Shown here one piece after another: positions 1 through 64,000 of a stretch of 64,000 bases of DNA (position 1 is its first letter; each line of letters opens with the position of its first letter). Under the pieces are notes generated by a model that worked only from the letters and a program-made list of their open reading frames with translations, was not told the DNA's origin and made no database searches. The stretch comes from Diacronema lutheri (taxonomy: Eukaryota; Haptophyta; Pavlovophyceae; Pavlovales; Pavlovaceae): NCBI GenBank assembly GCA_019448385.1, contig JAGTXO010000007.1:124001-188000 (forward strand), written 5' to 3'. The position numbers and the translations under genes are program-made.

Positions 1-1986
1 ACGGGCTCGATGTTTGGCACCAAGTGGAACGTGTGCGGGGTCATGCTCCCGAAGCGCGCCGAGCAGCGGCCGCAGCCCGGCTCGGACGCCTTCGCCTCGT
101 ACAGCGTGGCCGCCTGGGCCGACACGTTCGACTCCACGGGGCTGTACGTGCCCGACGAGCGCGAGCGCGCGGCGGCGCTCGCGGCGGTGGCCGGTCTGCG
201 CACGGCGCGCGCGCCGGCCGGGCCGGGCGGGCGCGAGCTCGCGCGCGCGCAGGGCTACGATCGCGCCGAGCAGGCTGCGAGCGCGGCGGCGGCGCGCGCG
301 GCGATGGCCGAGACCGGCCAGCAGCGCGCGCTCCACGGTGCGGTCGTCGACTCGGCGCTGCGCGGCGTGGGCGACCGGCTGCACTTTTGCGACGCGCCGG
401 GCGGCACGGGCAAGACGTTCGTCGAGCGCGCCATCATCGCCGCCGTGCGCGCGGATGGGCACGCGGTCGTCGTGTGCGCGTCCTCGGGCGTCGCCGCCAC
501 GCTGCTGCCCGACGGCCGCACCTTCCACTCGACCTTCAAGGTGCCCGTCGGCGCCGACTCGGACGGGCAAGCCGTTCAATGGCGTGCCGCGCTCCGAGCG
601 CGGGCGCTCCGTGGCCGCCGCGGCGAATGATCGTGGGGGACGAGGCGCCGATGCAGACGCGGTGCCACCTCGACTCGCCTGATCGGTGTTTGCGCGACGT
701 GACGGGCGTCGACGAGCGCTTCGGCGGCAAGACGTTGCTGCTCGCCGGCGACTTTTGCCAGTGCTTGCCGGTGGTGCGGCGCGGCTCGCGCGCGCAGATC
801 GTGCGCTCCTGCCTCGAGTACTCGGCATCGTGGCAGCACGATCGGCCGTACGCCTTGGTCGAGAACTCTCGCGCCTCGAACGCGGCGCGCGACACGGGCG
901 ACGCGCTCGGCGCGGGCGAGTGGGCGAAGCTGCCGCGCAGCCTCGGCGACGGCGCCTTTCCCGCGGCGGTGCCGCCTGCGGGGGCCATGCCCGGCGCATT
1001 CCCGCTCGATCCCGTGCAGCTGCCCGAGGCGTCTCGGCCTACCCGGCGGAGCTCGTAGCCACTCGCCTCCTCTCGCTCGGCGAGGGGCTGTGCAGCGGCA
1101 CGCGGCTGGTCGTGCGCGGCGTGCGCGCCGGCGGCCGGCTGCTCGAGTGCGCGCGACCCGGCGCGGCCGCCGGGCGCGACAGCACCGTGCTCATCGCGCG
1201 CATCGACCACCACTCGCCCGACGAGGGCACGTTCGCGTTTGCATGGCTGCACCGCCAGTTCCCGGTGCGGCCGGCGTAACAAGGCGCAGGGTCAAGCGCT
1301 CGGGTGCGCGGGCGTGTGGCTCGCCGAGCCGTGCTTCACGCACGGCCAGCTCTACGTGGCCGCTTCGCGCGTCGGGCACGCGTCGCGCATCCGCTTTGCG
1401 CTTGGCCCGGACCCTGTGACGCGCACCGTCGTCTTCAAAGAGGTGCTCCGCGCGGTCAGCGGTGGCGAGGCGGCGGCGGCGGCGGCGGCGTTCGCCGCGG
1501 CCGCCGTCGCCGCCGCGCGCGAATGCGCGGCGGCGGCGCGCGGTGGCGGCGGGCGCGGCGGGCGCGGCTCGGACGGCGCGCGCGGCGCCGGCGGCGGGCG
1601 GCGCGCTGGCGGCGGGCGCGACGCCGGCGCGCGGTGCTGCCCAGCACCCGCCGGCGCGACGCCCGCCGCGCCGCTCGCGGCCGACGCGCAGCCGGCGGGT
1701 GCTCGCCAACACCGCGCGCCGCGCGACTGGCCCGCGTACCTGCGCGCCCTTCTAGGGCGCGCAGGGCGGCGCCAATGCGGCCGGCAAGCAGGGGCCTCAA
1801 GCCGGCGCGCTGCCCGACGCCGCGTGGGTCGCCGCCGCGCGCGTGCCGTCGGCGCTGCCGCCGTCCGGCGTCGCGCTCGCGCCGCTGCCGCAACCTCAGC
1901 CGCCGCCGCCGCCGCCGCCTGCCGGCAAGCAGGGCAAGCGCGCAGCGGCGGCGACGGCGGTGCGCGGCCCGGCGAGCAAGCGGTAG
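1..1986 (+). pseudogene. Helitron-type Pif1-like DNA helicase, decayed, 5' end outside window
   Basis: This is a superfamily 1B helicase of the kind fused to the Rep domain in Helitron rolling-circle transposons. The motifs run in family order but in different frames: Walker A PGGTGKTF near 400-420, the ASSGVAATLL and TFHSTFKVP block (480-545), DEAPM (about 640-655), FGGKTLLLAGDF (720-755), LPVV..GSR, the EGLCSGTRLVV block (about 1080-1115), then NKAQGQ and FTHGQLYVAASRV (about 1275-1375). The frame changes at roughly 560-640, again before 1080, and near 1280, with no convincing introns there. Normally Arg-bearing motifs read GDFCQ and ENSRA. Decay is therefore more likely than splicing. An Ala/Gly/Pro-rich tail ends in PASKR at 1986. 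The Rep nuclease would lie upstream of the window. It is a plain DNA transposon gene and neighbours the USP/Fanzor block. Confidence 0.75.
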
Positions 1987-3149
1987 CGGTGCCGCCGAGC
2001 CGGGGGCGGGCTCCGTGGGCGACGCGGCTTGGCCCGCCACTCGCACCACTCGCGCCGGGCGCGCACAACGCGCCGTGGTCCGCTGCGTGGCCGAGCGAAA
2101 ATGCGGTCCTGGCACGCCATGCGGGAGAGGCCGTACAGCGCGTGAGCTTGGGCCCGTGATTTATTACTCATGGATTTATTACTCATGCCATGGCGTCGCG
2201 CCACGATTACGCCCGTGGCCCCGGCCGCCAGCCTCGCGCCGCTACGCCGTGTCGTCGCGGCCGGCGCACACAGCGAACTGTGTGTCCGCGGCACATGCCC
2301 GGCTGCTCGCGAGCTGCAAGCTTGCCGAACTGCTCGCGCTAAAATGGCGCGTTGCGGGCGTGCCCGCGCACCGCGCGTATGTTCCGCGCGTTCCAGGCGC
2401 GCCGCGCCGCGCGCCGAAGCGGCGCGCGGCGCACGTGCGGCCGCGAGCCGAAGAGGGGCCGGCGCGACCGGCCGCGAGGCAGACGCAGACGCTCGGCGTG
2501 CCGGTCGACGCGTCGTCCAAATCCGCGTCGGGCGGATGCGCGCCTAGGCCGGCGCTGCGTGCAATCGGCGCGGGTCGCCGCCGCATGACGAAGCATGCTT
2601 CCATCCGGTGCTCGGCCACGCGCTCGGGCGTAACGTTCGCGCCTGTTCGGCCGAGGCGCACTCGCCGTCCCCTCGCGCCGGCAATGCGCGTGCGTGCCAG
2701 CACGCCGGCAGCGGAGGATGCCACGGCAGCGGCGAGCGGGTCCCCGCCGGTGTGCCGCTCGGCGCCCCGTCACGCGCAACGCGCGCGCCGCCCGCTGAAC
2801 GCGCACAATTGCCTGGGCAAGATCGTCCCGCGCTCACGCCGCCGTCGCATCGTTCCATGCATGGCGCCCGGCTCGTCCGTACCGCTTTCGGGCAGTGCCG
2901 CGACGCCCTTTTTCAAAGGCGGGTGCCGCGCTGATTCGTCATCGGCCACCATCCATCTGGCCCTCTAAAGCCGGTTTGCGCGTGGGCGCCCGTCCGGTGC
3001 GAGAAGCGGCTCGCGTCCTCGCGCGGGGCGCCTCCGCGCCAGGCGCCCGGCGCGCGCTCGTCTTGCCGCGCCACCACGCTGATCTGCGCCCAACCCTCGC
3101 TCGCCTATTCCCCCGTCGTTTCTGCTGCGTAGCCCGCAACAGCGCGCGC
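1987..3149. other. spacer between helicase remnant and USP-like gene
   Basis: No conserved protein is recognised in any frame. Long frames exist on both strands but are Arg/Ala-rich translations typical of stop-poor GC-rich DNA. The stretch holds a 15-bp AT-rich tandem duplication at 2158-2187 and may contain the 3' end of the helicase element and the promoter of the USP-like gene. Confidence 0.5.
2158..2187. repeat. 15-bp tandem duplication, AT-rich
   Basis: The unit GATTTATTACTCATG occurs twice back to back. It is the most AT-rich patch within several kilobases and lies between the decayed helicase and the USP-like gene. It could be a duplicated insertion site, a promoter element or a poly(A) region; the sequence alone does not decide. 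Confidence 0.8.
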
Positions 3150-4756
3150 ATGACGCGTGCACGGCGCAGCGCCTGGAGCAACTTCCGAGTCGTCGGCCGG
3201 CAGCCTGTGGGGGGCGCGTTCATCGGCCCGATGTGGCCGGTGAGAGTGCCCGACGTGCCGCGTGGTGAGCGCCTGCACGGCTCGCCGGGTTCGGCGCGTT
3301 CCCAGTCGGCCTCTCTCCGACCCGCCGTAAACCTTGCGTGCGCACCCCGCACACCCGGCGCTGCGCGGCGCGGCGCAGGCGTGAAAAACGAGGGCAACGC
3401 GTGCTACGTGAACGCCCTCGCGCAATCGCTCGTCGCCTTGAACGTGCTCCGTCCGATGCCCCGCTCCGCTTCGCGCCGTGCGGGAAGAGTCGAGAAGGCG
3501 CTTTTTCGGGACTTTGGCACGCTGCTCGAGGACACCGAGGCGCCGGCACAGCTGTGTCTTGTGTCCGTCGTCGACGTCATCTTGGGCCGTGGCACGCGAG
3601 GGACGCAGCAGGACGCTGCTGAGTTCTTCCAGATGCTACTCGGCCGAGTGCCCGGGCTCGCTGCTGCCTTCGAAGACGACAGACGCGTAGTGCTCGAGCC
3701 GATCGCTGTGGCCTCGAGCGAGCGCGGTGAGGGCATCGCCATCCTCGTCAGCATTGGCGGCGATGCGGCGCGCACGCTCGCACACGCTCTGGGGGGCGTC
3801 GCTGGGCCGCCGCAGGGTGGCAGCCCGGACGCGTGCCGCTCGGACGTGCTCATGCCAGCCAGCATTGCCGTCGAGGTGCCGCGCACGACGCGCGGCAATG
3901 GCTCGCAGTGCAAGAACAAGCACGCGTTCGTGTGCGCGCCGCGGCTGCTACTCGGCGGGCGCGACTACCTCCTCGTCGCCGCCGTCGTGCACTTGGGCGA
4001 GGAGTCGACGAGCGGGCACCTTGTCGCCATCGTGCTCCGCAACGGGGCTTGGTTTCTGTGCGACGACGACAACGTGCGGCGGCGCGCACGGCCGCTTGGC
4101 GCCGCGACCGGCGGTTGATCGCAGCCGCAGCCGCCCCGTCCTCCCGCGCGGCACGCGCGCGTGGCCTGAAAGCTCGCGCCGCGCGCCTGCCGCACGCACG
4201 CGCGTTGCCCGCGCAGATGCACAACTTGTCTCAGTCCGACGCGCTGGCGTGGGCAAGTGGTGCGAGCATGCTCTTCTACAGCCGGCTCGACGCGGAACCG
4301 TTGGACCCGGCGCTGGGCTCAGCGTCACCGCCGTCGGCCGCATCGCCTGCGTGGCCGAGCTCGGCGCCCGACGCGCCGACCCTGTCGGCAGCCTGGTCGC
4401 GGGTGCGGCAGATGGCAGCGGTGCCAACAGATGCGACGATCGGCATCGCGGAGACGGCTGCAGACACCTCTGCGGCGGCGATCGGCCCAGCTGCGTGCGA
4501 GGCCCGCCAAGTTGTCTCCGCGACGCGCGCATTGCCAATGGCGGTGAGTGCCTCGCACGCGCACGCCGTCCGCTGTCCACAGCGTGGCGCCCGGCGCTTG
4601 CGTTCGCGCCAGGTAAAGTTTGCGCGTATAGCGTGCAGCACCCTCACGCATCCCCTACGCCTCCCGCCCGCCCGACCTCTTGCCCGCCGGCCGCGCGCAG
4701 GACCAGCGCACGCCAATTGTTGGGCGCGGCCAAATCTGGGCATGCGCAAATTTTGA
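3150..4756 (+). CDS. USP-family (C19) deubiquitinase-like cysteine protease, two exons
   Basis: It is predicted to cleave ubiquitin or a ubiquitin-like tag. The Cys box KNEGNACYVNALAQSL has its catalytic Cys at codon 3402-3404. The QQDAAEFFQMLL box lies near 3605-3640. The His box is SGHLVAIVLRNGAWFLCDDDN with His at 4017-4019. The frame then closes, but the usual C-terminal USP strand is recovered (MHNLSQSDALAW..GASMLFYSR) if an intron 4074-4216 (GTGCGG..CGCAG, phase 0) is removed. Exons are 3150-4073 and 4217-4756, giving about 487 residues. The first ATG in frame after a GTG-only extension is 3150, and 3231 is an alternative. The N-terminal 80 residues and the C-terminal tail are unrecognised. 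It sits between a Helitron helicase remnant and the Fanzor-bearing frame, so it may belong to a mobile element; Helitrons often carry OTU proteases, and a USP would be a variant on that theme. Confidence 0.7.
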
Positions 4757-5027
4757 GCCGGCAGCGGAGGGCGGGGATGCGCAGCACAACTGGCGCAAGC
4801 GCACGTGGTGCCCGCAGCACGAGCAGCGCGAGCAGCGCGAGCAGCGCGAGCAGCGCGAGCAGCGCGAGCAGCGCGAGCAGCGCGAGCAGCGCGAGCAGCG
4901 CGTGCAGCGCGTGCAGCGCGAGCAGCGCGAGCAGCGCGAGCAGCCCTGGCAGCCAGCGCGGCCAGGCCTCGGCGCGGGCGCTGGCGTTCGGCCCGCTGCT
5001 CTGCCGCCGAGCCATCCGCGCGCCAGC
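4757..5027. other. short spacer with 9-bp microsatellite
   Basis: This stretch holds mainly the (GAGCAGCGC)n array. The giant downstream frame is open through it from 4680, so it could be coding (EQR repeats), but the first ATG followed by ordinary-looking protein is at 5028. Confidence 0.4.
4821..4943 (+). repeat. (GAGCAGCGC)n microsatellite, about 13.7 copies
   Basis: A 9-bp unit is repeated with two GTGCAGCGC variants near the 3' side. Because 9 is a multiple of 3, all frames stay open: EQR, SSA or RAA repeats on the plus strand. Confidence 0.95.
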
Positions 5028-7993
5028 ATGCGCGCGAGCAACCGCTTCGAGCCGCTCTTGTTGGCCGAGGCGGACGTGCCCGCCACCGAGCCCGCCGCCG
5101 CCCAGCCCGCCGCCCAGCCCGCCGCCGAGCCCGCCGCCAAGCCAGCCGCTGCCAAGCCCACCGCCGAGCCCGCCGCCCAGTCCACGGCCCAGCCTCCCAC
5201 CGTGCCTGACGCCAAGCCAGCCGACCAGCCCGCCGTCAAATGCGCTGCCGCCAAGCGCGCTGACGACCGCATTGCTGCCGCTGAGGTAGGCGCCGTCGCC
5301 GCCACGCTTGCCGCCGCCACCGAGCCTGGCGGCGTTGCCGAGCTCGCCGCCGCCGCCGACGAGGGCTGCAGGGCGCGTGCCGACGCGCTCGCCAAGCGCG
5401 AGACCCGCCGCGCGCTCCACCGCGAGCAGCTTTTTCGCGAGGACAAGCGCGCGGCCGGCCGCCTGATCGAGCAGTGCGCGCTGGGCTCTGCGGACGATGC
5501 AGCGCGCGCGCGCGCCCTGCTCGAGCGCGTCAAGGCGCGTGGCCACGCGCTGCCTCCGCACCTGCTGCGGTCGCTGCGCGACCTCGCGTCGCCGCGGCTC
5601 GCGCTCGCCGCTGAGGCGGCGGGCGTGCTCGCCGCGTCCGAGATGGGCGAGGCGGACGCACCTGCGGAGGCGCGCGCGCTACTCATGCACGCCGAGGCCG
5701 TGGGCGCCCACCTGCCCGCGCACACAGAGCTCGCGCTGCGCCGCGCCTGCATCCCCACCGCCGAGCAGGCGGAGCTGCTCGCGACTGCGCGCGAGCTGCT
5801 CGCGCCGCGCGACCCCGAAGGCTCGGTGGCTCCGGCGGGCGCGCGTGCCGAGTGCGACGGCGCCGCGCTCGGCACTCGCGCGCGCGAGCTCCTCTCGCGA
5901 CTCGACGAGGCGCACCTCGACGTGCAGCCCTGCATTGCGCGGCAACTGCGCCGGCTCGCCGCCACCGAGCCAGACGCAAGTTCGAGCGCTGCGCTCGCCG
6001 CCACGCCCGGCACCGCCGGTCGCGCGGCCGCCGAGCCGCGGCGCGCGTGGCGCCCGCGCGGGTGGCGTCTCGCGGTAGGCGCAAAGGGTGCGCGCGCGCG
6101 CGCGCGCGCCGCGGCTGCTCCGCTCGACACGGCGCCGCCCGCGGCGGCCGGCGCCGTCCCGCCGCTCGAGCCGCAGCCCGAGCGCCGTGCAGCCGACGCC
6201 GCGGCCGCCGCAGCGGCGCCGGCGGCCGGCGACGACGGCGTGGCACGCGCGCTCGCAGCCGCAGCGCGCGGCGACGGCCTCGACGGCGTCGATGGCGCCG
6301 ACGACCTCGTTTGCGCGCCGTGCGACCGAGGCTGCGCGCACGCACGCGACGGCGGCTGCTGCGAGCCTGCCGCGCGCAGCTCGCCCGACCAGTGCCCGCG
6401 CGCACCGCCGCGGCGCGCACGGCGGGCGGCAAAGCGCGCGCGCGACCGGCTGCGGAGATCAATCGACAGGTCAGAGCGGGCTGTCGGCCGCCGATTGCGT
6501 GGCGGCGACGCGCGCCGCGAGCGCAAGCGCAGGTGCGCGACGGGCGGCCAGCACGCACCGCAGCCGCTCCGCCGCGCGAGTCGCAGCCCGCCGTCGCGCA
6601 CCGATCGGCCCTCGGCCGAGCATGCCGCCGAGCCTGCCGCCGAGCCCGACAGCCCCCACCGCCGCCCGTGTGCCGGTGCCGCCGTCGCCGTCGCCACTGT
6701 CCGGTGCGCCGTCGGCATCTTCGCGAGTGTCGTCGCCGCCTCTGCCGTCCGGGCCGCCATTGCTCCGGCCGCTCGCCCGTCTGCAGCCACCGCCTTTTGG
6801 CTCGTCGCCGTGTGCTCGGCCGCCGCATGGGCCGCCTTCGCCTCCGCCGCCCGCCCGACCGCCGCCTTGGCCGCGCCGCAGCCTGCCACGCAATCGTCGG
6901 CCGCCGAGCCCACCGCCGCCGCGCCAGCCCCCGCCCAGCCCGCCGCTGCCGAGCCAGCCGCTGCCCAGCCCGCCGCGGCCGAGCCCGCCGTGGCGCAGCG
7001 CGACGTCCAGTCCGCCGCCCCGGCGCTGCTCGCGTGGGCGGGCGACGCGGCTGCGCTCCGGCTGGCCGATGCCGCCGCGCGCGCCGGCATCCCGCAGGCA
7101 GAGGTGGACTGCATTGCGGGCGGCGACATGCTCGCCTCCACTGTGGACGCTTGCTGCGAGGTCGTGCTGCGCGTGCACGGGCAGGCCGGCGAAGGGCGCG
7201 TCTGCCACGTACCGCTTGCCGCTCAGCCCGCGGTGTTCCAGGACGGCGCCGAGCGCGCCGCGCTGCTGCACCGCCTGCACAGCGAGGCGACGACGCAGGC
7301 GGTCATCGGCATGTGGAGCCCGCCGGGCGGGCGCGGCGGTGCGGGCAGTGACGATGGCACGCCGCCCGCCTCCGGCCATTTCACCGCGTTGCGCCTCGTG
7401 CGCGTCGCGCGCGCGGGCGAGCATCGCTACGACGCGGTGCTTGTCGACACGCTCGCGTCGCCGAGCAGGCAGGCGCTCAAGCGTGCCAGGTCGATAACCG
7501 CCACGCTGCACGCGGCGGGCCTCGACGTCTTGCCCGTGCGCCGCGCGCGGCTGCTCGACAACGCGGCGCAGCGTGGCGCGACGTGCGGCCTCGCCGTGGT
7601 GGGCGCGCTCAACGACGCCGCGCTCGCTGCGGCGGGCGGTGCATCCGCGCCGCGCACGTTCAGCGTGGCGGACATGTACGCTGTTGGCGAGCACCTCCGC
7701 GTCGCGTTGACTGGCGCGGTCAGCGGGCGTGCGCCGAGCGGCGCCTGCGCCGGGGCGGGCGCGGTGCGCGGCGGGGGCAGCCGCGATCGCGCTGCCGAAG
7801 CGCCGCGGCAGACGCGCGGCGCCAAGGCCGCCGCAGACGCCGCCGCCGCTGCCGCCGTTCCGCCGCCGCCGCCACCTCCGCCGCCCGCGCTGGGCGCCGC
7901 CGCCGCCACCACCACCGCCGCTGCCGCTGCTGCCGCCGCCGTGGCCGCGCCGCCACCGCCGCCACCGCCGCCGCGTGCCGGCGACGAGGGCGA

Positions 7994-8044
<51 letters not shown>

Positions 8045-11000
8045 GCGCACGTTCTTGAAGCTCGCGCCCAGGGCGCGCGCGGCCGCCTCGGCGCGCGAGG
8101 CGTTGCGCGCCGCGTGTGCGCGCGCGGACGCGGCGGCGTCGTCACACGCGTCGGCGCCGCACGCGCCCGCCGATGCGCGCCGCCGGCGGCGCGCGGGCGC
8201 AGGCGAGCTGGCGCTCGCGGCTGCGCGCGCGCTCGCCTCGACGGAGCACGGCGATTTGACGGACGACGCGCTCGAGGCCGCCGTCGAGCAGGAGCTGGGC
8301 GACGAGCGCGGCCAACTGCTGCTGTGCACGCGGGGCGCAGCGGCGCAAAGGCCCGCGCTTTGCCGGCTCCTGAAGCACGCGTGCGCGTCGGCGCGCGCGG
8401 CGAAGCGCGCGCAATTCACGGTGTTCGTCGTGCGCGCGGCCACGCGCGGCGAGCGGGGGGGCGCCGCCGCGAGGCGCGTGGACTCGGTGGTCGAGCTGTC
8501 GTGCGCGCTGCACGAGAAGGCGGGCGCGCTCGGCGGCCTCCAGAGCGTCTGTGTGCGTGGCTTTGCCCTCGAGCGCCGCCGGACACTCGACGCTGGCGCC
8601 GAGGCCGGCGCGTCCGCCATCGGCCAGGACGAGCAGGTCGAGGCAGAGGCGGGCGAGGCGTGCGTCGCCGGCGTGACGATGGCCAAGCAGCTGCGTCAGT
8701 TTGCCGAGCAAGCTGCCCGCGACGACGTGCTCTTCCGCGTCGCCGTGTCCGAGGCCGACGCCCACGCCCGGCTGGCGCGCGTTGCGGGTGACGATGTCGG
8801 CGCGTACAGCGTCGTGCTCGCAGTCGCCGGGCTCGTCTGGCTGGCCAAGGCCGACGAGGTTGCGCCGGCGGCCGCCCAGTCCGCCGCCGCGCCGCCCGCC
8901 GCCCCGCCTGCTGCCGCCACGTCCGCCGACGCCGAGCGCGACGCCTCGCCTTCCGACCGCCTGCGCGCGCTGACGCTCGCCGTGCGAGTCGCGCTCGCGC
9001 GCGGCGTGCTGCGCCACCTCCTCGCCGACGCGTCGCCGGGCGCGTCCGCGACCGCTGGCGGTAGTTGCGCGACGCCCGTCGACGCGGCCGCGTCCGACGC
9101 CGCGCCGCCCGCCACGGGCGTCGTGACGAGTGGCGTCGCGGCGGGCGCTGTGGCGGCCGCACCGGCTGCTGCGGGCGGTGCGACGGCGGGTGCATCGCCC
9201 ATCGCGCGGCCGGCGAAGCGCGCGCGGCGCACGCTCACCGCCGCTCCAGCCGCCTCGGCCGTTGCGGCCGCTGGAGGCGCACGCGCGGGCGCACGCGGCG
9301 CGGCCGGCGCGCCTCGCGCGCGCGCCGCGCGCGCGCCGGCCGAGTACGTCTGGCTTGCCATCGCGCGCCGGATGCTGGCGGCGCGACACGCGGCGGCCGC
9401 GGGCGGCGACTTTGTCGCGTCGTGCGTCGCCGCGATGCAGGCCGAGTACGGCGACGGCTGTGCCGTCGTCGTCGGCGACGCGCCTGGTGACGCCTTGGTC
9501 GAGGCTGCGGCGGCGGCGCTGCTCGAGGGCAAGCACGCGGCGGTGAGCCTCGGCTGCGTCGACCGGCCGGCGGTGCTCGTCGTGCAGCGCGCCGTGGACG
9601 CGCCCACGTCGCGCGTGCACGGGTGGTGCGCGCACGCGGCGGGCGCCGCCGAGTTTGACGAGGGCGCCGCGCACGGCGTGTTCAACGCGATCGTCGAGCG
9701 CGCGTGGGCGCTGCGTCCGGACCCGGCCGACGGCAGCCCGCCGCCCACGCGCACGTGGGAGGTCGAGCGCATCGCTGACGACGCGCCCGACCAGGCGGGC
9801 GTGGCCGCGCTGCGCGTGCTCTACGCGCTCGTCGCGGCGCACGGCCGCTACCGCTCGGCCGCCGCGCTCTCTGGCGCGCTCGCGCAGCTGCACGCGCCCG
9901 ACGCCGCCGGCGCGCGCGCGGAGGTCGCCGCGGCGGCGTGCGCGGTGCCGCCCGGCGCGCGGCCGGGCGCCGCGCCGGCGGCCGCGCGGGACGACGCGAG
10001 GGAGCGCGCATGGGAGGGCGCTCGGATCGCCGCGCTCGCCGTCGGCGCGGACGCTGCGCGCAGGCGTGTCGCGCCCGTGCGCGCGCTCGTCGACGCGCTC
10101 GGCACGCCACCGACCTCGGCGATCACGGGCGGGCCGGCGGTGCGGCTCGCGGGCGCGGGCGACGGCGGCCACGGTGCACGGTGGGTGGGCGGGCAGGCGG
10201 CGACGCCCGCCGAGCAGCTGCCGAGGGAGCTGCTGCGCGCCTACCACGAGGCGGTGCTGTGCGTCACGCCCGGCAGCCTCCAGCTCGACTCGGCGGCGCT
10301 CGACGCGGTCACGCGGCCGCGCGAAAACGACACGCTGGAAGGCCTCCTCGCGCGCGTCAGCTGGCAGTGCGGCGCGAGGGCGAGCACGTGCGCCATGCTC
10401 GCCACGTTTTCCGAGCAGGCGGGCACCGGCTCGCGCGTCGCGCTCAAGGCCCTCCGCACGAGCTCCGACCTGGCCGGGCTGACGGCGGCTGCGGTCGGGC
10501 AGCAGGCGCCGCAGACGCCGCCGCCGCCGCTGCTCGTGATGCTCGGCCGCTGCCCCAGCCCGCTCGTCGGCGGCGGCCTCTTCCCGCCCGACCGCGCGAC
10601 GGGCGAGCCGGCGGTGCACGCGGCGACGTCCGAGCTCGCCGTCGAGCTGCTGCGCGACGCGCGCGCGCTGGCCGGCACGGACGGGCGGCTCGTCGTGCTG
10701 TGCCTCGAGGCGTCCAACCCGCTCTGGTTCTGCCCCAAGGTGCGCGAGCTCGAGCTGCCGCGGACGCGGTCGGACGGCGTGCGCGCGTCCGGCTGCACCT
10801 GCCCTGCGACGTGCAGCGATGCGCGCGGCGCGGCGGGTGGCGCTGCCCGCGGCGCATCGACGCGGCCGGCGGCGCGCGCGATCAACAAGGCGGTGCTCGA
10901 CCACTTCGTCGCGCTTTTCGGCCGCGAGGGCTTCGCGACCTTTGAGTTTGCGGGCGGCGGCGAGGCGAGCTGGCTGTGCGACAGCGCGGCCGGCACGACG

Positions 11001-14000
11001 ACCGTCGCGGCGTGCGCGTCGCTCCCGCCGCGCATGGGCGATGGGCAGCTGGCCATCCGGCGGCACACGCTCGGCACGGGCGCCGGCGCGCCGGCGCACG
11101 CCGTCGTCTCGCTCCGCGTCGCGCACGTGAGCCACGCCATCCGCCGCGCGGCGCACGACGGCGGCGCGCGCGCCGAGCGGATGGCGCGCGCCGCGCGCGC
11201 GTTTTGCGATGTGGCGGCCGCGCTGCGCGTCGACGCGATCCTGGCGGAGGTGCCCGAGGACCGCCCGACGGGCACGCCCTTCCTTGGCGGGCTGCTCGAG
11301 TTTTGGAACAAACGCCACGGGAGCTCGACGGCGCCAGCCACGCTCGCGCTCGGAGACGTGCGCGAGGTGGCCAAGCGGACGGCCGACGCAGCGGCCGGCC
11401 GAGCGGACGAGGTCCCTGCGGCTGGCCGTCCGCAGGTCGCGGCGCGCGCGTGCGCTGGCGCGATTGGCGGCGGCGCGGGCGCGGCGGGCGCCTCGGACGC
11501 TGCGCCCCGTGCACTGGCGGGCGCGTCGGGTGCGCGCACGGACGGCGGCCCTGCCGACGCACCGCGCCAGCTGGAGAGCCGCTACGGCGAGGCGAGCAAG
11601 CTCGACCTACCCCAAGATTCCACTACGGGCTGCGTCCTCGACGCTCGCGAGGCCCAGGACCGCGCGCGCGTGCCTGCTGCGCCCGACGGCACAGCGCTGC
11701 GCCGCGTGCTCGACGCCGTCGGCGCGGGCGCGCCCGCGCAGCGCAGCCCGCGCTGGCACGACGAGCGATGGGAGGAGGTCACGGGCAGCAAGGTTGGCGA
11801 CGTCGTGAACGACAACGCCGGCGTCGCGCACGAGACGCTCACCGACGAGTACGTGCACCGGCGGCGGCGCGAGGTGCGGACCAAGGCGACGACCGCGGGC
11901 ATCCTCGGCGAGGCCGTCGCGCTGCGCAAGCTGGCGGCCGCGTACGGCATCACCGTCGTGTGCAACCTGCCGATGGTGCGTGCGGACCCGCACGACAAGA
12001 GCGCGCCGTTCGCCTTCTCGCCGGACGGGCTCGCCATCCTCCCCGAAGACAACGAGCAGGTCCTCGTCGAGGTGAAGACGCTCACCAAGGCGGACGCCAA
12101 GGCGCACGAGGACGGGCCGCCGCAGCCGCACCGCGATCAGCTGCAGCTCGGCATGCACGTCCTCGGCGTGCGCAAAGCGCTCTACGTGCAGTACCTCAGG
12201 CACGAGGACCGGATCGTCGTGCACGTCGTGACGCGCGGCGCCGGCTGGCTTGCATTCGCGCAGCCGAGGGTGCAGGCCTTCTGGGCGCGCGTCGTCGAGC
12301 GGCGCGCGCGGCTCGAGCGCGCGCGCGCCGACCACCCGGCTGCGAGCCGGCGGCACCGGCGGCAGCAGACGCCGGCCGGGCCGCCGCTCGTGCTCGCGCT
12401 GGACGGGCGCATCCCCGCCGCGCGCGCCGCCGCGCTGCACGCCGTCGCGCACGGCACCGCGAGCGCGGCGGCGGTGGCGGCGACGGCGGCGACGGGCGAC
12501 GCGACGGCGTTGCAAGACGCGATCGCGGCGCTGCGCGCGCCCGTCGGCAATGCGGCGATCGACAGCGCAGCGCGTGCGGAGCGCGCGGCCGTCGAGCGGG
12601 CGATCGCGTACCTCGGGCAGCCGGCAGGCGACGCCGCCGCCCGCGGCACGGCCGAGGCGGCCGAGGAGGAGAGGACGGTCGACGCCGACATCTGCGCGTT
12701 GCTGCACCAGCTCGGCGCGAGCGTGGCGCACGTGCACGTCGAGGACGCGGATTGCGTCACGCGTGAGCACTGGGGCGGGGCGGTGCTCGCTGCAGCGGGC
12801 GACCCGTCGAGCGCCCCCGCCATTTCGAGCGTCATCGTCGCGCACATCGTGCGGCTCGCCGGCTTTGGCGTCGAGCTCCCGCAGTCGATTCGCGTCGCCC
12901 CCAGCACGGCCGACTGGCACGAGGGCTGGCTCGACGTGCAGTGCGTGCTGCTGCGCACGCGCCGGCGCGGGCGGCGCGACGACGACTTTGTGGCCGTCGT
13001 CAGGCGCGGTGGGCGCTGGTTTGCGTGCGAGCCCGGCCGCGCGCGGCGGCTGCAGTGGCGGTCGGTCCTGCGCCGCGCGCGCGGCGGCGTCGACGGGACC
13101 GGCGAGGAGGCGTTCGCGGTCGTCTACGTGCGGCGCGGCGACGCGGCCGGCGACGCGGCTGGCGACGCGCAGGCCGAACGGGCGCGCGGCGGGCGCGCGC
13201 GCAGGCGCACGCGCGGCGGCACGCGCAAGCGCAAGCGCGGCGCCTCCGCCGGGCTCGAGGCGGCCGCGCCCGCCGGCGCGCCGGCTGCCGCGCCCGCCGG
13301 CGCGCCGGCGGGCGCTGCTCACCGCCCGCCCGCCATGCGCGCGACGGTCGCCGCGCGCACCACGCGCTCTGTGACCGACGCGCGGCACTCGGCGCCTGCC
13401 GCCACGGTTGCACCTGTCTTCGACTGGCGCGCCGGCCGCCCGCCCCCCGCCGCTCGAGCCCGCCACCCGCGGCCGCGTGGGCGCGCGCCACCGGGCAAGG
13501 CCTGGGACAGCGTCTCGGGTGCGTGGGCGGACAAGCCGACTGGTGCTGCCGTCGCCGGCGCGCCGCCGCCGCTGCCGCCCGCCGCCGCGCCGCCGCCCAC
13601 CGCCGCGCCGCCGCCCGCCGCCGCGCCGCCGCCCGCCGTCGCGCCGCCGCCCGCCGCCGCGCCGCCGCCGCCGCCGCCACCGGCGGCGCTCGGCCGCCGG
13701 CAGCACGTCGGCGCGGGCGGCAGCGCGGCGGGCCGGCGGCTCGCGGCCATCGCACGGCGGCAGCGCGGCGTGCGCGCGCCGCCGCCCGCCGCGCGCTTCC
13801 TCGCCACGCTGCCGCCACCGCCACGCGACGGCCTCGCGCGCACGAGCAAGCAGGCGCGCGCGAGGCGCAACGCGGACGGACGGCCGGCGCACGCGCGCGC
13901 GGCCAACGCGCGCGCCTTCTACCGCGGCGTGGAGCTCGGCGTGCACGCGACGCGCGCCATCGTCGACGCGCGCCACGCCGACCTGCCGCAGGCCGTCTTC

Positions 14001-17000
14001 GTGGCGGAGGCGCGGGCGATCGTCGCGCGCTCCGCCGGCGGCGGCGCGCTGCTCGCGCCGGACGACGTGCGCGACCTGTGCGACGCGCAGACGGACGCCG
14101 ATCGCGCTGCGATCTGGGCGTCGGTGGGCGCGCACGAGGCGACGCGCATCTTCGCGCTCGTCACGCGCAACGCGAGCTTGGCGGGCGCGGCGCTGCTCGT
14201 GCTGCACACGCCGGCGGGCGCGCCGGCGCGCGCGCTCGGGCTCCTGGCGACGCGCTCGCGCGCGCCGTCGACGGGCGCGCCGCGCGACGCGCACAGGGCG
14301 CTGGTGCAGCGGTTGGACGTGCTGATGGACGCGATCGCCGCGGCGCGAGGCGCGTCGCCGCTCGAGCTCGAGCTCGCGCTCGCGCCCGAGCCGCAGAGCG
14401 CGTGCAACGCGCGTGCGGCCGCGCTGCTCTGCCTGCAGGCCGTCGCGGACGCGAGCGGCCGTCCCGCCGCTGAGGACGCGCTGGCCGCGCTCGACGACGC
14501 GCGCGGCATCGACCGGCACTGCCACGCCGTCCGGCAGCAGATCGAGGCGAAGCTCGCGTGGCGGCGCGCCGACGGCGCCGTCGGCGTTGACGGCGCCGAC
14601 GGCGCGCCCGCGCTCGCGCCTGCCGCCGCACCGCCGGCGTGCGCGCCGGCGCACGCTGCCGGCGAGGCGGCGGTCGACCAGGCGATCGTCACGCGGGTGC
14701 GCGACGCGCTGCGCGCGTGGGCGACGACTGGCACCGCGCCCAGCGCGGCGGTGCTCGACGACGCCTGCGCCGCGTACACGGCCCGCGCACGCGCGCGCAA
14801 GGACGCGCGCACGGCGCTGGGCCCGACGCGCGCGGCCGAGCTGCTCGCCGCGGCCGCGCGCGGCGGAGCCGACGGGGCGGATGCCGCGCGCGCGCTGCTC
14901 GGCGGCACGCCGCGCCTGCTCGTCGTGCTCCTCTGCGTGCCCGTCGCCGCGCCGTCCGGCGAGCCGCCGCGCCCGGTCGGGCTGCTCGTCGCCGACCGGC
15001 CGACGGACGACTCGCGCCCGGCCGCGCTCGTGCGCTACGACTTTGCGCCGCTCGACGCGGACGTGGCCGTCGCGGTCGGCGCGCATGCCGTCGCGCTGGC
15101 CAGTGCGATCTGGCCGCTGCTCGCGGCCGAGGGGGAGCCGCGGCCATCGCCCGTCGTGCGCTCGCAGCCGCGCGGCGGCGACGATGGCGCGCGTGCGCTC
15201 GCAACGTTCGCGTGCCTCGACGCGCTGATGACCGCCAGCGTCGGCGCGCACGGCCTCGCGGGCGGCGCGGGCATGCTGCCCGCGCTGGTCGCGCGAGGCG
15301 CCGCGGCCGCCCAGCGCGAGCGGCAGCTGCGCGCGGCCGCCGAGAGGCTGGGCGGCACGGTCGCTGGGTGGCCGGACACGGGCGCGAGCGCGGCGGGCGC
15401 GAGCGTCGACGAGGAGGCGCGCACGTACGAGGTCGAGGCGGTCGTCGACGAGCGCCGCAAGGCGGGCAAGAAGGTGACGTTCCAGTTCCGGATCAGGTGG
15501 CGGGGCTACGACGAGAGCGCCGACACGTGGGAGCCTGAGGCCAACGTGAGCAGCGACCTCGTCGCCCAGTTCCGCAAGACGCGCGACGAGCAGAAGCGGC
15601 GCGCGGGCGTATCGGGCAGCGGCAGCGGCGGCGCGGGCGCGGCGTCGGCATTGGCGTCGGCGCCGCTTCGCGCGCACGGCGAGTCGGGCGCCGCGGGCAA
15701 GCGCGCCGCGGCGGGTGCCGCCGCGAGCGCGCGCGACGCCGCGGGCGCGCGCGCGCCGAGCGTTCCCCGCGCGCGCGGCGTCGAGCGCGCGCGCGTGGAC
15801 GAGCCCGCTGCGCCGAGCGCGCGCGCCGCCGGCGGCGCGACGGCGCGCACGCGCGGCAGCGTGCTCCCGGGCTTCGTGGTCAAGCGCTCGACGCTCAACG
15901 CGGGGCCGCAGGCGGTGACGGCGCAGCCCGGTGCGCGGAAGGAGCTGCGGCGCATCGCGGCGGCCGTGCACAGGCTCACGACACAGGCGTACCGCGTCAT
16001 CAACAAGGTGGTGCGCGACGAGGCTGCGGTGGCGAGCGCGCAGGCCGTCGGCGCGGCGTCGGGCGGCCCGTCGACCAGCGTGCACACGTCGACCACGATG
16101 GACAAGGGAACCGTCCGTGCGATCTTCTCGGCCATCGGCTGGCACAAGGACGAGAGCACGTACGGTGCAGCGCCCCGAGGCAAGCCCGCCGAGCAAGCCG
16201 CCGCGCAGACCAAGGCGGCGACGGCGCGCGCCGTCGGCGAGATGGCCGAGGGCGTCCAGCCCGTCTGCGCGGTGGGCCTCACGGAGATCCTCGAGGCGGA
16301 GGCGACGCAGGTGTCCACCGCGTGCCTGATGCATCCATCGCGCGTCGTGAACGGGCTGCTCCGCGACGTCGTCCGCGCGGCAGTCGAGCGCGACGAGGCG
16401 CTCGTCGCGCTGCCCGAGATGCAGCGAAACGCGCGCGTGCGCGAGCTGTGCGAGCGGCTGCTGCGCGGCGACGTGGAGGGCGCGCGCGTCGGCTGCCCCG
16501 CCGCGCTCGACCGCCACCTGCCCGACATGGTCCTCCACAAGATCGACTACAAGTGCACGCCCACGAAAAGGTGGAACTACGACCGGCACACGACGCGCTA
16601 CTTCCTCGTGCAGATCCGCACCCTGCAGCACGTGGCCGAGGGGCAGGCGCTGCTCTGCCGGCTCGCGCACATCCACACGCAGCTGACCGGACGGCCGCCG
16701 CGGTACAATGTGGCGCCGCTGCGCACGCACAATGTGCGCGCGAGGCGTGGCTGCCGCTGCCGCCGCCGAGCGCCCAAGCGCGCGCGCCGCCGCCGTGCGC
16801 GCCGCCCCGCGGCCAGGTTGGTCACGCGCCCGCGCGCTCGCGCGCCGCGCGCTGCGCGCAGGTGCCGCGCAACGTGCGCCTCGCCGCGAGCGCCATCTGG
16901 GTGACGCTTTCGGATGACGAGCGCAAGGAGCTGCGCGCGCGGCTCAAGGCGCTGGACCTGCGCGACCACGATGGCGAGCCGATCAAGTGGACAGGCACAA

Positions 17001-18586
17001 ACGGCAACACCCCGCCGATGTCGGACGTGCGCGTCAGGTACGCGGTCTTTGCGACGCGCTTCGACATCTCCAACCGCGTCTTCGACTACGCCGGGCGCGA
17101 GCGGCCGCCGGCCGATCTGCCGTGGCACGCGCGGCGCTCGTGGGTTGGCCTCGCGCCGCTGCCGCGCGTGCCGCTCCCGGGCCGGCAGCCCGTCAAGTCG
17201 GTGGTGACAGATGGCGTCGCCGTGCACGCCGTCGGGACCGTCCTCGTGCCGAAGGCGCAGGCGCCGGCCGGCGGCTCGGGCGTCCTGCACCGCTGGCGCC
17301 GGCCGGACGGGCGCATCGCCGTCGCGCTCGGCTCCGAGCTGCGGCGGGCGATCGACGTCGAGGCGGCGGTCGTCGTCGCGGCCGACCCGAACATGGGCAA
17401 CATCACCACCTACTCTGCGCACGTCGGGCGGGCGGCCGTCTGGCGGCAGTTCACGCAGCGCGCGCGCGCGCGCGCCGCGGGCTTTGCGCGCGAGACGGCC
17501 AAGACCAACGCGGCGCGGCGGCGCGTGCGCACCGACGGGCGCGGCGAGGAGTTCAGCGTGGAGGCGGACGAGGCGCGGCTTGGCGAGGCGCACAGCGCCA
17601 AGGTGCTCGACGCGGGCAAATACATCGCCTTCCACCGCGAGAGCGCGCGGGTGCGCGAGCGCGCCGCCGAGCACGTGTACGACGCGCCGGCGCGCCGGAA
17701 GGAGCGCTGGCGGCGCGACAGCGGCGGGCGGTCCAACGCGGCGCGCGTCGCCGAGGCGCTCATCGCGGCGCACTGTGTCGACGGCGTGACGCGCGACCGG
17801 CTGCTCGTGTGCGTGGGCAAGTGGCTGCGCGACCACAAGGGCGCGCAGCCCAAGGGCGCGCCGCCCGCCTTCCAGGTGGGGCTGCTGCGCGAGCTGCGGC
17901 GGCGCGGCGTCGCGGCCGTCTTCGTGCCCGAGCCGTACACGTCGATGCACTGCTCGATGCCGCGGCTCGCCAAGGGCGGCAGGCTGCAGCGCTGCGGCGC
18001 GGAGCTCGCGCAGAACCCGCGCCTGCCCGTGGCAAAGGGCGGCACGCGCACGGTGCACGCGCTCGTCATCTGCCCGGCGTGCAACGGCGGCAAGAAGCCC
18101 GTGCACCGCGACTACAACGCCGCGCGCAACATCTTCTACGACGTGCACGACATGGCGGCGCACGCGGCCGGGCGCGACACCACGTCGACGCCTGAGCGCT
18201 TTGCCCTCGTGCTCGCCTGGTGGGCGCGCGGCGAGGTGTGGGAGCGTGAGGAGCGCATGGTGCACGGCGAGGGCGACGACTGCGACGACGAGTGCGACGG
18301 CGACGACGAGGGCGACGACGAGGGCGACGACGACGACGACGACGATGGCAGCGGCGACGGCGGCGGCGGCGAGGGCGACGGCGACGGCGACGGCGACGGA
18401 GGCGGCGGCGGCGACGACGACGATGACGGCGGGGGAGGCGGCGGCGGCGACGGCGGTGGCGACGACGGCGGCGGGCGCGGCGGCGGTGGCGGCGGCGGCT
18501 CTCGCGCCCGCACCCCCGCCCGCGGAGCTGCCAGCGCCAGTGCCGGCGGCGGCAGCGCGCGCGGGCCGAAGCGCGGCCGGCGTTGA
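5028..18586 (+). CDS. giant multidomain protein: C48 peptidase, PD-(D/E)XK nuclease, chromodomain, Fanzor
   Basis: Exon 1 is 5028-16733, open from 4680 with ATG chosen at 5028. Exon 2 is 16862-18586. Joined through a phase-0 intron they give about 4,476 residues. Domains in order: helical N-terminus (about 5028-6000), Pro/Ala linkers, Ulp1-like peptidase (about 7020-7680), unassigned modules, YqaJ-like nuclease (11745-12290), degenerate USP-like module (12680-13130), a Pro/Ala repeat, weak peptidase-like modules (13900-15250), chromodomain (15423-15580), Fanzor (15870-18586). The amino-acid mix in this frame is protein-like, while the opposite strand reads Arg-rich. GC-rich DNA keeps frames open by chance, so this may really be two or more genes with unseen introns. 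The part from the chromodomain onward is the firmest. Around 5900-6900 the frame looks poor and may hide an intron. It lies in a mobile-looking block after a USP-like gene. Confidence 0.5.
7020..7680 (+). other. Ulp1-like (C48) cysteine peptidase domain
   Basis: This domain of the giant frame would remove SUMO-like or ubiquitin-like tags. The catalytic tetrad appears in Ulp1 order: His in SGHFTALRLV (7377-7379), Asp in VLVDTLAS (7446-7448), Gln in NAAQRG (7569-7571) and Cys in ATCGLAVV (7584-7586). Spacing is 23, 41 and 5 residues; yeast Ulp1 has 17, 43 and 6. C48-like peptidases are common cargo of large eukaryotic DNA transposons. The assignment rests on motif order and spacing, without a database match. 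Confidence 0.6.
7843..8045 (+). repeat. GCC-rich low-complexity tract coding poly-Pro and poly-Ala
   Basis: There are runs of CCG/GCC triplets, including an almost pure GCC tract at about 7996-8043, read in the giant frame as Pro8-9 and Ala15-plus blocks. It is probably a flexible linker and a replication-slippage hotspot. Confidence 0.9.
11745..12290 (+). other. YqaJ-like PD-(D/E)XK nuclease domain
   Basis: The block is laid out like YqaJ/lambda-exonuclease-type recombinases: SPRWHDERWEEVTGSK at the start, a conserved Glu in GILGEAVAL (11910-11912), Asp in FSPDGLAIL (12024-12026), the ExK pair in LVEVKTLT (Glu 12069, Lys 12075), then a Q..LQLGMHVLGVRKALYVQY helix (Gln near 12138). All metal-binding positions are present. 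Known relatives are Mg-dependent exonucleases that make ends for single-strand annealing; here it would process element ends or breaks. It is part of the same open frame as the downstream Fanzor. Confidence 0.75.
12680..13130 (+). other. degenerate USP-like module
   Basis: The segment DDDFVAVVRRGGRWFACEPGRARRL resembles the His box of the upstream USP-like gene (SGHLVAIVLRNGAWFLCDDDN), and EEAFAVVYVRR resembles its last strand. The expected His is Asp here and no convincing Cys box precedes it, so the module is probably non-catalytic, perhaps a ubiquitin-binding relic of duplication. The comparison is by eye and weak. Confidence 0.35.
13562..13685 (+). repeat. 18-bp Pro/Ala-coding tandem repeat
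   Basis: The unit of the GCCGCCGCGCCGCCGCCC type is repeated about five times with A/G changes, coding APPP(T/A/V)A blocks in the giant frame. It acts as a linker between the degenerate USP-like module and the following region. Confidence 0.85.
13900..15250 (+). other. possible tandem degenerate peptidase-like modules
   Basis: Two segments (about 14130-14450 and 14910-15240) share a pattern of hydrophobic strands, a GLL(A/V)xR strand, an acidic/Pro loop, a helix, then a Gln-rich motif and a helix (EPQSACNARAAALL; SQPRGGDDGARAL). This recalls the Gln...Cys end of the C48 domain near 7570, but the catalytic Cys or His is missing in each. The call is tentative, and these may simply be an unknown fold. 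Confidence 0.25.
15423..15580 (+). other. chromodomain, aromatic cage complete
   Basis: The segment TYEVEAVVDERR..GKKVTFQFRIRWRGY..SADTWEPEANV follows the HP1/chromovirus chromodomain from first strand to the TWEP turn, followed by the C-terminal helix (SSDLVAQFRKT). The three cage aromatics expected to bind methyl-lysine are present: Tyr of TYEVE, and Trp and Tyr of RWRGY. It ends about 95 codons before the Fanzor N-terminus in the same frame, with a Ser/Gly/Ala-rich linker and no Met. Known transposon chromodomains steer proteins to H3K9me-type chromatin. Confidence 0.92.
15870..18586 (+). other. Fanzor: eukaryotic TnpB-like RNA-guided nuclease domain
   Basis: The N-terminal part (VLPGFVVKRSTLN.., a helix with TTQAYRVINKVV, then DRHLPDMVLHKIDY) lies before the intron 16734-16861. 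VPRNVRLAASAIW and the RuvC part follow it. RuvC-I reads VVVAADPNMGN (Asp 17384-17386). A Glu in FVPEPYTSMHC (17930-17932) fits the relocated Glu of Fanzors, since the usual RuvC-II site reads VCVGKW without Glu. RuvC-III reads HRDYNAARNI (Asp 18110-18112), followed by the family's RDTTSTPERFAL tail. The zinc ribbon uses Cys of SMHC, Cys of QRCG and CPAC. An Asp/Gly-rich tail (18270-18500) and a basic end GPKRGRR (possible nuclear signal) follow. No disruption is seen. Fanzors cut DNA under an omega-RNA guide encoded beside them and are often carried by transposons, Helitrons included. Confidence 0.9.
16734..16861 (+). other. intron inside the Fanzor coding region
   Basis: The donor is AAT|GTGCGC and the acceptor GCGCAG|GTG. 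The length of 128 nt shifts frame 0 to frame 2 exactly as needed, joining ..LRTHN to VPRNVRLA, which is a normal Fanzor sequence across the joint. The donor matches the GTGCG consensus of host introns in this window. Confidence 0.8.
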
Positions 18587-19054
18587 CGCACGGCCGAGCC
18601 GCGCAGCGGTCGACGCTTTGCGGGCTCTGCCCAGGTCGCGCGCGGCTGGCGACGCGTGCCGCGCGCGGCACGACCGTGCACGCCGCCACCCGTGGCCGAG
18701 CGCGCCGCACCAGCCGGCCCGCTCCAACCGCCGTGCGGATCACGGACGCTCGCTACGGCTCGTCGGCGCGCGTCACCTGCGCCGGCGGCCACGGCGCCGT
18801 CTGCTCCGGCCTCGTCGCGAGCAGCCCGACCGCTGCTCGCCGCCCGCACGCCGCCGCAGCAACGCTGCGCGTCGTGCTCCCCCGCTCGCCAAACGCGAAG
18901 AGCTCCCTCACAAGGACGTCCTTCCGAACGGCCCGCGCTGCACTCGGGGCGCGATCGTGCCCCTGATCGGATTTGGCTTGACCATCTATACACGTGACGA
19001 GCGCCCGCTCGATTTTGCTCTGTTTTTAATTTGTCGAGCGAGGTCCGGTTGCCA
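18587..19054. other. spacer 3' of Fanzor; candidate omega-RNA / element end
   Basis: This sits between the Fanzor stop and the 3' end of pescadillo on the other strand. It has no protein of its own. Its second half is a dispersed repeat (18851-18991). In characterised Fanzor and TnpB loci the guide RNA is made from the region at the end of the nuclease gene running into the element terminus, so this is where it would be sought. Confidence 0.4.
18851..18991 (+). repeat. dispersed repeat, copy 1 (possible transposon terminus)
   Basis: The 141 bp recur almost unchanged at 56663-56805 in the same orientation. The repeat contains a perfect 12-bp palindrome AAGGACGTCCTT (near 18911-18922) and ends in GGCTTGACCATCTATAC in both copies, after which similarity stops abruptly. 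It lies 265 bp after the Fanzor stop. Confidence 0.9.
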
Positions 19055-21878
19055 TTAGCGCTTGCCCTTTGGCTTTGTCGGCTTGCCCTCTGGCTTTGTT
19101 GGCTTGCCCTCTGGCTTTGCGCGCGGCTTGGCGCCGCCCGCGGGCGCGACGAGCGCCGGCGCGTGCACACGCTTTGGCGAGGGCGCGGGCGCGGCTTGCG
19201 CGCCTGTGCCCTCGCGCGCGCGCTTGCCCTTGAGCGTGCGCGCGCCGGCGCCGCCGTCCGCCGCGACAAGCGCGTGCCGCTTCGCCGCGAGCTTGTCGGC
19301 GGCCTGCTGCTTTCTGTTGATGCCGTGCTGCATCTGCTTGTACAGCCGCGCGTCGCGCTTCTTCATGAGCATCTGCGAGAGCGCCGTCTTCTCCTCGCGC
19401 GTCTGCTCGCCGCTCGACGCGCGCCGTGCGGCGGCCAACGCGGCGAGCTCGGCCTTGCGCGGCTTCGCAGGCGCCACGCCGCGTCGCTCCGCCTGCGCGC
19501 GCCGCGCGCTCGCGGGCGGGGCGGGTGAGGGCGTGGGCGCGGCGCGGCGCACGCGCGCGCGCGCGCGCCGACACGCACCTCGAGCTCGCGGCGGAAGCGC
19601 CCCTCCTCGTCGTCGTCCGCGCCGCCGTCGTCGTCGTCGTCACCGTCACCGTCGCTCTCCTCCTCGCGCTCGTCGTCGTCGTCTGACTCATCGTCGTCGT
19701 CGCCGTCGGGCTCGTCGTCCGACTCTGCTACGTCCACCTCCTCGCCCTCGTTCTCGCCCTCGTCGCCGCCCTGCGCGCCGCGCGCCAAGCCGGCGGCGCG
19801 GCTCGGCGCCGCGCTCGCAGGCACAGCCGGCCCGTAGGCCGGGTGCGCGCGCCGCTCGGGCGGCACGTAGCCCTCAGCGCCGTCGCCAAAGGGCGAGAGG
19901 TGCGGAGGCGGCTTGCACCCCGGTGCGTACGCGTGCACGGGCAGCAGCTCGCCCGCGTTGATGCAGTCGAAGACCCACTGCGGCTGCGCGTACACGCGGC
20001 CGACGACCGGCTGTGCGCGCAGCGACGGCCTATCGACGATCTCGTGCGTGATCAAGGGCGACGTGTGCTCGAGGCTCGAGCCCTCGCCCTCCCAAGCGAC
20101 CGTTGCGCCGAAGGACGCGAGCAGCAGCTCGAGCACCGCCATGGGCGTCTCGCGCCCGAGCAGCACGCTCAGACCATCGAAGAGGCGCGGCCGCCGCTCG
20201 CCGTCGACCGCGTCGCCGCCGTCGCCGCCGCCGCCGCCGTCCGCCGCCTCCGCCGCCTCCACCGCCGCCTCCTCCGCCGCGGCCGCCGCCGCGCCCTTGC
20301 CCTCCGCCGCGTCCGCCGCCGCGATCGCCGCGCGCTCGACCGCCTTGAGCCCGCGCCTGAATCGCGCCATCGCCTCGCCGCCCGGTTGCTCATAGGGCGA
20401 ATGCGAGCGGCGCAAGTTGGCCGCATGTACGTAACCGCTCCCTCGCGCACCGGCTGTGCCGCCGAGGAGCGATGCCGGGCCGGTCGACGCCTGCCGGCGG
20501 ATGAGCCGCGCGAGGCCGGGCTGCGCGATCGGCTCCGCCTCCTCGTGCGGAGGCAGCGGCGGGTACCTGCCCAGAGACGCGCGCGCGACCCAAACCCGAC
20601 CAAGGCTGGGCGAGCGTGTGAGCGGCGGCGGCGCGCACGGCGTCATGACGCGGCGCGGCGCTGCGACTGCTGCGGCCACTGCTGCTGCGGCCGCCGCCGC
20701 GGCTGCGCGCGCGCACTGCAGGTTGCGCATGGTGAAGAGCTTGTAGTTGACAAACTGCAGCAACACCTCATAGAGCTCGAGGAAAGTGAGCAGCACACGC
20801 AGGTCGACATCCGCGGGCACCTCCTGCTTGAGGGAGTGCGGCATGAGCCACAGCAGCTTGACGCCGTGCACCTCAGCCTGCACGTAGATGCCCTTGATCG
20901 AGATGAACGCTGCGCGCACGCAGCCGCTGTGCGCAATGACTGCCTGCGCGGAGCGGAGCGCGTGCAGGCCGCGCCGCGAGCGCGCGCGCACGCGCGTGGC
21001 CGCACGAGGTTGGCCGCACGAGCCCACGTCGCGCCGTGCGCGCGCGGCGCGGCGCGGGCGGCGCGACCCCCGCGCGCCGTCCCCGCCCCCGCCCCGCCCC
21101 GCCTCGCCTCGCCCCGCGCGTTCCCGCGCGCTCCCGCGCGCGCATGTCTGCTCAGTCAAGAAGAAGCGTGGTCTCTGTTCAGCGCTGCGTGAGAGCAGCT
21201 CGCACAAGAGGTGTCAGAATCGCACATCCTCATCGCAGTGCGGGCGCGGCGCATCGGCGCGGCGCGTCGGCGGCGCGCGCGCGCCGCGCCGCGCCGTGCC
21301 TGAAACTCCTTGCACAGGCGCGCGCAGTTTGCGATGCGCTCGGGCGGGAGCAGCTTCGCGGACGGCACGCACGCGAAGAGGTGGACGAGGCAGAGCGCGT
21401 CGTCGAGGTCGCGGAGCGCGTCAGTAAACGAAGGGTAGCGCTCGCGGATCAGGTGGTCCAGCCGGTACACCGGCCGGTTGTCGTACAGGCGGACCGCGTC
21501 GGCTTTCTCGCCGCGGTCCGCGCGCCGCACGACCTTTTTGAGCAGCGCGCTCATCTCGCGGAACTTTGCGAGGAGGGGCTCGTGCTGGAGGTAGAGGATG
21601 TCTTTGGTGTAGTAGTACGTCTTGTCCGCGCCCGAGAACTTTTTGGGCGGGTCGCGCGGGTAGATGCCCTTGAGGATGCACAGCCGGCGGAAGTCCTTGA
21701 GCGGGACCTGCAGCGAGCGAAGCGCGCGCGAGCGCGTCATGAACCTGGCGGCGGAGCCGCGCTTGGCCTTGATCTTGCCAATCGAGTTGTGCGACGCCTT
21801 CTTCTTCAGCATCCCTCGCGACGGCCGCTTCTTCTCCGACGAGCCCGACCGCCGCCGGTCCTTCTTCGCCTGGCCCAT
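19055..21878 (-). CDS. PES1: Pescadillo homologue (PES1/Nop7), ribosome biogenesis
   Basis: This nucleolar scaffold of the PeBoW complex is needed for 27S pre-rRNA processing and 60S subunit maturation. Exons are 21878-21300, 20943-19579 and 19492-19055, about 793 residues (human 588). Exon 1 is the pescadillo N-terminus (lysine-rich start, FRRLCILKGIYPRDP, TYYYTKDILYLQHEPL, YSLDHLIRERYP-type block RLDHLIRERYP). Exon 2 continues with SIKGIYVQAEV and FVNYKLF, then a BRCT domain (LFDGLSVLLGRE...YAQPQWVFDCINAGELLP), then an acidic region. Exon 3 has the MLMKKRDARLYKQM..KQQAADKLAAKR tail. Intron 1 (20944-21299) starts with GC rather than GT; intron 2 (19493-19578) starts with GTGCGT. Extra length comes from Ala/Gly inserts between the N-terminus and the BRCT. 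It is divergent from the gene at 22027. Confidence 0.93.
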
Positions 21879-22026
21879 CGCTGCACGAGGACGGCCTCGA
21901 CGTGCTCCGACGTGCCCCCAAAATGGGCCAAAAAGGGCGGCTGTTTCGACGGGCGTGCGAGAGAGGTTGGGGTTAGGGTGCCAACTCGGCGGCGCGGGCG
22001 CGCGGCGCGGGTCGGCGCTCCCGGCG
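21879..22026. promoter_or_regulatory. 148-bp divergent promoter region (PES1 / 22027 gene)
   Basis: This is the only DNA between two start codons facing away from each other. It contains CCAAAATGGGCC and a GGTTGGGGTTAGGG stretch. No TATA box is evident. Confidence 0.5.
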
Positions 22027-23943
22027 ATGATCATCGACGACGGCGGCATCTTCGGCGCAAGCGCGCCGCCGCGACGCCCTTCGCGGCCGCGTAAATTGCG
22101 CCGGCCCACGGTGGAGCGCACGCCACTCCGCGCGTCGACGCTCGCCGCAGTCGGCTTTGCGCCCGGCACGGCCGGGCGCGCGCCGGCCGACGCGCACGCG
22201 CTGGCTAAGCGCGGCTCGCTCGCGGCCGGGCGGTACACGCCAATTTTGGCGCCGCCCCTCGCGCGTGCTGGCGCCGCGGCAGCCAAGCGCTCGCTCGTGG
22301 CGCTGGCGTCGGTCGACACCCTCGCGGGCGAGTCGCCGCGCGCCGACGGCCGGCCGCGCGGCGCGGCCGCCGGCGCCGGCGCCGGCGGGCGGTATGTCGC
22401 GCCGGCCGGACTCGAGGACCTGCCCGACCCGGACACGGGGCCATCGGTTGAGGACGAGCTGGGGGGGCCTCAGCTCAGCGCGTACGCGATCCGCGCGTTG
22501 GCGCGCGGCGGCGTGCGCGAGGTGCACGGCAAGGCGCGTCGCGTCATCCACACGGCCGTGTACACGCACCGGGCGAACGGCGTGGGCGCGTGGCTGCGCG
22601 CGCTCGACGCCGAGTCGCGACGAGCGCTCGCGCCGCTCGCGCAGGCCTCGTGGGAGCAAGCGATGGACGAGCTCGAGCTGCATTCGCAGTCGTCCGAAGC
22701 GGAGGAGCAGACGCTCGACGACGGCGACGGCGGCGACGGCGCTGACGAGGACGAGGGCGCGGCCGCCGGAGGCGCGGGCGGTGGGATCAGCGGCACGGCC
22801 GGCGCATCGGCGCGCAAGCCCGCCCGTGCCCACCGCCGGCGCATGCCCAAGGACGTGCGCGCCGTCGAGCAATGGCTGGCGTCGAACGGCGCGCTGCGCT
22901 CCGCGTGTGGCGCGACTCACCCGCCGCCGCGCGCGGACGCGCGCTCGCTCGACGAGATGTTCGGCGGAGAGGACGCGCGCGCGCTCAGCCCGCCGGCTGC
23001 GCCCGCGCGCGCCGACGACGACGACGACGCCGACCCGACGCGCGCACTCGACGAGCGGCTGCAACCGCGTGCAAAATCGTTTGCGAGCAGCCACTTTGCG
23101 CGCTCGACGCGCGGGCAGCGGACGCTCGAGGCGCTCGGTCGCGAGCTCACGTCGGGCAGCAAGCAGCGCCACTTCGCCGAGGCCGTGCTCAGCATATCGC
23201 GCAACCGGATCCAGGTACCCGGCGGAGGCGCGGGCGGCGGGCGTGACGGCGACGGCGACGGCGACGGCGCGCGGCGCGCGGCGGCGCGGCGCGCGGCGGC
23301 GCTCGCAGCGGGCACGTCGAGCGCGCGCGACGGCAGCTGGGACGAGTCGCTTCTCCGCATCGGCGAGTACCTGCGCCTCGAGGCGGACGCGCGCCGGCAC
23401 GGGCACCGATCCGCGTCCGCGGCCAAGGCGGCGACGGGCGCACGCGGCGGCGCGGGCGCCGCGCCGTCCGCAGCGTCGCTCACGCCCGCGCTGACGGCGC
23501 ACGAGGTGGCGGCGCTGCGCGCCAAGATGAGCAAGCACCGCGAGCTCATCCGACGCATCTTCTACCACTACCGCGCGCTCGACGGGCTTGAGGCCGGTGC
23601 GCCCGCCGGCGGTCGTCTGCCGCCAAATTTGGGCGGGCCGGTGAGCGGCGAGCTGCACGGGCTGCCGCCGCTGCTGCCGCACGACGATACGACCTTTGTC
23701 GCAAAGGACGGCGGTTACGCGCACCGCCAGGGCGAAGCGCGCGACCCCGACTCTGCGCGCATCTCACTCGCGCAGGTCTGGCGGCTGCTCCGCGAGGTAC
23801 GCGTGCTCGGCGCCGGCCTCACGTGCGCCGAGTGCGACAACCTGTGGGCCGAGGCCGGGCTGCTCGACAACGCGGAACAGCGCGAGCGCGAGCGCTTGGA
23901 GGCTGGCGCGGCCGCCGCCGCCGACGACGACGACGGCGCGCCT

Positions 23944-23981
<38 letters not shown>

Positions 23982-25423
23982 TGCCCGCTCGCCGCCGCTC
24001 GACGGCGTGTACGGCGGCGGCGTGTTTGGCGTCCAGGCGGCGCTCGTGCACGCGCTGCCCCTCGGCGCGGTCGACCCGATGGCCGGCTTCGAGGTGCCGT
24101 TCGCGCACTACCCGCTCGCCTCCGCGTCCGTCGTCGCCTTCGCCGAAGCCCTTGTCCTCCTCGCACACGCGCGGTACGGCAAGCGTCTGCCGACCCTCTC
24201 CGCAGCCTTTGACAAGCTCTGCTCCGACCATCTCGAAGAGTATGCGTGTCAGGTGCGAGCCACGAAGCGACGCACGCGCGCCCGGACGCTCGCGCCATCT
24301 CGAGCGGCCGCCCAATCTGCGCATGGCGGCCGCACGGCGCGAGCGCGCGCGCGCCGGGCGAACCGGCGAATCCGCGCACGAGGAGCCCACGCATGGAGGG
24401 TTGCGCTCATCCTCCGGTCCGCGCGCTCATCCTCCGGGCCCCGGCGCCGCGCGCGCGCCGCGCGCGCAGGCGGACAGCAGCACGGACTGGGTGCGGCGGG
24501 CGATCGCGCTGCCGCAGCTCGAGGAGGCGATCTCCTCGCGCCGCGACGTGATCCGCCGCCTCTACGTCTTCTGGAGCAAGGTGCACTACGACGGGACGAC
24601 GTCGCGCAAGGCGGCCAACACGGCCGCGCTCGGCATCTCGGTCGACAAGGCCCTTGGCCCAAAGGCCGTCGCTGCGCCCGTCACGGCGGTGGGCGCCAAG
24701 GGCGCAGCGCGCGAGGCACGCGGGGCCGAGGCCGAGCGGCGGCGGGAGGAGGCGGAGGCGCAGTTGAGCGCCGATGCCGAGCTGCTCCGCCAGATGGGCG
24801 CCGCGGCCGAGCAGCTCACGGCGGCTCGCGGCGGAAGCGCGGGCGGCGACGGCTGGGAGTACGCCGGGGTGGGCTCGGGCGACGGGCTCAACTTCAACCA
24901 CTTCCTCGCGATGCTCGCCGAGGCGGGTCTCCTCGCCAACCGGCCGGCGAGTGACACGCACGCCCTCTCCGCCGTCGAGGCGGTGCGCGCTTTTGAGCAG
25001 GCGACGAACGTGCGCGGGATCCTGCCGCGCGTCTGCCGCGCCAACGCCGATTACGAGTTGACGCCGAGCGAGTGGTCGGAGCTGCTCGTCCGCGCGTGCG
25101 TCGTGATGTCGCGCAGGCAGCGCGCGCAGCTCCTCGGCACGGCCGGCGCCGCCGACGAGGGCGCGCCACTCGCGCGCCTCTTCGAGAGCCTGATCGACGG
25201 CGAGCTCGTGCCCCAAACGGAGCGACGGATCGCCGCGCTCATCTACGGCGCGACGGCGGCGGCGACGCAGGAGGCCAACGAGGGCAAGCCCGCGTCGACA
25301 AGGGGCGCGAGCGGCCGCCAGACGCCGCACGGCGTCGGCCCGTCTGGCGGCGCTCTGCTTCCTCTCGCCCCAGGCGCGTTGACGAGCCGGCGCACCCCAC
25401 AGCCGCCGACGGGCGGAGCATGA
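22027..25423 (+). CDS. conserved-looking protein of unknown function, EF-hand-like C-terminal half
   Basis: Two exons, 22027-24252 and 24470-25423, make about 1,059 residues. The intron (24253-24469) is GTGCGA..CGCAG, phase 0. The start is MIIDDGGIFGAS. The N-terminal 350 residues are low-complexity and basic, followed by an acidic patch. The second half has helical pairs that look like degenerate EF-hand or calponin-like modules: HRELIRRIFYHYRALDG, FAEALVLLAHARYGKRLP.AFDKL, SRRDVIRRLYVFWSKVHYDG, LNFNHFLAMLAEAGLL and LTPSEWSELLVRACVVM. This pattern is seen in large flagellar or cytoskeletal proteins of protists, but no family is recognised. A Pro run (about 23944-23985) interrupts it. The start was chosen just downstream of the divergent promoter shared with PES1. 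Confidence 0.75.
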
Positions 25424-25608
25424 CCCCCACAGAGTGAGTCATATTGAGTCATTGTTCAGACGCCACGCAGCGTTTGCCGTCATGCGACCGGCAAGAGCCG
25501 GTCAACTTTGCACACGGACGCTTTGAAGGACGGTTGGGACGCGACTCACGCGACGTCGACCCTCCGCTCCGCGACGCGCACGCGCATGGCGCACCGCGGC
25601 GCGCGCGC

Positions 25609-27395
25609 TCACTCGCGCACGGCCGCAAGCTGTGCGAGGACCGCCTTCGTCAGCTCGTAAAATTTGGGCACGGTGCTCACCTCGACGGCCTCGTCCGGCG
25701 AGTGCGCGCCGCGGATCGTCGGGCCGAAGCTCACCATGTCGAGCTTGGCGTGCTGCGGCTGCGCGGACGCGTGCGCCACCTTCTCGCCGATCAGGCCGCA
25801 CTCGAGGCCCGCGTGGATTGCGAGGACCTGCGGCGGCTCGGCGATGCCGTCGGCGCGAAGCTGTCGCGAGAGCGCCTCCTGTGTCATGCGCAGCACACGT
25901 GACGTCGGGTCGGGCTGCCAGCCCGGGTAGGCGGGCGAGAAGGCGACGGATCCCTTGCCCATCAAGCAGCCGATCGCTCGCAGCTTGGCACGCACCCCAT
26001 CAATGCCCGGCGTAACGGACGAGCGCGACGAGCAGAGGACGCGCACGCACTCGCCCTCGCCGCCCTCGCCGCGCGGCGCGCCCGGCGCGTCGGTCGTGAC
26101 GGCGGCGAGGTTGTTGGACGTTTCGGCCAGGCCGGGGAGCGCGTGGCTCACCTTGAGAACACCGTGCGGCAAACTGACGAGCACGGCGAGGACGCGCTCG
26201 GCAGCCTCGGGCGTGAGCGGGGGTGCGCCGCTCCGCCAGTCTGCAGCGCCTGCGCGCAGCGGCCGCAGCTCGAGAGAGCCGCCCTGCTCGAGAAGGCCGT
26301 ACTCAGCGCGTAACGCCTCCGCGCTTTCGGCCGCAGCCGCGCACACCGCACCGTCGGCGTCGGGCGGGACGAGGAGGACGGCGGAGGCCTCGCGCGGGAT
26401 CGCGTTGTGCTTGTCACCGCCATCGATCGCGACGAGACCCACGCCGCGCGCCGCGCCGAGCGCCTGCTGCGCCGCGCGCGCGGCGAGCTGCACGGCGTTG
26501 GCATGGCCCCTATCTATGCAGATACCCGAATGGCCCCCGAGCAGCCCTTGCACGCGCAGCTCCCAGCGCGAAGGCGGCGGCGCGGCGTGCGCGGGCGGCT
26601 CGCGAGCAATCGGCAGCGCGAGCCGAGCGTCACCTCCACCCGCGCAGCCGATGTAGATGCAACCCCTGGCGCACGCGCGCGACACACACGCGGGGCGTGC
26701 GGCGGACCGTGCGGCGGGGCAACGTCGTGCACGGGCGCGTCGGCGGTGCGCGGGCGAGGGCGAGACCGCGCAAGGGCGGCGCAAAGGCGCGCGCGCGTTG
26801 GGTGCTGCACACACCACTCCTCCGTGTCCAGGTTGAGCAGCGTGCGCGCGCTCACGCCGAGCGCGGCCGGGTCGAGCGCCTTTGCGCCGTTCAGCCCCGT
26901 CTCCTCGTCGACGGTGAAGAGGAGCTCGAGCGGGGGCAGGTCGATGGGCGCGGGCTCGTCGAGGAGCGCGAGCGCCGCGCACACGCCGATCCCGTTGTCC
27001 GCGCCGAGCGTCGTGCCGTCCGCCTTGAGCCAACGGCCGTCGGCGGAGAGGACGAGGGCGATCGGGTCGGTCGCAAAGTCGTGCGCGGTCGCGTCGTTCT
27101 TTTCGGTGACCATGTCCAGGTGGCCCTGGATGAGCACGGGCGGCGCGCCGATGCCCGCGCCCGCGCCGGGGAACTTGATCAGCGCGTTCCCCGCGCCGTC
27201 CTGCGTGAACGGCAGCCCGCGCTCGCGGGCGAGCGCCTCGACGAGCTCAAGCGCGGCCGCCTCGCGCTTCGACATGCGCGGGATGGCGGAGAGGCGGGCG
27301 AAGAGGGACCACAGCCGCTTAGGCTCGAGCCCCTCGACCACCGCGAGGTTCGCCAACGCGCGGCCCGGCGCGCCCACGCTTGCCACCGTCGACAT
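25609..27395 (-). CDS. PepD-type (M20C) aminoacyl-histidine / non-specific dipeptidase
   Basis: This is a di-zinc metallopeptidase that hydrolyses Xaa-His and other dipeptides, probably cytosolic. Exons are 27395-26815 and 26665-25609, about 545 residues (E. coli PepD 485). Metal and catalytic motifs in order are IQGHLDMV, TLGADNGIG, TVDEETGLNG, NLDTEEWG (joined across the intron to CIYIGCAGGGD), GGHSG, HNAIPREA, YPGWQPD, IHAGLECGL and GPTIRGAHSPDE. The intron (26666-26814) starts GTGTGT and ends GCCAG, restoring W-G-C-I-Y-I-G exactly. The start is MSTVASVG at 27395; an upstream ATG at 27509 would add 38 residues, possibly a targeting peptide. The family is mostly bacterial, so bacterial ancestry is likely. 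It is convergent with the gene ending at 25423. Confidence 0.93.
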
Positions 27396-27614
27396 TGGCG
27401 CGGCGACCTGCAGCAGGGCGAACAAGGGAAGGATGCCTCGAGGAGCCGGCATGTGCTTGTCCGGCCACCTCGAAGGGTGGCTGTCTGGTCGAGTGACGAT
27501 GAGCAGCATCGGGCGTCTGACGTTCGGTGGCGGCGGGCGGTGCAGTGGCGTGGCCGGCGGCAGCGCGGGGGCGGCGGTAATTGCCGGCTGCCTCCGGGTC
27601 TGTACATATGCGCC

Positions 27615-28018
27615 GCGCGGCGGCTAGGCGCGAAGGTGCCTTTGGGCCTGCTCTGCCGTTCGCCTCGCTGCACGGCGTCTCCGCTCGGGCTGCCTGTGCG
27701 CAGGCGTCGACGACGTGGTAGCTCTTCGCTCATCCGCCGCTGATGACTGGACCCCTGAGTCTCCCGGATGCAACCGCGACTCCTCCCGCCTCGCACGAAC
27801 CGCAGCCCTCCCGAAAGCGTCTTTCAAAGAGGGCTGCGCTTTCGCACAGAATATTTGAATCGACGACATTGGTGGCTACTCGATTCCCCCGCAGCTGGTG
27901 CTGACCCCGCTGTCCTGACGTAAGCGCCGTTAGTATATTTGAAGTGCGCGCGGGCGGCGGCGCGCGGTGGCTAGGCGCGTGTGGGCCTTTGGGCCTGCTC
28001 CGCCTGGCGCCTCGCTGC
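27615..28018 (+). repeat. 57-bp direct repeat pair (27615-27671 and 27962-28018)
   Basis: Two 57-bp copies, sharing 48 of 57 positions by eye, begin GCGCGG(C/T)GGCTAGGCGCG and end CGCCTCGCTGC. They bracket the dispersed 80-bp repeat, so the whole stretch 27.6-28.07 kb may be a tandem or nested pair of small non-autonomous elements. Confidence 0.75.
27859..27938 (+). repeat. TTAGTATAT small repeat family, copy A
   Basis: The 80 bp are identical or nearly so to 46140-46219 and end CGCCGTTAGTATAT. The 9-mer ATATTTGAA is present on both sides (27851-27859 and 27935-27943), like a target-site duplication. A related end, AAGCGTCGTTAGTATATTTGAAG, recurs at about 28047-28069. Confidence 0.85.
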
Positions 28019-28187
28019 GCACTTCCTGACCCCATCCGTCGACCCGTCGGAAAGCGTCGTTAGTATATTTGAAGTAGATTGGTTTGACCTTTGAATAGCA
28101 TGCTACAATGTAACCGCCACGCGGTCACGCCGCCTCGCTTTGTAATCGTCTTCTCTCAACGATGCCCAAGAGCCACGCCGTCGCATA

Positions 28188-29396
28188 ATGGAAGACGAGG
28201 GCGAGCAAGCGCTGGGTGAGGAGGGGGCTGGTTCGACGGAGGCCGAGCCGACGAGCGATGGACGACGCTGGCATGTTTGCGTACACGCCGGCTGCGGTCA
28301 AAAGTTCAAGTACAAGAGTGCGCTCACGCGCCACACGCGGCTGCACACCGGCGAGCGGCCGTACGTGTGCCGCTTTGAGGGCTGCGGCAAGGCGTTCAGC
28401 GAGTCGGGCGCGCTGACGCTGCATGTGCGAGTGCACACGGGCGAGCGTCCGTTTGTCTGCCGCCACCCCGGCTGCGGCAAGGCGTTTAAGGCCTCCGGCA
28501 CGCTCAGCCGGCACGCGCAAATCCACAACCGGACCGCGTCGCGCGGCTGGGTTGGGCACGTCGGTGAGCACGACTCGCGCTTCGTCGGCGGCGGGCTTGG
28601 CAGTGGAACGGCGCACGGATACGATCACGGCGGTGTTACGTACGGCTGCTCCCTCCCGGGCCCGCCGGACCGCCTTCCCATGGCGACAATGCTCCAGCAC
28701 GCGCCGCAGCCGCCGCCGCACGACGCCGGGTGGCCGCCGCATGCGAATGCGTCCGGCGCGGGCCCGTACGCGAGGTACATCTACGGTGGCGGCGCGCCAG
28801 TGGCGCATTTCCCGCCGCACCACCCGATGATGGCGCCGCCGCCGCAATCCATGCCGCCCCTTTTTGGCGTGACCGCTGGCCACGCCCCTCACCACGGTGG
28901 CGCGGCACAGTGGCCACCGCTGCTGAGCGCGAACGGCGGCGCAGATTTGCCGTCTAGGCAGTCGCCGGGCCCCGAGTGGCAGCGCCAAGCGGCGCACGAC
29001 ACCAATGGCGGCGGCAACGACGAGCAGCAGCCGCCACAGAACGCGTGGGCCATCGTCAACCGCTTCCAACCGCATGCGCCCGAGCCGCCGCACGCGCACT
29101 ATGGCGGCGCGCCGTCCGCGCAACACGGGCACTACTATGCGCCGTTGGCGTATCGCGCGCCATCGTACGCACCGCCCGCGTACGGCCCGTCGGCGTACGG
29201 CCCGCCCCGCGGCTACGGCGGCGAGCCCTTCATCGAGCACCAATCGCCATTTGCGGGCGCACGGCCGCACGCCACGCACGCCGCCGCGCGGCAGCCGCTG
29301 CACCATGTGCCGCCGCCGCTCTTCTACCCGCAGCCGCACAGCGCGGCGCCGCACGCGCTTCCGCTGGCCTCGTCGCCCATGCAGCCTCCCGCGTGA
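28188..29396 (+). CDS. C2H2 zinc-finger protein, three fingers
   Basis: This is a 402-residue putative DNA-binding transcription factor in one exon. Three consecutive TFIIIA/Kruppel-type fingers occupy residues about 28-115: [30 protein letters not shown] and [15 protein letters not shown], with TGERP(Y/F)VC linkers typical of base-specific binding. The N-terminus is acidic. The remaining 280 residues are His/Pro/Tyr/Gly-rich (repeats of AYGP and APSYAP), a plausible activation or phase-separating region. The finger arrangement resembles the YY1/ZFX-like class, but orthology cannot be fixed. A 30-nt poly-G run follows 135 bp after the stop. Confidence 0.9.
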
Positions 29397-29530
29397 AGCG
29401 AAGGGAGGGACATGCGCGCAGCCAGCGCCCAGAGCACTGACGTGGCACACCCGGCCTCGGATACGGAATACGACGACTTGCAACATCCGTTCGCGTGTTG
29501 TTGATCTAGCGTGGCAGGCAGGGGGTGTGT

Positions 29531-29562
<32 letters not shown>

Positions 29563-31322
29563 GGGAGGGGGTGAGAGCTCGGCGCCCAGACTCTCTCAAG
29601 CGAACGTCCGGCTCTTGCACGCGCACAGGCGCAGCCACAAGTCGGTTCAGCGCGATGCAAGCCCCGCTGGCCTCATGGCGTCTTCTAGCATGCCTAGCGC
29701 CACGAGCGCGATGCACGCGCCTTCGGCACAACCGGCCCGCACTAACGGCGTCTTCATCGCCGGCTCAGCGCATCCCCACGTGCAACGAACAAGGCAGCGA
29801 GGGTCCAACGCGGACGCGCGCTGAGGAGCGAGGCATGGACACGTGCGAAGCTAACGCCGCGCTCGCGCGCTACGCTCGTGCGACGCCTCACCGTTTCGGC
29901 TATCCCGTGGAGAACGCGCCGCCCTCTTTTTTTTTCCGGAGAGGCCTTTCGACGACAAACGGCTTCCTCTCCGCAAAAGATGAAGTTGCATTATGGGTAT
30001 TGTTGGTGAATCGAACTTTCCAACTTCCACAGGGCCTTCCCTTCTCAAATTTTGGAAAGGTGCATCAGGGCCAGGGTTCCCCATCATCCGGCGATGCACC
30101 TTCGCTCACCGCAGCGGTGGGCGCCGCGGTCGCGCGCGCCGCGCGCGCCCCGCTACCAAAACGCCACTCGCGCGCGTCGGCCGTGTCGAAATAACCGGCC
30201 TTCTTGCAGCTGCGCTCGGCGGTCGAACTCCAGCCGCCGCCGCCGGGTGGCAGGACAGCGCCAACTCGACGGGGCGACGGCGGCCGACCGGCTCGCCGCT
30301 GAGCTGACGTACGAGCATTTGAGTTGGCTTCTTGCGCAGGCAGAGCAGCGGCATGTCGGCTCACGCGACTCATGCACCACTGCCGTGGCGGAGCGCGCGG
30401 CCGCTCGTGGCTGCCGCCTAACCCTCCTCTCCTCTCAACGCCGCGCCGCGTGCGCACGCCGACGCTTTTGCGCCGTCAATGCGCAGTGTCGTCGCAGTGC
30501 TGAATGCCGCCGTGCGTGCGCATACGCTCGTTCATACGCCGTGCTGCGCACGGCCTCCACATGCAGACGGCGCTTTGCGCTGCATGGATTCGGCACGTCA
30601 GTCAGAGCAAGCACAGGACGTTGCAAGCGCTTGCGGGCTATTTCGGCGGTATCGTGATCAACTTTAACGTGCTGTGCTTGCTCTCGTGGACGCCGTTCCT
30701 GTTCACACGCCGCTCGCCGTTGGCATGGCTGATCCGGCTGCGTGCGAGAGTGCACCGTCGATTGGCAACGCCAAGCTTGCCTTCGCGAGCTCGCCGCCAT
30801 GGCGACGCATCTGGCCAGCCGCACTGCCCGTGGTGGCGCAACAGCGCGACAGACGGCAAGGGCGCCGGCTGCACGTTGGACACAGCGGCTGTGCACCTGG
30901 CACAGCGGCCACGCGCGCGCGCACGACGCCCGACTTCGGAGTGTCGCCCCAGCCGCAACACGCCGCCCGTTCGCGTTGCGGCAGCGACGAGGGTGGGGCG
31001 CTGACCCTCGGCATCGTCTTTGGGCCTAGGCGGCCATCGCACGAGAGAAAAGGGATCCTGGCGTTCTCGCCCTCGGCCTCGCGCATCCCCACAATGCGAG
31101 ATCAGCAATGCCTGCTTCGCAATTTGCACTCCGCGAGGCGGTGTGATTTGGCGCGCGCACGTGAGTCCGCGCGATGTACGGCCGACACTGCCGACCGTCT
31201 GCATGCGCCTGCAGTGGCCGGGCCCGGCCAAGCCACACCTGCCAGGCTGCCGGCCTGCGCGAGCAAGCACCAGCTGGCAAGCACGCAAATAAATAAAAAC
31301 TGTGCAAAGGCGGTTACGCGCG
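29397..31322. other. 1.9-kb spacer without recognised genes
   Basis: It contains the 30-G run (29531-29560) and an unusually AT-rich segment (about 29920-30100) with a nine-T run and short frames on both strands. The rest is ordinary GC-rich sequence leading to the EF-hand gene. Frames of up to 254 codons exist but have no recognisable domain, composition bias suited to protein, or homology visible by eye. Confidence 0.5.
29531..29560 (+). repeat. poly-G run, 30 nt
   Basis: An uninterrupted G tract lies 3' of the zinc-finger gene. It is likely to form G-quadruplexes, and its true length is uncertain in any assembly. Confidence 0.95.
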
Positions 31323-32441
31323 ATGGCGACGCACAAGGAGCGGATGGCTCTGAAGCAAAAGGAGGACGCCGAGAAGGCGCGCCGGTGCGCGCATGGCTTG
31401 TGCAGTCCCCGTGGCCTCGCATGGCACCAAGCGCGTGATGACTCCGCCTCGCCGTGTTCTTGACGTACTCAACCCCCCACCTAACTGCCCCGCGACGCGC
31501 AGCGAGAAGGAAAGGCGCGAGTTCAAGGAGGCGCAGGAGCTCGAAAGCCTCAAGTGCGCGGCGCGCCACGCCGCGCTTACAACCGGCCATGCTTGCTTTG
31601 CGCCGCGAATCATTCAGGTGCGCGTGCACCCTGCTCGCCGTGCCCTCACCGCGCGCAGGCGCGTCTTCAAGCGGCTCGACAAGAACGCCGACGGCAAGAT
31701 CGACCTGGACGACCTCATGCACGAATTTGGCGACCTGGCGAAGGCGCGCGGTGGAGCGGGAGAAGGTAGGATGCCGTACACGCGCAAGGAGGCGAGCATG
31801 GTGTTGTGGGAGGTGGACGATGACAACGACAACGCGGTCGATTGGCATGAATTCTCCACGACTTTCCACCGCACGCGCGACGACAAAACGGGCTGCGAGC
31901 CGCGTAAGCTCTTCCACGTGATCGAATTCTTAATGCACGATAAGAACGGCAATGGCGTGATCGACGTGGACGAGTGCTTGTCGATCATGCACGCCAGATA
32001 CGGCAAGGTGCGACCCCCCCCCCCCCCCCCCCCCCCACCCCCGCAGCGCCCCTCTCGACACATGGCCCGGCACCACGCTCAGCGCCAGGCTCAGCACCAG
32101 GCCAAGCGCTGGGCCGGGAGCTGCACGCGCAGCGGCCACCGGTGCTCGGCCCGCGCGCTGAGCCGCCGCGTAGCTGCTGCGTGGCGCCGTGCGCGCGCCA
32201 CTGGTACGCGCCTCTGCCGTTCGCGCGCACGTCGCCGCAGGAGACGGTCGACGCGAAGATGCAGGACATGTTCAAGGAGGACGATGACACTAAGAACATC
32301 TACTTTTCAAAGTTCATGGAGGTGCAGTCGATTGTGGCGAAGGAGGCGATGCGGCAGACTCCATCGTCTGTCCCGTCCGTGCGCAGCCTCTCCTTCGCAA
32401 AGGACCCGAGCAAAGTCCTCGAGTTCTCAGGCCCGTTGTGA
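31323..32441 (+). CDS. EF-hand calcium-binding protein, four exons
   Basis: This is a 220-residue calmodulin-like calcium sensor. Exons are 31323-31384, 31503-31553, 31659-32007 and 32241-32441, and all junctions keep frame. Three canonical loops are visible: DKNADGKIDLDD, DDDNDNAVDWHE (Asn in place of Gly at position 6) and DKNGNGVIDVDE. A fourth pair (FKEDDDTKNIYFSKFMEV) is degenerate. The N-terminus is a Lys/Glu-rich helix (MATHKERMALKQKEDAEKARREKERREFKEAQELE). Introns begin GTGCGC, GTGCGC and GTGCGA. The second (105 nt) is a multiple of three without stops and could be retained. The third carries a 23-C run directly after its donor. The parent family is uncertain; the coiled N-terminus suggests a flagellar or cytoskeletal EF-hand protein. 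Confidence 0.8.
32014..32036 (+). repeat. poly-C run, 23 nt, in intron 3 of the EF-hand gene
   Basis: The C tract starts six bases after the predicted 5' splice site and is followed by ACCCCCGCAG. Confidence 0.95.
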
Positions 32442-33268
32442 TGCGCGAGCGCGGCTAGCGTTGTCGTGCGAGGGGAGGAGGGGGGTTGGGGTGTTTGGGT
32501 TGGACGACCCGTCAGGCCATCAGTGACATCACGTCGACTTGCATCGAAGATCCGGAGCAAACCGGAGAGACTCGTAGTCACCGGACCCTGACTCAGCCAC
32601 TGAAGTGAAGGCGTGCGCGGCAAACGGACCCACAAAGCGCTTTGGAGGAACATGTTTCGCGCCGGCCCGATCGTGCTCGTCGTGCTCGCCTTCGCCGCGT
32701 GGCGCGTTCGCCGCGCGCACGCGCACGTGCCCACGGCCTTCGAGCACCCAAGGCGTCGCCCTCCACCGATCCGCCAAAGCCGCTCGTTGCTGAGCATCAC
32801 GCGCGCGATCCTCGCGCGCATGAGCCCGCGGGCGACGAATGAAGGCTCGGGCATCGCTGCGCGCTGGCTGCGCTAAGGGCTCGAGCCGGTGGACGACGGG
32901 AGCGACGCTTCGCGAGCTGCGCTCCTCAACATTCCTCGAGCCGCGCTCTCGCGCTCTCGCGCGCCGGCGAGCCCGTGCTAAAGGCACGTTGACGAGCACA
33001 GCACGCCGAATTGAGATCTTCGTGTGCACATCTCGTCGTGCGCGTGCGCGCTTGTCGCGCGCCGAACGATGAGCACAACGCCACATCCATTCAACGGGGC
33101 GCAACGTCACGCGGCACACCATCCACCGCTGCGCGTTGCTCCTCCACGGCCTGCGGAAAGGGCGGCAGACGGTCAGGGAGGCGACGGGCGTCCGCGCGTG
33201 ATGAACGATGGTGCGCGTGTGCGCAGCTGGTATGATGCGGCCCCACGTTTCTTTGGCAGCGAGGACGC
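32442..33268. other. spacer between EF-hand and UvrD-like genes
   Basis: The convergent 3' ends flank 0.8 kb in which only a doubtful small membrane-protein frame (32652-32876) stands out. No repeat or RNA gene is recognised. Confidence 0.4.
32652..32876 (+). CDS. possible small single-pass membrane protein
   Basis: This 74-codon frame begins MFRAGPIVLVVLAFAAWRVRRAH, a hydrophobic segment flanked by basic residues as in a signal anchor. The rest is basic and featureless. There is no homology visible. It could be chance in stop-poor DNA. Confidence 0.2.
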   Translation: MFRAGPIVLVVLAFAAWRVRRAHAHVPTAFEHPRRRPPPIRQSRSLLSITRAILARMSPRATNEGSGIAARWLR

Positions 33269-35803
33269 CTAGTGGCCGTGCCCCGCAAAGCTGATGACCG
33301 TGTGGCCCGCGCGGGAGCAGTGTGAGGCCGGTGTGCGGAGGGACGGAGGCTCGGAGTAGTCCTCGGCGAGTACGAGAGCGTCAGGGATCATGCGCACAAA
33401 GCGCGACGGCTGGGCGCCGATCGTGAAAGCGAGCGTCTTGCACGCGCGTGTCATCGCAACGTAGCATAGCCGAGCCTCTTCGAGCAGCAGGCTGGCCGAG
33501 TGCCCGCCGCGCGCGCGCAGCGGCAGCACGCCTTCGTCCGCGAAGCACACGATCACGTGCGCCCACTCGCGCCCCTTGGCGCCGTGGATCGTCGTAACCA
33601 TCGGCCCCGCAGCCGCGGGGCCAGTCGCGCCGAACGCGTCCACCTCACCCGACGCCTCGGCAAGCAGGGCGTCGTCCACAAGCCGCGAGAGCGCCGATCG
33701 GCCGTGCGCCGGCGCGCCCGCGCGCGCGGCGCCACCCGCGCGCGCCGCGCCACCCGGCGATGGCTCCGAGTACTCGAGCGCGAGCAGCTTCATCCGCTGG
33801 ACGGCGGCCGGCGGCGACGCGCTCGGGCCGCCGCGCGGCGCAAAAGCGCCCGTCGAAGCGGCGCCGAGCTCGTCGATCTCGCCAACGCCTCCAACGCTAG
33901 CCGCGGCCGCGCCGGCCGACGGGCTGAGGAGCGTACCCTCGCCCTCGCCGGCGCGCGTGCGGCGCGCGTGCGGAGCCGACTGCTCCTGTTTGGCGTAATG
34001 CGAGCGAAAGTCAACGAGCGCGAGGAGACGGTCGAGCACGGCACTGGGCGAGCCACCGGCCTGCACCACGCCTTCGAGCTCGCGGATGGTCGCGCACAGC
34101 TGCTGCAGCGCCGCCTGCGCGGGCGCCGGCAGCGACTGCATGCGCGGCCGGCTTGCCGCGCGCGTCGCACCGCCGTCTCCGCCGTCACCGCCCAAACCGC
34201 CGCCGCCGTAGATGCTCGATGGCGCGACGACGGACAGTTTTGGGTAACATCCGCGCCGTGCAAGCGCCTCGCACACGCCGATCACCGAGTGCGAGCCGCC
34301 GAGGTGCGACACCTTTGCCACCGCGCACCGAAGCCACGCCTCTGCCGACGCGCCGAGCCCGCGCGGCGGCACGTTGAGCACGCTCCAGAAGCTGGCATCG
34401 TGCGCCTCGGGCGCGAGCGCGAGCTGCAAATAGTTGAGGAGCGGCATGAGCTCCTCGCGCGCCGCCGCGTCGAGCGCGCCGCCGCTCGCTGCGATCTGAA
34501 AGTCGACGTCGAGCACGCGGCGCAGCGAGTCGGCGTGGCGATTGAGCCGGCAGAGCAGCGCCACATCGCGCAGCGGGACGCCCTGCCGCTGTAGCGCGCG
34601 CACGCGCGCAGCGGCGGCAAGCGCCTGCTCATGCTCGCTCTGCGCGCGCAGCACGACGATCTGCGCGAGCGCGCAGCCGGTGAGCGACGGCTCGGGCGGG
34701 CGTGCATGCGCGCGCGCGCCGCTGTCGTCGGCGCCGTCGTCGGCGGAGCTCAGCACCGCCGAGGCGGCGACGACGACCTCGGGCGGGCAGCGGAAGTTGC
34801 GCGATAGCGTCAGCTCGCGCGGCTTGGCCGGCGCGATGCTCCGCTCGAGGAAACGGAAGGGCTCAGAGTCAGCGCCGCGCCAACCGTAGATGGCCTGGTC
34901 CAGGTCGCCGACCGCGACGATGGAGCTGCAAGACGGCAGTAGCGCCTGCACGAGGAGCAGCTGCGCCTTTGTCACGTCCTGCACCTCGTCGAGCATCAGA
35001 TGCACGCTCCCCACCTCGCAGCCGAACGCGGCTTGCAGCGCGCCACCGGCAGGCGGCTGCTCGTGGTGCGGCTGAACATCGCGCTGCTGCTGCTGCTGAG
35101 GTGGTGGGTGTGGCGGCAGTGGCGGCGGCGGCTGCCGCGAGAGGAGGCTCGTCGCGTCGAGGATGAGGTCGGCGTAGTCACGCACGCGCGTCGCGGCCGA
35201 CGCGCCGTCGCGGCCGCCGCGCGACTGCTTGGCGCGCTCGTACGACGCGATAACACGGTGCGCCCACTCGGTCGCACGCGGCGTCGGCGCGCCGGCTTTG
35301 CTCATCTCGAGCACGTGGAGAAGCGAGCTGAGCTCATCGTCGTCCGCGGGCGCGGCGGAACCGTCGGCGCGGGCGCACGACGCGGCGGCGGCGCGCAGCG
35401 CCTCGCCGAGGCTGCGGCCGGAGAGGATGCGCGTCGTCAGGCGCGCTGCGCTCGGCGCGGCAAGCCTTGCCGCGCCGTAGCTTGCTTGCACGGCGCCGGG
35501 GGTGAGCGGCAGCATCTCGTCATGGGCGCTCAGCAGCTTGAGCGCAAAGGCGTGGAACGTGAAGACGTGGCATTCTCGCGCGACCGGGCCGATGACCTGC
35601 TCGAGCCGCCGCTGCAGGTCCTTGCGCGCCTTGACCGAGAAGGTGAGCAAGACGAGGTCGGTCGGACGCGCAGTGCGCAGGAGGTGTCGCGCGCGCGCGC
35701 ACAGCGCCGTGGACTTTCCCGAACCAGGGCAGGCAGCGACGAAGGTGGCGCGCGTCGGCGACTCGGCGACGAGGCGCTGGCTCGGGGTGAGCTCAAGCTG
35801 CAT
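33269..35803 (-). CDS. UvrD/PcrA/Rep-type superfamily 1A DNA helicase
   Basis: This 844-residue single-exon protein would be an ATP-driven 3'-5' DNA translocase for repair or recombination. Motifs in order are the Q-motif region LTPSQRLVAES, Walker A AACPGSGKST, Ia LTFSVKARKDL, VFTFHAFALKLL (motif Ib region), motif II HLMLDEVQDVTKAQ (DEVQD), III AVGDLDQAIYGWRGAD, IV LSRNFRCPPEVV, V TTIHGAKGREWAHVIV and VI LCYVAMTRACKTLAF. Gln/Pro- and Ala/Gly-rich inserts enlarge the 1B and 2B regions. The DEVQD box and layout are bacterial-like, so it may act in plastid, mitochondrion or nucleus; no clear transit peptide is seen, as MQLELTPSQ starts at the helicase fold. It shares a 141-bp divergent promoter with the kinase at 35945. 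Confidence 0.92.
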   Translation of the reverse strand: MQLELTPSQRLVAESPTRATFVAACPGSGKSTALCARARHLLRTARPTDLVLLTFSVKARKDLQRRLEQVIGPVARECHVFTFHAFALKLLSAHDEMLPLTPGAVQASYGAARLAAPSAARLTTRILSGRSLGEALRAAAASCARADGSAAPADDDELSSLLHVLEMSKAGAPTPRATEWAHRVIASYERAKQSRGGRDGASAATRVRDYADLILDATSLLSRQPPPPLPPHPPPQQQQQRDVQPHHEQPPAGGALQAAFGCEVGSVHLMLDEVQDVTKAQLLLVQALLPSCSSIVAVGDLDQAIYGWRGADSEPFRFLERSIAPAKPRELTLSRNFRCPPEVVVAASAVLSSADDGADDSGARAHARPPEPSLTGCALAQIVVLRAQSEHEQALAAAARVRALQRQGVPLRDVALLCRLNRHADSLRRVLDVDFQIAASGGALDAAAREELMPLLNYLQLALAPEAHDASFWSVLNVPPRGLGASAEAWLRCAVAKVSHLGGSHSVIGVCEALARRGCYPKLSVVAPSSIYGGGGLGGDGGDGGATRAASRPRMQSLPAPAQAALQQLCATIRELEGVVQAGGSPSAVLDRLLALVDFRSHYAKQEQSAPHARRTRAGEGEGTLLSPSAGAAAASVGGVGEIDELGAASTGAFAPRGGPSASPPAAVQRMKLLALEYSEPSPGGAARAGGAARAGAPAHGRSALSRLVDDALLAEASGEVDAFGATGPAAAGPMVTTIHGAKGREWAHVIVCFADEGVLPLRARGGHSASLLLEEARLCYVAMTRACKTLAFTIGAQPSRFVRMIPDALVLAEDYSEPPSLRTPASHCSRAGHTVISFAGHGH

Positions 35804-35944
35804 GAGGGGCGAGGTAGAACGCTGCGCTGGCAGGCCAAGACGTCTCTCTCCTCTTTGGCGCGAATTCGAGCTCGAGCAATTTTTATAGAAGCGTCACGGC
35901 TGTGAAGTTCAAATGAGGTCACGACCGTTGGGCAAGTCACAGCA
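35804..35944. promoter_or_regulatory. divergent promoter with E2F-like and TATA-like motifs
   Basis: The 141 bp lie between two start codons. TTTGGCGCGAA at 35854-35864 fits the E2F/DP site TTTSSCGC, and TTTTTATAG follows near 35880. An E2F-like site would suit cell-cycle expression of a repair helicase. This is an inference from motif only. Confidence 0.4.
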
Positions 35945-37645
35945 ATGAGGGCCGCGGGCGGGCGCGGCCGCAAGGTGGGCCTGCATCGCGCGTACGGCCT
36001 GCCGCGCGGCACGCCGCACGAGGCATCGTACGGGAAGCTACACCGCGAGCCCCTGGCGCCAAAGACCGCCGCCGCAGCCGGCGGCGCCGGGTTCGCTTCG
36101 CGCGACGATGCGCCCGCGCTTGGGGATACGGGTGCGCCGTGCGAGCCTCGCGCGGCGGCGCACGCGCCGCTTCGGCACATCGTGGCGCGCGCACCGGAGA
36201 CGTGCCACCCACGCGCCTCCACGGCCGCGCTCGCGCTTGCGCGGCCGCGTGCCATCGCTGCGTGCGCGGCACCGGCGGCGGCCGCGGGCCAGCGTGGCGC
36301 CGGCTGCTCCCTGGGCGGCTCGAGCGCGGACGCGCCCACGGGCCTCGACCTGCAGGCGCTAATTGACGAGGGCGCTCACGCGAAGGTGTACCGCGCGCGC
36401 TATGGCACGCTGGGTGAATGCGCGGCCAAGGTGCTGTCCAAGCGCACCATGAGCGCCGCCGAGCAGGCATGGGTGCGCGCCGAGGTGGCGGTGCACCGGC
36501 GGCTGCTGCACCCGCACATCGTCGCGCTGCACACGGCCTTCGAGACGCCGCGCGATATCACGCTCGTGCTCGCGCTGTGCCGTGGCGGCTCCCTGCGCGA
36601 GCTGATGGACGAGACCGTGCAGTCCGGCCGCTCGCTGCCCGAGGCGCTTTGCCGTCACTATTTCCGGCAGCTCGTCGGCGCGCTGCATTACTGCCACCGG
36701 CATGGCGTCGTGCACCGCGACATCAAGCTGGACAACCTAGCGTTCGCCGACGGCGCGCGAGAGACGCTGATGCTGCTCGATTTTGGCTTCGCTGCGCAGA
36801 CCAACCGATTGCGCGGCTTCGTCGGATCGCCGCACTTTGCCGCACCGGAGGTCCACGCGGCGCGGCGCGTGGCTGCGCGGGCGGGCGCGGGCGCGGGCAC
36901 AGGCGATGCGGCTCGCGCCAGGCAGCCGCGGGTGCCCGCCGCCGCCACAGCCGCGGCGGGCGGCACGTACGCGGGCACGCCGACGGACGTGTGGTCTGCG
37001 GGTGTGGTCCTTTTCGCGCTACTTTCAAACTCGCTCCCGTTCTGCGGCGACGAGGGCTCGGAGGATCTCAGCCGCGCGATCATCACGGGTACATGGGGCG
37101 CGCGCCCGCGCTGCGACGACGCCGGGCTCGACTTGCTCAACGCGCTGCTCCGCGTCGACCCGCTCAAGCGCGCAAGCCTCGACGATGTGTGCGAGCATCC
37201 ATGGACGCTGCACGGCGGGCGCGACGCGGGCCGCGACGTGCCTGCGGCGCAGCCGAGCGTCAGCGGCGCACGCCGCGACGACGCGAGCGCGCGCGCGTCG
37301 CCCGGCGAGCCTCCGTGCTTGGTGATGGAATCGGGCGCGCAAGCTGCCAGCGCGGCGCACGGCGCGGCGGCAGCGCTCGTGCAGCCCGTGCCTTGCGCAA
37401 GCGCGCCGGAGGTAGCCTCGTGCGCCCCGCCCGCCGCGGACCTGCTGCCCGCGGTCGCGCCTTCCACGGCTGATCAGGCGCCGGCTTCGTCGCCGAACAG
37501 CGCGAGCGAGCGCCCGCTTTCGCCTCCTGGCTCGCCCGGGCTCGTGTCCGCACCCGCCCGAGCGGGGTCACGGACGCACGGCGTCAGCGTGTCACTGTGC
37601 AACGACCTCATCCCCTGGAGGGGCTTCAATGACGTCGTTGACTGA
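35945..37645 (+). CDS. serine/threonine protein kinase (CAMK/AMPK-like fold)
   Basis: The protein is 566 residues in one exon. The catalytic domain spans about residues 135-425: the ATP loop is degenerate (IDEGAHAKVYRARYG, so glycines are reduced), the VAIK-type lysine is in CAAKVLSK, the catalytic loop is VVHRDIKLDN, DFG is in LLDFGFA, the APE motif is FAAPEV, and TDVWSAGVVLFALLSNSLPF with RASLDDVCEHPW closes the domain. An Ala/Gly-rich insert of about 35 residues sits after APE, between activation segment and helix F. The N-terminal 130 and C-terminal 140 residues are low-complexity. All catalytic residues are present, so it should be active; the substrate is unknown. The HPW end resembles CAMK or MARK kinases. 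Confidence 0.9.
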   Translation: MRAAGGRGRKVGLHRAYGLPRGTPHEASYGKLHREPLAPKTAAAAGGAGFASRDDAPALGDTGAPCEPRAAAHAPLRHIVARAPETCHPRASTAALALARPRAIAACAAPAAAAGQRGAGCSLGGSSADAPTGLDLQALIDEGAHAKVYRARYGTLGECAAKVLSKRTMSAAEQAWVRAEVAVHRRLLHPHIVALHTAFETPRDITLVLALCRGGSLRELMDETVQSGRSLPEALCRHYFRQLVGALHYCHRHGVVHRDIKLDNLAFADGARETLMLLDFGFAAQTNRLRGFVGSPHFAAPEVHAARRVAARAGAGAGTGDAARARQPRVPAAATAAAGGTYAGTPTDVWSAGVVLFALLSNSLPFCGDEGSEDLSRAIITGTWGARPRCDDAGLDLLNALLRVDPLKRASLDDVCEHPWTLHGGRDAGRDVPAAQPSVSGARRDDASARASPGEPPCLVMESGAQAASAAHGAAAALVQPVPCASAPEVASCAPPAADLLPAVAPSTADQAPASSPNSASERPLSPPGSPGLVSAPARAGSRTHGVSVSLCNDLIPWRGFNDVVD

Positions 37646-38731
37646 TGGCTTCCGATGGAGCCCCACGTACACGCGCTCTTCAGTTCCCCCTTTCTTTCCT
37701 CCCTCCCCTTGATCGCGCTCACGGCCTGCGGGCGGTTTCCGCTCGACTCGAAGATGGGCACGTCAGCCAGGGCGAGGCGCAGCTTGCGCATCAGGTGCAA
37801 GCCGAGGATGTGCATGTCCACGGATCCGATCGGCCCTTGGTCAAAGACTCGAAGCAGTCGCACGGCGTAGCGCCAGTCCAGCGCGAGCGCCGCCGCGCGC
37901 CAACCAAACGGCAAGGAGAAGGCGTTGGCGCGCGCCAAGGTTGGCGCGCCACGCGCGCCCGACCTGACCGCCCCGGCCGTGCCGCAGCGCGGCCACCTGC
38001 CGTGCGGTGAGCACATGGCCGGTAGCGGAAACCGCTCACGGACCAGAATGGCGCGCGACGGAGCGCGCGTGCCGCACGTTGCGCGCGCGCGCCGAGTCGA
38101 GCTTGGCGAAGTTCCATGTGGACGGCGGCTGGTAGCGAAAAAATTACAATGCGCGGATCGCCGGCGAGAGGATGCGTACCGTCGCCATCCCAGGTAGGCT
38201 GGTCGCGGTCTCTTCCTCGAACGGCAGCGCGTGCGCGCCCTCACCCCCAAAGCGGCCGGCCGCACCATCGGCAACGAAGCGCGCGAGGGCGCGCATCTTG
38301 CCCGCAAAGTTGGCCACGTTGCCACTGCATTGGCATGCGCCCTTTGCGAACGTGGGCTCGCGCCCGCCGTGCTGAGCGGCGAGAAGGAGCCGAACGACGC
38401 GCTGCCCGTCGAGTTGCGCACGCGCGTGTACCGGCCCTGCGCGAGCACAAAGGGCGCAAGCTGCGCGGACGCGACCTAGCGTCCACGCGCCGGTTGAGCA
38501 CTGACGTCACCGTCGTTAGTAATGTGCCATATGGGTACTGTAGCGAAACTGTGAGAAGGAGAGTCACCAGAGCCGGACTTTGCTTTGGGCGAGGGAGCGC
38601 GGGGCGGAGCGTTCACATCGCCGGAGCAGAGCTCGGCGTGGTTTCCGAGCGCAGGCCCGTAGCTTTGCGAAGTCGGGCTCGAGCAGGCGCGCTGCCTGCC
38701 TGACGTTGCGAGCGTCGCTGCCGCGGCCGCG
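37646..38731. other. 1.1-kb spacer with a possible remnant of an AP2-gene duplicate
   Basis: At 38172-38215 the plus-strand reading MRTVAIPGRLVAVSS resembles the tail of the AP2 gene downstream (MPAVAIPGGLVDVS, near 39427), and the DNA is likewise similar (CGTCGCCATCCCAGG). On the minus strand a frame near 38017-37700 (VFDQGPIGSVDMHILGLHLMRKLRLALADVP) has protein-like composition and may be an exon or relic of an unknown gene. Neither is firm. Confidence 0.3.
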
Positions 38732-39526
38732 ATGCACGCTGTTCCAGCCGAGCCGCACCGCGCAGCTCGCAGCGCGCCAGTGGTCACGGACGATCGCGCA
38801 CATGCGCCGGGCGAGAGCAGCCCGCCGCCGACCGATTGCCGCGCGTGCGCGCAAGTGGAGGGCACGCCGCACGCCGACGCGCCTGCGGCGCGCGAGGCGC
38901 CTGCGGCGCGGCGAGCGCAGCCTCAAGAGGAGCAGGCTCGCTGCGTGGGTGTCACGAAAAGCTCCAGCCGCAAGAACCGGCTGAAGCCGCTGCAGGCGCG
39001 CATCAAGTACGCCGGGACGCGCTACTTCCTCGGCATGTACGCGTCCGAAGCGGCCGCGGCGAGCGCGTACGACTGGGCCGCGCGACTGATCGCCGACGGC
39101 CGCCCAATCAACGGAGACGCGGGGGGCGTGCCGCTCAGCGAGCCACCGCGCACCAGAGATGCTGCGCAGCTCGTGAAGGACTTGGCCGCCGCGCGCGCTC
39201 GGAAACCGGCTTTGCCGCCCGCCAGCGAGACCACGCTGCGGAACTGCACATGGGTGCCCTCGCACGTCGTCTCCGAGGCTCCGCTGCCATTGCCGACGGT
39301 GCATGGCCATGTCATCGCCATCGCCGCGCAGCCGCACGGCAACGATGCGATGACGGCCTCGCGCCGCAAACATGCGCGCCCCTGCGCAGACCCTTTGCCG
39401 GCGAGCGTGGCCGCCGCCGATGAGACGATGCCTGCCGTCGCCATCCCAGGCGGGCTGGTCGACGTTTCCGCCACACCATCGCCAGCCCCGGCGCCGCCCG
39501 CACAGGCTGAACAGGCGGCTCTGTGA
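38732..39526 (+). CDS. AP2/ERF-domain putative transcription factor
   Basis: The protein is 264 residues in one exon. One AP2-type DNA-binding domain spans about residues 70-125: CVGVTKSSSRKNRLKPLQARIKYAGTRYFLGMYASEAAAASAYDWAARLI, with the diagnostic LG.Y.SE..AA.AYD.AA helix. The three-strand part carries KNR..W-less substitutions typical of algal members rather than plant ERFs. Flanks are Ala/Pro-rich without other domains. It lies upstream of a 24-G run and is convergent with the tail-anchored gene. Confidence 0.85.
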   Translation: MHAVPAEPHRAARSAPVVTDDRAHAPGESSPPPTDCRACAQVEGTPHADAPAAREAPAARRAQPQEEQARCVGVTKSSSRKNRLKPLQARIKYAGTRYFLGMYASEAAAASAYDWAARLIADGRPINGDAGGVPLSEPPRTRDAAQLVKDLAAARARKPALPPASETTLRNCTWVPSHVVSEAPLPLPTVHGHVIAIAAQPHGNDAMTASRRKHARPCADPLPASVAAADETMPAVAIPGGLVDVSATPSPAPAPPAQAEQAAL

Positions 39527-39646
39527 CAGTGCTGAGTGTCTGAGTGCATGGATGTGATTGTGACAAGACGTGAGTAAACTGAAAGCACGAGGCAGAGGAA
39601 TTTTTTCCCCTTTTGGGGGTTTGGGAAGGGAGGGGGGGTGGGGGGT

Positions 39647-39670
39647 GGGGGGGGGGGGGGGGGGGGGGGG
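39647..39670 (+). repeat. poly-G run, 24 nt
   Basis: It lies in the 176-bp spacer between convergent 3' ends. T4 and G4-8 clusters precede it, giving a larger G-rich block from about 39615. Confidence 0.95.
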
Positions 39671-39702
39671 CAGTCGCTGGGGGCCAGGCCCGATGCCATG
39701 TC

Positions 39703-41304
39703 TCACGAGTCCTCCTCGCCGTGCACGGCCGCAAAGTCTTCCCTCCACGTGGCGCTCGGCATCGCGCCGTATGCGCTCGTTGGCGCGAGCAAGCGTGAGT
39801 AGGCGACCAAAGCGCACAGCGCGACGAGCACGCCGGGCACGAGGACGCGCAGCAGCCGCGTGCTGCGGGCGCGTGGCGGCGCGCCCGCCACGCCGCTCTT
39901 GGCACCTCGCGCGATGCCGCCCGCCCCCCCACCGAAACCGGCGCCCGCGCCACCGGTGCTGCGGCCATCGTGCGCGCCGCCGCGCCGGTACACGCCCGCG
40001 CTCTCGCCAAGTTTCTGCGGCCTGTGCGGCTGCTGCCGCTGCTCGCGCGGCTCGAGCGCGTCGCCATCATCATCGTCTGCCAACTGTGCGCCGCCCTCTG
40101 CGCCGCCGCCATGCTGGTTTTGCGCTTGGTCGTGCGCGGCTTGCTCCGTGTCCGCATTCGGGTTGTTGAGGCAAAAGACCATCTGAAAGAGCAGCTCGCG
40201 CTTGCCGTCGAGCTGCGCGCCCGCCCATTCGGCGCGCAGCTTGCTCGCGTCCTCATCGGCCTCTGCGCTCGGCTCGGTGCGCTCGAGGAGCATCTCAAAG
40301 CACGCCTCAAACTCGGCCTCGAGCTCGGGTAGGTCCATCGAGCGGATCGTGTCGTGCACGTCCGACATGTGCGCCGCCCGCTCCTCGCCGCCCGCAAGAC
40401 CGTCGTCGTCGTCGTCGTAGCCGTCGTCGCCGTCACCGTCGAATATGGACGCGCCGTGCTCGAAAGCGGGGTCGGCGAGCTGCTCTTCCACGGCGAGGAG
40501 GAGTCGCGTCTGCCCGAGCGCGTCCTGCTTGTCGATTGAGCCGAGCAGCGCCTTCTGGTCCGTGTCGGACAGCCGGTCGAACGCGCGCGCCCAACGCTCA
40601 CGCAGCTCGTCGAAGGGCAGCGCGCTCACGTCGCGCTCGTCGGTGGCGTCATCGACGGACAACGCGCGCTGCCGCGCCGGCGAAGCGCCATTACCGCCAC
40701 GATCGTCACCACCGCCATGGCCGCTACCGCCGTCCTCGTCGCCGGCAGCGTTGGCGTCGACGCGCGCGTCGCCGCCGTCGCCGTCCTCCTCCTCCGCGGC
40801 GGCGAGCTGCTGCTCGACGTCGAGGAAAAGGTCGTAGCGCTCGGCGAGCGAGCGGCCGGCAAGCGCCTTCTCGATGGTCGCGCGGTCCTCCGCCGAGACC
40901 ACATCGAAGACCTGCGCCCACAGCTCGTCGAGCTCGTCCTCGGTCGGCACACGGTCGCTCCCAGCCGGGCTGCCATCGGCCGCGCCGCCGTGCTCGGCGG
41001 CGTGCTCGCCCGCGTCGTCGCCCGACTCGAGGATATCCGACACCTGGCGCAGCACCTTGTCCTGCTCGGCGGGCGTGCAGCCGCGCAGCTCGTCGAGCAC
41101 CATCTCGCGCTCGTGCTCGCTCAGCCGCTCGAGCAGCTCCGTCGCGCCCGGCGGCAGATCGTGCGCGAGCGCCACGGCCGGCTCGCCGGCCGACGCCGCG
41201 GCGCCCATGCGTGCGCCTATCTCGACGGGCGCCGCCGCGTCGGCGCCCTCGCCCTTCGCGCCCGATGAGGGCGCGAGAGCAGCTAGCTCGTCGGTGGTGT
41301 CCAT
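39703..41304 (-). CDS. acidic tail-anchored membrane protein, unknown function
   Basis: The protein is 533 residues; the start is MDTTDELAAL at 41304, chosen because DDX41 begins 85 bp away on the other strand. It contains three or four similar helical segments: ELLERLSEHEREMVLDELRGC, ELWAQVFDVVSAEDRATIEKALAG, ERWARAFDRLSDTDQKALLGSID and ELEAEFEACFEMLLERTE. These are possibly a repeat, separated by Asp/Gly-rich linkers. The C-terminus has one hydrophobic segment (LLRVLVPGVLVALCALVAY) followed by about 28 residues, as in tail-anchored proteins of the ER or outer organelle membranes. No family is recognised. Confidence 0.7.
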   Translation of the reverse strand: MDTTDELAALAPSSGAKGEGADAAAPVEIGARMGAAASAGEPAVALAHDLPPGATELLERLSEHEREMVLDELRGCTPAEQDKVLRQVSDILESGDDAGEHAAEHGGAADGSPAGSDRVPTEDELDELWAQVFDVVSAEDRATIEKALAGRSLAERYDLFLDVEQQLAAAEEEDGDGGDARVDANAAGDEDGGSGHGGGDDRGGNGASPARQRALSVDDATDERDVSALPFDELRERWARAFDRLSDTDQKALLGSIDKQDALGQTRLLLAVEEQLADPAFEHGASIFDGDGDDGYDDDDDGLAGGEERAAHMSDVHDTIRSMDLPELEAEFEACFEMLLERTEPSAEADEDASKLRAEWAGAQLDGKRELLFQMVFCLNNPNADTEQAAHDQAQNQHGGGAEGGAQLADDDDGDALEPREQRQQPHRPQKLGESAGVYRRGGAHDGRSTGGAGAGFGGGAGGIARGAKSGVAGAPPRARSTRLLRVLVPGVLVALCALVAYSRLLAPTSAYGAMPSATWREDFAAVHGEEDS

Positions 41305-43282
<1,978 letters not shown>

Positions 43283-43662
43283 GACTTTTCATTCGTCGGG
43301 TCGGGTCGGCCCCATTTTTTTTGGTTAGGCGGTGCCACTGCCAGACGCACAGATCGATCGAGGGAATGAGGACGGCAAACGCAGTGTGCACGCGGAGAAG
43401 CTCGGCCTTTCCAGATGACCCGCATGCCGAAATGACCCGCGCGCCGCTCTTCGCGCACCTTTTTGGAGTCACGCAGCCGCGCCAGCCCGACCGCTCGGCA
43501 GCGGTCGCATCGTCCGTGCTCGCGTGGGGCGCATGCTCTGCGCGCTGCGGCGAGCGCACGCTCGGCGTCGGTGTGCAACGATGGCGTCCAGCGCGCCGAG
43601 CCGCGGCTGCTGCTGCCCAGCACGCCAATTGAGGGCGTGCGCGCGCGCGGAGGGGGGATTAA

Positions 43663-43706
<44 letters not shown>

Positions 43707-44072
43707 GGCGGAGGCCCAGCGAAGCGCGCTGCGAGGCGCGCACGCCAATTGAAGCTGCCACTGCTGCTGGCGGCTCATGTGTCGTCGCCACTGGCTGCCT
43801 GCATCGTGCACTCCTGCAAACCGTCCGCGCGGACGCGCCGGCCGCAGCCGCGCGGCAACGCCGAGCCGATCGATGCGCGCGATGTGCAGCCGCGCGAGCC
43901 GCGGCTGCAGGAGGGGAGCGGCAGGGAAATCCACGGTGCTGCAGCGCGCAGCAGGCGACGCAGTGCGAGACAAGAGGCACTTCTTCCTGGGCGCGCGCAA
44001 AGTGGTCGCCGACCCATCGACCAGTCCGAGCGCGACAGGTCCGAGCCAGGCCGCCTCGCGCGCCTCCAACGG
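43283..44072. other. convergent spacer with the longest poly-G run
   Basis: It lies between DDX41 and the GT90 gene 3' ends. It contains the 43-G run and two CACGCCAATTGA-type motifs (43621 and 43741) flanking that run. Frames reading into it are Arg-rich and not supported. Confidence 0.6.
43663..43705 (+). repeat. poly-G run, 43 nt
   Basis: This is the longest homopolymer in the window, flanked about 40 bp away on each side by the same 11-mer CACGCCAATTG (43621-43631 and 43741-43751). Confidence 0.95.
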
Positions 44073-45455
44073 TCAGTCGCCATGGTCCGCATATACGCCC
44101 AGCGACATGTTGTACGGGAAGACGAGCTCGCGGATCTCGTACATGTCTGGACGCTTCCAGTGGCCGTCGAGGATGAACTTGTACTTGGCCACGGGGATCG
44201 CGTTCGGGTGGCGCACGACGGGGAAGCGCATCATCCGCGCGTAATGCTCGAGCAGGTCAGCCCAGTACAAAACGACCACATTTTTGAACGTGATCAAGCG
44301 GCGCGCAACGTCGAGGCCGAGGCGCGCGCGCTCCAAGGCGAGGTCGGGGTGCTTGCGAAAGCACGAAAGCGTCGTCATCAAATCAGACATGTCGAGCTCG
44401 ATCGGAAAGACGTGCGGGATCCGATGCACGCTCGCCGAGAGATAAACGTCGTACTTGCTTGCCATCAGCACGAGCGTTGTGCCCGTGTGCATCAGGTTGG
44501 GCAGCCGGTTGGCCTGACCGTTGCCGTCGAGGTGCATCACGTAACGGTAGCGCTTTGCGCGTGCCATCGGCATGCCCTTGCCGATCGAGATGAAACGCGA
44601 GAGCACGCGCGTCTCGTTCTCGCTGCCAAACATTTGCGTCAGCCTTGAGTCGATCCAGCCGGGGAAGATCGTGCTCAGAGCAGACAGGCGCGCGCGGCTG
44701 TTGGCGCTCCAGCCGTCGAGGTCGACGCGCGGGCCATTCGCCGAGCCACGGTACTGCAGGCGCGGGTCGCGGTGCTCCCAGTCCTCGCGCTCCTCGGCGG
44801 TCGGCCGGCCGGCGCACCGCTCGCGGCTCGGCGCAGGCGTCCAGCGTGAGACGCCCGTGTCGGTCGGCACGTGGTATGTGCGCTGGTCGGGCGGCGTTGA
44901 GGCGAGGGTGGCGTGCGCAAGGACGGGGAACGGCGGCGTGCCGTCCCCCGTGTGCAACAAGAAGTCCACGTCGGGAAGGCCGACGCGCCTGGCCGCGCAC
45001 GCAATGTGCCGAACGTGGCGGAGGAGCGTGCGCGGGTACTTCGTCGCGAGGCTGTGCGCCTTGTCGTGCACAATGAGAATCTCGTTGTTGATGATCTGCA
45101 GGCGAACCTGCGCCGACACGCCCGGAAGCCGGGCCGCCGCAAACTCATCCGCGCCCAGCGGCCGGTTCGGGAAGTCCATGCATAGCGTCGAATGGTTGCC
45201 GAGCACGCACGGCCGCTCGCGCGTCGCGAACACGCGCTCGCACACGTCGCCGCGGATCGGCAAGGTGGGCACGGGGCAGCTTGCAGGGAGCACTCGCGCG
45301 CCCACGCTTCGCCTCGGCCCACGCGCCCATAGCGTGCACGCCACGACCAAAACGACGATAAGGAGAGCGAGCCCCCCACGCGCGACGCCGACCACCATCG
45401 GCCGGCCGACCGCCGAGGAGCGCGCAGACAAATTGCTCGCGACGTTCGTCTGCAC
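44073..45455 (-). CDS. GT90/CAP10-like glycosyltransferase, type II membrane protein
   Basis: The protein has 460 residues. An N-terminal signal anchor (VARGGLALLIVVLVVACTLWARGPRR) places the catalytic part in the ER or Golgi lumen. The CAP10/GT90 core is visible: SRFISIGKGMPMARAKRYRYVMHLDGNGQANRLPNLMHTGTTLVL, then ASVHRIPHVFPIELDMSDLMTTL and a helix with WADLLEHYARMMRF. Relatives are POGLUT1 (O-glucosylation) and fungal capsule xylosyltransferases; donor and acceptor here cannot be told. Cysteines in the stem (CPVPTLPIRGDVCERVF..CVLG..TLC) suggest disulphides. Start MQTNVASN at 45455, single exon. Confidence 0.8.
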   Translation of the reverse strand: MQTNVASNLSARSSAVGRPMVVGVARGGLALLIVVLVVACTLWARGPRRSVGARVLPASCPVPTLPIRGDVCERVFATRERPCVLGNHSTLCMDFPNRPLGADEFAAARLPGVSAQVRLQIINNEILIVHDKAHSLATKYPRTLLRHVRHIACAARRVGLPDVDFLLHTGDGTPPFPVLAHATLASTPPDQRTYHVPTDTGVSRWTPAPSRERCAGRPTAEEREDWEHRDPRLQYRGSANGPRVDLDGWSANSRARLSALSTIFPGWIDSRLTQMFGSENETRVLSRFISIGKGMPMARAKRYRYVMHLDGNGQANRLPNLMHTGTTLVLMASKYDVYLSASVHRIPHVFPIELDMSDLMTTLSCFRKHPDLALERARLGLDVARRLITFKNVVVLYWADLLEHYARMMRFPVVRHPNAIPVAKYKFILDGHWKRPDMYEIRELVFPYNMSLGVYADHGD

Positions 45456-46139
45456 GGGGAGTTTGCAGCAGCGAGGACGCCGAAAAAGGACCGAGGTTTG
45501 AGGTTTCTCGTGCCAATCATTCTCCTGTTACCCATCACAATAGTTAAATCCCCGGCTATTGGGAGACCCAATAATGAGAGCCTCTCGTCGCGAGAAGCAC
45601 AGCGGACGCGGCTCGTCGCGACTCGCGACGCTATGCGGCCCCGACGCGGCTGCCCTGACGAACTTTTTTTGCTTGGAGATGGTCCCCAATGACCTTGTCG
45701 ACCGAACCCCGTTGCCAGGTCGGCGATCGACCGCGTCGCCTCCTCGCACGGGCGGCGCGACGCGGCGCGCGCCGGCGGTGGGCCGCGTGGGCGGGGGCGG
45801 CGCGTGAGCGCGGGAGGGGCGTGCTGCGCGGCGCGCGGCGGAGCAGGCGCGACCGGCGCGCGGGCGCGATTGCACAACGTCAGTCCCACCGATTTTGCCG
45901 GTTCCGCCGCCTCCGCCGCCGCCCCTATGCGCGCCGCGCAGGCAAGAGCGCGAGGCCAACTCGATCTTCGAGCGTATCGACGGGCACTTACGGGGTATCG
46001 AATCGGTGCACACACAAGCTCGCCGACTAGCGCGCACACCGCGGGGCACACGCCTGCGCCCAAATGCGCGCTGCTGATGGTTTTCAATGAGCCGTCGTCG
46101 GATACGGGCAAACCGTATATACCTTGGCGATGCGCGGGG

Positions 46140-46219
46140 ATCGACGACATTGGTGGCTACTCGATTCCCCCGCAGCTGGTGCTGACCCCGCTGTCCTGAC
46201 GTAAGCGCCGTTAGTATAT
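46140..46219 (+). repeat. TTAGTATAT small repeat family, copy B
   Basis: This is the same 80 bp as 27859-27938 (ATCGACGACATTGGTGGCTA... to CGCCGTTAGTATAT). Here it runs straight into an inverted copy of the terminus, making the palindrome at 46209-46226. Confidence 0.9.
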
Positions 46220-46226
46220 ACTAACG
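46209..46226. repeat. perfect 18-bp palindrome
   Basis: CGTTAGTATATACTAACG is its own reverse complement. The right arm continues ACGACGCTTCCGAC, the inverse of the element end seen near 28040-28061 (GTCGGAAAGCGTCGTTAGTATAT), so two element termini meet head to head here. Confidence 0.9.
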
Positions 46227-46460
46227 ACGCTTCCGACGCACGCCGAGGCCCGAAGATCGTCGACGACGACCGCCACCCCCGAGCCGCCGCCTGCCACGTC
46301 GCCAAGCCGCCCGCCGCCGCTGCAGAGCGCGACGCCCGCCGCCAGCGAGCCGCCGCCCTCCCCGCCGCGTCGCAGCCCCCTGCCACCGCCGCGAAGCGCA
46401 CCGCCACCCGCCGCCAGCGTGGCAAGCGCCGCGATGCTGGCCGCGTGGCCGCGCACGCGC

Positions 46461-47340
46461 GCCCCGCCGCCCCCAAACCCACCGACCGGGGCGAAATGTG
46501 TGTGTTTCGTGGTGCCGGCGCAGTCGATGGGCAGGGGCGGCGGGGCGCGCGGAGCGCGGCCATCAGAGCGCGAGGGCGCAGCCGTCGCAAGCGAAGGTTT
46601 CGTCGTAGAGAAGGTCACGCCGCCGTCGCTCGTGCGGCCGTGCGCGCGCGCCCCGCCACCCCCAAACCCACCGACCGGGGCGAAAAGTACGTTGTTCGCG
46701 GTGCCGGCGCAGTCGATGGGCAGGGGCGGCGGGGCGCGCGGAGCGCGGCCATCAGAGCGCGAGGGCGCAGCCGTCGCAAGCGAAGGTTTCGTCGTAGAGA
46801 AGGCCACGCCGCCGTCGCTCGTGCGGCCGTGCGCGCGCGCCCCGCCGCCCCCAAACCCACCGACCGGGGCGAAAAGTACGTTGTTCGCGGTGCCGGCGCA
46901 GTCGATGGGCAGGGGCGGCGGGGCGCGCGGGGCGCGGCCATCAGAGCGCGAGGGCGCAGCCGTCGCAAGCGAAGGTTTCGTCGTAGAGAAGGCCACGCCG
47001 CCGTCGCTCGTGCGGCCGTGCGCGCGCGCCCCGCCGCCCCCAAACCCACCGACCGGGGCGAAAAGTACGTTGTTCGCGGTGCCGGCGCAGTCGATGGGCA
47101 GGGGCGGCGGGGCGCGCGGAGCGCGGCCATCAGAGCGCGAGGGCGCAGCCGTCGCAAGCGAAGGTTTCGTCGTAGAGAAGGCCACGCCGCCGTCGCTCGT
47201 GCGGCCGTGCGCGCGCGCCCCGCCACCCCCAAACCCACCGACCGGGGCGAAGGGTACGTTGTTCGCGGTGCCGGCGCAGTCGATGGGCAGGGGCGGCGGG
47301 GCGCGCGGAGCGCTGCCAGCAGAGCGCGAGGGCGCAGCCT
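46461..47340 (+). repeat. 189-bp minisatellite, about 4.7 copies
   Basis: Unit starts (GCCCCGCC) are at 46461, 46650, 46839, 47028 and 47217, exactly 189 bp apart. Copies differ at few positions; the first copy is the most diverged. As 189 = 63 codons, several frames on both strands stay open through the array (for example a plus-strand 63-residue unit APPPPNPPTGAK...VRPCAR). There is no upstream start context or domain, so coding is doubtful. Confidence 0.95.
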
Positions 47341-47419
47341 GGATGGCAAAGGCAGGCGTCGTCAAGGCAGCCGGCGTTTCGAAGCTGCCGGCAGTATATA
47401 CCTTGGCGGTGTGAAGCGC

Positions 47420-48292
47420 TCACACATGGTACTTGCGCTCCTCCGCGCGGTACTCGCAGAAGCCGACAGCCTCCTGCGTGCGCGAGAAGGGCAGCGCGTC
47501 ATGCTCGCCGGCGGGCTCGCCGGCCTTGATCGCGGCGAGCGCGCGCTCGTGCGCGCGGATTGAGGCGTTGAGCAGGTCGAGCGGGTACGCGGCCATCGTG
47601 AAGCCGAGGCGCGCGAGCTCGATGGGAGCGATGCGGGGCGTGAGCCCGTTCGCGAGCATGTTCGCCATTTTGTGGCCGGGCACGCGCTCGCAGTACGCGC
47701 GCATCTCCTCGCGCGACACGGGCGCCTCGAGGAAGGTCATGTCGGCGCCCGCGGCCGCAAAGCCCTCGCAGCGCGAGATGGCCTCCTCAAGGCCGAGCAC
47801 AGCGCGCGCGTCCGTGCGAGCCATCACGAGCGGCGCGCAGTCGCCGAGCTCGTCGCGCGCGTCGCACGCGGCGCGCACGCGCAGCAGCGCCTCCGCACGG
47901 CTGACGACGGCCTTGCCCTCGGTGTGCCCGCACCGCTTGGGCGACACCTGGTCCTCGATCATCAATCCGGCGACGCCGGCGCGCGCGTACTGCCGCACGG
48001 TCTGCTTCACGTTGATCGCGTTCCCGTAGCCCGTGTCCGCGTCGGCGATGATCGGCAGGCTCGTAGCTCCGCACACGGTGCGCGCAGCGGCCACCATCTC
48101 GCCCAGGCCGAGCAGGCCCGTGTCCGGGACGCCGTGCACCGCGGCGACGCCAAAGCCCGTCATGAACGCGGCGTCAAAACCCGCGCGCTGCACCGTGCGC
48201 GCGGTGAGCCCATCGTACACGCACGGGAGCAGAAGGACGTCGTTGGTCTCAGCGCAGCGCCGCAGCAGTTGGCGAAGGCGCGCCGCTGCCAT
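47420..48292 (-). CDS. isocitrate lyase/PEP mutase superfamily C-C lyase
   Basis: The protein has 290 residues in one exon, with start MAAARLRQLL at 48292. The TIM-barrel motifs of the family are clear: DAAFMTGFGVAAVHGVPDTGLL, PIIADADTGYGNAINV (metal-binding Asp pair), GLMIEDQVSPKRCGH with the catalytic Cys of the K(K/R)CGH signature, VMARTDARAVLGLEEAI and ADMTFLEAP. A Cys in KRCGH points to lyase activity (methylisocitrate or 2,3-dimethylmalate lyase-like) rather than PEP phosphonomutase. The exact substrate is uncertain. It is divergent from the ERI1-like gene. Confidence 0.9.
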   Translation of the reverse strand: MAAARLRQLLRRCAETNDVLLLPCVYDGLTARTVQRAGFDAAFMTGFGVAAVHGVPDTGLLGLGEMVAAARTVCGATSLPIIADADTGYGNAINVKQTVRQYARAGVAGLMIEDQVSPKRCGHTEGKAVVSRAEALLRVRAACDARDELGDCAPLVMARTDARAVLGLEEAISRCEGFAAAGADMTFLEAPVSREEMRAYCERVPGHKMANMLANGLTPRIAPIELARLGFTMAAYPLDLLNASIRAHERALAAIKAGEPAGEHDALPFSRTQEAVGFCEYRAEERKYHV

Positions 48293-48359
48293 TCGACCAC
48301 CCTCGTGGTGAGCGCCGTCGCCCTTGCGCACACGACGATCCAATTTTCCCGCGCAGACG
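48293..48359. promoter_or_regulatory. 67-bp divergent promoter with E2F-like site
   Basis: TTTTCCCGCGC at 48344-48354 matches the E2F consensus TTTSSCGC and lies just upstream of the ERI1-like ATG. Motif-based only. Confidence 0.4.
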
Positions 48360-49358
48360 ATGGCCGCCCGTGATCGTGAAGAAGACCAAGGCGTGGCGCA
48401 GGCGCAACGAGCGCCGATGGTTGGGCGGCCTGGGTGGGGTAGCCTGCGGCCGCCGACGCCCAGGGACATTGCACCTCGACGGACGCACAAGGGCCTCGAC
48501 GCGCCCGTGCCTGCGTTCGAGTACCTCGTCGTGCTCGACTTTGAGTGGACGGCGGACAACCGCCGGCGGCTAGAGCCGGTCTCGGAGATCACGCAGTTCC
48601 CGTCGGTCCTCGTGCAGCTCGCCGGCCTGAGCACGCGCGTCCTCGACGAGTTTGACACTTTTGTCCGCCCGCGCTTCAACCCGGCGCTCACGCGCTTCTC
48701 GATCGAACTGACCGGCATCACACAGGCAGACGTCGACGGAGCGCCGCCGCTCGAGGACGTGCTGCCGCGTTACGTGGCGTGGCTGTGTTCGCACGGCCTC
48801 GCCGATGCCGACGGTCGCAAGTGCGGCCTGTGGGCCTTCTGCACCTGGTCGGACGCGGACGTTGGCACACAGCTCGCGACGGAGGCGCGCGTCAAGGGCC
48901 TCGCGCTCCCGCCGTGCTTCAGCTCGTGGGTGGATCTGAAGGCGGCGTACCGCTCGCACTTCAAGGTGGAGGCCAAAGGCGGGCTGCGTGCGTGCGTCGA
49001 ACGGCTCGGCCTCGCGTTTGACGGCCGCGCGCACAACGGGCTGGTCGACTCGCGCAACACGGCAAAGATCGTGGTGCACATGGCCGCAGGGCGCAGCTAC
49101 GCGCACGGCGCCTACGTCTTCAGGCGGCCCACGCGCGGGCTCGACGCGTCGGGCCGACCCTACGGCTCGCGCGCGCGCGCGCGCAGCCCGCCCGCCGCGT
49201 CTGCGAGCGCGACGCCGGCCCCTGGCGCGCTGTTGGGCGAGCCCGTGGCTCCGCCGCAGGGCGCGAGTGCCGCCGCCGGCCGAGGCTGCCAGAAGCGGCC
49301 CCGGGAGCTGGACAGGGTGGCGATTGATGCTGCGCTCGCGCCCCAGCCGGAGCGATGA
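48360..49358 (+). CDS. ERI1-like DEDDh 3'-5' exoribonuclease
   Basis: The protein has 332 residues, first ATG at 48360 (a TTG-begun extension was ignored; ATG 48414 region is an alternative). The DEDDh exonuclease fold is seen: LVVLDFEWTADNRR (first Asp and Glu), EITQFPSVLVQL, FNPALTRFSIELTGITQADVD, FCTWSDADVGTQL (second Asp), and HNGLVDSRNTAKIVVHM (His and last Asp). ERI1 relatives trim histone mRNA ends, 5.8S rRNA or small RNAs; lack of a SAP domain makes it closer to ERI2/ERI3-type proteins. The C-terminal 65 residues are low-complexity. Confidence 0.9.
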   Translation: MAARDREEDQGVAQAQRAPMVGRPGWGSLRPPTPRDIAPRRTHKGLDAPVPAFEYLVVLDFEWTADNRRRLEPVSEITQFPSVLVQLAGLSTRVLDEFDTFVRPRFNPALTRFSIELTGITQADVDGAPPLEDVLPRYVAWLCSHGLADADGRKCGLWAFCTWSDADVGTQLATEARVKGLALPPCFSSWVDLKAAYRSHFKVEAKGGLRACVERLGLAFDGRAHNGLVDSRNTAKIVVHMAAGRSYAHGAYVFRRPTRGLDASGRPYGSRARARSPPAASASATPAPGALLGEPVAPPQGASAAAGRGCQKRPRELDRVAIDAALAPQPER

Positions 49359-49430
49359 TGAGGATGGCCAGTGACGACTTGCGAGTTGCGAACTTGCTGA
49401 GGCAGTGAGTGACTGTCTGAGACTGGCTGC

Positions 49431-50352
49431 ATGTCGGACGTCCACTTCGCGCAAGTTGCGGAGCACGCTGTCGAGCACGGATCTCTCCGTGTTCCGCGCG
49501 GCCAGATGGCCGTTTTGGGCGGCGTGTTCTTCTGCGTTTTCTTCGCGTACGACATGATCCAGGGCTACGCGGCGCAGCTCTACGGCGCGACGCTCGCTGC
49601 GAACTGCGAGGCCGCCTTGTACGCCTCGTTCACCGCGTCCTGCGTCGCCGCGCCTGCGATCGTCGACTCGCTCGGCAGCCGCGTCGCGCTCTTCGTGGGT
49701 GCGCTGTGCTACGCTGGCCTTGCACTCGCGAGCCTCGGCTACGCCTCCGCCGGCGCGCCGCCCGCGCTGCGGCCGCTCGTGGTCGGCGCGGGCGCGCTCG
49801 TCGGCGCGGGCGCGTCGTTGCTGTGGACGGCGCAGGGGCGCGTCATGCTCGCGCAGCGGGGCGGTGCGGGGCCAGGCGGGGCGTTTGCGCTCTTCTGGGG
49901 GCTCTTCAACGCAAGCGCCGTCGCGGGCGGCCTCGTCAGCTGGGGCTACTTTTCGCGCAGCCCGCTCACACCCGGAGGCGAGGCCCCCCTTTTCGGAGCC
50001 TTTGGCGCTCTCACGTTCGTGGGCGCGCTCGGCGCGTTCGCCCTGCGCCCGCTGCCGTCCGACGCGAGGTGGCGGACGCACGCGCGCGCGCGCACCGCCC
50101 TTCGCTCGCCGTGCGCGGCCGCGCGCTTCGTCGGCACGCATCTGCTCGCAACCGTGCGTGTCCTCAGCCAGGCGCCCTTCATGCGCGCGTCGCCTCTCTG
50201 GCTCGCGACGGGCATTGCGCCTGCGTGAGGCGCCGCGCCGAAGCCGCGCGCGCGCGTCACTCGAGCCGCGCGCGCGCGTTTGCGCACCCCGGCGCAGTGC
50301 CGGCGTGCGCGCGCGCTCATGCGCATCCTTCCCCCTTCGCGTCCCCCCCTCT

Positions 50353-50388
<36 letters not shown>

Positions 50389-51415
50389 AAAAAACACGCA
50401 CCCACTCTCCGGCGGCAGTTACGAGCTGGCGACCTTTGCGGACCGATTCCTTGCGCCGTCGCCCCTCGGCCTCGGCCTCGCCCTCTTCTACGCGGCTGAA
50501 GCCGCCGGCGGCGCGCTCGCTGGCGCGCTGCTCGACCGGGGCGCGCGCGCCACCGCGCGAGCAGCGGACGGGCGCGCGCGCGACGGCGCCACGCGCCACG
50601 CGCCCTGTGCGTGCAGCGCTCGGTCGCACGCATCCGCGGCGCGCGCCGTGCTCCACGTGGCACTCGCATTTGGCTCGATCGGCAGCGCCGTCGCCTTCGC
50701 GCTCGAGACGGCCGCGCTGCGCGGCAGCCGTGCGCGGCGACCGCTGGCGCGCGACATGGCGCGCTCGCTCCCGCCGCTCGCTGCGCTTGGCTTCTGGGGC
50801 GCAGCCGACGCTCTCAGCCAGGCATTCGTCTACTGGCACATCGCCGCGCATGCCGCCGGCGCCACGCTCGCCAGCGCGCCGTCCGCGCTCGATGCGGCGT
50901 GCGACGCGTTGCCCGTCGCGCAGGCCGTGCACAGCGCCGACGACGGGTGCGATTCGACCGACGCGCACGAGGCCGCTCTGCTTGCGCATGCGCTGCCAGT
51001 CGAGGGGGACGAGGGCGCGCACGCGACGGATGCCCTGCGGCATGCCGCGCCGCTCCGCGTGGGCGCTTGCGTTGGCGCGCTCGACGAGCAGGCGCAGGTA
51101 GCACCGCCATCCTCTCGGGAGCTGCCGGACGGACGCGCCGCCGGCGAGCCGCAAGGGCCCGCCACGGCCGCCGAGCGCGAGTCGGCGCTGGGCCGCGCGG
51201 TGGGCTGCTTCAAACTTGTCCAGTCTCTCGGCTGGTGCATCGGCTTTGCACTCTCGCCGCCGCAGCGCGTGCCGCCGCGCGCGCAGGCCATTGGTGCGTG
51301 GCTCCTTCTGCTCGTTGCAGTCGCGCTCCTTGCTCTACTGCCCGCACGCACGCGCGACGGCGCGGCGGCGCACACGCGCGTTGAGCGCGACTGCGCAGAG
51401 GACGCCGGTCGGTGA
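49431..51415 (+). CDS. UNC93-like major facilitator membrane protein
   Basis: Exons 49431-50224 and 50419-51415 make about 596 residues. Hydrophobic helices with the UNC93 family layout are visible: MAVLGGVFFCVFFAYDMIQGYAAQLYG, SRVALFVGALCYAGLALASLGYA, VVGAGALVGAGASLLWTAQGRVML (an UNC93 hallmark), GAFALFWGLFNASAVAGGLVSWGYF, then after the intron FYAAEAAGGALAGALLDRG, ALGFWGAADALSQAFVYWHI and IGAWLLLLVAVALLALLPA. The intron (50225-50418) starts GTGAGG, ends GGCAG, and holds a 33-C/8-A tract; it restores A-Y-E-L-A-T-F-A-D. A long hydrophilic loop (residues about 465-540) sits near the end. Transported substrate unknown. Confidence 0.85.
50354..50394 (+). repeat. C33-A8 homopolymer tract in the UNC93-like intron
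   Basis: A run of 33 C is followed by eight A, ending 24 nt before the predicted splice acceptor. The region could serve as an unusual all-C polypyrimidine tract. Confidence 0.95.
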
Positions 51416-51514
51416 GAAGGCGCTCCGGAAGCCGCGTTCGGCCTCGCGCCGTGTGGCTCAACACGTTTTGGGTGGGTTGGACGCTGCAGGAGTGCGCACG
51501 CCTTGCTCGCGCGC

Positions 51515-52561
51515 TCAACGCGGCACTGCTCTGCTCGTCTCGCCGATCGATTTGCGCTCGACCGAGACCTGCACCCTATGCCATGGCGCCTCGGGCACCA
51601 CCCACTCGCCCGCAAGTGCGCCGCCGTCGACGACGAGCCCGCCGACCGGGATGACCACCGCGCCGATCACGCTCGTCTCTGATGGCCGCCACATCTCGCC
51701 GTGCGTCCATGCGAGGTGGAGGGTGATCGTCTCCGCCAGTGGCTGCCCGCCCCATTCCTCGGCGAAGCGCACGAGCAGGCCGTCGGGGTGTAGCCGGCGC
51801 GTGCACGCGAGCTCGCCGCACTGCACGCGCACGGTTGCCATGCTCGGATCGAGCGCCGAGACCGCGCCCATTGTCACGAGCGTCAGCGCGGCCCGCTCAG
51901 ACAGCGCCGCCGGGCCGGGCGTGGCGACGTGCGCGTACTGCTCGCCCCGCGTCACCACGCCCGAGTCGTCGGGCTCGAGCAGCCACGCCCACGTGCCCAT
52001 CGCTCGTGCGAGCGCCCGGCGGTGCGCACTCTTTAGCGCGCCAAGCACGCGCTCGGGGTAACGTAGAGCGGCGTACGCTGCGATGGCCTCGCGCGCCGCG
52101 GCGGCGGGCAGAACAGCCGCCCACGCTGGCCGAGTTGCAGCCGCGGCTGCGGCCATCGCCTCGAGCAGCGCGTCGTCCGCATCGGGCGCTGCACACTGCA
52201 GTGCGCGCTCGCGCGCCACGGCCGGCCTCGCCCATGCTGGGCGCATCCACTCCGGGCTGGGCGGCGGGGACAAGAAGTGGGCGGCAGTCTGCCAGCGCGA
52301 AAAGGAGGCGGCAAGGCGCAACTGGATGGTGCACCAGACGGCCGAGACGATCCGGTCGACCACCACCCCGTACAGCGTCTCGCTGTACTGCCGCTCCGTC
52401 TCGGCCGCCACGCGCAGCCGCTCGTACAGCTCAGAGAGCTCGCGCTGGCGCCACGCGCGGGCCGTCGTTTCAAAGGGCTCGTCCGACGCGCCCACGTGCC
52501 GCGCGCCCTCGCCTTCGCGCGCCTCGTCGGCACATGGCGAGTCCACCGCGGTTCCCGCCAT
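51515..52561 (-). CDS. protein of unknown function
   Basis: The protein has 348 residues in one exon, with start MAGTAVDSPC at 52561. The N-terminal half is helical (WRQRELSELYERLRVAAETERQYSETLYGVVVDRIVSAV) with an Ala-rich segment. The second half looks like a beta-rich domain (CGELACTRRLHPDGLLVRFAEEWGGQPLAETITLHLAW...VIGAVVIPVGGLVVDGGALAGEWVV), perhaps C2-like. No family is assigned. Its ATG lies only 15 bp from that of the TPR gene on the other strand. Confidence 0.65.
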   Translation of the reverse strand: MAGTAVDSPCADEAREGEGARHVGASDEPFETTARAWRQRELSELYERLRVAAETERQYSETLYGVVVDRIVSAVWCTIQLRLAASFSRWQTAAHFLSPPPSPEWMRPAWARPAVARERALQCAAPDADDALLEAMAAAAAATRPAWAAVLPAAAAREAIAAYAALRYPERVLGALKSAHRRALARAMGTWAWLLEPDDSGVVTRGEQYAHVATPGPAALSERAALTLVTMGAVSALDPSMATVRVQCGELACTRRLHPDGLLVRFAEEWGGQPLAETITLHLAWTHGEMWRPSETSVIGAVVIPVGGLVVDGGALAGEWVVPEAPWHRVQVSVERKSIGETSRAVPR

Positions 52562-52576
52562 CGCTTTCCCACCGCG
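52562..52576. promoter_or_regulatory. 15-bp gap between divergent start codons
   Basis: The gap reads CGCTTTCCCACCGCG. Both transcripts must begin inside each other's coding region or have almost no 5' UTR, or one start is further downstream than assigned (next Met of the TPR gene is not early). Confidence 0.5.
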
Positions 52577-54067
52577 ATGTCGGAAAATCGGCGCTCGCGC
52601 GACGCTGGCAACCTCTTGTTCGCCGAGGGCAAGTTCGAGGAGGCTGTGGCAGAGTACAGGCGAGCGCTAACGGAGTCCCAGCTAGGCATCGACGAGCGTG
52701 TGGATCTCCTCGCCAACCTCGCCGTCGCACAGCTCAAGCTCGGCGACGCGCACGGCTCGGCGGAGACGTGCTCGTCGGCGAGCCTCCTCGCGAGCAACGA
52801 GCGCGTGCTGAAAACGGCCGTGAAGGCGTATCAGCAGCTCGGCGATGCGGCCGCGGTGCGTGATGCTAAGCTCGCGCTCCGCGCCGCGACGAGCGGCGGC
52901 GATGCGTTTGCGGCCGACGGCCAGCGGAACGGCGCGGCGCGCGGCGCGCACGCGAACGCGCCGACGGGTACGGCGCCGACGCGCAATGAAGCGGAGGGCG
53001 AGGTGCAATTCGAGCCGGAGGGCGAGGCACGCGCCGGACCGCCGGATTTCGAGCGCGCGGCGTGCGCGGAGCCGACAAGTGGCGCAGTGCCGAGCGCGGA
53101 CGTCGGCGCGCAACGGGGGACGGCGGCGCGCATGGTGGGCCGTTCTGCCGACTCGGACGCGCGCGCGGTCGAGGCGTCGATGAGCGAGCTGCAGCACAAT
53201 TTGGGCCCAAAGCTGCACGAGTTGATTGCGGGCGTGGACAAGTGGGCGGCGCGCCTCGAGGCCTCCGGCGCGCAATCGCCCGTACTCCCGCGTCTCGACG
53301 AACTCGCAACCCTCGCCGCCGGCTCGCGCATCGCCGTATGCGTCAGCCTCGACGGCGCTGCGCTCGACGCGGGCAGTGCGCGCAGCCTCGGCGCCGCGCT
53401 GCTGCGCGTGTGCGCGGCCACCGCGCCTGCGTGCACCGGTGCGCCGTCAGCCACGGAGGAGGTGGACGGCGCGCCGCTCGACGAGCCGCTTGCAGATGAC
53501 GAGCGCGAGGCGCGCGTGCGCCAGCTCGGCGCGGACGCGCTGCGGCTCTCGCCCGTGCAGATCGCAGACGCGCTGCGCGACAGGTGTGGCGTGCAGCTGC
53601 GGCCCGAATTCTCCGAGTGGTGTGAGGTGGCCACGATGGAGGAATGGCCGCTCTGCGTCCTCTCCCATTCGCTCAAGCCCGTCGTGCGTCAGCTCCTCCG
53701 CCAGGCAGGCCTTGGCCACGTCACCGCGCTCGCGGCGGACGCGATCTGTCGCGCCGATGCGGGCTCGAGCAGTTGGGAGGCGACAGGCTGGTCGGCGACC
53801 GACCGTATCCGCGCGCTGCGCGGCTGGCTCTCCTCGTCCGGCCCGGTGACGGCGCAGCCCGGCCCGGCGACGGCCTTGCAGCTCGTGCTCGTCGGCGCGA
53901 GCGCTCAGGACGCGTTGCTCCTCCGGGCCGAGCCGCCGCTCGTTCGCACGCTCTACGCGCTGCGCGGCTCGGCGCTCGAGCGCTGGTGCGCGGCGCACGG
54001 CGTCGCCTGCCGGACGTTCGCCTCCTTTGACGCGCTGCGCGACGATCTCGCTGCTCTCAGCCGTTGA
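52577..54067 (+). CDS. TPR protein with degenerate HAD-like C-terminal domain
   Basis: The protein has 496 residues in one exon. Residues about 1-105 form tetratricopeptide repeats (RDAGNLLFAEGKFEEAVAEYRRAL, VDLLANLAVAQLKLGDAHGSAETCSSAL-like, VLKTAVKAYQQLGDAAAVRDAKLAL), as in co-chaperones. After a low-complexity linker, residues about 250-490 resemble a haloacid dehalogenase phosphatase of the pyrimidine 5'-nucleotidase type: CVSLDGAALD in place of DxDxT, PLCVLSHSLKPVVRQLLRQAGL (Ser motif II), and LVLVGASAQDALLL in place of GDGxxD. The catalytic Asp residues are altered, so this half may be inactive. Role unknown. Confidence 0.75.
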   Translation: MSENRRSRDAGNLLFAEGKFEEAVAEYRRALTESQLGIDERVDLLANLAVAQLKLGDAHGSAETCSSASLLASNERVLKTAVKAYQQLGDAAAVRDAKLALRAATSGGDAFAADGQRNGAARGAHANAPTGTAPTRNEAEGEVQFEPEGEARAGPPDFERAACAEPTSGAVPSADVGAQRGTAARMVGRSADSDARAVEASMSELQHNLGPKLHELIAGVDKWAARLEASGAQSPVLPRLDELATLAAGSRIAVCVSLDGAALDAGSARSLGAALLRVCAATAPACTGAPSATEEVDGAPLDEPLADDEREARVRQLGADALRLSPVQIADALRDRCGVQLRPEFSEWCEVATMEEWPLCVLSHSLKPVVRQLLRQAGLGHVTALAADAICRADAGSSSWEATGWSATDRIRALRGWLSSSGPVTAQPGPATALQLVLVGASAQDALLLRAEPPLVRTLYALRGSALERWCAAHGVACRTFASFDALRDDLAALSR

Positions 54068-54394
54068 CTAGGCAGTTGAATCCTCGGCAGTTGAATCCGG
54101 GTGCGGGGGCGGGAGCTCACCCTTCGGCTTTCGGTACGATTGCGTATGTGCGCACACAATCGTCCGTTTCCGCCCCCCGCCATCCCCAACCCCCCCCCCC
54201 CCCCCCCCCCCCCCTGCCCTGCCCCCCTTTTTGCTCAAGTCTTTCGCCCCGTGCCTTGCTCTTTGTGCGGCTCCGCGCTCGCACTGGGGCGCGCTCGGAA
54301 CAGAGCGCACGGGCGGCTGTGCGGCGGGCCGTGCACGCGCAGCTCGTGCCGTCGGGCGTCCGCCCGCACGCGCATTGGTCGGCGTGCGCGTCGC
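54068..54394. other. convergent spacer with poly-C run
   Basis: The 327 bp between two 3' ends contain GCAGTTGAATCC twice (54071-54096) and the 25-C run. No gene seen. Confidence 0.6.
54190..54214 (+). repeat. poly-C run, 25 nt
   Basis: An uninterrupted C tract between convergent genes, preceded by CCCCAA. Confidence 0.95.
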
Positions 54395-54904
54395 CTACGC
54401 CTCGTGCGTCTCCATGTTAAGCACGTGCATCTTGTACGTGTTGCTGCCCGCCGGCGCTCCGGCGTGCAGCTCGTGCAGCGGCCGCAGCAGCTTCCAATAG
54501 CCCACGTCCTTCCCGAGCATCGGCTGCTCGTTTGCCCACCGCGCCTTGAGCGTCGCCGCCTCCTGGAAGGCGAGGTGCGCCGCGAGGCGCTTCTCGGTAC
54601 TGACCGGGTCCTCCATCTTGCTTGCGATCCACTTGGTGATTGGGTGCATCCCGCCCATCTTCTCGATGCGCTGCTCTGACCGCGCGTCGAGGCTCATCTG
54701 GAACGCGCCGTTGTGCCGGCCGGCCTCGTTGAAGTCGATCTTCTCGCCCTCGTCCGCGGCCGACGCGGACGAAACCGGCACGCCGGGCCGCTTCTTCGGA
54801 AAGATGCTGGCCAGGCCACCCGTGACGCTATTGGACACGATCGCGGCCTCCGCCGCTTCGTCGTCGAGCGGCACGAACGCGCCGTTGTACCGCGGCTCGC
54901 CCAT
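54395..54904 (-). CDS. small conserved-looking protein of unknown function
   Basis: The protein has 169 residues; start MGEPRYNGAFVPL at 54904. It is balanced in composition, helical and without membrane segments: ITKWIASKMEDPVSTEKRLAAHLAFQEAATLKARWANEQPMLGKDVGYWKLLRPLHELHAG. It contains two short motifs of similar form near the N-terminus (PRYNGAFVPLD and GRHNGAFQMSLD), perhaps a duplicated binding motif. No family recognised. It is divergent from PRPF31 with 60 bp between. Confidence 0.7.
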   Translation of the reverse strand: MGEPRYNGAFVPLDDEAAEAAIVSNSVTGGLASIFPKKRPGVPVSSASAADEGEKIDFNEAGRHNGAFQMSLDARSEQRIEKMGGMHPITKWIASKMEDPVSTEKRLAAHLAFQEAATLKARWANEQPMLGKDVGYWKLLRPLHELHAGAPAGSNTYKMHVLNMETHEA

Positions 54905-54964
54905 CTTGAGCACTTCCTTGCGGCCCTCGGTGTCGCGGCGCCTGATTTCAAATGTGGTGACGCC

Positions 54965-56618
54965 ATGCTCACGGACTTCCTCGCCGACTTGGACGATCTC
55001 GACGGCGAGGGCGGCGAGGAGGAGCATGGCGGCGAGGGAGAGGGGCACGACGCGGATGGGGGCGACGGCGTGGATCGCGACGTGCCCATGGGCGAGGCCG
55101 GCGGCAGCGCGCCCGCCGTCGTGCGCGCCGCTCCGACCGGCCTGCTGCGCAGCGCGCGGCTGCAGGAGCTCGTGACGACGGTCAAGTCGCTCGTGGCAGC
55201 GGGGCCGCCGGATGGCTCGATGTCGCTCGGCGAATCCCACCCCGAGTACGCTGCCATCGTCGCGTGCAACGAGGTCTGCCTCGACATTGATTCCGAGATC
55301 GACGTGCTCGTGCGGTGCGCGCGCGCCGCGTACGCCAAGCGCTTCCCCGAGCTCGAGTCGCTCGTCGTCGCGCCGCTCGACTACGCGCGGGTCGTGCTCA
55401 AGATTGGCGATGAGGCCGACCTGACGGCGGTCGAGCTCGCCGGCATCGTGCCCGCCGCCACCGTGATGGTCGTGACAGTGACTGCGTCGACGACGTCGGG
55501 CGCGCCGCTGCCGGCCGAGGCTCTCGCCAACACAATCGACCAGTGCCGACAGGCGGTCGAGCTGGCGGACTGCAAGGCGCAGCTGCAGGCGTACGTGGAG
55601 ACGCGGATGCACGCCGTCGCGCCCAATCTCACCACCATCGTCGGTGCCGACGTCGCCGCGCGGCTGATCGGCACGGCGGGCGGGCTGACGAAACTCGCCG
55701 GGCTGCCGGCCGGCGTCGTGCAGTCGCTCGGCGTCAAGCGGCGGACGCTGGGCGGGCTCGCGTCGGGCGGGCAATTGGCGCACACGGGGCACATCATGGG
55801 CTGCGCGCTCCTCCAGGGCACGCCGCCCGCGCTGCGCACCAAGGTCGCCCGCCTTCTCTCCGGCCGGTGCACGCTCGCCGCGCGGGTCGACGGTTTCCGC
55901 TCTGCGGGCGGCGAAGTCGATAGCTCGGTCGGCGCAAAGTTCCGCGAGGAGATCTTGGGCAAGCTGGACAAGTGGCAGGAGCCGCGGGCGTTCAAGGTGG
56001 CCAAGGCGTTGCCCATTCCCGAGGGCAAGACGTCGCGCAAGCGCGGCGGCGCGCGCGCGCGCAAGCAGCGTGAGCGCACGCAGGTGACCGAAATGCGCGT
56101 GCAGGCGAACCGCGTCACGTTTGGCGTCGCGGAGGACACGTTCGGGCTGGACGAGGAGGGGATTGGCACGCTGGCCAAGGGGCAGGGCTCAGGCAAGCTG
56201 CGCATTGCCGCCAAGCAGACCAAGGTGGCAAACCACACAAACAAGCGCATCGCCGACGAGGCGAAGCGCGCAGGGCCATCGGGTGGCGCAACTGGCGGTG
56301 CGCGCCGCGCGCTTCGCGCTGCGCCCTCGCCGTGCGTACGCAAAGCGCTCTCGGCAGGCAGCTGTGGCGCTCGTTGGCGCGACGCGCGCGCGCCTGTGCA
56401 ACGCGCGTGCGCCTGGGCCCCGCACGCACTCGTCGCTCATGCGCTGCAGCCGACCGCCCACGCCCTCTGCAGGCCTTACCTCGACGCTGGCCTTCACGCC
56501 TGTGCAGGGCATCGAGCTGGTCAACCCACGCGCGCAGGCCGAGCAGAGCGAAGGGACCGACACGTACTTTTCGCGCGCTGCTTCCTTCTTCAGCAAGGAA
56601 CGAAGTGCGCGCGTATGA
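54965..56618 (+). CDS. PRPF31: U4/U6 snRNP protein PRP31
   Basis: It binds 15.5K-U4 snRNA and joins U4/U6 with U5 to form the tri-snRNP. Exons 54965-56297 and 56473-56618 make about 492 residues (human 499). The order is an acidic start MLTDFLADLDDLDG, NOSIC/coiled region (HPEYAAIVACNEVCLDIDSEI), and a Nop domain (VAPNLTTIVGADVAARLIGTAGGLTKLAGLPAGVVQSLG..GHIMGCALLQGTPPALRTKVARLLSGRCTLAARVD). A Lys/Arg-rich segment with RVTFGVAEDTFGL follows. After the intron (56298-56472, GTGCGC..CTGCAG, phase 1) comes LTSTLAFTPVQGIELVNP..YFSRAASFF, matching the human tail around SVAFTPLQGLEIVNP. Complete. Confidence 0.95.
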
Positions 56619-56662
56619 GTGGTCAGCTGTCCGATTTCGGTCCTGTCTCAAACAATGATGCC

Positions 56663-56805
56663 CCGCCGCAGCAACGCTGCGCGTCGTGCTCCCGCGCTAG
56701 CCAAACGCGAAGAGCTCCCTCACAAGGACGTCCTTCCGAACAGCCCGCGCTGCACTCGGGGCGCTCAACCGTGCCCCTGATCGGATTTGGCTTGACCATC
56801 TATAC
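56663..56805 (+). repeat. dispersed repeat, copy 2 (solo)
   Basis: The 143 bp match 18851-18991, including the AAGGACGTCCTT palindrome and the GGCTTGACCATCTATAC end. The main differences are a CTCAA insertion-like change after GGGGCG and scattered substitutions. It lies between convergent genes and supplies the stop codon of the BMT5-like gene. Confidence 0.9.
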
Positions 56806-57796
56806 CGTGCCGCCGCCGCCGCCGCCGCCGGGCGACAGCCGCTCTGCGCGCTGCTCGTGCTCGGCCTGCTCACGCCGCTCAAAGCAGTACGTGACGGAGC
56901 CCTCCCCCTTAGCCACCGCGCTGTTGGGCTGCCAGCTCTCCGCCGCGTCCGGACGCGAAGCCGCCAACCCGCGCGTCCGCCTGTGCTCGTAGCCCGGGTA
57001 CAGGGCGGGATCAAAGGGCACCTCGCGCGCGAAGCGCAGGCCGAGCAGGCCGTCGGCGAGCGAGGGCACGCCCCATTGCGAGTAGGGGCGGCCGCGTCGG
57101 AGCGTGACGTGCGCCTCGCCCGCGCCAGCCGTGCTCGTGCGCGGCGCGAGCATGGCGCGCGCGGCGCGCAGCGTGCGCCGAATGAGCCGCCGGTGGTGCT
57201 CCGCGTTCTGCCGCTCGTCCTTGATGCCCGCGCCCGCGTGCGGGAAGTTGAAGACGACGAACCGGCACGCCGACCGCCACTCGCACAGCGACGCGCACGA
57301 GTCCACGGCGGTTGCGTCGACGCCATACAGCACGCGCGCGCCGCTGCGCTGGAGCTGTGCTCGCGCAGCGAAGCGGACGCGCGGTGGTGGCGCGGCGCAG
57401 GCGGCGTCGGGGTCGGCGGCGTTCAGAGCGCAGCGAGGCGGAGGCACGGGCGCTGGAGCGGCCGCGCGCGCGTGCGCGCGCATGCGCGCGCATGCGCGCG
57501 TGCACCTCGTCCGCATTGGCCGCGCACGCGTCGCCGTATTTGCGACGTGCATCTTCCATAGAGTCGAAGGCCGTGACGATCAGCCCCGCGCCGCCATCGC
57601 CTGCCGCGCCACGCAGCCGAGCAAGCGCGCGCGACCACGAAAAGTCACCGTCACCGAGCACGAGCACGGTTGAGCCCGCGTGGTAGGGCATCTCAGCCTC
57701 AGCAAATACGCGACGCTGCTCGCCCGTCTTGAGCACGCCGGGCGACCTGCGCGCCGCCGCCAGACGCCGCCGTTTCGCGCCCTTGCGCTTGGACAT
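56800..57796 (-). CDS. BMT5-like 25S rRNA uridine-N3 methyltransferase (DUF2431)
   Basis: Exons 57796-57506 and 57354-56800 make about 281 residues. It is a Rossmann-fold SAM-dependent enzyme; yeast Bmt5 methylates U2634 of 25S rRNA in the nucleolus. Motifs: VLVLGDGDFSWSRALA (SAM loop, family GEGDFSFS), VTAFDSMEDARRKY, then across the intron ANADE-LQRSGARVLYGVDATAV, FVVFNFPHAGAGIKDE, AHVTLRRGRPYSQW, and LYPGYEHRRTRG. The N-terminus is a basic nucleolar-type signal (MSKRKGAKRRRLAAARR). The intron (57355-57505) is GTGCAC..CACAG. The last residues, a poly-Gly tract and TV, are encoded by a GCC run and the edge of the dispersed repeat, which contains the TAG stop. Confidence 0.9.
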
Positions 57797-57915
57797 GTCA
57801 CCCCGCGCTCATGATGCGCCGGCCATGCTGATTGATTCGACACAGGCCGCTAATTTCCGCTCACGCCCCCTCGCATGGCGGATGGGCTCGCCTGAACGGT
57901 GATTTTGCACTCGGC

Positions 57916-60458
57916 ATGCGGCTGGCGCTCGGTGCGGCGATGCTGCTCAGCCTGCCCAGAGCCGCGTGCGCCGCTGTCGCGCACGCCACCGTGCCGCTCG
58001 CCGCGCGCTCGGCAGCGCCACTCAGCGCGCGCGCCGGCGCGCGCCTTGCGGCGCGCGCGGCGCCGCGCGTCCGGCGCGCGCTGCCGGTCGCGCTGACGGT
58101 CTCCGACCTCGTGAGCTCGTTGGTCGGCCTGCGCGACTTATCGATGCCGCTCACGGGTGTTGTCGGCCTCTCGCGCTTCACCACCACGAGCGCCGCGCCC
58201 GCGCGCGTGCCGCACCCGCCGCTTATCCTCGCGGCGGGCGGTGCGCTGCTCGACCTCACCGACGACGAGCGCGAGCTCTTCGCCTTCCTGCGCGAAGTGG
58301 CGGCGGCGGCGGGATGCAAGACGGTGATGCGCGTGGCCGGCGGCTGGGTGCGCGACAAGCTCCTCGGCCGGCGCTGCTACGACATTGACGTCGCGCTCGA
58401 CAACATGACGGGCCTCGCGTTTGCAAACGCGATCCGCTCGGTCCTCGAGGCGCGCGGCGAGGACCTGCTGCACATCGGCGTGATCCAGGCGAACCCGGAG
58501 CAGTCAAAGCACCTGGAGACCGTCGCGATCAACCTGCGCGGCTTCTCCATTGATCTGGTCAACCTGCGCTCCGAGGAGTACTCGTCCGAGTCGCGCATCC
58601 CGTCGGGCGTGCGCTTTGGCTCGGCGCTTTCTGACGCTGCACGGCGCGACCTCACGATCAACTCGCTCTTCTACAACCTGCAGACGGACGCGCTCGAGGA
58701 CATGACGGGCCGCGCGCTCGCCGATCTCGCCGCACGCCGCATTGACACGCCGCTCGAGCCGCTCGAGACGCTGCTCGACGACCCGCTGCGCGTGCTGCGC
58801 GCAATCCGGTTTGGCGCGCGCTTTGATTACGAGATCGCGCCGCGGCTGCGCGCGGCCATGATGGACCCGGGCGTGCAGGCGCAGCTGTGCTCCAAGATCT
58901 CGCGCGAGCGCGTGCTTCGCGAGCTCGCCGCGATGATCGACGCCGCCGGCGCCGCGCCCGTCCGCGCGTTCCGGCTGATTCATGCCCTCCGGCTGCACGA
59001 GGCCATTTTCCTCGCGCAGCAAGCGCTCGTGCCGCGCGCGCCCAACGCACCTGCCGGCGGCGGCAGCGGCGGCGGCGGTGGCGGCGCTGGCGCCGATGTG
59101 GACGCGCGTGCGGCGGCGCTCGTGCCGCCGCAGCCCGGCGCGCCGGAGCGCGTGCCCACCGCGGCGCGGGACGCGGCCACGCCGTCCGCGTCATCGCACG
59201 TCGAGCGCGCGGTGCTGATGCACGAGGCTGCGCGCGCGCTCCGCTCGGCGACCGGGCGGATTGAGGCGTTGCACGCGCTGCTGTGCGAGAGCGAAGGGCC
59301 GTGCGTCGAGCGCGCCGCGCAGCGCGCAGGCGTACCGGGCGTCGCAGCGCGCGTGCCGGTCGCGCGCGCTCGCTCGCGGCGCGACCAGGCCGGCGAGGCG
59401 AAGGCGATGGCCGACGGCGCAGCCGCGCCCGCCGACGCGCCGGCCGACGGGCCCGACGAGCACGCCGAGTGCGCGATCGACAACGTCGTCGGCCTGCGCG
59501 AGCTGCTGGTGGCCATTCGCTGCGTTCATGCCGACAAGACAGAGCGGTTTCGGGTGTGGGTCGCAACTGCGCTTCTGCCGCTTGCCGAGCACGCGATCGA
59601 CGGCGGCCCGCTGCCGCCCGCGTCCGTCGGCGGCGGGAGCAAGGGCAAGGAGCGGGTTGGCAAGCGGCCGCCCAACCTGTCCGAGGGCGTGATGCGCCAC
59701 GGGCTGCGCGGCATGACGTCGCAAGACGTGAGTGCGGTACAGCGCATGCTCACCTATGCTCCGCACTTTGACGAAACGCTCGCGCCGCTCCTGCGCGAGG
59801 CGCGCGCGCACGCGGCGGGCGAGCCGGCAGACGCCGACGGGCGCGAGCCCGCCAAGCACACCTTCTCGCGCCGCGAGCTCGGGCTGCTGCTGCGCGGAGC
59901 GGGCCCACAATGGCGCTCATGCCTGCAGCTCGCGCTTGTGCGCGCGCTCCCGCCGCTCGCGCCCGAGCCGAGCACGGAGGCAACGCGCGCGTGGCGCGAG
60001 AGCGCGCCGACCGCCGGCACAATCCGGGCGTTTGCGCTGCTCACCGATGCGATCGCGCGGCTGCAGCTCGAGGTGCGCGCGCACGCCCCGCAGCGGCTGA
60101 TTTCTGTTGTCGTGCGCCGCGCCCAGCGCCCGCTGCACCGCGCCACGCAGCGCCGTGTCCGCGCCTCGAAACGCAATCGCCCCGCCTTCCGGTTGCGCCT
60201 GCCGTGCGACAACGTTTTGCACTCGCTAACGGCCGCGCACCCGTGTGCTCTCCCCTCGCCGCCATGCTGCAGGACGCGTGGCAGCTCAGCCCGCTGCTCG
60301 ACGGCAACGAGCTCATGGAACGGGGCGTGCCCAAGGGCCGCGCGATCGGCGCGACGCAGGCAGCGCTGATCGAGTGGCAGCTCGAGACGCCCGACGCGAC
60401 GCAGGACGACGCGCGCCGCTGGCTCGCGCGCCGGTTGAGCGAGGAGGCGACGCGCTGA
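57916..60458 (+). CDS. CCA tRNA nucleotidyltransferase (class II)
   Basis: It adds CCA to tRNA 3' ends. Exons 57916-60072 and 60273-60458 make about 780 residues. The start MRLALGAAMLLSLPRAACA gives a hydrophobic/basic leader that may target an organelle; an internal Met could serve the cytosol and nucleus. Catalytic motifs: MRVAGGWVRDKLLG and CYDIDVALDN (GGxVRD and DxD metal site), then RRDLTINSLFYNL, DDPLRVLRAIRFGARF and SRERVLREL. A Gly/Ala/Pro-rich insert (about residues 375-430) and a second insert enlarge it against roughly 400-430 residues in other eukaryotes. The intron (60073-60272, GTGCGC..CTGCAG) leads to DAWQLSPLLDGNELMERGVPKGRAIGATQAALIEWQL, the family's C-terminal tail. Confidence 0.93.
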
Positions 60459-60701
60459 TTCTGTGGGAGGGCATGACCCCCCGAGCCCAGAGGACGGAAG
60501 TGTGCGCGCCCTGGCGCGGCTTCTGCGCTGTCCCGTGCGTGCACAGGCGCGACCAGAAGGTCACAGTGGTGCACCCGCACGGCATCTGCAGGCGTCCATC
60601 TCTCTCAGTCACTGTGACAGCTGCCGCGGGGCGAGCAGCAGCTGGCGAATGTGTGAAGGACAAGGGTGTGTGACAGGCTGCACTTGGGCCAAGACGCTGG
60701 C

Positions 60702-62240
60702 CTAGGCTGCGGGCGCAGGCGGAGGTCGGAGCAGCTCGACGGCGCGCACGAGCTCAGAGAGGATTTCGGGTGAATACTGCGAGTGTCCGGCAGTCAAGCA
60801 CAGTGAGAGACGCGCCTCGGGCCAGGCGCGCAGCAGCTCGAAAGCCGTCGTCGGTGGGCAGACCGAGTCGCGCAAGCCTTGCACGATGTGGCACGCCACG
60901 TTGTGCTCGCGCAGCGCGCGGATTGCGCGCGGGTTGAGCAGTCCGCCCTCAAAGCCCGCCACGCCCTCGAGCGCGCCCGCGGGCGCATCGAGCGCCTGCA
61001 CGCAGTAGTGCGCCGTGAGCAGCGGCTGCGCGTACGTCATCCGCGGCGACGAGGGCGGCTGCGCGCGCGGCTGCGCGCGCGGCTGCGCGCGCGGCTGTGC
61101 GTCGGAGCGCTCGCGCGCGCCGCCACCGCCTTTCGCGCCAGTACCGTCCGTTCGCGCGTCGCTGCGCGCGCCGGCGACGCCGCTTGGCGAGACGCCGCGC
61201 GCGCGGATGGCGTCGGCGAGCGCCACGTCAAAATCGGCGAGCAGCTCCTGCTCGGCGTCGCACGCCGCCGCCGTCCGGCCCGTGCTGCGCCCGTCGCCGC
61301 CGGCCGCGTCGGCTGGCGGGTAGTCGAGCAGCACGTACTCGCCAGAGGGCGCATTCTCGAGCTGGCCGGCGGCAGGGCCGGCGGCCGTGACCTGGCTTTC
61401 CCATGTCATCCACCCTGACGCGGCCACAGACGCGTCCTCGCCGCCTGCGAGCGCGCGCGCGTACGCCCGCAGGACGCCGGACCCGTCGGAGAGCGCGCGG
61501 TCGGCGTCGGTTACAAACCGCGCGGCGGCAAAGGCGGCCCAACCGTCGGGGCGCAATTGAGCGGCGCCGCCGTGCGCGCCAAACATCCACAGCACCTCGC
61601 TCCCGCGCATCGTGCACATGCCACGCAGCAGCAGTGCGCGCACGGCGCTCGGCCGCGCCTGCGCGTAGGCGAGCGCGAGCGTCGTGCCCCACGAGCCGCC
61701 GAGGACGAGGGCCCAGCGCTCGATGCCCAGCTGCGCGCGGAGGGCCTCACAATCCGCGACAAGGTGCTCAATCGTATTCTCGTGTAGCGCGGACGCCACC
61801 GTCCGGTCCGCCGGTGTCGAGCCGCCGCAGCCGCGCTGGTCGAAGAGCACGACGCGCCAGTCGTCGGGCGCGAAGAAGCACGCGTGCCGCGGGAAGCAGC
61901 CGGCGCCTGGACCGCCGTGCAAGAAGAGCGCAGTGGGCGCGGAGGGATTCGTCGATCCGTGCACCTCGTAGTACAGCGAGTGCGGCAGCGAGCCGACCGG
62001 CAGCCTGCCCTTCACGCGCGCGCCCGTGCCGCGGTGGAGCTGGCGGAGCGGCCGCGTGGCGCGCACGCCACCGGGCGGCGTAAGGGCGGTGAGACTCGCG
62101 AAATAGGCCTCGGGCGACGACGTCTGCAGCCGGGCGATGCTTTGGAAGCCGTCCACGGGCAGCAGCGCGACGCCGAGGAGCCACGTCGCGCGCGCGCGCG
62201 CAGTGGGACGAAGATTCACGGCTGATTGCATGGCGTCCAT
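60702..62240 (-). CDS. proline iminopeptidase (S33 alpha/beta hydrolase)
   Basis: It removes N-terminal proline from peptides. About 512 residues; start MDAMQSAVNLRPT at 62240, with a hydrophobic/basic leader of about 35 residues that may be a signal or transit peptide. Motifs: ALFLHGGPGAGC (oxyanion), VVLFDQRGCGGSTP, VLGGSWGTTLALAYA (nucleophile Ser), QGLRDSVCPPTTAFEL (catalytic Asp) and TAGHSQYSPE (catalytic His). The cap domain holds an insert of roughly 100 residues including a QPRA tandem repeat, absent from the usual 310-320-residue enzyme. Single exon, divergent from the gene at 62335. Confidence 0.92.
   Translation of the reverse strand: MDAMQSAVNLRPTARARATWLLGVALLPVDGFQSIARLQTSSPEAYFASLTALTPPGGVRATRPLRQLHRGTGARVKGRLPVGSLPHSLYYEVHGSTNPSAPTALFLHGGPGAGCFPRHACFFAPDDWRVVLFDQRGCGGSTPADRTVASALHENTIEHLVADCEALRAQLGIERWALVLGGSWGTTLALAYAQARPSAVRALLLRGMCTMRGSEVLWMFGAHGGAAQLRPDGWAAFAAARFVTDADRALSDGSGVLRAYARALAGGEDASVAASGWMTWESQVTAAGPAAGQLENAPSGEYVLLDYPPADAAGGDGRSTGRTAAACDAEQELLADFDVALADAIRARGVSPSGVAGARSDARTDGTGAKGGGGARERSDAQPRAQPRAQPRAQPPSSPRMTYAQPLLTAHYCVQALDAPAGALEGVAGFEGGLLNPRAIRALREHNVACHIVQGLRDSVCPPTTAFELLRAWPEARLSLCLTAGHSQYSPEILSELVRAVELLRPPPAPAA
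61056..61098 (-). repeat. 12-bp tandem repeat coding QPRA
   Basis: Three and a half copies of GGCTGCGCGCGC on the plus strand are read as Gln-Pro-Arg-Ala on the minus strand within the proline iminopeptidase insert. Confidence 0.9.
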
Positions 62241-62334
62241 GCAGGTGGGTGGCGCCCTTTTTGGGAGGCGACGAGCAAAAGCGCTTCCGCCCTCCCCTCT
62301 CGCCAGCCTTTGCTCGTCGCTGGGAGAGCTGGGG

Positions 62335-64000
62335 ATGGACCGCCCCGCACACGCGAGGCGGCTAGAGTTCTTGGCCCGGCAGCAGACAGCGGAGGATGTG
62401 CTTTGCGCGCACCTCGACGAGTGGAGCGCGCGCCCGCCCGAAGCGACGGCGGTCCAAGCCGCGCTCTCAACGCTCGCGCTCGCAATGCCTCCGAGCGCGG
62501 CGTCGGCTGCGCTCGCCGCGGCCGTGGCTCGGCACGAGCAGTCGAGTGCTCCTCTCGCGCCCGTCGGTCTCTTTGTGTTGCTCGACCACCTGCTCACGTT
62601 GCTCGCGCAACCCAACGAGCCCAAGGAGGCGGCCGACGTGTCTCCCTCCGGCTGCTGCGAGGACATGCTCCTCAAGGTCGTCGCGACTGCGCAGCCCGAG
62701 TCCGTCGCGCCGATCGCGCGCGAGCTGCACGCGATGCTTGAGAGCCACAGCACCGGCGCGAGCAAAAGCACGCGCAAAAAGGTTGTTGAGATCTACGGCA
62801 TGCTCGTCCGCCGCCAGATCTCGAGCGCGAGCGTAGCGTCTGTGCCGCTGTTCGAGAGCTACCTGCTGCTGCTGCGCAGCGGAGGCCTGGACGCGCAGCT
62901 CAAGGTGGCACTCCTGCAGACGGCCGCGGCAATTGTGTGCGTCAGCTCGCATGGTGCCCAGGTTGGTGTGCTCGTGCGCACTCTTGAGGCCGCCGCGCCC
63001 TCGCTCCACCGCCTGCCCAAGACCCTCCGCCATGCGTACCTCGATGCGCATGCGTCGCTCGCGCGCGGCGAAAGCGGCATCGAGAGCGCGCATTTGAGCC
63101 ACGCGCTCGTCGAGCTGCTCGTCACGCACGTGCTCGCGCTCGACGACGATTCGCGCGCCAAGGTCGTCAACCTGCTCGCAACGGTCGTGAGCCCCCGCGC
63201 CGTCCTGCGCCGTCTCCTCGCCATGTCGAGCCGCTCTGCCGACGCCAAATCTGTGCTTGTCGCGATGGTCGAGCGCGGCGCGGCCGACGGCGCGCGTGGC
63301 GACGGCGCGCTGCGCGGCGCGCGGAGCGCGGGTGGCAGGGACGAGGCTGGCACCCGGGGGTTGGCGGCGCTTGTGCGTGCAACGGAGGCGTGCGCGTCGG
63401 ACGGTTTGAACGCCAGCCCTGCGCCCGACGAGGGCGAGGCCGTCGCAGCACGCGCAGCGACCTCCACCGTATGCCCGCAGCAGCAGCGGCAGCGGACGCA
63501 GCGCGTCGCGCCGCAGCCACCGCGCACGCCGGCGGCGCTCGGCGCGTCGAACGAGTCTGCGACGAGTGCGCGCGCTGTCGAGGAAGGCCTCCTCGCCGTG
63601 CTCGCCGCATGCCCGCGCGCATTACTGCTCCGCCGGCTTGACGCGCTAAGCGCGAGCGCGCGCGCGCGCTCGCGGCCGCGCGCAGCTAGCGGCAGCGCGC
63701 ACTCGCTCGCCGACGACGATGTTTGCACAGACCTCGCCGAGCTTCACGAGCTCGAGCTGCTGCTGCGCTGCGAGGCGCTCTCCTCGGCCACTGCGGCCAT
63801 ACCCACCATAGCCGAGGTGGCGCGCCTCCGCCTTGCGTCGGCCGTGACCGCCGAACAGGCCGTCGCGCTGCGTCTGGCATCGCACGCGGCGCGCGCGACC
63901 TCGTCCAAGCCCATCGCGCTCGCGCTCGCGCGCGCGCTCTTCCGACGCGCGCGCGAGCACGCTCTGCTGCTGGCGAGCGCGCGCGGAGCCGTCGCGGAGG
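62335..64000 (+). CDS. large alpha-solenoid-like protein, 3' end outside window
   Basis: The frame is open from ATG 62335 to the window end (555 codons, incomplete). The product is almost entirely amphipathic helices of HEAT/ARM spacing: LAPVGLFVLLDHLLTLLA, DMLLKVVATAQPESVAPIARELHAML, KSTRKKVVEIYGMLVRR, PLFESYLLLLRSG, LKVALLQTAAAIVCVS and HALVELLVTHVLALDDDSRAKVVNLLATVV. A low-complexity loop lies near codons 345-425. It could be a repair or chromatin scaffold (a FANCI-like reading was considered), but no diagnostic motif is seen. It is divergent from the proline iminopeptidase with 94 bp between. Confidence 0.6.
   Translation, partial: MDRPAHARRLEFLARQQTAEDVLCAHLDEWSARPPEATAVQAALSTLALAMPPSAASAALAAAVARHEQSSAPLAPVGLFVLLDHLLTLLAQPNEPKEAADVSPSGCCEDMLLKVVATAQPESVAPIARELHAMLESHSTGASKSTRKKVVEIYGMLVRRQISSASVASVPLFESYLLLLRSGGLDAQLKVALLQTAAAIVCVSSHGAQVGVLVRTLEAAAPSLHRLPKTLRHAYLDAHASLARGESGIESAHLSHALVELLVTHVLALDDDSRAKVVNLLATVVSPRAVLRRLLAMSSRSADAKSVLVAMVERGAADGARGDGALRGARSAGGRDEAGTRGLAALVRATEACASDGLNASPAPDEGEAVAARAATSTVCPQQQRQRTQRVAPQPPRTPAALGASNESATSARAVEEGLLAVLAACPRALLLRRLDALSASARARSRPRAASGSAHSLADDDVCTDLAELHELELLLRCEALSSATAAIPTIAEVARLRLASAVTAEQAVALRLASHAARATSSKPIALALARALFRRAREHALLLASARGAVAE

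Follow-up and report, generated by a model that had tools for sequence, protein, structure and literature searches.

A chromodomain and a Fanzor-type nuclease share a coding frame in a giant, high-copy transposon of the haptophyte alga Diacronema lutheri

The window analysed here is a stretch of 64,000 nucleotides of the D. lutheri genome (contig 5, positions 124001-188000; the genome searched comprised 43,492,796 bases in 103 contigs), and its first 19 kb are occupied by a copy of a transposon that begins beyond the left edge. The 5' end of this copy lies at C5:121520, 2.48 kb to the left of the window, for a total length of 21.47 kb. This start is 97 bases later than in the two copies compared with it, and the 3' end is shared with 20 fetched copies, a few of which carry small differences. 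As listed in Table 1, a PIF1-like helicase and a ubiquitin carboxyl-terminal hydrolase-like stretch precede the 3' gene of the element, which would consist of a first stretch of 4,034 codons, a 128-base intron and a second exon, with a chromodomain near the end of the first stretch and a TnpB/Fanzor-type nuclease core in the second exon.

Table 1. Features of the transposon copy, in positions of the window.
Feature	Position	Strand	Basis and remarks
Transposon copy, part within the window	1..18990	+	5' limits from comparison with two other copies; 3' end found in 20 fetched copies
PIF1-like helicase	1..1058	+	Pieces in two frames in this copy; PF05970, 6.8e-22 and 4.3e-19
Ubiquitin carboxyl-terminal hydrolase-like stretch	3378..4118	+	PF00443, 7.3e-15, 55.7 bits; best match 3378-3644
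Giant open frame to inferred splice donor	4632..16733	+	Frame 3, 4,034 codons
YqaJ-like nuclease domain inside the giant frame	11754..12161	+	PF09588, borderline
Chromodomain	15426..15578	+	Frame 3; PF00385 (Pfam), 6e-12, 45.7 bits against a cut-off of 25.1
Ala/Gly/Ser/Arg-rich linker	15582..15855	+	Open, no Met; codon-position G+C 0.85/0.81/0.93
Fanzor-type N-terminal part, exon 1	15856..16733	+	Joins exon 2 in frame once spliced; start approximate
Inferred GT-AG intron, 128 bases	16734..16861	+	Restores a single frame; boundaries conserved among copies; junction present in KFE25_006464
Exon 2	16862..18586	+	Frame 2; RuvC-type nuclease core, zinc finger, acidic/Gly-rich tail, stop
Putative catalytic Asp 1 (ADPNMGN)	17384..17386	+	Invariant in alignment
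Cas12f1-like TNB domain (zinc finger and RuvC III)	17894..18133	+	PF07282, 4e-6, 27.3 bits, just above the cut-off of 26.3
Putative catalytic Glu, Fanzor-type position (ExxxxxxC)	17930..17932	+	Position rule from the available text of PMC10711439
Putative catalytic Asp 3 (HRDYNAA)	18110..18112	+	Invariant in alignment
Short hairpin near the element 3' end	18946..18963	+	Predicted with RNA parameters; DNA parameters predict another structure
Element 3' terminal sequence	18972..18990	+	Shared among copies

The element is a high-copy giant transposon of ~31 kb, represented in the window by a 21.5-kb variant, and its copies are young. Its ends are TATATACGG...CATCTATAC, with the 3' end reading ...GGCTTGACCATCTATAC in 12 of the 13 ends read (TATAC). 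The exact 3'-terminal 19-mer, TTTGGCTTGACCATCTATA, occurs 202 times genome-wide (109 forward, 93 reverse) and the 5' end, TATATACGGCGCGGTCCGG, 110 times, an excess of 3' ends that solo or 5'-truncated ends would help to explain in part. The base preceding the 5' end is C in all 14 flanks inspected, and by eye no target-site repeat longer than this flanking C and the TATAC ends is seen. On contigs 1-47, a listed 3' end lies no more than 45 kb away from 31 of the 56 listed 5' ends; 14 of these pairs measure 31.0-31.1 kb, five 29.1-29.2 kb, three 26.0-26.5 kb and seven 21.4-21.6 kb, with one each of 12.7 and 35.9 kb. The copy on contig 9 (~31.04 kb) differs from the window copy in the middle, and the last 12 kb of the two are 97.7% identical. 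A solo 3' end of the same family (~140 bases, 95% identical) is found at 56663-56804 (+) of the window, where it adjoins what appears by eye to be the end of a PRPF31-like host gene. An inverted repeat (L029:7423-7740), whose arms of ~86-89 bases are 98-100% identical between copies, lies in the 5' portion of the transposon and is possibly a small nested element.

In the 31-kb copy the PIF1-like helicase is matched at 1.8e-24, together with a Pif1_2B_dom match at 5.3e-13. The frames and patterns scanned contained no recognisable transposase, whether a Rep, a tyrosine recombinase or one of another kind. The Rep profile PF14214, searched against the whole genome at E values up to 1, gave a sole match at C63:35738, and an HUH-plus-Tyr pattern scan of the 31-kb copy gave none; a strongly diverged Rep would escape both searches. 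Membership in the Helitrons is not claimed here, as the HUH Rep was not found, though the PIF1 part is present, and the ends of the element are not of the Helitron1 type (5'-TC...CTRR-3'). Helitron2 elements have a 5' T and hairpins at their ends; here a 3' hairpin is predicted under RNA parameters and not under DNA parameters.

The starts of contigs 1, 5, 6, 12 and 83 (L009-L013) and the end of contig 43 (L018) coincide with the 3' end of the element, and three of these six contig-edge copies (L010, L012 and L013) carry indels, perhaps polishing errors. TTAGGG arrays mark the starts of contigs 15 and 30, and the subread N50 of 23 kb given for the D. lutheri NIVA-4/92 assembly (43,502,671 bases, 103 contigs, 73.25% G+C; available text of PMC8379373) is shorter than the element; these edges are therefore taken to be assembly breaks, and targeting of subtelomeres was rejected.

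The 4,034 stop-free codons of the giant frame compare with a longest forward run of 1,451 codons in 100 Markov resamplings, a null that is lenient because, on the opposite strand, a genuine frame covering part of this DNA extends for 1,778 codons. When the stretch from 4801 to 16800 is divided into 40 blocks of 300 bases, position 3 of frame 3 has the highest G+C in 33, and the other seven are mostly near-ties with position 1; thereafter the pattern shifts to frame 2, and the picture in the 31-kb copy is similar. The YqaJ-like domain scored 0.016 (15.9 bits) when the whole frame was the query, and 1.9e-4 (22.2 bits against a cut-off of 22) with a fragment. Ulp1-like protease domains were suggested by eye and found no support in Pfam, and no reverse transcriptase or integrase was matched in the frames scanned with Pfam. 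In the contig 9 copy, a second long frame of 1,345 aa lies upstream of the giant frame (approximately bases 11,700-15,750). The uninterrupted frames that hold some of the chromodomain matches elsewhere measure 5,339 to 6,136 aa, so a full protein of more than 6,000 aa is possible.

The chromodomain does not stand at the start of its frame, which reaches back to 4632. A preliminary description of this locus, made from the letters alone, had recognised a chromodomain with a Tyr-Trp-Tyr cage, and this is borne out by a PF00385 match far above its Pfam cut-off (4.6e-13 when the query was a shorter piece) and by alignment to known structures, the closest solved sequences in the PDB being CDYL, HP1 and their relatives. 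The aromatic residues Y, W and Y stand within YEVEAVV, RIRW and GY, at what we take, from HP1, to be the aromatic-cage positions; YEVE, RIRW and GY align with the CDYL and HP1 chains, the third place being F in HP1alpha. The cage strings are identical in 21 of 21 aligned copies, and a copy on contig 46 reads RVRW instead of RIRW, with W and Y retained.

Downstream of the chromodomain, the same description had read 15423-18586 as a single uninterrupted frame, and here it requires correction: frame 3 ends in a stop at 16904, the nuclease core lies in frame 2, and the inferred intron lies between them. Its statement that no Met separates the two domains holds, with no in-frame Met between those at 15273 and 16098 and the frame open from the chromodomain through 16733. 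It had also placed a Fanzor N-terminus ~95 codons past the chromodomain; this part is in frame with exon 2 after splicing, while a start near 15856 is a guess, and the exon 1 part from that position gave no family match of its own. The G+C of the linker is highest at the third position of frame 3, a weak signal (permutation P 0.010). The openness of the linker is no evidence by itself, because randomised sequence of its composition is open in ~71% of trials.

The intron is bounded by GT and AG in 21 of 21 aligned copies (that of the window and 20 others), with a length of 128 bases in 20 and 130 in one. As both the boundaries and the frame switch are shared by all 21, a copy-specific frameshift is ruled out as the cause of the switch. 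Searches with queries from the window found three database proteins (P0002, P0003 and P0004), and the giant-frame query found none among the scored candidates, those sharing the most words with it. The spliced junction PLRTHN/VPRNVRL occurs exactly in one of them, the annotated D. lutheri protein KFE25_006464 (P0004), which matches the element at 94-99% over a stretch, and the alignment of P0003, a protein from another assembly that is 46% identical to the nuclease, begins at the first residue of exon 2. The D. lutheri-like annotated fragments start inside the nuclease part. KFE25_006464, which has SAM domains, opens with the spliced Fanzor fragment; transposon exons have possibly been incorporated here into the model of a host gene.

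In exon 2, the putative catalytic Asp, Glu and Asp and the four zinc-finger Cys are invariant among the window protein, P0002 and P0003. The Glu stands six residues before the zinc finger (E-PYTSMH-C), and the first Cys pair of the finger is unusual in being 13 residues apart. According to the available text of PMC10711439, the signatures of Fanzor are a displaced Glu six residues before the zinc finger and a near-exclusive DPG at RuvC I; the latter is not found here, the window protein having DPN and P0003 DTG. Comparison of exon 2 with solved structures and NCBIfam returned only weak TnpB/Cas12f matches (E 0.015-0.25), and in one solved-structure comparison an unrelated enzyme (0.19) ranked above Cas12f1 (0.25). 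An AlphaFold model of exon 2 has a mean pLDDT of 41.9 and is uninformative on the RuvC fold. From its sequence, assignment to the TnpB/Fanzor type is well supported, the nuclease is likely a Fanzor proper, and it is probably RNA-guided. Folding the element's 3' terminus as RNA gave nothing out of the ordinary (z -0.56), Rfam returned no match, and a structured guide RNA was not seen there.

The order of the two domains recurs on many contigs of the alga's own genome. Genome-wide, 90 of the 146 chromodomain matches listed have a listed nuclease match downstream at near-constant spacing; among the listed nuclease matches, an upstream chromodomain is present in 90 of 115 and absent from 25. Most of the 56 unpaired listed chromodomain matches (41) are on contigs 70-84, where no member of this nuclease family was listed. 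The nuclease matches that were scored, 91 of 423 first-look candidates, are all at 99% identity or above (91/91). Both coding parts are intact in 18 of the 21 aligned copies, the failures (L010, L012 and L013) being frame-breaking indels in copies at contig starts, and a copy of 97.6% identity keeps the frame through the linker and has a 2-base insertion in exon 2. Conservation among the copies is weak evidence, because they are nearly identical, that is, young and not independent. The two most divergent copies compared show no enrichment of substitutions at third positions, and this comparison is uninformative on selection. No annotated chain with both modules was found in three protein searches, in which the candidates scored were those sharing the most words, and no relatives were confirmed in viral contigs, in GTDB genome contigs or, for exon 1, in phages. 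Judging from their scores and positions, approximately 35 of the 150 listed TNB-domain matches appear to represent other families of Fanzor-like proteins (e.g., C85:60775, C9:378667 and C71:952894), and seven of these lie in open frames of 1,484-1,779 aa. A 1-kb piece of another Fanzor family (L058) has no chromodomain visible by eye.

A shared coding frame for the chromodomain and the Fanzor-type nuclease is supported by the open frame itself, the codon signal, the recurrence and the spacing. The fusion originally proposed is supported to the extent of this single, recurring frame; a dedicated two-domain enzyme is less likely: because the same frame continues ~3,600 codons upstream, a giant protein is the likelier product. 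We put at roughly 0.5 the probability that the element makes a single giant protein whose last modules are the chromodomain, the linker and the Fanzor. In the window copy this protein would be ~4,600 aa long and carry, in this order, a YqaJ-like nuclease, the chromodomain and a flexible linker, with the TnpB/Fanzor-type nuclease at its C-terminus, and we infer that the giant frame and exon 2 are translated as a single chain. A separate chromodomain-Fanzor gene beginning at Met 15228 or 15273, and encoding 1,076 or 1,061 aa, is rather unlikely. These two Mets lie closely upstream of the chromodomain, the next occurring only at 16098, and large Fanzor1 proteins approach this size; however, the coding stretch upstream runs into such a gene without an in-frame stop, no drop in codon signal precedes either Met, and no annotated protein of this kind was present among the scored candidates of 524-1,668 and 276-878 aa.

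It is unlikely that the domains end up in two proteins, with the chromodomain closing the upstream one and the Fanzor released through an intron in the linker, a transcript start or proteolytic cleavage. The low complexity of the linker, its weak coding signal and an openness expected by chance (P ~0.71) would all allow this, as would 13 AG dinucleotides from 15579 to 15880 that are possible acceptors, the ubiquitin-hydrolase-like domain encoded by the element, and the beginning of the annotated fragment P0004 within the N-terminal part of the nuclease. Still, codon-position G+C in the linker favours frame 3 at the permutation P given above, and before 16098 there is no in-frame Met from which a Fanzor with its N-terminal part could start. 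Very improbable, and largely refuted, is the view that the juxtaposition is meaningless, the frames lining up by chance or through decay or the assembly being at fault: each domain exceeds its curated cut-off, the arrangement recurs across many contigs and the frame is far beyond chance length, even though DNA so rich in G+C yields long open frames on both strands and frame-breaking indels occur in three of the 21 aligned copies, each of which lies at the start of a contig.

The nuclease resembles Fanzor1 in its PF07282 domain, in the series Asp, Glu and Asp, with the Glu displaced to six residues ahead of the zinc finger, and in its position near the 3' end of a eukaryotic transposon. It differs in that a chromodomain and ~3,600 further codons precede it in frame, in having DPN rather than DPG at RuvC I, and in its widely spaced first zinc pair. 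In chromoviruses, which are LTR retrotransposons, the chromodomain likewise lies close to the C-terminal end of a polyprotein. There it is placed after the integrase, whereas here it precedes an RNA-guided-type nuclease, with no reverse transcriptase or integrase matched in the frames scanned. The Chlamydomonas Helitron2 elements CRe-1, CRe-2 and CRe-3, as presented in the available text of PMC3627910 (Bao and Jurka 2013), are comparable in being algal elements of high copy number with an intron-bearing Fanzor, an excess of 3' over 5' ends, and a hairpin near the 3' end (predicted here with RNA parameters only). Their insertions are 5'-complete and without target duplication, and no obvious target duplication is seen here. 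In contrast, that text describes the CRe elements as most likely non-autonomous and names no chromodomain in them; the present element is 31 kb long and encodes helicase, ubiquitin-hydrolase and YqaJ-like domains, with no Rep found. A combination of helicase and ubiquitin-protease-type domains is also shared with the Helitrons and Helentrons with deubiquitinase domains described in the available portions of PMC9741609 and PMC6431247, from which this element differs in having a UCH-type rather than an OTU/VTD domain, no detected HUH Rep, and ends other than TC...CTRR.

No description of a Fanzor or TnpB with a chromodomain was found in the open-access full texts searched, insofar as their available text extends, and to that extent the initial impression that there is no described example is upheld. 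Fanzor and chromodomain are mentioned separately, not together, in the available text of PMC6338049; that of the Fanzor structure paper PMC11423790 contains no words in 'chromo-' and no 'fused', and that of PMC10432273 neither 'fused' nor 'fusion'. On this evidence, from the available open-access literature, the chromodomain-Fanzor arrangement is new; Fanzor-bearing transposons are already known.

Were a single giant protein made, its chromodomain might tether it to methylated histone H3 tails, e.g., those of silenced element copies or heterochromatin, and its nuclease, with an RNA from the 3' (right) end of the element, might cut element-free sites. By analogy with TnpB, for which restoration of the element by cutting and repair has been proposed (available text of PMC10432273), repair from an occupied copy would then restore the element at the cut site. 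We propose tentatively, and as a possibility that is on balance doubtful, a two-key form of targeting in which the Fanzor is led to methylated nucleosomes by the chromodomain, and guide RNA and histone mark would together decide the cut. If true, a single alga would harbour, in more than a hundred young copies, a naturally occurring enzyme with two-key genome targeting.

The ~31-kb element extends the range of Fanzor-bearing transposons, and the arrangement touches on two open questions, namely how RNA-guided nucleases of the TnpB/Fanzor lineage locate DNA within chromatin and why eukaryotic transposons retain them. With a histone-mark reader and a nuclease in one frame, in many near-identical copies and in a culturable aquaculture alga, it becomes testable whether such a reader biases cutting or insertion toward marked chromatin, and the arrangement would offer a natural model for designing nucleases that respond to chromatin state.
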